Source: Beroe forskalii
Lineage: Eukaryota > Ctenophora > Nuda > Beroida > Beroidae
NCBI GenBank assembly: GCA_011033025.1
Contig: WFMF01000612.1
Location: 26,046-90,045 of the forward strand
Reading direction: 5' to 3'
Length of the DNA: 64,000 bases
Shown here: positions 1 to 64,000 of the stretch, one piece after another
Numbering within the stretch: the stretch's first letter is position 1
Layout: every line of letters begins with the position of its first letter
Position numbers and translations under genes: made by a program
The notes under the pieces: model-generated
Seen by the model: only the letters and a program-made list of their open reading frames with translations
What the model was told of the DNA's origin: nothing
Database searches by the model: none

Positions 1-2
1 AG

Positions 3-2502
3 GACAAAAGAACAGAGAAGAGAGCTCAGTACAACAAGGAGATAGAGAAGTTGAAGAGGAGGCGACTGGGCCTGCAGAAGAAGTGGATCAACGTCGTGGG
101 CATCAATAAACGACGTTAGTTATGCCCATGCCCGAAATCTATTAGGCCACAGGGGAGACATGCCCCCCTCCCCTCATTTTTGATTTACTCAAAATTCAAT
201 AAAAATCTAAAATTTGCCACTTTCCATGTCCACATCGGTTCTTCTTTTCGATTCACGGCCAGTAAATCTTGACAGTCAAAAATTCATGTGAAAGTGAAGT
301 CGATTCATTATTTCATTGCAGTAATGAAGCTGGATTTGACCCAATTTCAAGCTTATCGTCTAGACTTGAAGTGTTATGATTGTGTGAAACTCGGTCAGCT
401 CAGTTTAAAACTTATAATATAATTCTAATATCTCTTCCCTAAAATGATACATGCTGCATGACCATGATGAATGATCTGCATATCGTTTTTCTTATTCTTA
501 AATATATATTTTTCCAAAAACACCGCATCGAAAGATGTGTTAAAAACTTGAGTCGTTTTTTTCAATATCATCCATTCTAAAAAGTGTTCAGTGTTATTCA
601 CTGATCCAGATTGATCTTATTGTAAAATTTAAAAAATTATATTAAGATAATCTTTACAGGCATATCCACTCAACATTTACAATTACAATGAAACCAGTCA
701 ATTATCCATGTAGAAATGAAGCTGCCAATTGTGTTTAAGTATTTAAATCCTTATAGTTACTTAATTACCCACTTACTATAATAAAATACCTGATTTACCC
801 CTTGATTCTCATTAACTCATCAACCACTCTTGCCGACTAAATAAGTTAATAACTGGAAGTAAAGTATATTTTTCTTTGATGTAACTCAGCTGCAAAACCC
901 GTTAATCGCAAATAAATCACGAGTTTTCAACCCCATTAAAGTATTTACGTAGCAGTATTTCTATAAACTAACAGGGATCGAAATATAGCTGTCAGGAAAT
1001 CAGACATTTTAGAGGATGACATGAAAATTGGAAAATCTTTCAGGAACAACTGAGCAGCCAGAGATTGGACTTCCTAAAAATTCACCGATGATGCCACTTA
1101 TACCCCACTTGGACAAAAGGTCATTATACTTCCCTTCACCACTGTTCAAGGATACTTATAACCAATCATTTTCATGTCTTGGATTGAGGAAGCATTTTAT
1201 TTGAGAGCTCAGAAACTCAATCACGTGCTTACAAATGGGAAGTGAATCGCTTTATTACCCAAGTACTTGATATGGGGTCAAAATATAATTTCTATTTCCC
1301 CATTTCATTTCGCTTCAATTTATTTGCCATAGGGTCATCAAGCTGCAGAAGTCACCGGTCGTTCAGAAATCAGCTGCGTTCTTCATGGACATTCTACGTA
1401 AAATAGACGAGAAAGAGGAGGAGTCACTGACAGTTACTGACCTCGAGTCTTCACAATGCACAGGTTTTAGTACAGATCGAAGAATATGTCTCCTTAACAT
1501 GAACTAAGGAATTGAGAGTGCCTCAAAAATTAATTTTAAATCCGTATCGTAAACCAAGGCACCAAATATTTGGCACGGATTCATTCCATCCATTCAATTC
1601 GCCTTTTTCCACAAAAATTCTTCAATCTTTCCCTCTATAGGTCCCACTGCAAGTGCGGTGGAACTTATGAAGCAGCCGGTTGTTAACAAGGCAAGCAAGT
1701 CGCATTGGGCAACACTCAAAGCAAGGACTACATTCTCTTCCATCGAGGAATTCCAGGTATGGTACAACTTTAATAATTTAATACCTTCCAATTTGAGAGC
1801 AGTGCAGATTCACTGGCGCGGCATATTGACCGCCGAATTGCGTTTATAAACAATTCGAATGTGAATTATGAAAATTTATCTCGGTGAATTCGGAAGATTC
1901 AGAATCGCAATGAGCGTCTTGTGAGCAAAATTTAGAATTTTTTGGCGAGTCTCATGACGGCTAGTGTTTTTTCAGAAAGCCTTCAAGCTGCCCACCATGG
2001 CACCCCATGAGAAAATGGCCGATGACGCGGCGAGGAAGACAAAGAAACAACTGAACGATATCCTGAGGAAGAACATCCGAGTTAGTGAGAACCAGCAAGC
2101 CATGATGGCACAGCGGTCTCCCCTGGCTTCCCGACAGAATTCATTCCCCAGTCACAACCTTCAGTCGCTGGTGAGTGAACCTGAGCATTGACCGTTGGCT
2201 CCTTACTCCTAATTCATGGTTTCATGGCTTTTGGCTGAGCAATATCAGATCTTTTCCTCTAAAGCACAGTTTTCATGAATCACTATTCACTAATTACAAC
2301 GAATATGATAATTCGCCCTAAAGCCCTAACATTAGTTTCACTGTTTCAGTCGACTCCCAACCTACTTCCACAAAGAGAAGCAGTTACCGCACCCATACGG
2401 CGGTCATCAGCCTCTGACTCTGAACTTGGCTTCAAGATGAACATATTCCTGAGCGGGCTCTCGAATTCAGATAAAGCTAATATGCCACCGGTCGTTGGCT
2501 GA
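3..2502 (+). CDS. 3' part of an unrecognised multi-exon gene (six exons, 5' end outside window)
   Basis: I read exons 3-114, 1044-1119, 1333-1463, 1641-1756, 1976-2170 and 2350-2502. All junctions are GT-AG and all phases agree, giving about 260 C-terminal residues and a TGA stop. The first exon is highly basic and helical (EKLKRRRLGLQKKW), ending INKR. Later parts include a helical AAFFMDILRKIDEKEEES stretch, a Lys-rich segment (ARKTKKQLNDILRKN) and a Ser-rich tail with a basic phosphosite-like RRSSASDSE motif. There is no signal peptide, membrane segment or cysteine pattern in this part, so it is likely an intracellular, phosphorylated and partly disordered tail. I do not recognise the family. 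The first exon uses donor GTTAGT, whose unspliced reading gives an immediate TAG. The 929-bp first intron shows no other feature. Exon structure is well supported; identity is unknown. Confidence 0.7.
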
Positions 2503-5110
2503 GAGCAGTGTCTTAGAAAATATAAAAGATTTGATAATATGATAAGGAGAGGGTTCTAACTTCAAACTGACCCAGCTGGGGCTGGGATATTATAAGGTAA
2601 AGACTTGATACGAAAAATGTTGTTTACGATATATACCAACTTGTCGTCGTAAGAAATTTTATCAGAATGATTCTGATTCATGATCGATCGTAGAACGATA
2701 ATCCAATTATTTCATAGACTTCTAATTGAGTAGAAAATGGTTCAAACCAGTTAGCACTACTCTATAGAGGGTCCCTACAAGTTTTGGTCTCGTTCGGTTT
2801 TCATTGGAACATAGGTCCATTTTATTAAATTGGTGGTTTTAGGGCCCAGAATTCTAAAAAAGTATAAGAACCTAAAAAGTAGAACCTACAAGAGTATCTA
2901 ATAAGCTATCATGCGATAAAATGATTGTTAATGTTTATCTTTATCTTCACATTGAATATTTATGTTTAATCATCTCATGTTAATTATCTCATTGAAAATG
3001 AAGTAAACTCCTTTTACTTTGAACCTTATATTCATTCAAATCCAAATCTATCCATCTAAAAGCAATTAAATTGATCAGCAATATATGAACAGTTGAACCG
3101 ACATGAATTGATTCCATTGTTTCAAAGTCTCGTTAACCAGGATTGTCGGCACCGAGGTGCTCAAGCGAACAGTGGTGTCACCAAGTTATATAATGAGTGC
3201 TGCTGACACAGTGTGTCGCTGTATACCCAACCAACTCCCATGACACTGTCAACTCTCTCACTGCTTGACTGATTTGTTAGGCACGCACTAAGCATGGGAT
3301 TCAGTGACAGCAGGTGTTGCCTGAGCTATTACGGGTATTACATAAACATCTCCTGGGTTATTATGCTGATAATCACTGTAAATGTTATAGCGCTCCAAGC
3401 TGCCACGCATCGTGCGATAAATTTAAAGTTGAAACAATCGAAACTGCTGTACGCTCATGGATTAACCATATGAGCAGCGAAATTTTGAAATACTTGGTCC
3501 TGGAATTTCAGCGATTTTTGAACGATATTTCACCAATTTTGAAGAGACAAAATTGAAAATTTGTTCGTTATCATAATATTGATTGAAGCAGCGTGGATGA
3601 TAGGAACTTGTAAACGTGATCTATATTTATTCAAACTGAAATACAGCTATGAGGTAAACAATTATACAATTATCTGGCCAATTATCTCGAGCAGATTCAC
3701 CCAGCGGCTTGCGGGTTGTCTGCTACATACAGATATTTTATTAGCATTTTAAACTCGTTTTATATTCTGTAGACGTCTACAAAATTTTATGAATATTTTC
3801 ATCTTCCTGCATGCATATCCTACTCTATGAAATGCAAATTGTATGGTATACATCATGTACACTATGCATCTTATACACTATACATTGGCTGCATAATGTA
3901 TATTATTATACATGTTGAATGTTGATGGACTCCCTGGAGCTCGAATATAAAGAGCTGAATAGGCATGATAATAGACATGATAATAAGGGGCTTTAATAAG
4001 GACTCTTCATTAACCCTACCTCTACAACAACAATGCTCTGTGGTGAAACGATCGAATAAATTATACCATTTATGGAATAATTGGTTGTGTATAGTAGAAC
4101 TTGTACAATACTTGTTTGTGTGCTTTTCTTCTCCCATTCCTTCCTTTCTCTCTCCCTCTCCCTCGCTCACTCGAGCAATTTACTGCCGTAATGATATTCG
4201 TCCATTTTAATATATGTTCATTTACTTAACTCATCAGTTTTATACGTAGAGTATGAAAATGATTTCTATTTATACTCTTAGATGACCGATTTCCGTATTA
4301 TTTTCATACCTGGCCTCAGGCCTCGAGTTGTTTGAGGCCCACAGTTGAGTTTGTGATGCTCCCAGTATAATATCACCAATGCTCAATATCTTTGAGATGA
4401 TCTCAATTCTCAATATATTCACGACATCGCTGAAATGTATTACATCGCTTATTCAGATCTATATAATCGGAGTTTAGTTGTTTAACGATTAGTCTGGGAG
4501 CGATGTCAACCATATGATTACCCGTTGCTTGTAGTAGGTTGAAGTTTTGAAATTTGAAGTATGCAAGAATTACGTAAATTAACCTGAATTGTTGAGCGCA
4601 TTTAGTGTCTGCCAGTAATTGAAAATAAACTGTATTATCATAGAGTTCGTTAATTCCTTTCTTCGAAAGCTTTGAAGGAGCCTCACGGATTTCAGGCGAC
4701 CTAGGATCTAACGATTCAAACCCATAAGAGAATTACACCTCGTAAAGACAAAACCTAACACTAAACGATTTAAGCATGAATAATAGAAGTCGCAGAAATA
4801 TGATGGCTTAAAAAATCTTGAAAATCAAAACACAAATTACCGGGTAAGATTGATCGCATATTTGAAGAACTTATAATTGTCATTTTATGTGCTTTAACAA
4901 AGTAACTGGTAGGCCCAATGGGCCTGCCAATACATAGCTTTATAGATATACGAATATATACAGTCGAAATAGGTACTTTAGATACTTTCAGAATCATTCT
5001 TTCAAACAGTATACCATCATTTTATACAGCTTAGATCTATCTTTTGAAAGATAGATCTATCGAATACCTCGAATTAGCCCGAGAGTTGGGGTGCAACCCT
5101 GGAAAACAAC
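2503..5110. other. Intergenic stretch without a recognised gene
   Basis: AT-rich sequence with only short, composition-driven open frames. I see no splice-consistent exon series, RNA gene or long repeat here. It ends where the 17-bp tandem array begins. Confidence 0.5.
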
Positions 5111-5626
5111 GGCACCTTATTAACAACGGCACCTTGTTAACAACGGTGCCTTATTTACAACGGTACCTTGTTAACAACGGTACCTTATTAAAAACGGTAC
5201 CTTATTAACAACGGTACCTTATTTACAACGGTACCTTGTTAACAACGGTACCTTATTTACAACGGTACCTTGTTAACAACGGTACCTTATTAACAACGGT
5301 ACCTTATTAACAACGGTACCTTATTTACAACGGTACCTTTTTAACAACGGTACCTTATCAAGGACGGTACCTTATTAACAACGGAACCTTATTAACAACG
5401 GTACCTTATTAACAACGGTACCTTATTAACAACGGTACCTTATTAACAACGGTACCTTATTAACAACAGTACCTTATTAACAACGGTACCTTATTAACAA
5501 CGGTACCTTATTAACAACGGTACCTTATTAACAACGGTACCTTATTAACAACGGTACCTTATTAACAACGGTACCTTATTAACAACGGTACCTTATTAAC
5601 AACGGTACCTTATTAACAACGGTACC
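5111..5626. repeat. 17-bp KpnI-site minisatellite, copy 1
   Basis: About 31 units of a 17-bp repeat with consensus GGTACCTTATTAACAAC. The first GGCACC starts at 5111 and the last GGTACC at 5621, exactly 30 periods apart, so length has been kept without indels. Early units vary (GGCACC, TTGTTAAC, TTTAC); later ones are nearly uniform, suggesting homogenisation at the 3' side. Most units carry a KpnI palindrome (GGTACC). The same array, followed by the same tail, occurs near 47.7-48.3 kb. Confidence 0.95.
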
Positions 5627-5940
5627 ATATAACTTTATTAACGACATATTAAGCAACACAATTGAAAACCAACGAGCAGAACTAATGACGAGATGGCGCA
5701 GTGCATGCCTTTATATATGCCATTGACACCACTTATGACCCAATCAAGCATGACGAATAGTGTTACGTGCACATACCAACTCTATGACGTTGACACCACT
5801 CTGCATCATATCAGCATATCGAGCGTGACGAATAGCTACGTATGCGCATTCCACATACCAACCATATGACGTTGACACCACTTTGGTCTCAATCAAGCTT
5901 GACCAATAATGTTACGTACACATACCATCTTTATCTCTCT
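5627..5940 (+). repeat. Conserved tail of the 17-bp-array element, copy 1
   Basis: This segment follows the 17-bp array and matches 48019-48290 closely, starting with CTTTATTAACGACATATTAA. It is itself built of degenerate units of about 65-75 bp, each with a GACGTTGACACCACT-like motif and a GCATGACGAATA-like motif. Because array and tail are found together twice in the same order, they look like one dispersed element. I see no coding capacity and no clear terminal inverted repeats. Confidence 0.8.
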
Positions 5941-8190
5941 ATGACGTTGACACTTGTCAACCTAGTGACTTAGTGAGCCCAGCTTGAGGGCTCACTAGAA
6001 TATATCTCTAGAATATATCTCTAAAATAGATTTGAACTTAGTAATCTTTTGGGTAAGGGCTGCTGATCTTAAATCATGACTCAACGATCGTAACAAATGT
6101 TACTGTGGAAATACCAACGTTTCTGAGGGAATTTTCAGAATTAGAGAGAATTACAAGTGAGGCAAGGACTCCTCCAGGTGAGGGTAAGACTACTAAGTAC
6201 TAGACTATAGGCTCTGCCTCACCGCTGGCTACGTGGGTCGAACAACAAATTACGAAACAGAAAACAAGATGTAACCTAATGTACACACTACACAGTATAA
6301 CACACTCGCCATGGTACAATGTACATAGCAGTGTGATACGCAACGCACAGGAACAGCCAATCAAATGCCAGATACCTCTTGACCGCTAACCAATCAGAGC
6401 GCAGTATTTGCGCGCGCGTTTCAGTTGGGGCCACTGGCCAGTATTTCGTGTATACCTATAGTGTATCAATGTTCACATTCTGTTACTGCGATTGTGTGTA
6501 GTTGCTCGTGTGTTGCAACATTTTGTGTACTCGTGTATTGCAACATTCACCTCTACGTTAACTTTGTGCTAGGGATGTCAGTTTACAATTTGCACATTTT
6601 TTTCACATTTCTGTCTTCTCTTGAGTCCTATCTTTCTACTTTTTCTTATACTTTTTTGTGTTCACGTGTTTGGTGTTTCAAATTTCAGTTTTGAAGCTTA
6701 TGTAATGTGTATGACATACTTCAAAATTTGAAAAGTGCTGAAAATTGCATCAGCCAAAATCACATGTGATGTAAATTTTTAAATCATTTTGCCCTATTTC
6801 TCGTTTGAGTTTGAATCCTCTGTTTTTATCATTAACGTCTCACTGTGCACTCATCATAATAATTTTACTTAAATAATTTTGCAGCCCTACTAAGCAGTAT
6901 AGTAAGCATGCAGCAATGCCAATATGTAGCTACTATAATATAGGTGGTTTGTATCCTAAAACGTCTATGAATTCTGACGCAAATGCTGCAAGCTGTTATG
7001 AGTTGATGAAGCAACACCTCCTCACCTCTGTACTGAAGCAACACCTCCTCCTCCTCTATACTGTAATAAACTTGTTTACTGGTTTGTGTAGTTCCTACAA
7101 TTCCTGTGAGTATCGGCTTGTCACTTCAGTACTATTCTTTTAACAGCCCTTGCGTCTGATAAACTGACTGTATGAGGGTGTTTTCTTCTTGTTTTGTGCA
7201 GCAACAACAGCTATAGTTTTATTCTGACGCCCTGACGGTACATTATTTTGATGTAGAATCATTAAGTTTGACAGTCAAATTCTTGTTCATGATTCAAATT
7301 AAAAATCGAAGAAATCCTAGCTTTTGAATCTTAGAATTGCCAGTTGGTACTTGCTTCTGTAGAATGTAGATTTGTCAGCAGGCACTTGCAAATGCATATT
7401 GTGCTCTTATATCTTTGATTAAAACTTTCTCAGCGAAATCTGATCAGAGTTTGATGTTGACTTAAATCGGAATCATCCAAGGTCCAAAGGAATACCACCG
7501 TTGAATTTGAACATTGCAGAACACGATTTCTGTTACAGAAATGCATCGCGTTTAATTTCGCTACGTTAACTTTTCTTATTCCGTACAAGAATAATAGAAC
7601 TGTTCCGTGAACACTTGAATGCCGCAACTTTTCCCGACATATTGACATTATATTTATGCAATACTTTTGATTAAAGAATTATCGGGATTATCCCACTATC
7701 CTAGATCAAGTTTTAAAAATATTGCATGTTCGCATTAATTAAAAGTTTCTTATTTTCACTCACGAACATTGCCTTATAGCTTTATAATGTCTGCTTGCAA
7801 TCTGACCGATGTTTCTGCAGTCTATTTCATGAAATACCAAAGGCGTGTCTTCAGAGTTCGAATGAAACTTTTAGATCCGTTACTTTGATGCATTGAAGAT
7901 CTCATACGACCAAGTTCGCACAGGTTTAGCAATACTGTATATGCGCAGTTTTTGGGAACAGTTACTCAATAGTCAATAAGCCTCGATATAGGGGATATCC
8001 GCTTTGTCCGGAAATTAAAAAAGTAAAAGCAGACACATACCTATATCACATGCAAAACGGATATGAAAATTTTGTCCGCTTTGTCCGACTTGTTATAATC
8101 ATCTTATCATTGCTTCATTCCTTATCTTTGGCTCAGCAGTCGGTAAGTAGCTGTGTTATGAAACCTTTAGGCTACCATACTCTCAATCTG
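5941..8190. other. Intergenic stretch; one CCAAT/GC-rich patch
   Basis: No coding exon recognised. Around 6358-6420 there are two CCAAT motifs followed by a GCGCGCGCG run, resembling a promoter-like patch, but similar CCAAT-plus-GCGC segments recur near 17040 and 29620. It is therefore as likely to be repeat-derived as a working promoter. A small duplication of GAAGCAACACCTCCTC lies near 7010-7045. Confidence 0.4.
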
Positions 8191-8197
8191 ATAACAT

Positions 8198-8330
8198 CTG
8201 CCCACTTCCAACCCTGATTGCCCACTTCTCACACTGAGTGCCCACTTCCCACACTGAGTGCCCACTTCCCACACTGATTGGCACAGTGCCCTACTGCACT
8301 GATTGCCCACTTCCCACTGCACTGATTTCC
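8198..8330. repeat. Short degenerate tandem repeat, about 20-bp unit
   Basis: Five to six imperfect units of a roughly 20-bp motif such as TGCCCACTTCCCACACTGAT. Some units are interrupted by a variant ending CTGCACTGAT. There is no sign of coding use. Confidence 0.75.
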
Positions 8331-11300
8331 CGCATAACTTCCCTGAACCACGAAGCAATCTCATTTATATCCACGCTCTGTCGCATATACCTACAATCAA
8401 CCACCACGCTGTATCATTATAACTGGTAAGTAGCCAGACAAAACGCCAAGGAATATACTTATGAAGTCATCAGTTAACTCCCCGAAGCCTTGATTATGAC
8501 CTCAGCCCTGAACGCCAAGTTATATCATCAGTGCTTCTGACTGGGGGAAGGAAGGTCAAGCAATATATCGTATAGTTCAGTGGTGGTAGTTCTGTTGAGA
8601 ATCTGTAGCAATATCTTTCTTTGATGAAGGTGGAGTTGAAATTACCTACTTTATATTTCTACATCTACTTAATATCCTAATATCGGGTAATGTCAGTTGG
8701 AGTGTGAGCTGATTTGCTGCATGTACCTACACGTCAAATATTTATCCACCTCAAACTTATAATTTGTGAATGTTCGGATATAATTTGTTTGACGTTAGGA
8801 ATGATTAAGAATTTTAAAATCTAGATGTGTGCACGAAGTGAGTCCTGTCTGAACTAGTGGACTGTCTCAAATTTTCATCCATCGTTGACAAATTGTAATT
8901 TATGGTTGGTAATAGTTTTCGTATCTACCTACTTACCTATCTCGAATATTGATATAACTGCAATGGCTAAAAACGAGTTGCATTTGCTGAAAATTTCCTC
9001 AATATAGTCCTCTAACAGTCATGTACTTTCACAAAATACATTAGAATAACAATGCTCTTATACACTATACAATGGCAGTGGTCACATTGCAGTCTGCACA
9101 TGCCTAAAGCTTGCTTGTAGAAGCTGTTTTTTATAACTTGCTATATATTTCGTTGCTTCGATGAATGTGAAAATTCAAATCATTCCAAATGATGATATTT
9201 TCCCATAAAGATAAAGACCTAGATCAAAGATGTTTGTTGAAAATAAAATTGTTTTATATTCAAACTGAAACGTTTTTCTTTCCATTTTCGTCTCATCAAA
9301 ATAAAGATATATTATAATACTCTTCTATAAATAGCATATATGCAGACCTCCGTTTTAGAATATGAAGAATCAAACCGACTCAAAATTAGTCAATTAAGCT
9401 GTTACACGGCTCTTCATTCAGACTTTCAGGGTCATGAGTTGCAGCGATTACCTTCCTTCAGCAGCATATTCAGAGTTCAAATCTCGGAAACAAAAGTTCA
9501 AATTCAAAACGATTATTAGAAAGTTAGAGAATTGGCAATAGGCCGTAATTATCTAATTGGTGTGACGTTAGATTTGAGGAAAACAGAAATTCTTAGTGCC
9601 CTCAGCCATTTTTGTTCGCCAAACGACGCTTATCAGCTCGAATCCATATTACTTCATACCATGGAAAAGTAGCTAATTAAGGAATTAATGAGTAATTATA
9701 AAAATTACCTACAGAGAGAGTTTCTTCTAAGAGCTTTAGCGGGAGGACGGAAGAGAATATTATGTTTGCCGTATGGACTATGGGGGCGTTTGCGAGATAG
9801 TTCATAAAATAACTAACTAAAGTTATTTTCTTGCGTCAAAAACGCATTCGGCATTATAGTTTAGCTTATTTCATTATCATTTGTCCTAGCTTCTATTTAA
9901 GGATACTACCACTACTGGGGCACTGGGCACTATCCACTTTATTCAACCTGATCCAGCCTGACTGCCGTATACATATCAAGTTTCAATATTATGGACATGC
10001 CACATTTAATGTTATTACGATGTTCTAACTTGATCATATTACGCTCCATTTTGCTTCCTTCTACTACTGCCATGTTGTGTTGTGTGACCGTGTGATTGTT
10101 TTGTTGCTCTCTGTGTGTCCGTGTGTGTGCTGTTCTCTGTAGCACCTTGTTCGGGGTAGAAATAGATATACTGGGGATGGGGATTTCTGATGCAATCTTT
10201 AATTGCAGTCTTTAATTAAACCTCGACCTCTATACAGTATTTAAATCATTGCAATCGCCAATCTTTAATAATTAATGTAGTTACCATGAAGGGATTTAAA
10301 TTACACTGATTTGTGCATAAACTCAGATCACCTCAAAAACCAAATTCACAAGAAATCAAACACAACGAACAAATAACGGTCCCATTCTGGCCATTTTGAA
10401 ATCTTGAACTATCTAGATGGGAATCAAAAATCAAAGCTTGATTACTAGGGAGGTAGTTTTTGCTCAAAAATTACAATCGCAATCCCGCTTGAAATTGGGC
10501 ACTGCAGAGTGCGTTGCCAATGTTTTTCCTCGGCATCTGTCTAGCTCATTCCATCATCCATGCTCTGTACACTTGAAAACACGATTAAGTTTGTGAGGGA
10601 GGGATTTGGCTATAGTATTAATTAATTTTTGATTGGCTTGATAAGTCTATATAATCTACATTTTAGTGCAGCAAAATGCATTCCTTCCACCGTTTTCTAA
10701 GCGGCCTGTCGATCAAACCACAGGCTTTCCATCTTTTCAGCTCTTGCAATTAAGATCTGCCATATCATTATGTTCCGTATGCGGTATGTTTTACCAATTA
10801 GAGTATTCCGAGGCCATTCCATTCACCATTTATTCGAGTAAAACACTCGGCAGTTCAGTACTACGCACGATTCCTTGCAAAATATTTACATCTCTCAATT
10901 TTCTTGCAACTATTTGCTTTAATAGGAAAAAACAAGACCATTCACTTTTCCTTTTTTCGATCGTGGTTCTTGCAGCGTATTTTCGTTTTATTTTTGCCCA
11001 ATTTCCGCTGCATCGATCATCCATTTCTTGACGCAATGACTCTGATTGGTGTCCGGTGATAGTTATTTGCCCAATTATATCCGCTGCATTTCGCGGCAAT
11101 CAGCTGGTCATAACGACTGATTCAGTATAGAGTATTTGAGTAACCCACTGACCCTATGTGCCATATAATCTTGATCCAATCAAATCAAAATATTATTTTG
11201 ATGATGAGCATGTGTTATACAGTCACTACAATCAGGGCTGTTATTCGCATCACACTTATAGGGACTTAGCGAGCGTAGCATGCATATGAGTGTATGGAGA

Positions 11301-14300
11301 GAAAGTCTTGTGTTGACCCCGAGCAGACCCTGCGGCCCGCCCTGGCATTTTTAGTATCTCTAACTGTTTTTGAGCAATATAGCGATAAATCGGTAAAGAA
11401 AATCTTAAACTTTTTGCTTTTTAGAGATGATGAGATGACGGCCGTAAAATCTTACCAGAGCACAATTCTTGTGGTGGAAATCTTGCGCGGTGCGCGCAGT
11501 ATCAGCCCCCTAGCCTCTGTCAGGCTAAATCTTTAATTCACCAGCAGGATACACTGTGTGCGGCTCATTGGTTCCAGGTCATCAACTTACTACATTGTGC
11601 TATGATAATGACGACATCTTAGCTGCCTACATCTTGTATGGATATATCGATACCCTGAGCTGGCCCAGTGTTATCCTAAGTCGTTAGTTATAGGTGCCTA
11701 TATATATAATTTCCCATACTATACAGTTTATGTGAAATTGCATCAAGTTCATATCAAATGGCGTTGTTTTATGTTGCCATAATGCCATGTAGATATTGTT
11801 ATGTCGAATTTCCATGGATAGACTACCAAGGTAACCCAAGGCCAGTTAATTGCACACATTTGCAGATTGCTGCATCCCATACTGATTCCCAAACAGAATA
11901 CAGATTGTGTGCAGCGCATCAAATGGGCTGTTCATCTTACTTCACCACTGAAGACCATAATAATGAAGCCATTCTTAACCGCCTATTTCTCTTGCGTGGC
12001 GTTTAACTTCCACATCAACTTCCATTTAAATCCTTATGCTAGTGATATATCATGCCCCTCTCAAAAACTTAAGGCAGTTGCCCAGATGCAGATGACTTCA
12101 TTGTTATGGTCTAAAAAGGTCCATTGGGTCCAATTGATGGCGTCAGAACTGGTCTCATATTATTGTTGTCCTTCGTGATATAATATCGCAGTTTAATATA
12201 GCTACAGCTGTTGCTGTGGGTCCGTGTGTTATTATATATAGGTTAGCAAGTCAATAGTCCTTTTTACACGGGGTCTCATTGCTGCTGTAATTATTGTGGT
12301 ACCATCAATATCATCCGTGTTTATCAGGACCTGTTCAGTTTCTTGTGATGATCTTAATTTATCGCGATTGAGTTTATTTTCCAGGACGTACGGAATTTGA
12401 TCAAATGTCTTGAGATCACAGGTCCTCATTTTTTAAACTTTTCCTTCATAGAAGACGCAAAGCGTTTTCGATGGTTATCTTAGTCGTCTTCCATACTTTT
12501 TGGCCCTTCTTCAACCGGTAAAACGGCTGAAATTATTTTGACTTTGGTTTTCAAGTTCGACCAGGAATGTTAACATCAAAATAAATGATAATGATTTGAC
12601 GAGTGGTAATTTTAATTTTTTACAAAGCGGCATGAGGGCGAATCTGGTTTAAGATTTAAATCTCTTTATCATTGAATCGTAGGAATTCTTAGAATTCTCC
12701 AGAATGATCTGTGTTACTTAAATCATAGGCTTATCAGCTGTTGGTGACCAGTTTAACATGTAAGCATGGCATCATGTTACTCATGTCTTCTCCAGGTGCT
12801 TCATGCTGCGTTTGTAGTTCTCAATTGGCAGAGAATTTTGCCAAGTGCACGCACCCCGTTCTGAGATTTTAAACGCTGTTGAGATTACGTTTCTATCTTG
12901 AACCGCATGGTTCTCGAGAACATTCAGCTATTCAGCAGCAAAAATTATCGTATAAAATCTACCCCGATTTATGGTAGATTTAATAGCTTAATAGATTTTA
13001 TACTTCGTGCAGCGGTTGTGTATATCCTTGCCCGGCCAATTGGAGGAGAATAATAATAAAATGATCTCCTGATTATTTTATTTTCCAGGAATTGCTTTGA
13101 CGAGGCCTCTATACCTATTATTTTATATGACGGCATGCGATAGAGTAGTGTAGTAGTAGTATAAATAATATTTTATGATAATTGCCCTCACCCAAGAATC
13201 ACCTCAATATAATGTGAAGATGTGAGGCCATGCTTTGCTTTGTTTAAAATAATTTATTCGGTGTGCTGCATGACGTTACTCAGAGGGCATTGGACCCCTG
13301 TATATCGGGATATTGAGGACATAAATTTTTCCCATTTTTGGAATTATAATCAGAATTATTGAAAGTCGAACTTCATATTATGATTACTTCAGTAGTCAAA
13401 AAGACATTCCTCCATATAACAATGAACCTCTGACCAGGCTCCAGGGTACAATGCTTTGTGATATTCATGTACATTGTACCTTGTATTAAAACAATGATCT
13501 AGGACACACGGAACTTCGATGCTATTAATTGTTTTCCATGTACGATGGTTATGTTTGTTATTTGTTTGCTTACATGTATTGCAGTCTATCATCCACATAG
13601 GACCGGCAGATCTGTGTTCCAAAACAATTCCTATATCCACGGCCGTGTCTGAATGCAGTATGCTCCGTAATTTGGGCACGGTTTAAGTGCGACCGTGGGT
13701 AGACTATATAATAAGTTATTAGAAGATATTGGGGTCCATTCCAAAAGTAAAAGTCCATTCCGAAAGTAAAAAGTTAATTGCAAAATTGCACTAAAACTTT
13801 GACAAAATTCCGTTCCAAAAGTACATCCTGGTTCTGATTCCTGTACTCTTATCATGCGACAGTTATACCCACTAATCTACATTCTACATCCACTCCGGTC
13901 AAGCCTTTAGCCTTTCTCACATCCCATTCCAAATAACTCATAATTATCAAGCGGTACCTTTTGTCCAGTATTCTTACGTCCTAAGTCGTCGTTAATATAG
14001 AACTGTACACATTTCATGCTGTCTGTGTTTGACCTTTCCTGTAAGGCAATACACTTCCATATTTTTTACGTCCTACGTCTTGTAAATATCATCTAATTTA
14101 GTTTATATTTGCTTATGGCGTTTCTTCTGGGATATATGATAATATTCTTCATTCCGTTATCAGTTTAAATGTGTAATTATAATGGTGAAGTCTAACCAAG
14201 AACTGTATAAAGCAGACATCTAAAAAGGTTGGTGAAGGGAGGGGTATGTATGATTCGTGCCCTATCAGATATCAGTAGTTTTTCTAGCTCTAACTCTCTG

Positions 14301-16150
14301 CTATTGACATTTATAAAAGTTTAAATGCCAATGATTTGGTTAAATTATAGAGAGCGTATAGTTAGCAACCGGTGGTTTTAAATGAAGCTCTCATCCGCCA
14401 ATCACATTTTTACCTCAAAAAGTTAGCAGGCGCCTTCTCTGACCTTCTTAAATTCTTCAAAGATGAAAATTGACGAAACTTTTCATTGTTGTTTTATTCC
14501 TTTCTTCTGGATAAGAAATGTGCCAAATATTATTCCAAGTCGTGTTTGATGAAAGAATGCATTCATAATATATAATAAAACCCAATTGAAACCATATAGT
14601 TTAAGAAGCTGAATTGCTTGCTCTACGAATATATTGTTTCCACTGTCACTTGCTCTCCTAGCATATATACGCTTATATAATGCTTAATCGAATATTCGTA
14701 ATTCTCATTGGAGTTGATAAAAACGTTTACGCAAAAAGTGTTAATTGTGAGTAACCATATGAATATTATGACTTTATTAATATACTTTAGTAACTGATAA
14801 ATTTTGGTTGTAATTTCTTGTCACAAGTGAAGTTGGATGCCGGATGTATTGTTTTATGACTGGAGCTTGGAGCCCAGAGGTTTTTTGGCATTTTTTGCCT
14901 CCTTTCTCATTCGAATCCATTTCTCGAGCATTTCTGAAGTATTGAAGGAAATAGAAATATATATTATCGCTTCGATAAACATGTGTCACAAGAAAAGAGA
15001 AAACCATGTGCCCATTGTGATTAATTAAGTGGCAAAAATATGTGAATATTTAATACCTAGGCGTTCAAATCTGCTATAGTGTCTGACGATATATCTAGGC
15101 AAATCTTAAATTTACCAAGAGCAATCATGGTCTTCAACGAATATTAGATATTTATATGTACGCAAGTTTGAATATGAATAATTAAATATATATTCTCCGT
15201 GATCCTACTGAGAATCTAAATAGATTATTAATGAGTCTAATAAGGGAACGTTGGCATTTCGATGTTGTTGTCCAGAGAGATAAATACTTGTTTTGTGCCT
15301 TCCAGTGACAAGAATTGGCTTTCAACTCGAACCTTAAAACGTTCTGATGTTTCGTTGAAAATGATAACCTATTTACCATAAATATGTTTTGCGATATAAT
15401 ATTCTTCCTTCTTATCAGATTTGACGTCTACGCTCTAATATGAGTCTTTTTATTTCTTCATCTGCTATTTTAGTATTTCAATACTTCTAGTTATTATGCC
15501 TCACTTGGTCAAGAGGTAACGTTTTGTCAATTGCTTTGTCAAATCGCTCAACTGCGTGCCGAGATTTTAAAATTCCACCTTACAATCTTACATCAAAGAA
15601 GGTTGCGGAGAACTTTTAATGTAACGTCTTACGACCGCTGCCTTAATTTGTTCAGCTTTTGTAGTAAATTCGTCCGGCGTAAATTACCACTTAATGCTCA
15701 TTTGTTCTAATTTACCTTACAATGCTCATATAACAAGTAAAAGGCTATTGGTATATCTTTTTGTCCTACTACTACTCTACCTTCGTTTTAGGTTTCAATA
15801 CCGCTAATCCCAGATATTCAGTGAGTACCACAGAGACAGCGTTCTTCTTCGCATGTTTATTTCACTTCAATGTCACCAAACCAACCCAATGAGAACCACG
15901 TTGGGTTATGCCCTGAGCTGGTTCATGTCCATTAGAGCCGACCTAGCGGGCTTATGACAAGTTTATAACGCATGATACTCTCTGTTTTCTCCCTTTTTTA
16001 CGTATCACGTATCTTTCTACGTATTGAAATATATTCAAAAACCTAGTTGTTCCAATGAAATGGGTTTTGAATATATACAGAATTGAAACATGTTATTATT
16101 CGCTACATGAGGCATGGCTAGACCTCGGAATCTATAGTCGGATTGTGCCG
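8331..16150. other. Gene-poor stretch without recognised features
   Basis: AT-rich DNA. The longest open frames are about 100-120 codons (for example 10666-11031), lack splice support and do not resemble known proteins. A diverged member of the CRE-containing repeat family may lie near 11575-11625 (ATGATAATGACG). I see nothing else to annotate. Confidence 0.4.
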
Positions 16151-16195
16151 ACAACTCACCATTCTAAACCATGATAATTACGTCACTAACAACCG
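16151..16195 (-). repeat. CRE-containing dispersed repeat, diverged copy
   Basis: On the minus strand it reads GTGACGTAATTATCATGG followed by an AATGGTGAGTTG-like segment, matching the family best seen at 18766 and 37775. The CRE core is altered (TGACGTAA). Confidence 0.6.
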
Positions 16196-17177
16196 CCTAA
16201 ATCCTCTGAACAGCAGCTAATATCATAACGATCCGCCTTAAACAGCCGTGAACGCCGCCATGTTTTTTCCATCTTTTTGCGTCGCAGTTTTCGTTTAAAA
16301 GTCTCTATGCGGCTTGGGTATTTAATGACATATCCTGTTGTAACAGAATAATTGGTCCAATGCAATTAAGCTTTCACAATATTTTCACCACTTCAATTAA
16401 CTTTTAATTGTCAATTGGTAATAGCCGCTTTACTGCTCACTAAACTGTTGTTAATTACTGCTGTCTACCATATCCTCCCAACTGATAAATGCACGTACAT
16501 AGCTTGATCAGTAAAACGTCCATTATATTATCACCCAAACTATAGAACTCACAAGTTCTCTACCATTTCACCTGACCAGTCCTATACCTAAAACCCTACA
16601 ATTACAATGGTAACGACTTATTCTACTAAAGGTATATGGTATTAGTACACAATGATTCTGCTTATGAAATAAATATATACTATACGATATATCATTAGGT
16701 AGAAACATTTCTAATTACTATGTTAATACCTAATTTAGTTTAATTTACACGCGCGCGTCACTCGGTGGGTAAATATATAATATAATTTTAGTATATTATT
16801 ATTATGTGTGCAGGGCTGTGTGTGCCTTCCGTATCCGCTCCTGCTGCTTATTCTCTGCTTGCCTTGTTTTTAGGAGGCTCAATACATAATCTTATCATAC
16901 TCTTCATACTCTTATCATATACTAGCTTTATAGTTTGATACATTTGTATCTTTCATTCATCTTCAGATAATTATTATGAACAGTGCGTATCTGCTCAGTG
17001 ACAAGTTTATTTGATACCACCTCGCGCACCAATTTGTGCGCGAGTAGACTGTAGTCTGTAAACTCTCGCGCTGATTGGTCAATGTAATGACCCTGCGAGA
17101 GTATGAAATATTCGGTTCAACGTCATCAACTGCAACATACTACATTGCGCTTTCATAAAGACGTTATCTTCAGTTCA

Positions 17178-17260
17178 GGCATGATAATGTGGAAAACGCG
17201 ATTTTGGGATATGAGTTGGGCAGGATGGCCAGGACATGTGCCAACATATTTTGGAGCTTT
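17178..17260 (-). repeat. Partial copy of the SINE-associated repeat
   Basis: About 80 bp match 31410-31490, including the shared strings GATTTTGGGATATGA and CCAGGATGGCC. It corresponds to the distal (3') part of the minus-strand SINE and lacks the tRNA-like head. It sits next to a piece of the hAT-like MITE family, which suggests nested insertions. Confidence 0.7.
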
Positions 17261-17283
17261 GGAGGGTGGTTTTAAGGGTGGTA

Positions 17284-17442
17284 GCGCGCCGCGTGCGTAC
17301 TTTTTCGCGTATTTAACAACCCCTAAGCAGACCTGGTGTTAACATTTCTTGTCGCGTACTTTTGAGAAAACTACGCGTATTTTTCTCCAGGAACAAATAT
17401 GCCGTACTTTTTCACGATTTTTGCACGTATTTAACAACCCTG
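17284..17442 (+). mobile_element. hAT-like MITE fragment (3' half)
   Basis: It matches the 3' half of the element at 26125-26463: GCGTACTTTTTCGCGTATTT, then internal and terminal ACGTATTTAACAACCC-type motifs, ending CACGTATTTAACAACCCTG. The matching 5' terminal repeat is not seen, so this copy is truncated or disrupted, probably by the adjacent SINE-like fragment. Confidence 0.65.
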
Positions 17443-17835
17443 CCCTCAGGACTCATGACCAATCTCGTAAAAACTTAATGTTGCATCAGTGAGTTATGCG
17501 CCGCCTGGACTCCACTGTTAAACAGTGTCGAAGACTTTGTCCCCTTTCCTTGAAAGTGACGGGAGGACCTATAACAGTTCCGTGGTTTGATTGTACCAAT
17601 TCCCCATCCCCCAAGCCATGATAATGATGGCTGCACTCTCAACTCTAATGATTGTATTGGAGACCTTTAGGACACCTTGTATCGCTTGTATCACAGTTAA
17701 CTACTTATTATTGGTGGTTTGTACCGGTGCGTGTACAGCTTACAGACTGTATAATGTATATAATGTATTAATCCTTTCAATACTAAGTGTTTATCAAGCT
17801 CTTTGTGGATGGTGTGATGTCCCAGTGAGTATGGG

Positions 17836-18290
17836 AATTGGAGTGTGGTGAAGTCGTGAATATGGGGATTGGTGTACCAGTGAAGTCGTAAATATGGGGA
17901 TTGGTGTACCAGTGAAGTGAATATGGGGATTGGTGTACCAGTGAAGTGAATATGGGGATTGGTGTACCAGTGAAGTCGTGAATATGGGGATTGGTGTACC
18001 AGTGAAGTCGTGAATATGGGGATTGGTGTACCAGTGAAGTCGTGAATATGGGGATTGGTGTACCAATACCAGTGAAGTCGTGAATATGGGGATTGGTGTA
18101 CCAGTGAAGTCGTGAATATGGGGATTGGTGTACCAGTGAAGTCGTGAATATGGGGATTGGTGTACCAGTGAAGTCGTGAATATGGGGATTGGTGTACCAG
18201 TGAAGTCGTGAATATGGGGATTGGTGTACCAGAGAAGTCGTGAATATTCAGGGAATTGGTGTACCAGTGAAGTCGTGAATATCCAGGGCT
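17836..18290. repeat. 32-bp minisatellite
   Basis: About 14 units of a 32-bp repeat containing GTGTACCAGTGAAGTCGTGA and ATATGGGGATT. Two early units lack about 5 bp (the CGT segment), and one has an ACCAAT insertion near 18064. Since 32 is not a multiple of 3, a frame on the minus strand passes through all three readings of the unit without a stop. The 170-codon open frame there (17794-18306) is a by-product of the repeat and not good evidence of a gene. Confidence 0.9.
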
Positions 18291-18718
18291 TTGGGTGTGG
18301 TGTCACAGTGAATAATGTGGAGTGGGGTGTGGTAAAGCCTTTAATCTCTCATCTTTAGCTCTCCTGCACTCAGGATATACATTAGACTCATTCTGGCCTC
18401 GTTTGTGCGATTATGTGTGAATTTATGGCTCCACTCCATGCATATAATGCCTACCGCAGGAAAATTATATGTATTGCGCAGCGTGTATTGTGCAAAGACG
18501 CAGTTTTCGTAAAGTTTGCCCCCTATTTCACCTAATTTTCCTTCCGAGCATGTAGATCACTGAGGGTTGCTATGAGGAACACACATGATAGTAATTTGCT
18601 GTACGAAATGTACTACACGCAGTTTAGCCTGCCTCTTCCTACGACTACAGTAGCTCATAGTCTTGTCTGGTGATCCAGTGAGTCTAATTACGTTGTCTAA
18701 ATGTGCACGAACAATCCA

Positions 18719-18734
18719 CAATATATATATATAT
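18719..18734. repeat. TA microsatellite
   Basis: A short run of about eight TA dinucleotides. Confidence 0.85.
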
Positions 18735-18765
18735 AGAGGGATCCGGCACTTACCAAACTATACCC

Positions 18766-18822
18766 TGGAAGTGACGTCATTATCATAGGTTTTAATGGGG
18801 AGTTGGTGACGTTGGAAGACTG
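18766..18822 (+). repeat. CRE-containing dispersed repeat
   Basis: It contains GTGACGTCATTATCATAGG, then an ATGGGGAGTTGGTGACGTTGG segment in family alignment. The core TGACGTCA is a full palindromic cAMP-response element. The shared part covers about 55 bp and recurs in both orientations at several places in the window. Confidence 0.7.
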
Positions 18823-19385
18823 AGTTTTGGTGAACATGGCGTATGTCATATTATGGGAGGATGTATACCATTTTCTCCTTATAGATATGGGGAATTCTGC
18901 TTTCGTCGTCTTCATTATATATCTATTATCTATTGTTCCTTATCTGTTGCTGCTTTAAGTTTATATAACAAGCTGCCATTCCCCTCCACTTCAGCATAAT
19001 TATAATAAGAATATTGTTTATAATATTTACTTGCGTTTAGAAATATTCCGTGCTACTGACAGAGAGTGTTTAAGTACTGTTCAGGTACTCATGAGAGTTT
19101 TCAAGATATCCTGGGAATGTTTTCTGTTCAATTTGGGCAGGTCAGAAGCCAAATTTAAGACTAATTCGTCATTAGAATTTTTGAAGACTCTGTCTTTTCG
19201 GTATTTTCTTAACCCGCGTATAAGTACTGTACCCATACGAAGTATACAGTTGTGCTACAGTTCGATCTGCAAACGTGTCATGCAACTCTATTATTTCTAT
19301 TGAAAGTGTCAGCAGTTACCTGCAAACTGCTAACAAAGTGGCAATTGTTGGCCGGGAGTTGTAAGCTGTTTTGTAAGAAAACTAG

Positions 19386-19450
19386 GTGGTTGAGAGTGAC
19401 GTCATTATCATGGCTCAGAACGGTGAATTTATGACGTGGGAAGGCTCATT
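19386..19450 (+). repeat. CRE-containing dispersed repeat
   Basis: It contains GTGACGTCATTATCATGGC at 19396, followed by a GGTGAATT motif and a second ATGACGTGGGAAGGC motif, as in the copy at 18766. It lies only about 620 bp from that copy, in the same orientation. Confidence 0.7.
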
Positions 19451-19974
19451 TTGGTGCGAGAGTTAGAGTGATTTATGCGAGACTCGGTCTAGACCACGTC
19501 TACCCCGTATATAAACAGAGGAAAGCAAGTTTAATCACTGTACTTACTACTTATAATACTACCCTACCGAAGTACCAAGGTAGGAGAGGGAATGAACCGA
19601 GTAACTCGTCGTGAGAATAACCACAGGGGTTTTGATTAGAATATTATAGTCCGTGGATCTACTACTTCTACTCCGGCATGCAAAGTATGCTAAGATTTCC
19701 TATACCGGCATGATCGACAGCCCTACGTGACCTACAGGCTGCCTTTCAAGCTAAATCAGTCTGAAGGTACAGACAAACTTCTGATTCCACGCATTTTATT
19801 CCCCATATCCACGGCTGTCCACTGATTATTGTACGGTATACGGTACTAAAAACCGTCTAGCTTGTAAATTGTGTTCCTTGACTTCTTATTTGTATACGTG
19901 ATGTTCCCGTGGTGTGTTGTAAAGTACTTCTTGGAGCTTTCCCATGGAGTGTCTGTACCTTTGTTAATGTATAG

Positions 19975-20285
19975 ACTATAGAATGTAGCAGGTACCTTGT
20001 ATAGAATGTACCTTGTATATTTTTTTGATTGCAAATTGTACGTATACTAGGTACATTTTATTTCAAGGTATATTCTATAGAATTTACCTTGGAATATAAT
20101 GAACATTGGAATAGAATTTACATTGTATTTGTAAAGAATGCACCTTGTATAGAATCTGCCTTTTGTAGAATGCACCTTGTATAGAATATCCCTTATATTG
20201 AATGTACCTTTTGTAGAATGCACCTTTTATAAAATGTGCCCTTTATAGAATGAACATTGTACCTTGTATAGAATCCTGATTTAGG
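19975..20285. repeat. Degenerate tandem repeat, unit about 16-22 bp
   Basis: Roughly 14 variable units based on ATAGAATGTACCTTGT, with variants such as AGAATGCACCTTTTGT and GAATGAACATTG. Unit length and sequence vary much more than in the other arrays, so this one looks old. Confidence 0.7.
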
Positions 20286-21920
20286 AGAGTAACTTGATGA
20301 CGCCCCAAATGCTGCTATTCGCTATATAATTTCGTGGTGCAGCACATCACTCACAAAATATCCGACATTGTGCAGGATAATTATAAAATGTTACTTTTTA
20401 ACATTTTGTTCGCCTTATAGTACTTCTCCTTTTATTCCAAAGGTTATCAATACGTTACGTCTTAGTGACATTGTTATTGTTAAGGCAATGTTTTGATATA
20501 ATATTCTTTGTACATTGTACTGCCGTGTTATCTTAGCATTATTGTTACAGCATCATAAGTGAGAATTTGTCAATTGTTCACAGATTTTTAGATCATTCTG
20601 CAGATTCGAAAGATAGATTCTTTCCTTGCAACCATTTCATATAGATTTCTTGTCAGCTTCTACTGAATTTAATTGTACTGACGCATATCCGTGCTACAAA
20701 TACCAGCGTTTGCCAGAAATGCTGTGTATGCGAGAAGAAGCTTTTGAAATCAGAAGTTTATCATCTAAATTAGGTATATATTTGGTTCCATGAGAAAAAT
20801 GTGGAGAAAACAGCACTTCTTATTCTTCCCGAATACCTTTCAGAAGAAGACTAAAAGAATAGTAACTATGTGATAAGTGATTAATAACAGGCGAGACTGA
20901 GCGAGTGTAGCGATCGGTAGCGACGAGAATTTATTTGTGTAATGAAAATAATGTATCACAAAGTTTCAAATTTAAATTGGAAGGGTTTCTTTGTAAATCT
21001 AATGGTATGATCGCATAACAATATATCGTACTTGCCTCATCATGGCAATATATCACTTGTATGACTACTACACTTCAAATCAGATGCTTCTCAATGCTTC
21101 ATTGCATTTGCATTGCTACGCTGTATAGTGTATACATTACTCTGTATAGGTCTCATGTAATATAAAGATCTGTAAGCTTTACACGCAGCAACTGCTCATC
21201 ATTCCTCAGAAGTTTGTAGGCTGAGTCTGTGTGTTTGTTGTGAGCCGTGCATCTGTGAGGGGCGTCATTCTGTGAGTATAACTCCTCACCCTCAAATACT
21301 CGAATAAACGAGGGGAGACAGTTGCAGCTTTTTTCTTGTTACTTGTTTTCTGGATGCGGTAAGTGGGTGATCTACTCGATAGTACATTGCGCAAAATATT
21401 GAAACTTGACAAACAGCCATGTGTTATGGAACGTTGCATGTGGCTTTAATCGAATGAACCCTGCGTAATTGTTTGTATTTTTGCACCCTAAGTTTGTTTG
21501 GTGACACCATCATCGGCTTCTGAAATTTGAACACTTTGAATTTTTTTTATTTGGTACATCTTTTTTCGGTTGAAGTTTCGCATGCTGAATTACTGAAATT
21601 GTACATTTCTGTGCTCTTGTAGGCTTGATGTAGCTTTAGTGTAGCCTTGAATCCTTGATGGCAGTCCCATAACGTTTTTTGTATGTTGGTACGTTTTATG
21701 TTCGTAGTTTTGCATGTTGATTTGTTTTTTGTGCGCGTGTTTTACTTTTGTTATCTTGGTAAGTCTCCATGTACGTGTTTTTGTATGCTGGTGCCTCATG
21801 GTACGTTTGTAAGCTGTATGGATGATTATTTTCCTGGTGTGTCATTGGTCCGATGATGAGTGTACTGAAGATTGCTTGCTCGACATAAACTCTAATATAC
21901 AGATTGTCCATGAAACTATA
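20286..21920. other. Intergenic stretch without recognised features
   Basis: No exon series, RNA gene or long repeat is recognised. The open frames present are short. Confidence 0.4.
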
Positions 21921-21922
21921 GG

Positions 21923-21980
21923 CATCTCAACGTCATCATTTCCCTGTACTTTAAGCCCTGATAATGACGTCACTAGCTTC
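21923..21980 (-). repeat. CRE-containing dispersed repeat
   Basis: On the minus strand it reads GTGACGTCATTATCAGGGC followed by a TTAAAGTACAGGG segment and ATGATGACGTTGAG. The CRE core lies at 21964-21973. Confidence 0.65.
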
Positions 21981-22662
21981 GTCCTCCTATTACGACCGAG
22001 TACGAGTCCTTTATATATGTACGTTGCTTGATGATCAGAGCAAGCTAATCTGTCACGCTGTGACCTCTACAACACATATTATAGGCTACAGAATGTATTA
22101 CTGTTCAGCTGTTTTCAATGTGTGTCACATTTCATTTAATTTCATTTATCATGTTATATTTTCAGTTGAATCTATGCTATCGTGGTTTTATTCATTAACA
22201 TCGCAAATACGTTGATCTTTAAATATTTTAGTCACGCAGTAAAATATTATGGTGAGACAGCTCTTTTGGGCTTTTCTAATCCTTGTGTAAGGGAGTCCCC
22301 TATAACGTCACACTGTCTCACGAATTCAGTGTACAGTCCTTTCCCTTGCTGTGCGTTGCCCTTGTTGTTGAACTGTAGTCAAGGATTGCCCTAATCGTCA
22401 ATCGACTTGCAGATTTAACCTTGAGTAGATTTTACGCAAGAAACCCAAAGGATTTCATTCGTTCATTCCTTCAAAGCTACACCTCTATTATGTTAGCTTC
22501 GAAATATGATCATACCAGTCGTTGGAGTATGTGTGTGTAGGTGTGTGTATGAATATTGAATACAGTTCCCGAATCAAGGATACTGTTTTCGCACACGTAC
22601 TCAAAAGCCCAATCCAAAACTCGCTCCATCCCCCGTGATGTCATGGCAACCGGTGTACTCCC

Positions 22663-22854
22663 CACGTGATTCATATTCTGTGTACTGCAGGTACACAGAG
22701 TGTATCACGTGCTATTCTGTATATGTCACGTGACATACCTCACGTAATATATCTGTGTACGAACTTTATACAATCACTGCCACCTGCTGATGATCTGGAC
22801 AGCCAATCTCAGCACGACTCCGTGATCACGTGGGGTTGCCATGGGAATCACGTG
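22663..22854. promoter_or_regulatory. Cluster of five CACGTG E-boxes
   Basis: CACGTG occurs at 22663, 22706, 22727, 22827 and 22849, five times in 192 bp. The third is embedded in GTCACGTGAC, the palindrome recognised by MiT/TFE and USF-type bHLH-zip factors in known animals. The cluster lies about 1.2 kb upstream of the start codon at 24026. The sites are seen directly; binding and target gene are inferred. Confidence 0.5.
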
Positions 22855-24025
22855 GTGTTATTCGATAAGGCCCAGCAAAATGATCAGTATATGTTAAGTA
22901 AATCCCATTTCGTTCCCTCCCGGATTGAGTTATATGATTCTCTGTTTACCCAGCTCGTCATTATACGTGTAGTCGATCATTCATTCTCAGCGAGTTCAAT
23001 TATTGAGTAATTATGGTACCAGGGATTATGTTATTGCTCAACATTGCTCGTTTTGAGATGGCCCTAAAATTTGTTCTAAGGTATTTTTGTAAAACGTATA
23101 TTTGTAAAATTTTTGAACTTTTACACTTGGTTCGTTTTTTATTTTATGTTGTCTTTAAAAATAACGAGTAATGCGTAATTTAATTTCATCCCTTACTATT
23201 GAACCGGTTATTCTTTGTTTTTCAATCAGTTTAAAATGAATTAATGCCTTCTCTCTTTGAAAGAAGTGAAGTTGCGACCGAGATAAAGTCGAGGCAGTTG
23301 CGCGGCTCGAAAAATGAGGAGGTATTCACTTTTTATAATGCTAGACAGATTTTGGTCGTTCCATTTTGTATCGGACCAAGGGACCTCATAATTTTGGTTG
23401 ATAGTTCCAACTTTCCAAGGTTTTATCACATATTATTACCACGTTACAAAACTCGGAGAGTATTGTAACTTTGCGTTATTCTAAGTTATGTAACGCAATT
23501 AAAACGTCTGAGACCTTAATACGATTAATATTATATTGCTCTGTCTCTTATCTGTTCTATTGATTATTCATTGAATATTATGTACCTACCTTCCTTGTTT
23601 AGTTATTGTATTTTTAATCCCTTTACGCACTGTTGAGCCGTTCACGAACCAGTAAAATGTAATTTGTAAAGCACATTCATTTATCATGGTGCTTGGAACA
23701 GAGCACAATAATTTATTACGTGTGCTAATCCAGTTATACATTCTTATTTGATCGCAGATATTTCCTTGTGTTTGAACAGCGATGCATAATGACTGATAAG
23801 AAATACAAAACTCTCCATTAAAGCCTCGGCCTCCGGCTTTGGTATTAATGTGACGGCCACTCGTCTGTAATATCACGCTTTGTACTTTTTTATCGTACAA
23901 ATATCAAACCTTTCAGATTTTGATGAAGATAATCAATATATGATGACTTATATTAATTATTGTGCCAGTGGAATTCTTCTAAAGACCTGTTAATAATAAT
24001 ATAATATTTTGAGGAGGAAGTTGCA
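22855..24025. other. Upstream region of the cysteine-rich secreted protein gene
   Basis: No coding exon seen. It contains AT-rich DNA between the E-box cluster and the start codon at 24026. No clear TATA element could be assigned. Confidence 0.4.
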
Positions 24026-27000
24026 ATGACAGACAGACTCCTGCTATTCATTACAGTGCTATGTTTATCATTATTAGGTGTGTCAGATTAATAATCCATT
24101 GAATTCTATACTAATTAATAGTCCTTGATCCATAGTGCTTAATGCTTATCAAGAGATATCATGGTTTTATGTGATAAGCATAAACGACATTTATTTTTTG
24201 GAGGAAATTCCTTGCAAACCTCTTGTTTTGTTAGTTATGTGGCTTCATAATATAACCTACGTTTTTACCTTGCAATTTCGAATCATCACTTTCAATCGAA
24301 AGATCAGCAAGTTCATATAAAGGGTAAATATGCCTTCATTAAATCTCGATTTTCTGTACATCGTCCAGATCAAAACATGCCGAGATTTTTATTTTTGTGC
24401 GTGTTGACTGTTATGTTGGTGATTTTCAGAAATCAAGTATCGTAAATTATCACAAATGCGTATTGCGTACTGTCATAACATTCCAGTAATTTTTACCAAT
24501 TTTCTATCATAAAGTAAATATAATATTCAACTCTCATGATATGTTCTCTTGGCATCTTAGTATGTACGATCTTCGCATACCTTTTCAGTGTTGAAAGAAA
24601 ACTCATTAAAATTATTATTAGTTTCGATATAGAACTTCCTTTTTAATCACTATACCACTGCACGGGCTAAATACAACATTTGGTATGAAACTCAACGTCA
24701 AGCACAAGTCTGATTGGGAAAAATGCTGAAATTTAGTGATTTGCTCAACTCAGGACTGTGACTGCCTAGTATGTTATGCAATGTTTTGCCTTATTCAAAT
24801 GACCACTTTTTACGAGGTCTATTTGCCTCATGGCTCATTGCTACTTGGCAAACTCTAAAAACTTATATTAGGTGTCACAAAATCAGCAACATTAGAGGAG
24901 GCCTATGACGCTGCTGACAAGGCCATTGACCAAACAAAGGACTATTTGGAAGGTGAAGAGCTGCTTAAGTGTCTGTGTTCAAACCAGCTACCAATGCACC
25001 CTTTATTGTCGCGTCCATATTCGCACTTTGTCCTTTCGGCAGATGCGGACCTTGCAATTGCAGCGATTCAGCGCCAATCAGCGCTGATCACTGATGAGCG
25101 CCTATTGGCGGTGTATCGGTGCTGATCAGCGCCGATCGATGCCGATTGGCGCTGATTCCAAGGTACACATCTGCTGTCCTTTCATGCTCTCTGAGTTGAA
25201 GACTATCAATGTATTAAATTCATAAAATGCAAGCTATTTGTAATGCTATTCATGTTTGTGACCCATCCTGCAGCCCAGCCATACTTACAATATGATGTAT
25301 TACATGGTTCATAAGGCCTTACTTTATGCGGTGGGTTATTTTCACGGTATTGGGTTGTTTAGTTGTGGTATAGGATCGCGTCTTGGTAGTATAGGGTCGG
25401 TTCTTCATGATATGTATTCGGTTCCAAACCTACGCCTTTTCAAAATTCTTCGCATTCAGTGCATAGTGGAGCTATCATGCATTGCCTCCTCAATGTACGC
25501 AGCCATGATCTCATGATTGACAATGTATGTATTCTACATGGGAGTCTTGAACTCTAGATACACAAACACGTTACTCATTGTAAACAGCTGTGCTTGGAGC
25601 TTCTGTACACTACACTCTATCGCACTGTACACTACACCCTATGGTGCCACATGGTACTCTACGGTACCACATGGTACTCTATTTTACCACACATCCAGGG
25701 AGCTGGCAGCTGCTGGATGTTTGAAGTTGAACAGGTGCTACAACAGCTCCTAACGTTGACTGTATATCTTATTACATGTTGGGGCATTCAAATACTCGAG
25801 AGAATATTTAAGTTGTAGAATCTGTATATGGAATAATGAAATCTCTTTATCTTGATTAGAGGTTGGTTAGTTTGTTACCGAATCAGTTATTCAGCAACTT
25901 CCTGTTCTAGCCTGGTCAAAAACTTACATACAAGCATACAAGTAGCAGAATAATGAAACTTTCAAGGGAAGTATTGAGTATGATGAAATAAAATGGATGT
26001 TTTGCTATTTAATTTTATTCATCCAGGCTATGTTTTATTCGTCTGCTAAAAGAGTCTTGTACTTTCAACAGAATTATCATACAATTTAAATGATAATTAT
26101 GTGTTCCCTTAGCATTGACGAATGCAAGGTTGTTAAATACGTATTTTTAAAAAAATATGAAAAAGTATGAATACGTATTTTTTGGCAGAAACTGCCGTGG
26201 CTACAATTTTGAAATTTTGCTCAAACTTGAATAAAAGGCATTGTCTGAATGTATTGGTCGCGCGCGCGAATGTTAATCGATACAATCGTTTTACTATATT
26301 CGGTAGCGCATGCGCGCGTACTTTTTCACGTATTTAACAACCCCTATTCAGAATCCGAGTTGTTATTTTCAAGTCACGTATTGTGAGAAAAATACGCGTA
26401 TTTTTCTTCAAAGGCCAATACGTCGCACTTTTTGGCGATTTTTTCACGTATTTAACATCCCGGGACGAATGTATGGCCAAAGTGAATGTATCATTAGTGA
26501 TAAATGCCATAATCAACGTATCTAATTTGTCCAAAAATGCTCTGATCTTAGTAAGGTTTATGTAACCTATAATTTGGCATGTTCCCTCTTTCCAAGAATT
26601 GCATTAAAATGTTTGGCAGATTCGGAAACAGCATCCTCCAATATACCTTACCCTGGAATCATTCCCGAGGAAGCAGTCAATTTGTTCAACAGAGGTAATA
26701 ATACTAAATTATCGCTTTCTGTCTGTAAATCTACATCTCGAAATTAATTGACATCTTGATCAGCTTTGCCATTCTCTATTCCTTTGGGCTTTAAATGTTA
26801 ACTGTCTCAGTGTCAAATGTGTGTATTATTTGTCGTAGAACGTGATTTGTTCACATTTGTATCCTAGAAAAGTAGAGAGGTATTCTACCTGTAACAATCG
26901 CTTCAGTTGGAACCATGAATGATGACATAATAATTAGAAACAATAAATCTGATTACATCAAACTGTCATCACCTATCAACAAATTATTAAATAACAGATA

Positions 27001-30000
27001 TAGTCGTTCAGCTTTCAGTAACTGTTTGAGGCATTGGTATCGATTATAGCGTTCTAGTTTTATAATTATCTTTGACTGTATATCATCAGAACAGGGCCGT
27101 AATAGGGGGAAGGATTGTGGCTTAAGGCCTCCCAGATTTTCACTTACTTCCAAAAAAGGTGTTCCAATGTATAAATATTCTTTCAAAAAAAGCTTAAAGA
27201 CGTAATTATGGAGATTTAATTTCTGTGGGTTCCTGGGAGTTTGAAGAGGTTCAACCAAATTTCTTGAAAAAAATACCTTTTTTGTTCGGTATTCTCCACT
27301 CTTTTCAGAAATTTGACCATTTTTGTTGGAAAACTTTGGGAAATTTCTGAAATGGTATCATTTTTGCTGCGTAAATTATGGTTTTCTTTGGGACCTTTGG
27401 AAATCAATAATTCCTTTTTCGAATGTGCCTTGCGAGCATTCTGTAACATGATCTGTTGTACATGAATAAAATATCGTGCTCTCATATTGTAAATTTCTTT
27501 GGTGGACAAAATTAGGTTTTAAGGAGCTAACGGTTGAAAAGATTTCTTTGAATTTGAAACTGCTGATCATTGACCCTTGGAAAAGGAACACCTAGGACTA
27601 CATAACATAAAATAACACAAATATGCTCATAATCGAATAATTGAACATAAATATGCACATATTTATTGAAATCAATATGTGATGCTTTCTGATTCTGACT
27701 ACTACTATTTTGATATAATACTTGGAGTATGAGAATGACCACTTTAATATGATTTAAATGTAACGCCAATTGATGTTGTGACAGATAACTCATTATCTCA
27801 ATCTTTCGTAACCTACCTGCTCACGAGTCATGACTGACCATAGGACTTTGTGATCACATGTTTACATTGGACAATCACACCATGAATTTTTACCTGCCCT
27901 CTGAACTGCTTACTGCTATCTCTTTACCTCAAACGTTTTAACTAATGTCATGTAGTGGGTAATAATGCAAGCGGAGGTCAAAAGTTCCCATTATATTAAA
28001 TTAATGGAGTCGCCTGATATGTTTTTTTATCAACAAATGTAACTGTATTCCTGTTACGAAATTTCTGCTCGTGACAAAATTCAATTTAATCCCATTCCAA
28101 CATTAAAGCCTTTGTAAATACTTTTTGAACAGATCATGGAATTTTTTGCAAATAAAGACCTTATAATCAATTTAGCCATCTTGTTTACATTTATTGACAG
28201 TGATCTCATTGTTCTGTGTGTTTATGTGTATTGTGTTTGTTTCTTTGTGTACTGAGTGTACGTCTGTTAGTGTGTACGTGTGTTTGTGTGTACGTGTGTA
28301 TGTGTGTACGTGTGTTTGTGTGTATGTGTGTCTGTGTGTACGTGTGTCTGTGTGTAGCCCCTGCCTTCAATGAGCGGGAGTTCACAATACCATGAGAGAG
28401 AATTATATGCTTCATTTGAACCTGATGAATGCACTTCTGGAAATATGGCGGAGGGCCGGAGGAGTGACGTCATCATCCATGTTCAAAGTAGGTAACTGAT
28501 AACGCACAACAGCCCATGTTTTGTAGGCGTCTTATATCTATAACAGGTGCCGAATATCGGATTTCTTTGACCTACCACAGTTTTATCTTAGAACGGCTAA
28601 TAATCTAATAATATCACCGGGTTATTTTGGGGTGATCCTGATTCTGGGTTGTGTGTGCGGTAATTGCTGCCGACAACTTTATGATCAGAGAGAATACATG
28701 GTGATTAGGGGTGATCAGAGAGATTGAAGCATCCATGTTTGTTAGAGTGTCTGTGTGTGTGTTTGAGTGTATGTTTGTATTTGTTCGGATTTCTGTGTGC
28801 AACAGGTTATTTTGTCTGTGAAGCGGGTCTGTATAGTCTGTGGCCTGTGTTTAGGAGTGTTTAGGAGTGTTAAGGGAGCCCCGTTTACTGCTAGGAGCTG
28901 AATGCCATTGCTATATCCAAACAATGTGTAAGCACAGGCCACAGCCCAATTTTAATAAATGTGTGGACTCTCCAATGCCCAATGTAAAGTTCCAATGGAT
29001 TTCTGAAATATACGCTTCTTGCTTTCATTGTGATGTATAGGGCGTTGTCCAGCTGGAATCGGTATTTATTTACCACGTGGACAAAGAATGAATTTGCAGA
29101 CTCTCCATTCTCCAATGCCCAATATAAAGTTTCAATGAATTTTTCAAATACTGTATATAATGCTTCCTGCTTTCATTGTGATGTATAGGGCGTTGGTTCA
29201 TGAATCGGTATTTATTTACCATGTGGACAAAAACCTTAGATTTGCAAAACTGTACTCTACGTCTAACCGCGAGCTAGCATCAGCAGCTGAGCTAGTACTA
29301 ATGATGGATCATGCTCGTACTGAAGTCAGTTTAGATTTACATCATGAAAATACCAATTAGCTCAAGATATTGAGTGGAATTACGTCGATCGGCCTTCATT
29401 TCGTATACGTCTCTTATCAGTTATCTCAAAATTCTCAAACCTGCTTATTAGTTTGAAATGTATAATGGACTTACTTTACATAATATGTCTCGCATCTTGG
29501 CAGAAACTGGTCATATTGTTTTGTGCTCTCATAAAGGGCCATTAACCTCTAATCCACTGCATCAAACTCCATATAAATCTGTAATTTATGTATGAATTGA
29601 CCGAATATGCGAATGAATTCGCGCGGTCAACAATACGCGCTAGTATGACCGTAAACCACATGCTGATTGGTCAATGTTATGCAATTTTGCGTTATTCCTA
29701 CGGAAAAGCCAAAAGTTTTGTAGAAAAATATGCGTATTTTCAGAAAAAAATACATCGTATTTTTTGACGCTTTTGTACTTATTTACAACCCATTAAGTCC
29801 TAAGCTAACTTTTCCTCTACCCGCAGGTGTGTCAGGGGAGGAGGAGTCAATATTCATCAACGACAACGACCAGCACAGCGGGGTGTGGTGTCAGGAGTGC
29901 TTGATCGTCAAGAACATGGATAACCAGGTGGAGAGCATCGTGGACGAGGTGACGCACACCGTCGTTAATCGTGAGTATATTTTCTGAGTAAATCTCCTGG

Positions 30001-30634
30001 ATATTTTTTTCATCATGTTTGTATTGTTCAATGCGTATTTTGAAAAATAGGACCAAAAATACAATACAATTTTTGGGCAGAAACTGCTATATTTTCCTCT
30101 CCAATTTTCAAATTTCGCTTAAATTCCTCAAGCTTTCTATAACTTTTTTGACCCTTGAATTCCGTGTTATAAATTCACTGGAATCCGGCAGGTTGTAAGG
30201 AGTATCAGTGCGAGGCGAATGAGGACTGGTGCCTCGTGACGTACTACAGAAACGCAGCAGTAGGGGACACCACACAGAACAAGCACGAGAGGCACGAGTG
30301 TGGCAACAAGTCACAACGAGGTTAGTCATAAGATGGTCTATATTACCATATTTTCCATATTTAATATTTATGGTTTCTCTAAGTCTATGATTTCAGTCGT
30401 ATCTTTATAGCTTTACATCTACAAATTTGGGCTCTGAAGGATAAAATTTGTACCCTCTTAGTTTTTAAATTAAAATTAAATTCAGACAGCGACTACCGAT
30501 GTAACGAGCTGCGTAAGGAAGACTCCCAGGACAGGATACAGTACTGTCGGACCCAACGATCCGGAGCCTCGGACTCTATGTTTGCTGTATCACTGAGCGT
30601 CGTGGTGTCCCTCCTCTTCATCATCCTCTACTAA
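24026..30634 (+). CDS. Small secreted cysteine-rich protein with hydrophobic C-terminal tail (novel, six exons)
   Basis: I read exons 24026-24077, 24872-24952, 26620-26694, 29827-29970, 30192-30320 and 30486-30634, all GT-AG. Every intron is phase 1, typical of shuffled extracellular modules. The product is about 209 residues. The first exon is a signal peptide (MTDRLLLFITVLCLSLL). A Cys-free spacer of about 70 residues follows, part helical (LEEAYDAADKAIDQTKDY) and part Pro-rich. The last three exons hold eight cysteines, including WCQEC, NRCKEYQC, EDWCLVTYY, HECGNKS and QYCRTQ. The last ~20 residues are hydrophobic (FAVSLSVVVSLLFIILY) after a small-residue stretch (SGASDS), which suggests a GPI anchor or tail anchor. 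The cysteine count would suit four disulfides and loosely recalls Ly6-like folds, but I cannot assign a family. A polyadenylation signal lies at 31115. Confidence 0.75.
25041..25165. repeat. Inverted repeat (MITE-like) inside an intron
   Basis: The arms start ACCTTGCAATTGCAGCGATT and end GGCGCTGATTCCAAGGT. Inside, CAGCGCCAATCAGCGCTGATC is answered by TGATCAGCGCC and GATTGGCGCTG. The segment can form a long imperfect hairpin and is rich in GCGC/GATC motifs unlike the flanking AT-rich intron. No target duplication was confirmed. Confidence 0.55.
26125..26463 (+). mobile_element. hAT-like MITE with 8-bp target duplication
   Basis: The element of about 339 bp is flanked on both sides by GACGAATG (26117-26124 and 26464-26471). 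Its ends are inverted repeats: GGTTGTTAAATACGT at the left and ACGTATTTAACATCCC at the right. An 8-bp target duplication with CA(G)GG-type ends is the hallmark of hAT transposons. It is non-coding, so it is a non-autonomous MITE. It lies in the third family of introns of the cysteine-rich gene, upstream of exon 26620. Fragments of the family occur at 17284, 29610 and 30031. Confidence 0.75.
28204..28362. repeat. GT-rich microsatellite
   Basis: An imperfect run of GTGTGTACGTGTGTTTGTGT-type units. Open frames on the minus strand here (Thr/His-rich) are products of the repeat. Confidence 0.9.
28458..28490 (+). repeat. CRE-containing dispersed repeat, short copy
   Basis: It contains GGAGTGACGTCATCATCCATG, cut here to its core GTGACGTCATCATCCATG at 28464. 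It resembles the copy at 53965. Confidence 0.5.
28968..29250 (+). repeat. Direct tandem duplication of about 137 bp
   Basis: Two adjacent units, about 28968-29100 and 29101-29250, share CTCCAATGCCCAAT, TTTCATTGTGATGTATAGGG, AATCGGTATTTATTTACCA and GTGGACAAA. They differ by scattered substitutions and small indels. The duplication is inside an intron and has no coding signal. Confidence 0.85.
29610..29791 (+). mobile_element. hAT-like MITE fragment (3' half), upstream of an exon
   Basis: It contains a CTGATTGGTCAATGT segment as at 17075 and an AAAAATATGCGTATTTTCAG-like segment, ending TACTTATTTACAACCC. This corresponds to the 3' half of the element at 26125. It ends 35 bp before the acceptor of exon 29827-29970. 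Confidence 0.55.
30031..30130 (+). mobile_element. hAT-like MITE fragment (5' half), downstream of an exon
   Basis: It shares ATGCGTATTTT, GGCAGAAACTGC, CCAATTTTCAAATTTCGCTT and related blocks with the 5' half of the element at 26125. Together with the 3' half at 29610 it brackets exon 29827-29970. Confidence 0.55.
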
Positions 30635-31114
30635 AACATACTATATATACTCACATCATTTATATATAGTCATATATATCAGAGAACGACATCTCCAACT
30701 CCCAAACCCACCTGGTGGAGACATCTCCCTCATCCATAAACTCCATCCCTGGTGATGTCATATTATGACGTGATGCAAAGTGATGCACATTACATGTGGA
30801 CTTGCTCAACCCCAACATGTGTATCTGTCAGTGTCTATGAAATGAATCTCTTGCATGTGGTATAATATACTCGTGTCAGCATCGTCATTCAATCTAACAT
30901 GTGGTATTTGGGACAGGGGTTACAAAGAGCGGCCGAGCTATATATTCCCAGCAGATTATTCATTATTAGTAACGTGCAGATATGAAATATATAAGCATGC
31001 CTGCTCTGCCGCTTTTCAAGTCTATACTGGGTTGATGATATCTAGCATGATGTATTTGTGGAAATGAATCTTGTCATACGGCCTATAGTTAAGCAAGGAT
31101 CCTCTGTCAGACCG

Positions 31115-31120
31115 AATAAA
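31115..31120 (+). promoter_or_regulatory. Polyadenylation signal AATAAA (cysteine-rich gene)
   Basis: AATAAA about 480 bp after the stop codon at 30632-30634. It is the first canonical signal I see on this strand after the gene. Confidence 0.4.
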
Positions 31121-31409
31121 GTTGTAGTAGAAAACTTAAGAGGACTAGGATCATATGTGATGAATTTTATTGTTTGAACAGCAAATATATAAGGCTTGTC
31201 CATGGAACATTTGTCATTTGATAAAACTGGAAGAGGAAATGAAGGATTATTACCGAGCCAGCGAGAGAGAAACAGCTGTTGTTTCAAAAACATTGGATAC
31301 TAAAACTCAAAAGAGAATCATTTGTTTCATAGATCATTAATTTATGTGATTCATTATAGTTATTGCTATAGCTTAAAGCATCTTGAAGGGGGATCATGCC
31401 TCATACTCA

Positions 31410-31690
31410 TAGTTTCGAAAACAAGATTTTGGGATATGAAATGGCCAGGATGGCCGAGACATGCACTAACATTTTGATTGGGTCCATAGGAAGAACATTG
31501 CCCATGTGAGGCCTCTGAGTATCAGTAACATAACCCATATGAGGGCTTGTCCCAAAAATTTTGATTTGTTTTTGCTTAGGCTTGAGATGAATCTCTCACT
31601 TTTAGCACAGTGGGAATGGCACGATATCGAACCCGGGATCATGAGCAAGACTTGATACCAGTACGCCAACCATCACCATCCCAAAATTGT
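31410..31690 (-). mobile_element. tRNA-derived SINE
   Basis: Read on the minus strand, the head carries a tRNA-like A box (TGGTTGGCGTACTGG, 31672-31658) and a B box (GGGTTCGATATCG, 31634-31622) at normal tRNA spacing. The anticodon arm does not fold as a proper tRNA. A body of about 200 bp follows and is partly repeated at 17178-17260. RNA polymerase III transcription would start near 31690. These are the marks of a tRNA-derived SINE. Confidence 0.7.
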
Positions 31691-31700
31691 TTTTTTTTTT

Positions 31701-33325
31701 CCAAATTATCAGGCCTGATCCCCTGAATTCCTGGCAAAAATAAATAGCTTCCAACTATTATAAGAAATAAAATCATGTCACTTTCATAGCTGTGCAAATG
31801 CCATCGCCTCACTTTGGCAATGTCTGTGTCAGCACTGCTCTCAATGGGATATGATTTTATCAGCAGTCAAACTAACCAGCCATCATATTTATTATTTAGT
31901 CCTATTTCCAGCAATGTTTGAAATTCAGATGGAGCCCTGAACAATGTAAATTTTGCTGCGGTAGTGGCTGTTATTAGGTCGTTGTTCAATGCAATAATTT
32001 TCGAAGTTGGGTTGGAGTAATAATATTAGGTTGAATTGGGTGTTCATCGGTCGAAAGCAAAGTTATAAGGGAGGTAATGAGGACAGGCAGAAAGCTCCAA
32101 GTTTTGGGATAACTGTAAGGGACTCGCAACTTGTATTGCACCGGTCTTACTCTTATAGAGATATGGGGACCGAGGACACTCATGAGAGATGAGCACTGGG
32201 GTCGACGCAGAACATTTCAAGGACATCCTACCTGAATTTTCCATCTCCCTTTCGACCGATGAGCACACTTATAACGCGTTATGAACATTTAACAGAATAT
32301 TAGCTTTTTTGTTTCGCATAATCGAATATTGAAATCCATAAGTTTTGCAGGTAAAAAAACCCAACCATGAATGATTATGTACCATTTTTTGTACCATGAT
32401 TATAACGGCGAATTCTATATTCCATTTTCTTGAAGTCGAAATGTTTATTGTTTATTTTCTTGAAATGGTGAATTTCCTTTTTGAGCCTATACCTGCACCG
32501 TTAATTATATTAACATAGTTGTTTAGTTGTTTATAATTATTTGCAGTTTGTTGTCCCTGACGAAGAAGAAACTATTGGTTGTGACTGTTTAATTATTACC
32601 CAAGTGTAGCGGTTTAAAATTATGCAGATTGCATAGTACCAATGAAACGTATAACTATGACTTTCTATTATCAGAAATTACAAGCAGATTTATAATTACA
32701 ATATATTATGTAGATTTAACTTTGAGAGATTAGTTATAACTTGATTTTTAAAACACTGTACAGTGTATTTTATCTAGATTTTATTTATTCCATTTTTATG
32801 AGTACACACCCGGTTTCCATTGAAGGCAAATATCATCATCTAATTCTAAGTCCTTATGAGAGGAACATTCGATTTCGAATTGTATTGGCAAATTAATAGT
32901 AATACTTGACTTAAAGGCAGCAAAGATTTGGTTTAAGATTTCCATTGACGAAAATGAATTTTTAAAACTGCAAAGCAGGAATTTGAAGTCAATTTCCAAA
33001 TTAAATTAATTCATAGATGTTCTTGTTTTTGGAATTATTGAGTTTCTCATATAGCCATACTTATACCTAAGTTTAGCTTAAACTTACCACTCATTATTTA
33101 TCGGTAAAAACGGATGCATTTTCAAATTGAATTAAATTTTGTAACCAATAAGGAGACCGGGTTTTATTACTATGAGTCAGCGTGTCAAAAAACTGAAATT
33201 TTGCAAGATTTTACAAACTGCCTGTCTGCAGATATAATTATAATGCGATCGTCCGGCAAATGGGTAATCACAATGCTTGATTGAGCACAAAAATTTGCGC
33301 ACTAGATCCCCCGATAAAAATCAAT
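31701..33325. other. Intergenic AT-rich stretch
   Basis: No exon, RNA gene or repeat recognised. A GC-richer patch at 32050-32260 has open frames on both strands but no supporting splice sites or recognisable protein. Confidence 0.4.
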
Positions 33326-34256
33326 TATTTGCGCTCTGGACGAATATTTGCACTCTGGGTGTATATTTGCGCTCTGGGCGCATATTTGCGCTCTGGGTGC
33401 ATATTTGCATTCTGAGCGCATATTTGCGCGTTTGGCGCAGCGCATATTGATATTTGCGCTCTGGGCGCATATTTGCGCTCTGGATGCAATTTTGCGCTCT
33501 GGGCGCATATTATTATTTGCGCTCTGGATGCAATTTTGCGCTCTGGGCGCATATTATTATTTGCGCTCTGGGCGCATATTTGAGCTCTAGGTGCATATTT
33601 GCGCTCTGAGCGCATATATGCGCTCTAGGTGCATATTTGCGCTCTGGGCGCATATATGCGGTCTAGACGCATATATGCGCTCTAGGCGCATATTTGCGCT
33701 CTGGGCGCATATTTGCGCTCTGTGCGCATATTTGCGCTCTGTGCGCATATTTGCGCTCTGGGCGCATATTTGCGCTCTGGGCGTATATATGCGCTCTGGG
33801 CGCATATATTCATATCAATATGCGCTCTGGGCGCATATATCAATATGCGCTCTAGGCGCATATTTGCGCTCTGGGGGCATATTTGCGCTCTGGGGGCATA
33901 TTTGCGCTCTGGGCGCATGTTTGCGCTCTGGGCGCATATTTGCGCTCTGGGCGCATATTTGCGCTCTGGGCGCATATTTGCGCTCTGGGCGCATATTTGC
34001 GCTCTGGGCGCATATTTGCGCTCTGGGCGCATATTTGCGCTCTGGGCGCATATATGCGCCCTAGACGCATATTTGCGCTCTGGGCGCATATATGCGCCCT
34101 AGACGCATATTTGCGCTCTGGGCGCATGCCCATATATGCGCTCTAGGCGCATATATGCGCTCTGGGCGCATATTTGCGCTTTTGGCGCATATTTTCGCTC
34201 TGGGCGCATATTTGCGCTTTGAGCGCATATTTTAATTTCGCTTTGGGCGCATATTT
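33326..34256. repeat. 19-bp minisatellite, about 48 units
   Basis: The unit is 19 bp, consensus TTTGCGCTCTGGGCGCATA. Edges are degenerate (CACTCTGGGTGT, GCTTTGAGC) and the centre (33880-34050) is almost perfect. Because the unit has no stop codon in several frames and 19 is not a multiple of 3, long open frames of up to 157 codons run through both strands. They look like repeat by-products. The unit contains two GCGC/GGCGC CpG motifs, so the array carries many methylatable CpGs. It directly adjoins the CpG-rich foldback block. Confidence 0.95.
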
Positions 34257-34269
34257 TGTATTAGTAGGA

Positions 34270-35125
34270 TTTGCTAAACACGTATATCCCTGTTTGTCGT
34301 ACGATGTATGACCCGCTGACGCCAGCCGCGAAGCGGCTAGCGTTAGCTAGCCGCTGAGCTAGCCGCTGAGCTTTCCTCGATGAGAATCAACGCCGCGCGC
34401 GAGGCGCTGATTCTCGAGAGGGTCTGTCAACGCCAGACAAATCCCTGTTATCGTCGCGCGGCGCGCTTCCCGTAGGGAAGCGCGAGCGCCGCGCGCGTAC
34501 ACACACCTATGCGGGCTAAGGAAATAGGAATATTAGGATTACACCCTATACCCTCCGCCCCGCACACATCGTTTGTAAAATGTTACCCTACCCTCCATAC
34601 TTCCGAGTGTTGCGCGCTAGCTGGGATGACCATGGGAGAAATCCATCAAACACATTGTTTTCCGACCCTCCAAACTTCCGAGTGTTGCGCGCTAGGGATC
34701 CGGATGGGAGAATTCCATCAATATGCTGTGTCTTTGCTAAACACCTTGCCCTAACCAGCGCCGTGGTTTCGCTTGCTAAACACGTATATCCCTGTCTGCG
34801 TTGCGCGCGTACACACACCTATGCGGGCTTAGGAATGGTTTCGCGCACGGATGACGGAGTGCGCGTGCGCGGCAAGCCGCTATAAAACCTCGAAGCCCCT
34901 GGTTAGGGGAACCTGATTTGCGTCGCGCTTAGCAGCTTGCCGCGCGCACTTCGTTGTCCGTGCGCGAAACCAGGGCGCCGGTTAGGTGTTATAGTTAGGG
35001 CAAAACACCTTTATCCCTGTTGCGTTGCGCTTTTCCTCAGAATTAGAACAGGGAAGCGCGCGGCGCGACGGCGCGTACACACATCTATGCGGGCGAAACC
35101 AGGGCGCTGGTTAGGGCAACGTTGT
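34270..35125. repeat. CpG-rich block of nested foldbacks and repeated cassettes
   Basis: GC- and CpG-rich DNA in contrast to both flanks. It has a perfect 10-bp stem with 3-nt loop (34462-34484), a 6-bp stem at 34326-34340, and arms of about 40 bp at 34837-34880 and 34932-34971 (GGTTTCGCGCACGG against CCGTGCGCGAAACC). Outer arms are at 34743-34771 and 35093-35121 (CCCTAACCAGCGCC type). A cassette running from ATCCCTGT to CGTACACACACCTATGCGGG occurs near 34441, 34787 and 35013. A direct duplication with CTTCCGAGTGTTGCGCGCTA lies at 34592 and 34673. It may be a foldback transposon remnant or a CpG island upstream of the gene at 35583. Confidence 0.7.
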
Positions 35126-35582
35126 ATAGGACAAACTTTGGAGTTCCCCTAACCAGGGATCAGATTAGAGCAGCCATCTATTTAGAAGATAGTAGCGCGC
35201 CTTTTTCACTTTCATGCTACGCCGCGCATTGTTCTCATAACACAACACTAGCGAAACGTAACTCATTTCGCGTTGGATAAATTTTCTATTTTAGGAAACT
35301 AGTGGAGACAAAAGCTCAGCACATTTCCAGTAGTTTGTCATTGCAATTTGCAGAGTTGCTGTAGAGAGCGCAAAATTGGTAAACTAAATTAAGTCGTGCA
35401 TTATGCTATTATTGCTTATTCGATTGTTTTTATTTAACTCATGTTTTATTTAACTTATGTTATACGAATACAATAACTTTGTTTTCATTTGAAATTAATT
35501 TGTGACCACTGATATCCCTAGATTTCATGAAATAGAGACTTTAGTTGATTCATTCCTAAAAAATACCCCTGATTGAATCAAC

Positions 35583-36333
35583 ATGGCACCAAAGCCGATC
35601 TGGGGTGTTATCTCGTCGTACTTCTACCCTGAGGAGGAGGAAGAAGAGGTCGTACAGGCTACACTGCAGCCCGTGGTTCCCGAAAGGGAACAAGTAGATG
35701 AAGACGGTTGGATGCTTGTGGGCCCTAAGAGGCCCCCTTCCCCAGACGCCGATGAGGTAAATTGATTTGATAAAATTGGTATGAGGGAGGTTTGAAAATA
35801 TCAATCATTTCTATGACTTAGGAGCTAGAAGTTTAAACATTTAACTGATGCGTTTGACTTATTGCATTAAACATTAATTTAACAGGTTGGATCTGTTATC
35901 CTCGTGAATCATGGCTGTGAATCAGACCACGAGGAGGAGAGAAACTCTAAAAGACTGTGCGAGAGCCAGGTAAATTAGGAGGGGATGGAATTGGGAAAAT
36001 CAGTGGAATCACCAATTATATCATTTGAAGGATTAGTAGTCTCCATTTGCAAAATAACAGACCCCATTTCGCTAAAACTGCTAACTTCAGCACACTTGAC
36101 AGCTAACCATTTCCCAGGCTCTGGAGCCCTGTAACGACAAGAGACACACCATGACCAGTGCCAAGCAACTCTCCCTAGTGGAACACATGCTGTTCCAGCA
36201 CACAGCTGCCGCTGTCGCTCACAAGGCAACGACCCCTAAGAATAGCTGGAAAGCTAGGAATGCCACTTTCAACAAGTCCAAGCAGCTGAGGATCCGATCT
36301 GCCAACAGGAATCCCGGCCGACGGGCATGTTAA
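35583..36333 (+). CDS. TP53INP/DOR-like autophagy adaptor
   Basis: Exons 35583-35756, 35886-35969 and 36118-36333 are joined by phase-0 GT-AG introns, giving about 157 residues. The key motif is an LC3-interacting region, VDEDGWMLVG, with core WMLV at residues 43-46 after an acidic run. It matches the conserved acidic-D-G-W-[IL]-[IL]-[VI] box of TP53INP1/2, and an acidic Glu run (17-22) precedes it. A second block, QLSLVEHMLFQH, resembles the LxxxEHPSM-type motif of the family. The C-terminus is basic (KARNATFNKSKQLRIR). In known animals these proteins shuttle from nucleus to autophagosomes, bind ATG8-family proteins and act as nuclear-receptor coactivators. This one is shorter than the human proteins (about 220-240 residues). 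The assignment rests mainly on the LIR box and layout. A 3' signal AATAAA occurs at 36968. Confidence 0.65.
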
Positions 36334-37770
36334 AGAAACTGTAGTTAAAATATAAGATATAAATACCTGCCGAATATGGGTGTGCATTATAGGTGACTCT
36401 TGATAATTCATGTTTAGTGGGGTTGTTAAAGTATTCTCTAGGAGTTTAACGTAGTTATTGTAAAGCTAGTTTCCGTGTTGCTTGATTCATTGGACATGGC
36501 GGGGATATATAAAATCATAAAATCTCAGAAAAACCCCAAAAAATTCAAATAATCTTTGGGTGATATAAACTGAAATGTGATTAGAGTTTAATAACTGTGG
36601 AATGTGGATGCCTACTGGATTCATCGGTTCCTTTTAATATTTTTTCGTTTAAATAAGCGTTCACATCTGTCATAACGTATGGTGAGCTCAAAGCTAAAGC
36701 TAATATTGGCCTAAATGTTATAAATGGAAGTTAATTTTAAGTCAAGAATTCAGCGTCTTAAGGTGAACATTATACCTGAATCAAGTATTAAAAACAGTGC
36801 AGATTATATCACTCATTGCCTTATCGACAGAAGCAGTCCACAAAAAAGGCAAATCAATGATGCTCACAAAATGTGGTGGAATGTGAACGCTCCATGAATA
36901 TGCTGTGTACTACGATAGTATAATTAATAATTATAATATATGCATATTATTATTAAAGTGACTAATTAATAAAAGGGGATTTATTATGTCATTATATGGT
37001 CTTTGTCAGATGTATGATCTCTTGTCTTTAATATGCCATAAATTTTGTTGTATATTTTATTGGATATGTATATTATGCTGTATTGCCCTGTATGATATTT
37101 TAAGTACGAATTTAATTAGATATTGTGATTTGAAGAATAATAATATTATAAACACTGCTAAATATCATATATATTATCTTAAATACAAAATATTTTTACC
37201 GTGATATTATGTAGTTCTGTAAATATCGTTATTATATTGTAACCATTTCGCGGAGTAATAACACCTGTTGTAATAACATTCATGAAAATTTCCAATTTCC
37301 ATTAATTATTTGATTTTCCTGTTTACAAACGATGTAGCACCGTTCATCACTTTTTAATATTAAGAATTCTATATTAATAATACCGATTTACTATTATAAA
37401 ATTCAAACAAAAAATTTTAAAAGACCATTAAAACCAAACATCGCTTTTCATTTGTTTGCCAATAATCTCCTAAATATTTATTATTTCTGCTGTGGACTAC
37501 AGATTAAATTTGCAGCAAAACGGGCAATTTTCAATTCGAATTGTTCCGGAAACAATATCATGAAAATTAGATTTTTGGTCCAGAGTTTTCTCGAAATTAC
37601 TCAGAAGTCAAAACTTTCAAAAGTTTATATTCATAGCTTCCCCATAGCTTAACATTGAGTTGTGACGTAACCGAGGATTCTTCGAGAATCGAGTGTAGTA
37701 TCCAACAATCCAACCCAGACCAATGCCCACACAAATACACACACAGAGTCGAGCAGTACACGAAAATAGG
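36334..37770. other. 3' flank and very AT-rich intergenic DNA
   Basis: Probable 3' UTR of the TP53INP-like gene up to a candidate AATAAA at 36968-36973, then very AT-rich DNA. No further exon is recognised. Confidence 0.4.
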
Positions 37771-37774
37771 CAGC

Positions 37775-37840
37775 CCAACCTTTGACAATTCACCACTTTC
37801 AACCCTGATAATGACGTCACTCTCACCAACCTATATCACT
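37775..37840 (-). repeat. CRE-containing dispersed repeat
   Basis: On the minus strand it reads TTGGTGAGAGTGACGTCATT, then ATCAGGGTTGAAAGTGGTGA and a GGTTGGGCTGCC tail. This is one of the best-preserved copies; the CRE core lies at 37811-37820. Confidence 0.75.
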
Positions 37841-38863
37841 GGATTCATAATGTGCAGATATAGCAGGAGTTGAATAGGTGGCTGGGTGATGACAGGAGAG
37901 GTCACGTGGTGGCCATTCCTGTCATGATAATTACTGGGACAATACATTGTCACGAAGATATTCAGCTTTGTGTCAAGATATCACAACTACAATCTACAAC
38001 TATTCAGTTAGGTAATTATCAAGGACTGCAATTGACAATTTATACCGCTGCCATTCAGATATTTCATTGAATTTGAAAGGAGTTGGGGCGCTCTGTACAC
38101 AATTACAGCCTTATCACATTCACAAACGAATTCATTATGTAATTGAGATACAGTAATTATCATAATTGATAGCCTTTTTGCCTTTCAACGCTTCATGATC
38201 AAGACATCATTCCATACAATCCATACGTTGAGTCGGCTAAGGAAGATATCACTAGATGACAGATACCTTAACCAAATACCTAAGTAAGTAAGTAGACAAT
38301 AGATTTGTAGGCAGCTTTGAGCTCACATTCACAATAGTGGGTAAGTACAACTACATACCTAAATGTGCTTTACATCCACTATAAAAGTGGATGTGCCAAA
38401 ACTTGAAAACAACATCGAGCTGTACACTTAAACTTCAGCCACACTATTTTTACCTGATCATGGACCTGACTTTGCAAAGTGCTGAGGTCATTGATCACAC
38501 TCAGTGTACAGCAGGAGGGCATGCTACAACACGATGTACTCAGATCGGTTGTCTGACAAAGAGATGCAATTAATTGAGAGACCTCCTCAGAGTTAAGTGA
38601 TTGCGTGAGTAGGATGGTGTGTAGACTGTGTGTATGATGTGTATACAGTGTACATGATGTACATAAAGGAGAGGAAGGGCTGTATAGGAGTGCACACAAC
38701 CATTTATGTCTGACAATAGGCTAGTGGAGTCCTTTAATATGCATAGAATGACGCTCAATTAGTGCGCGTCTGTGTGGGACTCCCAGTGTCCAGTAAAGCT
38801 GTAATTTAGCCGGTACAATTAGAGCATTTGATGTGGCCCCACCATTGATTAGAGGATTGATAC

Positions 38864-38981
38864 AGGGGGGAATAGGCAATGTTCCGTTTTGTCCGGCTAC
38901 AAAAAATGTCCCGCTCAAAAATTTACGTGAGCTACGGAACATAAGGGGCAAATCAGGACGTTCCCCCATCCCCCTCCCCCC
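38864..38981. mobile_element. Short non-autonomous element with 8-bp target duplication
   Basis: The 118-bp segment is flanked by identical ATTGATAC copies (38856-38863 and 38982-38989). Its ends are G-rich and C-rich (AGGGGGGAATAGGC and CATCCCCCTCCCCCC), and internal ATGTTCCG faces CGGAACAT in inverted orientation. An 8-bp duplication with G-run/C-run ends again suggests a hAT-mobilised MITE, different from the family at 26125. Confidence 0.6.
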
Positions 38982-40436
38982 ATTGATACATTTCTCAGGA
39001 CATTAGGACAACAGTCTTCAACGTTTTTAGGTTACACAACTCGCAAACTTATAATTGCACCAATGTATAGATTGCACCAATTATCAGGTGACAGCCACAC
39101 ACAACGCATGAATATCTCAACCTGGTAATTTGACAGCTGTGAAGGATCGACTGACACCCAAAATCAGATCCAGGCTTTTGTACACTCATTTTCTCATAGG
39201 ATTAAAATTACACCAACCCCATTGAAATAGTGGCGTACAATTTGATATCAATTATTAACTTACTGATGAGAGAGAAAACTTTTTGTATTCATTAAAAAGA
39301 AATGGGTATTATTATGAATGTTGATCAACAAATATTCCTACCAACTTAGATCATTATATGAGTCGATTTTTAATAAGAGAATTTTAATCGAAGTCTTTAA
39401 TGCCTTTTTACATGCCGTGGTCTCATTAGTATGTTAAAATTTTAGTACAACACTCCCCACTTCATCAAATCAAATTTTCCCACAGAAGTCATATCTTAGC
39501 CGGGATATTGCTTGCCACGCTTCAGGCATCTCGAGATATACCTATTTCATCGAAGGCATTAGATATAGATTTGAGCGGAATATCGAAGATAGTGATGACA
39601 CCGAAGCATTTTAAAATCAGTCCGTTCTCAAATGGGCAGGGGATACACCGAGTAGCTAATACTATTAGTCTATTAGGTCTTTTTAGGTTTCAGTAAATTT
39701 TTCTTTAGAATAAAATGTAAATTGGCGAGAGATAAATCTTCGAGAAAACTGATGTTATTCGAAAGTATTTGACCCATCTTCTCGTGTACTTTTACCGTTG
39801 TTGCTAGTTGAAATAAACTAAAGAAATTGCCGGTGAATAAAAGATATTCCTGTTTATATGAACTTACTTTGAAGTATCTCACATGATAGTGATACGTACT
39901 CAATAGCAGAATTGACATTTTTTATATTTTTCAATGTTGCATCACGCTTTGGAATGTAGCGCACGTTTCAGTAAAACATGTATTGTATACACACAAAAAT
40001 ATGTGATTATAATTTTACTGTCAGAATTTGACAGTTAAATTTGCGTATTTCAATTCTGCTTAAGCAGACACTTAAACACACGCAAGGTAGGTAAATTCTA
40101 TAAATAGAGTTAATAAGCAAATACTACCTAGGTAGGTACATGGGGAACTGGGAAGGTCAAATTGAAAACGTTTGATTCTCTATTTTAAGACATGATGCTA
40201 ATTCAAGCGATTAAGATAAATTCTTGCCTTCTGCTCTCAGGAAGGGATACAGACTAATTTCCCGTTACGCAAAGTGCTTGTAATGCGTTGACACTGGGAG
40301 TTAAAATCACGATTCAAGAATTAGGCATTGTTCTTACGTAAACTGAATCATTACTCAACCAAGAAGGATTTTTACATAATGCCAATTTGACTTATTTTGC
40401 AAAATTACTCATTTTGATTTCCCAATAAAACCTACT

Positions 40437-40530
40437 ACTGAATGTACACATCATGTACTACTGAATGTATACACCATGTTCCACTAAATGTACCTACACA
40501 CCATATTGTACCATTGAATGTACATGCAAT
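40437..40530. repeat. Short degenerate tandem repeat
   Basis: Four imperfect units of about 25 bp around ACTGAATGTACACACCATGT. It is too short and diverged for more to be said. Confidence 0.5.
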
Positions 40531-40689
40531 TTTGTGCGAATGTGTGGGCTGCCTGCGCTGAATGCCACAAACAGTGAACTACCAATGTTCTCTAATAATG
40601 TATTGTCTTACTGAATGTAATAAATGAGTAAATGGCCAGTCTGCACATTAAACCGTACCAAATTACCCACACACCAACATGCGGGTTTC

Positions 40690-40745
40690 CCGTCATCAGT
40701 TTACCCCTCTAAGCTATGATAATGACGTATCATCACGCTCGCCAA
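40690..40745 (-). repeat. CRE-containing dispersed repeat, diverged copy
   Basis: On the minus strand it reads GATACGTCATTATCATAGC followed by TTAGAGGGGTAAACTGATGACG. The CRE has lost its first half-site (ATACGTCA). Confidence 0.55.
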
Positions 40746-41020
40746 TCATTGGGTGACACTCCAACAATAGCCATGATATCTCCTTACACGCAGCTCCTAT
40801 ATCTGTGATACTCCTACATTGGGTATGATCTGACCTAGTTGGGCTAATATATAATAGATTGTGTGGTGATTTGACCGAATTTGGGCTAATTGAGGGTCAG
40901 CTGAGGGCTGGATAGGGGCGGATCAAAACCCACACTACAATAGTGTGTCACACCGACCTTGCTTCAGCTGCACTCCTACATTATTTCAAGGAGAGAGGCT
41001 GACTGGAGAGCAGTTCTCAA

Positions 41021-41060
41021 CTCTGTGTGTGTGTATGTGTGTGTATGTGTGTGTGTGCGT
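41021..41060. repeat. TG microsatellite
   Basis: GTGTGTGTGTATGTGTGTGT-type run. A CA-rich run lies about 140 bp downstream. Confidence 0.85.
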
Positions 41061-41181
41061 GAGGTTTGAATGTCAGCATCAGGGTTTATTAATTGACATG
41101 CAGTGAGTGTAACAAGTTACACGCTGGGTTATTAAAAGCGTTTCATGCAGTGTACTACAGTAGTGTTGTCACCATGGTGAC

Positions 41182-41222
41182 ACACGCACACACACACACA
41201 CACACGCACATACACACACCCG
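41182..41222. repeat. CA microsatellite
   Basis: An imperfect ACACACAC run. With the TG run upstream it could pair as a hairpin of about 200 bp. Confidence 0.85.
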
Positions 41223-44200
41223 GACATTATTAAAGATCTGACAAACGATTTAGCAGCATTTAACCACATTGTTGCCATGGCAGTATGGAGTTGTCAAGGA
41301 GTTTACGTGGAGTAACTAATGGTGATTGCTTGCAGAGTTACAAACCTACATACATACGCGCACACATTTGGAGTTAAATTGTAACCTCTGGGGGGCCGGG
41401 GTTGGAAGGAATCATAATCTCATAATGCAGAGTGCTGTCAATTTTCATGCTGGTAAATGAGCTGAGAATATTGACAAGTTCAATCTATGTACAACCGCGT
41501 GTAGAATTGACCATTGTACTCACATTATAATACACAAATGATCTCATACATGAAGTGATCTCATCTGTGTGATCTAATAACTAATTGACTGTACACGCAG
41601 AGAGATAAACAGAGCCGTCATGATTTGACATGCCTTAAGAACTCCTTCAGTCCTGATGGAAGTCGTTTAAAACAAAGGAGTTGCTATGCAATCTTGCTAG
41701 GTAGGTACTACTTAGGTATACAGAGATACAGGGAGTTTACTATGCAGAGTTGCATCGAGCACAGTAAATAGGAAATTTACCCGATTTGACGTCTTTAATT
41801 AACTATATTCTAAAGCCATCACTATTCTAACAACTTGTTATGCACTGGGTAATAGAAATCAGAAGGTAGACCCACATATTATATTGGGTATTGTAAGCCT
41901 TTGCAGACAGATGCAAGGTAGGAACTGCGTCAGTGAAGGATGAGTCAATGCGAAGTTTTACTGTTGACGTCATCCGTAATCGCCAGCCTAACATAGTGAC
42001 GTCTCTTCAAGTTTTATATCCTGGGAGTTTTGTTCACTGATAGATGGATACACTGCTTTGTTCTGCGTTGCCTCAATGTCTTCTGGTGGCTGGCATGGAA
42101 ATGGAATGTGAAGCTAAAGAAGTAGGTACCTACTCATTCATAGAATGTAAATTCTACTTCTATTTTGAAGATGAACACTGAACAGATGGTAACGTTCAGT
42201 GATAATATCAATGTGATCCATGTATCATGTGAGTTGTAAATCTACTCACTAGATACATTAGGTAAACCCGTGACTCTTTCATTCTTCTTCATAAACTCAT
42301 AGTATCAGAGAAAAAGAGAATGAAGCCGGCTACTTACTCACTTTACAAAGTAGGTATGTATTTTGTACCAGAGTGTTTACCCAGCAAAAACTTTGCAGTT
42401 TATAAATGCGTAATTAGCTAATTTCTACACAGAAATAGTATCCAGTGACAAAGTAGGCAGGTGCATGTAGAAGTGAGAGTTTAAAGATATTTATGCTGAG
42501 ATTATGTTGTAATCTCTGTTTATGATAACTAAACTGTTTTAGGAACCTCTCCACTTTTGTATAACTCAAGTATTCTGGCATGAAAAATAAGAAGTTTTAC
42601 ATAAGTTTTTATAAAATGTTAAAGAAATACTTATTAAATTTTGATAATGTAGGTGCAGTGCCATGTAATTTGTGCTACTAAATGAACAATTTCATGTTGG
42701 CAATTAGCAAAGTTCATTAACTTTTGCCTCAGAAAGTAAATAGGAAATTGACCAATTAACTTTCTTGCATATCTTTACCGCTATAAGTATACCGTTCACA
42801 AATTTAGGACATCAAATTAAGATTGAATCATCTCCCGTAACATCTCGTTGCAACTTAGTGATTCTAATGTAAAATGTAACATAGGAAATATCAAATACCA
42901 ACATATCCACTATCCAGTAAATCTGAATATTTAGTACAATATGGGCATTCTTAGCTGTATGAAGTTGTTTTGAAGTTGTTACAGAGTATCTAGATGGACT
43001 TTGTGGTTGCTACGCACGTTCCAACGGGTTGCTATAGCAACATAGTATACAATAAATAAATTTGTGATATCTCTGACCTACTGGGATTAGAGTTAAATAT
43101 TTCGTATGTGTTTATGTGGTTCACTTCAACTTCGAGTGACAAACCGGTGACAAATCGGTGCCTAAAACAGCTAAGACACCGGAGATATCACTGCACTCTG
43201 TAAGTGTAAAACGCCGGGTTACTGCTTGGCAGTTGGCCCAATTGTGGTTCCAACTCCAATTGCTATTTAATTGTTAATGAGATTCAGAATGGTAGCCACT
43301 TAACCATAAAACAGATTGTAGATTAGCTGACCGATTCAATAAAATATTAACATTCCGTCCAAGGTTTTCCATTAGTTTCGTTAACTGTCAAAAGAATTTA
43401 CAGTCATATAGGTAAGATGGCTTTATCAATTTGTATTACCTGCCCTAGCCCCTAAAGAAAGTAAAATCACATTTGTGGCCCGGGATATACATCAAATAAG
43501 CTGTAAAAGCTGTCTCACAACAGCTGTGCTACCTAATCTAAAACCTTGCAATGTTAATAACTTTATTAGTTTTATGTGACTTCAGGGTGATTATCAACCA
43601 GGCTTCAGCAGCTAATTAAAGAGCATGCAAAGCGTTAGAAGGCTCAAGGGAATGATAATTAGTTTAATTATGTGCCACAATACACTTCTGACACTTATAG
43701 CTTTTCGTCTGCACGTACAACAGACACACAGATAGGACATTTGGTTTGAATTATTGTATAGTTGCCCGGGGCGATTAACTTAACCCGTACACTGATGACA
43801 TGGAAATGAAATATTTTTAGGATAAATCTACAGCATGACGCGAAGCTAACGACCTGCGGATAATTTAAAATGAAAACGATACACTTAAACTGAATTAAAA
43901 CTTTAAAATAATCTAGAAAATGGTCGCGTCCGGCGTCATTAACATTGTCATTAATGAAAAGGAATAATCTTAATTGCTTCTGGATATAAGTCATAGGTTA
44001 GCCGCATACCGCCATACCATGTGAATAAGTTCAAATAATTTTCTGAGCTGTGATAAATATTCTCTTTTTATGACTACTCATTGATAAAATAGAATTTCCC
44101 CGTAATCCCAGATTAATACAAAAGATTATAAATACTCCAATTCCTGCAGACAAAATCTCCTTGACGTGCTGAATATGATATATGCCTTTGTAACTTTTAA

Positions 44201-46247
44201 AGCATGTGGAAAGCACGCATGCGAACCTCCGCTGAGTTGCTTGATACCCGTGATAAGTTCTGTTTAGCTATTTTAATGAAAATCTGGTTTCATACAATAG
44301 CTGGATGATTTAGTGTGGATTAGTGGTATCATGCATAATAGCATATTATATATGCTTGCCTGGATCCGACATTGTTTGGGTACAGTAAACACAGAAACTG
44401 TTACTGAGGGCTTTTAGGGTAGAAAGTTGAAACGCTTGAATGATGCGAGAGATGATAATATCAGAAGTTTTCGAAAATCATGTGAAAATTACTGTCGTTC
44501 AAAACAGCGGCTTCCCAGATTTTTCAATTTGTACCAGCGCTAATTTTTAAAAATTTACCACCCATGATTCAGATTTTCCTGAACACTCGAATTAGTTGAA
44601 CAGCGTCATTATATCTTTTTCAGCATATTTTTAGACTATACTAAGACGTCACAAGAAATTAAGATTGTTTAAAAGTTTAAACAATCAAGCGAATGATCGG
44701 TTTAACATGATAAATATAAAGTACTAAAGTATATGAAAGCATGCCGATGCGTGTGAAATGAGAGATTCTTCAAACACAAGTTTTGTGGCACTTCCAATGG
44801 CGGACGATCATTCACCGCAGGTAGACGGCCATTTGGCCTTTCTGGACATTTGGCCAGACAGTCCAATTGGACTGTTGTCCCTGTCGGGATTCTTCGACAC
44901 TGCCTATAATTTAGACATTTAGGAATTTAAAGAAAGACGTATGGAAATACTTTGATTCTTTAATAAACCCCGAGATTTAAGCTTTAAAGAAGTGAAAAGG
45001 TATCCAATATTCTGTATGAGTGTATGGTTAAATATCATAAATGATATTTTACTGTCAATCTGTCAAATCGGATCTGTAATCTGTGTTGTAAGACATGTTT
45101 TCCTTAAATACCTACTGGAGAGCCTAAACAGAGTCTCCCAGACCAACGAGATACCTACTTCCTTACTTCCTAACATCTTAATTCCTTACTTCCACACACT
45201 AGTGTAAGCTATTTATAGCAATGACACAACACACTGTGTAACTATGATATACCGCCGTAGCATTGTTACACGTTTCCAATGTTAATTAGCGTAATAATAA
45301 CAGTTTGTGTTAAACAAAACACAAACTCACTATCCCTATGACTGTTATCACACGTAAAACGTGTCCTGATTTTTAAATATCCGCCATTTGGACATCTGTT
45401 TTAATATGGGAGTCTAGAAAGGCTTCGTCCTACCACGTACATAATATAATGCTGGCAACGGTCCAGGAATATTTGTTTGATGAGTCACCTGGTGTGATAA
45501 ATTGTTGACAACTCATGGAAGTTCTGAAAGCTGGCCGTCAATCTGAATGAGCTAATGTTATTGAGAGGTAATCAGTAATGTTTCGTCAAAATATGTGACA
45601 AAAGTGGAACAAAATCGTGAAATTATCAAATCTAAACAGGCTCATAGTTTTGTTTTATAGGTTATACTAGCATACTTCAATGATTTCAATGGGTTAAAGC
45701 ACCCCAATTTGTTATGTCTTTATGTAGTCAGAGGGTAAGCTGACTACGCATTGTTGTCTGCATACTCTGAAAAGTCCCTTGAGTTGTCTAAAATTTTGGA
45801 AACTGTAAAATATTACACATACACCATATTTTACTGGTCACCGTATATCTTGGGAACTTTGGATGAGAAATTGATTTTATAAATGTCAGCAAATTGTTTC
45901 ACTTTCGTCCAAATTTCACGAAAACTTCATTTGCTTATTTCTGAAGGTCTTCTTTTTCGACAATAACGTTGTATAAAGCGCAAACGATGTGGCAGCGTGT
46001 TTAATAGAAATACAGCGCGCGCGTGCGCGGCGTATGCCTTATCATCGTACGTCACGTATTTACTTAGATATGATCGACCGCGTGATACGTCGTACAGTCA
46101 TAACAAATTAGCAAAATGATACTAATCTCATGATTTACTGGTAAATGAAAAACCCACAACTGTGGAAATGATTACAAACTGTCTTCAAAATTTAAATATA
46201 TCAACAAATCGTCACCAACCCAAGATCAGAGGAATAGCAGACGATTT
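41223..46247. other. Gene-poor stretch without recognised features
   Basis: No splice-consistent exon series. There are scattered AGGTAGGTA motifs and a CpG-rich patch at 46008-46100 (GCGCGCGCGTGCGCGGCG). A patch at 44826-44880 has several small palindromes around GGCCATTTGGCC. No gene could be supported. Confidence 0.4.
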
Positions 46248-49200
46248 CTAGCACATCTCTGAACCTTCTCCTTCCTCTTCAACAAAGGTTTTCTTAGAAC
46301 TTGGTTTTGGAGCGATAGCAGCCTGAAAGTGTGTAATGATGTAAATACTAAAATCTTTCAAAGCTTCAATGTTCAAAATTTCAAAAGTTCGTGCTTTCAT
46401 AGCGGATTTTGAAAGAGGAAATTTGTGCAACAAGATTTCAAAATAAGAGGAATGTTATATAATTATGTTTTGGGGGAGCTTGCTGAGTTCATTATTGTTA
46501 AACTTTTTCCATATGGGCCTCCTGAAGGTCTGACAAGAGGCACCCCGCCGATTTAGAATTGAATGACGTGAACAGGTACTGTACGTGTGAAACCTCCAGA
46601 TGGTCCTCATTTCAAGAATCAAGAAAGTTATCCATAAGTTCTCCACATTTGTAAAGCTTTATTTATTTATATGGAATGGTAACTCACGTATCCAGGAAAG
46701 TTGTACTCAATGCCCAGAGCAGCAATCTTCCTTCTTCTCGCTTCTTCTTTCTTCAGCAGACGCTTCACGCTTTTCTGCTGCTCTTCAGCAGTTTTCACCT
46801 GTCGGATGGTGGTATCAGGGATTCTGGACTTGAGTATGAGAAACTTCAGTACGTTCTCAAAGTCATTTTGAAATTTTGGCCGGTGTCAAAACTTCGAAAC
46901 ATGTGGCCTAAAATAGAGATATCTCACATGTAGCTATATAGATTTTGCTGCACATGGAACAAATGACAAAACACCAACACTCAATGAGATGAAGGGATGG
47001 GAAGTAAGAGTAACTAATTCTCTTATTTAACCGAATACAGTGGCTTTGGTCCCATGGCTCCATGGGCCGGTCAAAAAAGGCTCGTAATTAAGCATTTCAG
47101 AGTACCTACTAACTTACTGAGAAAGCATGAAAAATTTTGAACAAGGACTCAATGAATTATCGTGAAGTCATGAGACTCACTAATAGCACTGAATAGAGTA
47201 ATATAGGGGGAACAGACTCTCAACCTTGCAATTTTTTACATCTAGGAGTCTAAGCAAAGGTTAAGGTTAAGGCAATGGGTAAGGTTTGGGTTATTTGCTT
47301 ATTTGGTCAGGACGTGGAGGTCAAGTGCTGCGAGGTGAAAAGTCGGGCTCCCACTTCTCCACTATGAGGACATTACTCCTTTAGCCTACAATTGCTGTAT
47401 GCAGCTAATAGAGCTTACCCTATTTCGCTGCACTTTAGCTCTGTCCTGCCAATCAATTTTCTTGAAGGTTCTGTTAGCTCCCTTGAAGGTGTCCTTGTGA
47501 ACACGGTCCATGGGAATGAACTGACCTGCAAATATGTTTATATGATGATGAAAGCCAAGGCCCGTACCTTGTTTACACTTAACAAGGTACCGCGCTTACA
47601 ACTGAAAAAAAGGAAAGTTCCATGTTATATGAACATACTAGCTGTAGTCTGTACCTTGTTAACAACGGTACCTCATTAACAATGGTACCTCATTAACAAC
47701 CGTATTAACAACGGTATCTCATTAACAACGGTTCCTTACTAACAACGGTACCTTAGTAACAACGGCACCTTAGTAACAACGGTACCTCATTAACAACAAT
47801 ACCTCATTAACAACGGTACCTTATTAACAACGGTACCTTATTAACAACGGTACCTTATTAACAACGGTACCTTGTTAACAACGGTACCTTATTAACAACG
47901 GTACCTTATTAACAACGGTACCTTATTAACGACGGTACCTTAGTTACAACGGTACCTTATTAACAACGGTACCTTATTAACAACAGTACCTCATTAACGA
48001 CGGTACATTATTACTTTATTAACGACATATTAAGCAACACAATTGAAAACAAAATAGCAGAACTAATGAAGAGAGGGCGCAGTGCATGCCTTTATATATG
48101 CCATTGACACCACTTATTACCCAATCAAGCATGACGAATAGTGTTACGTGCACATACCAACTCTATGACGTTGACACCACTCTGCACCATATTTAGCGTG
48201 ACGAATAACAGCGTATGCACATTCCACATACCAACTCAATGGCGTTGACACCACATTTCACCCAATCGAGCATGACGAATAATGGAGCCCTTTTTCCTTT
48301 TGCACGAATGAACACTGCATGCATTCCGCCATAGCGGAATGCATCTAATGAAATCTACAAACGCACTAAAATGTTCGTACGTGCAGCGCAAAAAGATCAA
48401 AAGAAAAATGTTCGCGGCTGCCGTTTTGCACAAAACACGTGCAAATTGCCACTTTTTTGGTGGGTGTCACAATTTCTTGGCAGCAGAGCCTGACCTCAAA
48501 ACTAACTCAAACTTTGAAAAAACTAACTAACTCGGTAACTGATCATATTGAATTCATTCATCTTCATACTGACATTTGAGAAGCCTGCCGCAGAGAATGT
48601 AGTCATTCATGGTATCTGCCACTATCTTTGCCACGTCTTCATTTTCAAACAGAATGAACGCATAGCCCTTTAGGTTGAGAGGTCTGAAAGGAATAAAATG
48701 AAAGAATTTATGTCATTTCTAATAAGAGAAGGTGACGTATAAGACAACCTGTGTATCTTAACTGGGCTTTCAAACCAAATAAAACCCATCACGGCGCAAA
48801 TCACATCCACATGAGATGCGAACCTTTTTGCTGCGTGATATCCGGAGCTTTAGGATGTCTCCGAATTGCTCGAAGAACTGCCGCATTTCCTTCTCTTGGA
48901 AGTGCTTGGGAATGTGACCCACGTAGACCACGCCCATCCCTTTGTACTCCTACGAGAAGAGACGGTTAGATTGGCAGATTCATATGTCAACTGCCGAAGC
49001 CCGAAACCAAATGCTCGGTTGATCGGTAGTTTTTGGCATACAAAAACTGTACTAAACGAAAAGAAAGAATAATAAAAAGTTAAATTACCATGAAGAATGT
49101 CACTATCATTTTATCATTTAGGAATTAAGATCGAAAATGGTTACACCTAGTTACTATTTAAAGAATCTAAATATCATTTCAGTCAACCTCTGTGAGAGTC

Positions 49201-49268
49201 TGATCATCTTGGGTTGTGTCTAGTGGTAGAACATCAGGAGTCACTTTACTCAGCTTCCTCTTACCCAT
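46248..49268 (-). CDS. NIFK: NIFK, nucleolar RRM protein (MKI67 FHA-domain-interacting)
   Basis: Six minus-strand exons: 49268-49188, 48949-48824, 48683-48574, 47525-47419, 46828-46688 and 46322-46248, about 212 residues. The N-terminus is basic (MGKRKLSK). One RRM follows, with RNP2 in GVVYVGHIP and RNP1 in KGYAFILF, then the family-specific [19 protein letters not shown] block, a basic RNR segment and a Lys/Arg-rich helix ending [10 protein letters not shown], as in animal NIFK and yeast Nop15. Family members act in the nucleolus in 60S ribosomal precursor processing; vertebrate NIFK also binds the Ki-67 FHA domain. The protein is shorter than human NIFK (293 residues) because the C-terminal tail is short. 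Oddity: exons 2 and 3 do not join in frame. One A fewer in the A5 run at 48825-48829 would fit exactly, or acceptor 48667 may be used, losing about five loop residues. Confidence 0.85.
47650..48018. repeat. 17-bp KpnI-site minisatellite, copy 2 (in a NIFK intron)
   Basis: About 22 units of the same 17-bp repeat as at 5111 (GGTACCTTATTAACAAC). One unit near 47700 has lost 4 bp. TCATTAAC and TAGTAAC variants dominate the 5' side, whereas uniform TTATTAAC units lie in the middle. It sits between the NIFK exons at 47525 and 48574. Confidence 0.95.
48019..48290 (+). repeat. Conserved tail of the 17-bp-array element, copy 2
   Basis: It matches 5627-5905, with the same order of CATTAAGCAACACAATTGAA-like, GCGCAGTGCATGCC and GACGTTGACACCACTCTGCA blocks. 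It ends near 48290, where similarity to copy 1 stops. Confidence 0.8.
48319..48344. repeat. Perfect hairpin next to the repeat tail
   Basis: ATGCATTCCGC, loop CATA, then GCGGAATGCAT: an 11-bp perfect stem with a 4-nt loop, about 30 bp after the repeat tail ends. It may mark the end of the dispersed element; this hairpin is not seen after copy 1. Confidence 0.6.
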
Positions 49269-50085
49269 GATACTGCTAGCTATGTAGAAAACAGTAGTTA
49301 GAAAATGATAAACGCACAGTAACAGAATAAGACGTTGATTTTAAAATACAGAACTTAGTGAGAGCTTTTCTCTTTCTTTTCCTAATTGTAAACAGACAAA
49401 TCTTTAAATTCTACTTCTATTCGGACTGCCATGTCTATGCCATATTTCATCAAGAAAAGCAAAAGTGCAGACAAGATTTAAAGCCCCTCTCGGTAGACAG
49501 ACAGAACGAACAGCATTTAACTAAGTTAAACACAATTCGGTAATATATAAGGTGTCAGCGCTAGGCAGTTCCTTATTCTCTAATTCAACTCTCGTATAAA
49601 CTATCATCTTATCATATTAACATTCTATGTGACCCTGTCAGTATTCAGGATATACAGGCTTTAAACTTTAGGTGTCAGGATTAAGGGGTAACCTAATGTA
49701 ATGGTCGTGATTATCATTGTCATTTACTGCGATCACTCCTCTTTGTTGTCTTTTATTAAACGTTTGTTTAAATATGTTTGAAGTTTGAAACAATTTTTCA
49801 TGATACTATTTTTAGAAAGAATTGTTCAAGGCGTAATGAAAAGGTCCTGGTGATGATATAAGCAGCTTAATCAATAATTGCTTATCATATAAAATGATTG
49901 ATCTAATAAATTAAAACCATGAATTATAAAAATTTTTCACTGAAAACTTAAAACATATCCCTTGGGGTAAAATACTAATTGGTAAAAAGCTATCAAAAAT
50001 CGCAAATGATGTCATTAAAATAGCAGTGTGTCATCTTTATAAGGGATGTCACATGCAAAAAGCTACCAACCACTTCTTACCACCA
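49269..50085. other. Intergenic region between PUS3 and NIFK
   Basis: It holds the 3' flank of PUS3 and the promoter side of NIFK, both on the minus strand. A TTTATT (AATAAA on the minus strand) at 49752-49757 could be the PUS3 polyadenylation signal. Nothing else is recognised. Confidence 0.4.
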
Positions 50086-51588
50086 CTACGAAATGAAAGG
50101 TCTACTCATGATACTCTGTTGCTTGGTATCACACAACACCCCCACATCTCTCACACTAACCAACTCCTTACACATCAGCTGCTTTACCAACGTGCTCTTC
50201 ATCTCAAACTCAAACCACAGCTTGCTCAAACCCACTGGTGCCGTTACCCAGTCCACGTTCTCAAACTCACACTCGAACAAGACCAGGGGCAGGTCCGAGG
50301 CCATCCCGTAGTTGTATTTTACACCCGAGGCAAGCATCCCTGATATGACTTGAGGGGATTCGAGTCCAAGTCCTATCCGGAATAGGACACAAACCATGTT
50401 CCTGATTTGGTGCCAGAGAAACGCATGTCCGAGGATGGTGAAGGAGTAAACGGAAAGGGCCGGATAATCCTTGTTTTCAGAAACTAAGTCTATGGAAAGA
50501 TAGGTAACAGTTCGGTTGAAGTTAGGCTCCTCCAAAGTCCTATCTGCCTTACAAAACGCTCTGAAGTTGTGTTCGCCCAGGAAGCGATCCACTGCGCCCC
50601 GCATGGCCTCAATGTTCAAGTCACACTGCGGGAAGTAGTACTTATACGACCGGTACAACACCTGGAAGCGAGCATCGAACTCGAGGCCCACGGGCGCCCA
50701 GGCGAGGACTCTGATGTGTGGGGGCAGGACGTTGTTTATCATGGTGATGTAGTCGTACTCCTCAGCCACTTTACGGCTAGACGGCGTGTCATCGTGTGGT
50801 GGCTCATCGCCGTCTGAGTTAGCCACCTTAGATCGGAGGTACAACGACACCACCTGGGGCAGGATTACACAGATTGATGAAAGCTTTAAAATACATAACA
50901 CAGATTTCTATTGACTCGCATGGTGAATGGAAATACAAGTGTGTGTCTACTCGAATAATCGGAAATAAGCTCCCTAGCCTCTATTCATTGACTCTTTTAA
51001 TTGAATTATATTTTGCTACTACATTGTGAAAGATCACAGAGTTACATGTTCTTATTTGAGTATTTTTTTATTGACTTGTTACTGTAAACTACGTTTTTAA
51101 AACCCTTATAGTGGTGCTCTTGGGAGTTTTCAAGTTTTCGACCGATCAAGGAAACAAACCTGAGAGAAAGCGGAGACGCCCTTGTCAGTCCTACCACACC
51201 GCGTTATCTTGTAGTCCTTGGCAGAGTAGATCAGACAGCACCGTTCACACCCCTGCAGCAACACTTCCTCCACAGTGTCCGGCGTGTTGATCTGCCGGGC
51301 CAGACCGTTGTATTCCCAGCCCAGATACGCCACTTTCAGAGCAACGTTTCGGAGGGTGGACTTGGAGAATATTTCCTTGCGTTTCGCTTGTTTTGCTTGC
51401 TTGGCTGCTTCCTGTTTGGAGTTAACCTTTTCTCGCTTCTTCTCGTTAAGAGAAAGCTCGGTGAGGATTGTTGGTAGGATTTTGACAGGGTCAGCTGATT
51501 TGAGGGTAACGGCGGGTAAACCAGAGACAGTTAACACTAGGGTGGTGTCTTGTTCTTCTATCTCGTAACCAGTATAAATCAATATATT
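50086..51588 (-). CDS. PUS3: PUS3, tRNA pseudouridine(38/39) synthase (5' exon uncertain)
   Basis: Two secure minus-strand exons, 51588-51160 and 50853-50086, join in phase 0 and give about 398 residues. The enzyme family converts U38/U39 in the tRNA anticodon stem to pseudouridine. Seen here: RNVALKVAYLGWEYNGLARQ at the domain start, the catalytic motif RCGRTDKGVSAFSQ with its nucleophile Asp, LRSK after the splice, the INNVLPPHIRVLAWAPV block, FDARFQVLYRSYKYYFP, HNFRAFCK and HAFLWHQIRNMVCVLFRIG, all in TruA/PUS3 order. It ends soon after a SRPF motif, so it lacks the long tail of human PUS3 (481 residues). The N-terminal extension is Lys/Ala-rich (EAAKQAKQAKRKE). The acceptor at 51588 is strong (TCCCTCTATTACAG). 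An upstream exon ending at 51712 likely precedes it, but its frame is unclear; an ATG at 51618 is an alternative start. Confidence 0.88.
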
Positions 51589-51711
51589 CTGTAATAGAGG
51601 GATGGAGATAATTTTCATGAGTCACACTATCATTCCTATCAAATTCATGATAATTTCATTTCACTCACCCGCTCATTCAATTCTCACATGCAAGCACCAG
51701 CCCCCCTCTCT

Positions 51712-51865
51712 TACCAGTATAAGGTCGGCCCTGTGAGAGCCACTGCAGTACTTCTGGTGGCACCCTATCAGCACAAGACCACGCCGCCACGCCGTTAGTA
51801 GCCAGGAGATCAGTCCGGAGATCCGAGCAGTAGACAAAGTAGCCACCTGACAACTTGGCCAACAT
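51712..51865 (-). CDS. Candidate 5' exon of PUS3 (frame ambiguous)
   Basis: It ends at donor ACTG/gtaaga. From the ATG at 51865, one frame reads MLAKLSGGYFVYCSDLRTDL and continues open to the donor, but it would not join in frame with the strong acceptor at 51588. A second frame, ending SHRADLIL, joins in frame and continues as NILIYTGYEIEEQD, but has no ATG within the exon. Either the acceptor differs (for example a weak AG at 51564-51565 before AAGAAC), or the exon is internal with an upstream start. Transcript data would settle it. Confidence 0.4.
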
Positions 51866-53633
51866 CTCCTATTTATAGTGAGATACTATTTAGTGGTGAA
51901 TTGCGAAGTGAGATAATATTGAGATATTATTGAGCCGATTGAGCGGCGTTTTGATACAAAGGTGGCCCAGGAGACACCCTTGGATAATTATCAAATCATC
52001 AAATATCATATTATCATCGGATCTCGTAACCAATATAATATGCCATGACTAACAAGGTATCAAATATGGTGATAATCCTTGAAGATACCTCTAACCATTA
52101 ACTGTCCTCATAACACATGAAATGTAACAGACTGATGGTGTCTGGTCTCTGGAGAGCCTAACTACCACAGTATTGACTATTGCATTCAAATCATGAAGAT
52201 TTTATAGAGATAGAGCTTTATGGCCCTGAGACTTGAGTAATTCTTCACCGGCCAGCCATAAAATGTTTCACACTCTGTTCCTTATGCTTGACAAATTTGC
52301 TAAAGTTTTACGGTTGTGCAAATAATATAGCAATAAAATTCTTTGTGCTGATTGTTTAGAGGAGGATAATAATGAAACTCTTGAACGAGTGGTTTTATGG
52401 GAAGTACCAGGGAAGCAAAGCATATCAACCTCCTAGCCTTTGATGTCTAACCTAATTTGATATCACTGTGTCTGCCGCCTAAATTCACAAGTAGACTTTC
52501 CTGTACACTTCCTATGATTCTGAAATTTCATTTAATAGGAATATTACATTTAATCAAGTCATTAGCGCGAAGACGGCCATTAGGCCAGCAGCAGGCCCGT
52601 ATGATCCCCGTGAGAGGTGTAAAGAAAAACTCCTTCAGTTGTACATATTCTCCTATATTTCGTTTGGGCCTAAGCGTGATCAGTTACCGATAAGAAACTG
52701 TATCATTAACTTGATACATGTGGTATTGGAAGTATGTTAACATTTATACAACTTTGCAACGAACTCAATATGATATTATCCGCTTATAAGATTATCCATG
52801 AAATCAAATCCTAAGAGCCTGCTCATTTGATTTTCCTAGCTCCTATAATCACTAACGATTTAAATCTCTATTTCTATAGACACTTGTTGTTGTTTGTTCC
52901 ATGTTTGCAGAGTGATAGATTTGATTTGTCTGCCGTATCCAGAGTGGTAATTTGAAGGGAGCATTAGAACTTTAATTTTTTACAGGATGAATTCAGTCCA
53001 TCAAATCGTTAGCCTCAGAATACATTGAGATCAGTTAATTTTGTTTAACCAGCCCATGGTATACGGCATACGCTGTGAAGCTCAAGATATTATATTTTGA
53101 TCCAATATTCTAGAATCTCTCATTAGGCCCCAATACGTTGTTTTCAGTTATACCATAGCTCAGTGTTCGTAGGTGTGTCTTAATTCTTATTTCTTTCGAT
53201 TACCGTTGCAAAATTTCCATAGGAAAAATTGATGTCAATGCAAGGTTTATTTTCATTTGAATCTGATAATCTAACCAGTCGCTTCCATCCATGTGTGCAG
53301 GAAAACATATAGATGATATAACTTGAATATTTTGAATATTTGAATGAAGAGCAAGGATGGATATGCAATGACTGCTAATGTTTGATCAATATTGCAATTT
53401 TCCCTCCTCTGATCGCTTTTGATTTACAGATTTAGGTATACATTGGATTCGCCCGGTGAGAAATGGCGTAAGTTCTGAAAGCGCCCGAAAATTTGTGCAT
53501 ACTATTTCCAGTAGATACTGTGACAACCATGGTAACAGCCATGGTATTTGGTGACAGCAAATAGGATAATTTCTGAACTAGTGCACGCGCGTTAAGAGCC
53601 ATCTGTATGTCACCCTGTCGTGGCAAAATATTC
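51866..53633. other. Intergenic stretch without a recognised gene
   Basis: AT-rich with only short open frames. Nothing to support beyond scattered AT-rich direct repeats. Confidence 0.4.
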
Positions 53634-53712
53634 AAATTACCAATAAATTACCAAAAATACATGTTCGACGGACATTAATTTTTGGTAATTTCTTGGTAAT
53701 TGTCCGTTGAAC
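53634..53712. repeat. Overlapping inverted repeats (short hairpin element)
   Basis: AAATTACCAATAAATTACCA (53634) is mirrored by TGGTAATTTCTTGGTAATT at 53682-53700. A second pair, GTTCGACGGACA and TGTCCGTTGAAC, overlaps it. The two stems share sequence, so alternative folds are possible. It looks like a small palindromic MITE. Confidence 0.6.
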
Positions 53713-53964
53713 ACAACATATCCTGTCAAACTGTTAATTCATTTACCAGATCATGGACATAGTATAACAGCCCTGGCCCCTCAGTCTAAACAATCCCACG
53801 CTCATATCCACTTCTTGCATAACCTGCTGCATGAGACACACACCAGGGACAGACTGACACACACCAGGGACAGACTGACACCGCCTTTTACTGTTTACTG
53901 TTTACATACCAGGGACTGTAGAGAAGTTATCATTGTCTGGAGCCTTTGGTGCGTGCTAGAGATC

Positions 53965-54015
53965 GTGTATAGGTGGATGGCAGTGACGTCATCGTCATGG
54001 TTTATTGTGGTTAGT
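53965..54015 (+). repeat. CRE-containing dispersed repeat
   Basis: It contains AGTGACGTCATCGTCATGGT, with the CRE at 53983-53992, preceded by TAGGTGGATGG and followed by a GTGGTTAGTTAGTGA segment. It lies about 900 bp upstream of the CAP polyprotein gene. Confidence 0.6.
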
Positions 54016-54888
54016 TAGTGATAAGCGGACGCCTATAACCATATCATGCTCTTTGCTTCAAGGATCTTGCCACCAGACTTCACTAAAATATTATTTTACA
54101 TGCATAATACAACGCAGATATAAAGTTCCAAAGTTCTCGTGTGAAGACTGAGTGTATCGTGATTGGATAGTTGCCTCCAGTATTATATCACTGAAGCGTG
54201 GATTTTACATAATATTCCAATTCTTTTTAATCGTTTACGTTTATTTATAACTCGGTTCAAAGATGATTTTGGTAATTTTCACCCAATCGTTTTGTATTTA
54301 GTCGCCTCTTTGAGTTTTGACAAACCCGCATCAGTCTGTATGAAAATCACTTCAGTAAAAGTGATAAAAGTGATTGCAGTTCTCATTTCTCAGATTGGTG
54401 CCAAATTATTTCTTCAATTTAATTTGTCAAGTTAGATACAGCAAGGATGTGGCATCTAACATCTTATCATTGAGTCTGCAGACTTTGAGTATCTTCTTAT
54501 CTAGCGTTTTGAAAACAGTCTTACGTATTCATACATTCAATTAGTGCAGTGCAAGATAAGGCAGAACCACCGATACCGTATTTACTGCTATAGCGACTAG
54601 TTTGTCTAGCCAGTCCATGAAATATCATAAATATTGAATTACATTACTCAACACACCATGTCCTTGTCACTGCACGGCCCATTGGAGCGAGTGCCTTTCA
54701 TTGAACTGAACTTTGTGTTTTAGAATGACTTTTACTAGTATCGTTCAAACTTCAAAGATTCGCAGGAAAAACTTTATTTTATTTTTCCAAATTTTTCTTC
54801 ATTTTCCTTAATTCTCCTGTAAACTTGTAAATAGTCTTAAATGCCTTTTGTCTAACTGTCTAACTCCTCATATCGTGTCAGGAATGCA

Positions 54889-57800
54889 ATGAGGCTGGAA
54901 CGCAAGGTTCTGAGTTTGCTTTTAGTACTGGTAGTTGCTACTAAAGTTGAAGGAGCGTGTAAGGAAACAGGCCTAACGGACTGGGAAGAGTTTGTGTTGG
55001 AGGAACACAACAAACTGAGGAGACAGCACGCTGACACACCAGACTTGTGTTATGCTGAAAGTGGGGGCGATGTTACGTTTACAGCCCAATCGTGGGCGGA
55101 AGAGTTGGCAGCAACAGGGATGTTTAGACACAGTAGCGGAGGGAAATACGGGGAAAATATAGCTTACAAGAGCACCAGTGGGGTGCTGCCAGATAGGATA
55201 GCAGCTTACAACATCTCCATACACAAGTTAGTTCGATATATTGGTGAATTTAGGTCTTCTTAGTTGAGAAATATTTTTTTTCTGTGTCGCATCGAACAGG
55301 ATGACAGCAAATTGAGCCAAGATCAAGTTATTATTCAATGTTTGAATTCAATCTGACTGTATCGATAGATTTCAGTACCAAAGATCTTTCTTCGTTTTCA
55401 TTAGGAATTTAAGGCCACTGACCTCTTTAATCGGAGTCTAACCGCACACTATCTGTCAGGTGGTACAGTGAAGTAGGAGGATGGAACTTCCAAACCAGCA
55501 GTGCGTGTCAAGGCAAGATAACCTCTCACTTCACCGCAATGGTGTGGAAAGAGACCACCCAGCTGAACTGCGGACACGCCACCAACCTCATCAACTCCAT
55601 GAACAAGTACTTTGTGGTGTGCCAGTACTTTGTGAGGGGTAACTTTGGGGGAGCTGAGGACTATGAGAAACAAGTAGGGCAGCCTCTAGTGAACGTTAAC
55701 AGCTGTGTTCCAGACTCACAGAATGAGGATAAGTCTGACGTAGGGGATGACAAGGAAACTGATGCACAAACTGATGAGGAAAGTGAGACCCTGAAATCTG
55801 GGTGTAAAACGGAAGGATTCACGGACTGGGAAGAGTTTGTGTTGGAGGAACACAACAAACTGAGAAGACAGCACGCTGACACACCAGACTTGTGTTATGC
55901 TGAAAGTGGGGACGATGTTACGTTTACAGCCCAATCGTGGGCAGAAGAGTTGGCAGCAACAGGGATGTTTAGACACAGTAGCGGAGGGAAATACGGGGAA
56001 AATATAGCTTACAAGAGCACCAGTGGGGTGCTGCCAGATAGGATAGCAGCTTACGACATCTCCATACACAAGTTAGTGAGTTATGTTAGGTAACTTACAT
56101 CCCAATAAGTTCAGAAATGGTCTTACATATGGCATATCAAGCAGGACCATTACAAATTATGCTAAAAAAGTTCGATGTATTTGAATTTCATCTGACTGTC
56201 ATTATGTGGCCATACATTTAATTACCAAAAGTTCGTTGACGGTTTGATTTGGACTCTAAGGCCACTGTAAACCTAACTTAACCGCACAATATCTGTCAGG
56301 TGGTACAGTGAAGTAGGAGGATGGAACTTCCAAACCAGCAGTGCGTGTCAAGGCAAGATAACCTCTCACTTCACCGCAATGGTGTGGAAAGAGACCACCC
56401 AGCTGAACTGCGGACACGCCATCAACCTCATCAACTCCATGAACAAGTACTTTGTGGTGTGCCAGTACTTTGTGAGGGGTAACTTTGGGGGAGCTGAGGA
56501 CTATGAGAAACAAGTAGGGCAGCCTCTAGTGAACGTTAACAGCTGTGTTCCAGCCTCACAGAATGAGGATAAGTCTGAGGTAGGGGATGACAAGGAAACT
56601 GATACACAAACTGATGAGGAAAGTGAGACCCTGAAATCTGGGTGTAAAACGGAAGGGCTCACGAACTGGGAAGAGTTTGTGTTGGAGGAACACAACAAAC
56701 TGAGAAGACAGCACGCTGACACACCAGACTTGTGTTATGCTGAAAGTGGGGACGATGTTACGTTTACAGCCCAGTCCTGGGCAGAAGAGTTGGCAGCAAC
56801 AGGGATGTTTAGACACAGTAGCGGAGGGAAATACGGGGAAAATATAGCTTACAAGAGCACCAGTGGGGTGCTGCCAGATAGGATAGCAGCTTACAACATC
56901 TCCATACACAAGTTAGTGAAGTTATGTTGGTGAATTAAGAGCTCTGTTAGTTGAGAAATGGTTTTGCATTTGATTCATCAACCAGCTCTGAAATTATTTG
57001 ATATCTGTTAACACCTGACCATATAGATAGATTTTAGGATTTTTCCCGATTTCATTTGGACTCCAAGACCACTTTAAACGTCATCTAACTGCACACTATC
57101 TGTCAGGTGGTACAGTGAAGTAGGAGGATGGAACTTCCAAACCAGCAGCGCGTGTCAAGGCAAGATAACCTCTCACTTCACCGCAATGGTGTGGAAAGAG
57201 ACCACCCAGCTGAACTGCGGACACGCCACCAACCTCATCAACTCCATGAACAAGTACTTTGTGGTGTGCCAGTACTTTGTGAGGGGTAACTTTGGGGGAG
57301 CTGAGGACTATGAGAAACAAGTAGGGCAGCCTCTAGTGAACGTTAACAGCTGTGTTCCAGACTCACAGAATGAGGATAAGTCTGAGGTAGGGGATGACAA
57401 GGAAACTGATACACAAACTGATGAGGAAAGTGAGACCCTGAAATCTGGGTGTAAAACGGAAGGACTTACGAACTGGGAAGAGTTTGTGTTGGAGGAACAC
57501 AACAAACTGAGAAGACAGCACGCTGGCACACCAGACTTGTGTTATGCTGGAAGTGGGGACGATGTTACGTTTACAGCCCAATCCTGGGCAGAAGAGTTGG
57601 CAGCAACAGGGATGTTTAGACACAGTAGCGGAGGGAAATACGGGGAAAATATAGCTTACAAGAGCACCAGTGGGGTGCTGCCAGATAGGATAGCAGCTTA
57701 CAACATCTCCATACACAAGTTAGTGAAGTTATGTTAGTGAATTTAGAGCTCTGTTAGTTGAGAAATGGTTTTGCATTCAACGCATCAACCAGCTCTGAAA

Positions 57801-60744
57801 TTATTTGATATCTGTTAACACCTGACCATATAGATAGATTTTAGGATTTTATCCGATTTCATTTGGACTCCAAGACCACTTTAAACGTCATCTAACTGCA
57901 CCCTATCTGTCAGGTGGTACAGTGAAGTAGGAGGATGGAACTTCCAAACCAGCAGCGCTTGTCAAGGCAAGATAACCTCTCACTTCACCGCAATGGTGTG
58001 GAAAGAGACCACCCAGCTGAACTGCGGACACGCCACCAACCTCATCAACTCCATGAACAAGTACTTTGTGGTGTGCCAGTACTTTGTGAGGGGTAACTTT
58101 GGGGGAGCTGAGGACTATGAGAAACAAGTAGGGCAGCCTCTAGTGAACGTTAACAGCTGTGTTCCAGCCTCACAGAATGAGGATAAGTCTGAGGTAGGGG
58201 ATGACAAGGAAACTGATACACAAACTGATGAGGAAAGTGAGACCCTGAAATCTGGGTGTAAAACGGAAGGACTCACGGACTGGGAAGAGTTTGTGTTGGA
58301 GGAACACAACAAACTGAGAAGACAGCACGCTGACACACCAGACTTGTGTTATGCTGAAAGTGGGGACGATGTTACGTTTACAGCCCAATCCTGGGCAGAA
58401 GAGTTGGCAGCAACAGGGATGTTTAGACACAGTAGCGGAGGGAAATACGGGGAAAATATAGCTTACAAGAGCACCAGTGGGGTGCTGCCAGATAGGATAG
58501 CAGCTTACAACATCTCCATACACAAGTTAGTGAGTTATGTTAGTTAATTTATAGCTCTGTTAGTTGAGAAATGTTATTTTAGGCTCTTTAAGTTGAAAAA
58601 TGTTTCTGCCTTTTTCGTATCAAAAGGAACAATTAAGAATTCAGTTCAGCTCAGCAATTATGTAATTATTCAATGTTTGTATTCCTGATTTCAGCTGACT
58701 CTATCGAAGGATTTTATTATCAACAGATCTTTCCCCATCTTATCAGTAATTTAATTACACTTTAAAGGTCATCTAACAGCACACTATCTGTCAGGTGGTA
58801 CAGTGAAGTAGGAGGATGGAACTTCCAAACCAGCAGCGCGTGTCAAGGCAAGATAACCTCTCACTTCACCGCAATGGTGTGGAAAGAGACCACCCAGCTG
58901 AACTGCGGACACGCCACCAACCTCATCAACTCCATGAACAAGTACTTTGTGGTGTGCCAGTACTTTGTGAGGGGTAACTTTGGGGGAGCTGAGGACTATG
59001 AGAAACAAGTAGGGCAGCCTCTAGTGAACGTTAACAGCTGTGTTCCAGCCTCACAGAATGAGGATAAGTCTGAGGTAGGGGATGACAAGGAAACTGATAC
59101 ACAAACTGATGAGGAAAGTGAGACCCTGAAATCTGGGTGTAAAACGGAAGGACTCACGGACTGGGAAGAGTTTGTGTTGGAGGAACACAACAAACTGAGA
59201 AGACAGCACGCTGACACACCAGACTTGTGTTATGCTGAAAGTGGGGACGATGTTACGTTTACAGCCCAATCCTGGGCAGAAGAGTTGGCAGCAACAGGGA
59301 TGTTTAGACACAGTAGCGGAGGGAAATACGGGGAAAATATAGCTTACAAGAGCACCAGTGGGGTGCTGCCAGATAGGATAGCAGCTTACAACATCTCAAT
59401 ACACAAGTTAGTGAGTTATGTTAGGGAATTTAGAGCTCTGGAAGTTGGGAAATTGTTTAGCATTTGTCACATCAAACAGGATGATAACAAGTTCAGCTAG
59501 AAAGCTAGGAAAAATGTATCAAATTCACTTGACTGTGTGGATAGACTTAAGTACAAAATAACAAAAGGTATTAGGTATCTCCTGATTTGCCTGGAATTTA
59601 TTAAGGACACTTTAAACTTATAAACTTTTAAACGGAGTTTCCCGGTTTTATTTGGAATTTAAGACCACTTTAAAGGTCATCTAACTGCACTCTATCTGTC
59701 AGGTGGTACAGTGAAGTAGGAGGATGGAACTTCCAAACCAGCAGCGCGTGTCAAGGCAAGATAACCTCTCACTTCACCGCAATGGTGTGGAAAGAGACCA
59801 CCCAGCTGAACTGCGGACACGCCACCAACCTCATCAACTCCATGAACAAGTACTTTGTGGTGTGCCAGTACTTTGTGAGGGGTAACTTTGGGGGAGCTGA
59901 GGACTATGAGAAACAAGTAGGGCAGCCTCTAGTGAACCTTAACAGCTGTGTTCCACAGAATGAGGATAAGTCCGATTCAGAAAGTGAGACTGATTCTAAT
60001 GAGGAGAACATATCCAAATCTGATGATGAGAGTGATTCTGAATTACCAGACATAGAACTTGAAGAGGATTCCGACACGGATACTAGCACTGCGACAGATG
60101 TTCAAGACAAAGACACACCTGAAGATGAATCAGAATCTAAGGAATTGGATGAAGATGAAAAGGTTCCCGAGGATAAAAGCGAGGACTTGTCAAAAGATGA
60201 AGCAAAGGACTCTACTGATGACACCTCCAGCTCGTCAGAACCAGAGGAAATTACAGCTTGTGACTGCTGGTCTCCAACTTGTGGGTATTGTGATGATACT
60301 CGGTGTGCAGTGCGGTACAACATGTCCTCATCTGACCGAGGCATCACCGCCAGGTCCCATCTCTCCTGGTCTCATCTCAACTCTGTGGTATTGTACAATG
60401 AGCAGGGCTACAGAATAGGGAGATTCAGGTTTTCATTGTCTCGGATTTATCTCACTGGATGCATGGCTTACCGGACCAGGAAGGTCTTCTGGCAATTCCG
60501 AGGCCGAAAACATCACAAAACGGAATGGAAGTTGAACTTCCGCCATAGTGTTCTCCATCTTTACATCGAGGATGTTCAGGTGTTCAGACAGAAACTGATA
60601 GGGGAGTGTGCGACGCACTACAGAGACATTCAGTACTTCGCTTTCTCGAACACGAGGTGTCAGAAAACGTTCACACTTCTGGAGGGGATGGAAAGAGGAG
60701 AGAAGATTACAGATTCTTGTGAGGGGAGATGCCCGGCGAATTAG
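54889..60744 (+). CDS. Secreted polyprotein with six tandem CAP (SCP/TAPS) domains
   Basis: Seven exons: 54889-55226, 55460-56071, 56300-56911, 57107-57718, 57914-58525, 58795-59406 and 59703-60744. Each intron uses AA/GTTAGT and TGTCAG/G in phase 2, so all join in frame to about 1,479 residues. A signal peptide (1-22) precedes CAP1. Exons 2-6 are each 612 bp and carry the C-half of one CAP, an acidic linker (QNEDKSEVGDDKETD type) and the N-half of the next. The CAP tetrad is intact in each domain (CAP1: H81, E89, E117, H136). CAP signatures are SHFTAMVWKET and VVCQYFVRGNFGG. After CAP6 come about 100 Asp/Glu/Ser-rich residues and a Cys-containing domain (ACDCWSPTCGYCDDTRC onward) that I cannot assign. 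CAP proteins are extracellular, often lipid- or sterol-binding. The start was chosen at the ATG just upstream of a perfect signal peptide, after a TGTCAG acceptor. Confidence 0.85.
55460..59406 (+). repeat. Tandem duplication of a 612-bp CAP exon (five copies)
   Basis: Exon-start spacing is 840, 807, 807, 881 bp, then 908 bp to the final exon. All five exons are exactly 612 bp and nearly identical at the nucleotide level. Introns 3 (56912-57106) and 4 (57719-57913) are both 195 bp and almost the same sequence, while the others (233, 228, 269, 296 bp) have diverged outside their ends. The duplicated unit is therefore exon plus intron, with the 3/4 pair youngest or most recently converted. Confidence 0.9.
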
Positions 60745-60758
60745 CTGAGGAGGGATTC

Positions 60759-60839
60759 TAACGGGGACATTTCGAAGTCTTACGTGCGCGTCTCACTGCC
60801 TGTGAGCCGCGCACGTAGGAGTTCGACATGTCACCGTTA
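60759..60839. repeat. Long hairpin in the 3' UTR of the CAP polyprotein gene
   Basis: An 81-bp near-perfect inverted repeat begins 15 bp after the stop codon. The left arm TAACGGGGACATTTCGAAGT continues CTTACGTGCGCG. The right arm mirrors it with CGCGCACGTAGGAGTTCGAC and ends ATGTCACCGTTA. The loop contains a small inner stem (CTCAC/GTGAG). Pairing covers about 35 positions with roughly five mismatches. It may be an inserted MITE or a structured RNA element. Confidence 0.75.
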
Positions 60840-62727
60840 CTAATGATATGTCTAATCAGCTGATTAGGGGTTGAATCTTATGAGGAACTCATTAGGGGTT
60901 GACAGCATGTCACCCTGTGATATATTATGTACAATTATGATATGTAAGCTACGGTTATATAAATGAAAAGACTGCGCTTTATCTAAGTTTTACATGCATA
61001 TTTTTTATACTTTTATATTCTTTTTCGTTTTTATGAATGGTATTTTACTAATTTATTGTATGTTACTCAATTATAGGTCCAATTTACTAGGTTCCAATTC
61101 CATAATAGACAATCGATGGTAGAGAATTCGAAATTGTTCTTCTTGTACCAGAAAGCATGGGTTAGTTGGGGGAAAATATGCCTTTAGAACTATAAATTAG
61201 TTCCCTTTCAAAAAAGCCCCATCTTCCTATTACTCTATACATGAAGTAAATGCAACCTGATAGCAAGTTACTAAAAGAATGAAGAATTAACGATAAATTA
61301 TCTATAAATTATCTATAAATTATGATAAATTTATAACCTTGTTTGATATGATTAATAATTTGATATTGTATTCAAATTATTGTATGCTTTCATCTATTTA
61401 GTATTTGTTATAAATAAAGATGGATTTGACTGATTTGAGTGACATCAAGACATGATATTGAAAAATTGGACTGAAAATAAGTGAATTCAATAAAAACTTT
61501 GACCGATCCCAGATATCCCAAAATTGTCATAATCTTGAACTTATAATGAATGTGGAGAACAATTCAATACGCATAATGATGAACTAAACTCTGACTATGA
61601 TAACTTTATAAAGAGTTCGAATCCCTAAAAATCAGTTCTCACGACTCACTTGTACTGTATATCGTGCAGCCATTTTAATTGTTGGATGTATTCACAACTA
61701 CGTGTCTTCTATCATTATGCAGCCATACAACACTATAGTACTCGTATGTTAGCGTTTCTGTCTGATACTTTTTATCAGCTTTAGTTGGAAGTGGAGACGT
61801 ATTATATTCTTTAAATAGTATGTTTCATTCTACATCTCTTGTTTGCCTTTAAAAAGATGATCTCATTAAATCGAAATTTGAAATCGCAACTAGCAATTAG
61901 ACTGACGGTAATCAGAATTTCGAGCTTTATTTCTCGAGGAGAGAAATATAATAGAATATTCTACGAATCTATAGTAATTATCCCAATATGAGGTTGAGGC
62001 CTGAGCGTTGTAACCACAGTACAAGCTAGAGAGGAGATGGCTTCATACTAGTGGTTAATGTTATAGAGTTTGCTTCACACATCTTATATTTTCTGTGACA
62101 TTACGTATTCCCCTCGTGACCTCGCTTTCTTCGATTCTTCTCAGTGATTGACCTCGAGTGACCTTGCCCAATATCTTACTATATGTAATGCGTTTATTTA
62201 TATTTACTTACGTTCGTTCTTACTGGCTCCACCACCGAAATTACACTATTTTTGGGTCATTTTAACCGACCCTTTGAACCAAACTTGTTTTTCACTTGCT
62301 ACTTTGTGAATTACGTTCCATCAACACTTCTATTCTATCATATTTGAACTTAAAATTGCGATAACAATGTCAATATATCTGGCCTTTAATCGGTCCCATT
62401 TAAACGGCCTTTTTAACTGGCACCATGGTTCATACCTCACATCTATCTTAACCCTTATCTTATTACTTAGTCAATGTTAGAATTTCACGGTAGCAACAGT
62501 TTTGTAGGTATTTAGATTATTTTAGTGTCTTTAGTTTTAAACTTTTAAAGTTAATTTGTCATTGCAGTGTTCAATTTTGATAAAATTTAAATACATTTGT
62601 TCGCCATCGCCATAATTGAATTTTAACTCCATTAATTGCACTCCATTCAATCAATTAAATAACATTTCACCTAGAGAAGATTTATTTACGTCTATCATTA
62701 TTGAAAATCGTTCAATTTCCAACAGAT
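60840..62727. other. 3' flank of the CAP polyprotein gene and intergenic DNA
   Basis: AT-rich. A candidate AATAAA lies at 61413-61418. No exon is recognised. A TTCCAACAG acceptor-like site just before the ATG at 62728 suggests a non-coding first exon of the next gene somewhere in this stretch. Confidence 0.4.
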
Positions 62728-63402
62728 ATGACTGCAAGAGCTGGTCTCTTCCTCTTGTTCGGCTGTCTGACACTGCACAGTGTCCTTGGCGTCTGTAAGA
62801 CAGGGGCTCTGACAGCAGATGAACAGGCTGTGCTAGATGAGCACAACAAACTCCGGAAGCAGCATCAGGACACCCCTGAGATGTGCTATGCTGAGAGTGG
62901 GGATGACGTGACCTTCACTTCTCAAGCCTGGGCTGAAGACATGGCAACAATGGGGGAGTTCAAGCACAGCAAACCTGGAGATTATGGAGAAAACATTGCC
63001 TATAAGAGCACTTCAGGAGACCTCCCAGACATCCAGGGGGCATACAAAACCTCAACCAACAACTGGTACAACGAAATCAAGGATTGGAACTTCGCCACTA
63101 ACAAAGGGTGTGCTGAAAAGGTCACATCTCATTTCACTCAACTGGTATGGAAAGCAGCAGTTCAACTCAATTGTGGTCATGCCACAGCAATTGTCGATAC
63201 CATGAAGAAGTACTACATTGTGTGTCAGTACTTTGCTAAAGGCAACTTTGGTGGCCCTGATGATTATGAAGCACAAGTTGGGAATCCAGTTGAAGGCTAC
63301 ACAGTAGATGCTAATGATTGCAACCATTCTTTTCCTGTTACTTACAATTTCCTCCTTTACCTGGCAACCTTTAGCCTGCTTTTTTGTATAACTTTTGAAT
63401 GA
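62728..63402 (+). CDS. Single-CAP-domain secreted or membrane-anchored protein
   Basis: One uninterrupted coding exon of 224 residues. A signal peptide (MTARAGLFLLFGCLTLHSVLG) leads into a CAP domain very similar to those of the polyprotein: DEHNKLRKQHQDTPEMCYAE, YGENIAYKSTSGDLPD, WYNEIKDWNF, TSHFTQLVWK and IVCQYFAKGNFGG. The tetrad His (FKHSK), Glu (YGEN), Glu (WYNE) and His (SHFT) is present, as are the six cysteines of the module. After the domain, a short linker ends in a hydrophobic segment (NFLLYLATFSLLFCITF), suggesting a GPI or tail anchor. I chose the ATG at 62728 because it begins the signal peptide and follows an AG acceptor. In the polyprotein the domain is split by an intron just before the WY motif; here it is not. 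AATAAA lies at 63542. Confidence 0.9.
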   Translation: MTARAGLFLLFGCLTLHSVLGVCKTGALTADEQAVLDEHNKLRKQHQDTPEMCYAESGDDVTFTSQAWAEDMATMGEFKHSKPGDYGENIAYKSTSGDLPDIQGAYKTSTNNWYNEIKDWNFATNKGCAEKVTSHFTQLVWKAAVQLNCGHATAIVDTMKKYYIVCQYFAKGNFGGPDDYEAQVGNPVEGYTVDANDCNHSFPVTYNFLLYLATFSLLFCITFE

Positions 63403-63541
63403 TTGAAAAGGAGTTCACTTACACCATCAAGAATCTGTAAAACAAAATTTAGAAACAATAGTTTATTACATATCAATTACAATTAATACTAAATAGATTA
63501 AGATTCAAAAAAATTGTACAAAAGTTCTTGCAATATTATGA

Positions 63542-63547
63542 AATAAA
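63542..63547 (+). promoter_or_regulatory. Polyadenylation signal AATAAA (single-CAP gene)
   Basis: AATAAA about 140 bp after the stop codon, a normal distance for a short 3' UTR. Confidence 0.55.
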
Positions 63548-63781
63548 ATATGCTAAAAGCAATTGTAAATGCTAAAGAATCTTAAACCATATTTCAGAAA
63601 ATAATTGCTTTTATTTAATCAAAATGTTAAAAATCTTTAGAATTATGTCCAATTTAATAAATCCAAGTTTATGACTAGTTATCAAACCCCATTGTTATAA
63701 TTCATTTCACTTCAGTTATCCAATATTTTAACTGTTTTGACATAATTGATAAACTCAGGGGTATTACAAATAAACACTTAC

Positions 63782-63865
63782 CAAGCAAAGCCTGATTGGG
63801 AACTTCACCATAATCATTACTATCAACTGATACCATTTGATTATCACCTTCAGCCCAAAAATAAC
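63782..63865 (-). CDS. Internal exon of an IMMP-type mitochondrial inner-membrane peptidase (S26)
   Basis: An 84-bp minus-strand exon bounded by TTATTCAG at 63866 and donor gtaagt at 63781-63780, phase 1 at both ends. It encodes YFWAEGDNQMVSVDSNDYGE followed by VPNQALL. This is the conserved box E of signal-peptidase-I-like enzymes (GDNxxxSxDSxxxGxV), and DSN rather than DSR recalls IMMP2L. Known members process precursors on the intermembrane-space side of the mitochondrial inner membrane. The catalytic Ser and Lys boxes would be in upstream exons, beyond the right edge. I do not see the following exon in the window; the region to the left is occupied by the oppositely oriented CAP gene, so the next exon may lie further away. 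Confidence 0.7.
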
Positions 63866-64000
63866 CTGAATAATGAAGGGGTTTTCAGGGGAAAGGAAAT
63901 GTTAAACATATAGGGGAAAAATAATTTGGTTTATTTGAAGTTCACTGTAATTTTTTCATCGACAGTGGTATTTAAAGACATCGAACTTATAATTAAATTA

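Follow-up and report, generated by a model that had tools for sequence, protein, structure and literature searches.

On the plus strand of a 64,000-nucleotide genomic window from the ctenophore Beroe forskalii, positions 54889-60744 are predicted with high confidence to hold a single gene whose product strings together six near-identical CAP domains, each of them encoded in two halves on successive exons. The window, by which we mean the whole stretch analysed, corresponds to positions 26046-90045 of contig C706, its end being the contig end, and the genome searched was an assembly of 216 Mb in 1,134 contigs. The explanation that we favour overall, with moderate confidence, is that of one intact and probably secreted gene in which old duplications were followed by homogenization of the exons, and whose product would serve as a multivalent binder.

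Structure of the six-CAP gene and its protein

The repeat is visible in the DNA as six occurrences of a 300-nt direct repeat spaced 807-908 nt apart, and in seven consecutive stop-to-stop frames, the last of which is the longest. The gene model comprises seven exons (338, 612, 612, 612, 612, 612 and 1042 nt) and six phase-2 introns, and codes for 1,479 residues followed by a stop; the exon-intron joins read ATACACAA/GTTAGT and TATCTGTCAG/GTGGTACAG. Its features, together with a neighbouring gene, are as follows:

54889..55226, plus strand: exon 1, signal-peptide-like start (residues 1-22, by eye), N-half of CAP 1 from 54958, ending in phase 2
55227..55459, plus strand: intron 1, phase 2, GTTAGT...CAG
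55460..56071, plus strand: exon 2 (612 nt), C-half of CAP 1 (to 55712), acidic linker (55713-55802), N-half of CAP 2
56072..56299, plus strand: intron 2, phase 2
56300..56911, plus strand: exon 3 (612 nt), C-half of CAP 2, acidic linker, N-half of CAP 3
56912..57106, plus strand: intron 3, phase 2, 95% identical to intron 4 (youngest duplication)
57107..57718, plus strand: exon 4 (612 nt), C-half of CAP 3, acidic linker, N-half of CAP 4
57719..57913, plus strand: intron 4, phase 2, genome-wide DNA matches confined to the six-CAP gene
57914..58525, plus strand: exon 5 (612 nt), C-half of CAP 4, acidic linker, N-half of CAP 5
58526..58794, plus strand: intron 5, phase 2
58795..59406, plus strand: exon 6 (612 nt), C-half of CAP 5, acidic linker, N-half of CAP 6
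59407..59702, plus strand: intron 6, phase 2, genome-wide DNA matches confined to the six-CAP gene
59703..60744, plus strand: exon 7, C-half of CAP 6 (to 59955), acidic spacer (59956-60258), cysteine-rich domain (60259-60741), stop
60259..60741, plus strand: C-terminal domain, no Pfam match, weak galectin/LG-like beta-sandwich model
62728..63402, plus strand: single-CAP gene, intronless, 224 residues, hydrophobic C-terminal tail by eye

All six introns begin with GTTAGT, end with TATCTGTCAG and carry TAAC at -21, that is, 21 nt before the exon. Across the window GTTAGT is found at 21 of 3,756 GT sites, and 51 of 3,501 AG sites have CTAAC within the branch range; since both signals are this scarce, chance does not account for six pairs of them in the same position, with the qualification that six signal sets in related copies are not six independent proofs. 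A competing GTGAGT donor is situated 4 nt into introns 2, 5 and 6, and by arithmetic its use would break the frame. That five internal exons all measure 612 nt and are 98.4-99.7% identical is far beyond chance. We are highly confident in the exon-intron structure, the splicing being predicted from the DNA. Just 5' of the start codon (window 54830-54889) there is an acceptor-like CTAAC...TGTCAG that resembles the signals of the internal introns and could be the end of a 5' UTR intron or a trans-splice site.

Members of the CAP superfamily share an alpha-beta-alpha sandwich with an H-E-E-H tetrad in its cavity, and the eukaryotic members are secreted. A profile search of the spliced chain with Pfam PF00188 recovered six stretches (E=3.2e-56; 189.6 bits against a curated cut-off of 21.1), which are predicted to adopt the CAP fold. 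Each domain is 174 residues long, pairs of domains differ at 1-6 places (96.6-99.4% identity), and all six possess the H, E, E, H tetrad, six cysteines and an aromatic WYxExxxWxF stretch. Within each tetrad the intron separates the leading H-E residues from the trailing E-H residues, so that every metal site is completed only by splicing; the tetrad places were set by alignment with Pry1 and GAPR-1, together with the Pry1 tetrad named in PMC4921858. Across the join the spliced domain fits the uninterrupted single-CAP gene at 62728-63402 without a gap, at about 60-61% identity, which indicates that each N-half pairs with the following C-half. The initial annotation had described seven phase-2-linked exons coding for about 1,479 residues and six near-identical CAP domains with intact tetrads, with a repeated exon made of the C-half of one domain and the N-half of the next, so that every domain is completed by splicing. 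Its coordinates, exon count, phase and length were all reproduced, the profile search returned the same number of domains, and the gapless fit bears out the straddling exon. When the exon-2 peptide was modelled alone, in view of a possible permuted domain, the pLDDT was 33.5.

Separate CAP genes can lie in tandem, as do 16 in Lucilia cuprina (PMC7694928), and a separate single-CAP gene sits downstream of the six-CAP gene, both of which would suit a reading of the locus as several single-CAP genes. However, a signal-peptide-like start precedes the first N-half only, the other five N-halves being preceded by an acidic linker; the frame is unbroken between each later N-half and the C-half before it; and exon 7 alone runs on into a tail. 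We consider separate genes exceedingly improbable. The translation of the one long gene starts with a hydrophobic, signal-peptide-like segment (by eye), and its product is probably secreted.

The five acidic linkers are 30 residues each with a net charge of -8 or -9, and the whole chain is strongly acidic (net -98). The last CAP domain is followed by a 101-residue acidic spacer (net -36) and then by a 161-residue domain with ten cysteines and a net charge of +10, which has relatives on five other contigs of the genome and perhaps holds the chain in place. The initial annotation had passed over this domain. The profile search gave no Pfam family for this domain, and of two sequence searches against the PDB one returned a single match at E 0.37 and the other none up to E 10. 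Its structural model resembles a galectin or laminin-G-like beta-sandwich, a fold match too weak to give the domain a name. The CRISP subfamily of CAP proteins is marked by a C-terminal cysteine-rich CRISP/ion-channel-regulator domain; that family is absent from the six Pfam matches up to E=1, though absence from this list is not proof. One of these six matches, A_thal_3526, scored 27.9 bits against a cut-off of 27.8 on the six-CAP chain and four more families fell below theirs; all five were dismissed as summed chance, because no single stretch passes for any of them.

Probable exon homogenization and the proposed origin of the straddling exon

The ten pairwise comparisons among exons 2-6 gave 98.4-99.7% identity, with 2-10 differences over 609 bases and 1-2 over 75-79 fourfold sites. 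The introns, in contrast, share 65-78% of their aligned bases in 14 of 15 pairs (22-35% differ), the exception being introns 3 and 4, which differ at 9 of 195 bases (95% identity). Fisher tests of the fourfold sites against the two flanking introns yielded p values of 1.4e-9 to 1.4e-3 per exon pair, the ten pairs sharing sequences and hence being non-independent. The change is sharp at the exon edge, with 3-4% differences in the last 20 exon bases versus 27-32% in the first 20 intron bases, where such ungapped counts are inflated by indels; the copies are likewise similar over the final 20 bases of the intron, ahead of the acceptor (8% differences). Domain 1 is the most distinct, its silent differences from the others amounting to 5-8% as against 1-4% among the rest, and this fits an end copy that has been homogenized less. 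In a tree of the introns, 3 and 4 are joined at a support of 0.964 and all other support is at most 0.22, so that the tree gives no order for the older duplications.

The divergence of the introns beside exons of 98.4-99.7% identity implies an early date for most duplications and a later one for the homogenization of the exons, and we regard such an old duplication followed by exon-confined homogenization as probable from these comparisons. The earlier proposal that the gene was built by exon duplication is thus supported as far as it goes and is incomplete in leaving out the later homogenization of old copies. Gene conversion is the usual agent of repeat homogenization and is most likely the agent here as well; conversion was possibly templated by spliced cDNA, for which the same pattern as for ordinary gene conversion would be expected. 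A second allele or a retrocopy of the exon was discarded, as a genome-wide DNA search with exon 2 matched seven places, every one of them inside the six-CAP gene. The introns were similarly rejected as a dispersed insertion family: introns 4 and 6, the two of the six searched, match the six-CAP gene only at the sensitivity of that search.

Near-identical exons could also mean that all copies are young, the exon and intron having been amplified recently as a unit without homogenization, and at least one recent duplication is indeed indicated by introns 3 and 4, which are 95% identical where the unit spacing is exactly 807 nt. The other intron pairs differ at 22-35% of aligned bases, roughly ten times the silent divergence of exons 2-6, and a young age for all copies is strongly disfavoured and very unlikely in our estimate. 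Selection on silent sites, through splicing enhancers, codon choice or mRNA structure, would also be expected to produce conservation that stops sharply at the exon edge. However, whereas 39 of 985 fourfold comparisons among all six domains differ, a comparison of domain 1 with the neighbouring gene at 62728-63402 shows differences at 30 of the 40 comparable fourfold sites; silent sites in this CAP family are therefore free to change and not generally frozen, leaving such selection with a low probability, of about one order with that of uniformly young copies.

An assembly effect, in which short-read polishing or consensus building overwrote real differences between the exons and spared the unique introns, is unlikely, if somewhat less so than the two preceding alternatives. 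Near-identity over 612 nt favours mis-mapped reads, and the distinct introns would anchor each copy. On the other hand, the copies retain private differences, including amino acids (1-6 of 174 residues per domain pair), and cross-mapping requires that the exons were very alike beforehand. False tandem copies are themselves unlikely given distinct introns of 195-296 nt, an argument that is weakest for the 3/4 pair.

Old duplication with later homogenization leaves the question of how an exon came to ignore the domain border, and for this we compared intron positions across the other CAP loci of the genome, of which the searches behind the count give at least 17. Three of 17 (on contigs C190, C35 and C967) have a phase-2 intron at TG/G of WYxE, splitting the W codon, 3 nt (one codon) downstream of the site of the six-CAP introns. 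The remaining 14 have no intron there: the neighbour gene, C211, C294, C241, C259, C269 (two), C425, C536, C636 (two), C167, C750 and C958. As the codon is different and 14 of 17 loci, including the closest relative, lack the intron, its common descent is no more than possible; either an old intron would have been lost often, or introns would have been gained nearby more than once, and the 3-nt offset fits both. The ancestor may have been a CAP gene with a phase-2 intron in mid-domain. Fusion of two such genes would have created a symmetric 2-2 exon composed of C-half, linker and N-half, which could then have multiplied in frame by unequal exchange; later exchange among the copies by gene conversion would have kept the exons, and not the introns, alike. 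Given a mid-domain phase-2 intron, the straddling exon is explained and no special mechanism is needed.

Relatives in the genome and known counterparts

Among the matches found, the gene at 62728-63402 is the closest relative of the six domains in the genome (about 61% identical) and is a tandem paralogue 2 kb downstream; it differs in being intronless, in having one domain and in carrying a hydrophobic tail in place of the acidic spacer and cysteine-rich domain. Open frames on C211 and C294 (L047:1947-3161, L048:1811-2863 (minus)), closely alike by eye, each hold two CAP domains and are free of introns. The two halves of the C211 frame are 41% identical to each other and 26-28% identical to domain 5, and these tandems are only distantly related to the six-CAP gene. 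A further two-CAP locus on C425 (L049) has its second domain continuing in a different reading frame. On C241 (L022) a CAP frame is followed by repeats in another frame that resemble sushi/CCP modules by eye, and on C958, C167 and C750 (L023, L026, L029) CAP lies near the start of long frames (702, 570 and 625 residues); by eye, two of the three seem to carry a membrane-spanning stretch near the end.

Elsewhere in the window, a tRNA pseudouridine synthase gene lies at 50089-51621 on the minus strand: PF01416 matches the frame 50092-50907 (E=9.3e-23), and the frame 51136-51621, which has no Pfam match, looks like its upstream exon. Regions 17700-18348 and 33591-34099 contain long open frames of short tandem repeats in several frames at once and are probably simple tandem arrays, not genes. 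The mitochondrial contig C1134 (13,339 bases) encodes a COX1 with four in-frame TGA codons and, amid respiratory genes named by eye, two long frames of 368 and 313 residues; a stretch of it seemingly occurs twice (L045:4311-4694 and L046:647-1753), with the same start of a long unidentified frame. An ATP6 profile found no match on this contig, its single match in the genome being a 92-residue frame on C176 (profile positions 135-217, the end of the profile), and ARAGORN, with bacterial settings, found no tRNA genes in either piece of C1134. Missing mitochondrial tRNAs and ATP6 (the latter nuclear) and unidentified frames are described as ctenophore traits in PMC6991124, and by these features the genome is very likely that of a ctenophore.

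Sterol-binding CAP proteins of the Pry1 type possess a flexible aromatic loop, the caveolin-binding motif. The best solved relative of the chain by sequence is yeast Pry1 itself (PDB 5ete/5jys; E=3.8e-18), which shares the H-E-E-H tetrad. Its WYNEISNYDF aligns with WYSEVGGWNF, a likeness that is read from the sequence alignment and may coincide with the caveolin-binding motif. As described in PMC4921858, the Pry1 CAP domain binds cholesterol in a Mg2+-dependent manner, and its dimerization brings the metal and sterol sites together. Pry1 differs in having one CAP domain, in being a dimer in solution (PMC4921858) and in that an acidic tail with a cysteine-rich C-terminal domain is not reported in the available part of that paper.

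Covalent linkage of several CAP domains in one chain is shared with Na-ASP-1, with other tandem-CAP proteins and with A0A2V0P999 of the alga Raphidocelis subcapitata, which has eight (PMC10189770); they are set beside the Beroe protein by domain count alone, the latter having six domains of 96.6-99.4% identity and straddling exons. Six CAP domains in one protein, which the initial annotation had called unusual, are thus uncommon but not unprecedented. In JAG1, too, exons 5 and 6 are out of phase with the tandem domains (PMC2725086), and in VERL, an abalone egg-coat protein, concerted evolution maintains the similarity of tandem repeats 3-22 (PMC2704960); both belong to other domain families without CAP, and neither is described with both features in the available parts of these two papers. 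By its sequence, the six-CAP gene is a member of the CAP superfamily with an uncommon architecture, not a new kind. That architecture combines near-identical domains, six in number, with an exon that straddles them, probable homogenization confined to the exons, and a tail domain without a Pfam or solved-structure name. No description of a six-CAP protein was seen among the matches listed in the open-access literature. Among the papers listed there on CAP proteins in ctenophores, ctenophores are mentioned at most once per paper, and the Mnemiopsis genome paper (PMC11797021) is without the terms sought.

Proposed function and implications

Once spliced, each domain would keep the H-E-E-H metal site and the aromatic WYxExxxWxF stretch, as in the sterol-binding Pry1, and the chain could act outside the cell as a multivalent binder, its ligand being perhaps a lipid, a sterol or a surface. 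Concatenated CAP domains have been taken to suggest a stoichiometric and not a catalytic role (PMC10189770), and this argument, together with sterol binding by Pry1, leads us to take a multivalent secreted binder as most likely. Avidity for a lipid, a sterol or a surface is a plausible guess by homology; a lipid or sterol as the actual ligand is a tentative one. About as likely is a structural or defensive function (mucus, egg coat, toxin-like or immune) instead of lipid binding, the repeats providing mass or cross-linking. In cnidarians, CAP proteins are found in nematocysts and venoms, where structural as well as toxic roles have been suggested for them (PMC3627010), VERL offers an egg-coat precedent for homogenized repeats (PMC2704960), and the chain is strongly acidic. 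Retention of the tetrad and aromatic stretch in all six domains speaks against a structural or defensive role, although homogenization alone would keep them. A long shot, to which we give a small probability, is a six-valent extracellular lipid/sterol scaffold that would be tethered by a new cysteine-rich beta-sandwich domain, its units kept alike by exon-confined, possibly cDNA-templated, exchange.

The six-CAP gene is an uncluttered natural example of a domain tandem produced from an exon whose limits disregard those of the domains. Its six diverged introns provide a built-in clock against the near-identical exons, making homogenization measurable within one gene. If the binding guess is true, some CAP domains would work by number and not by catalysis.
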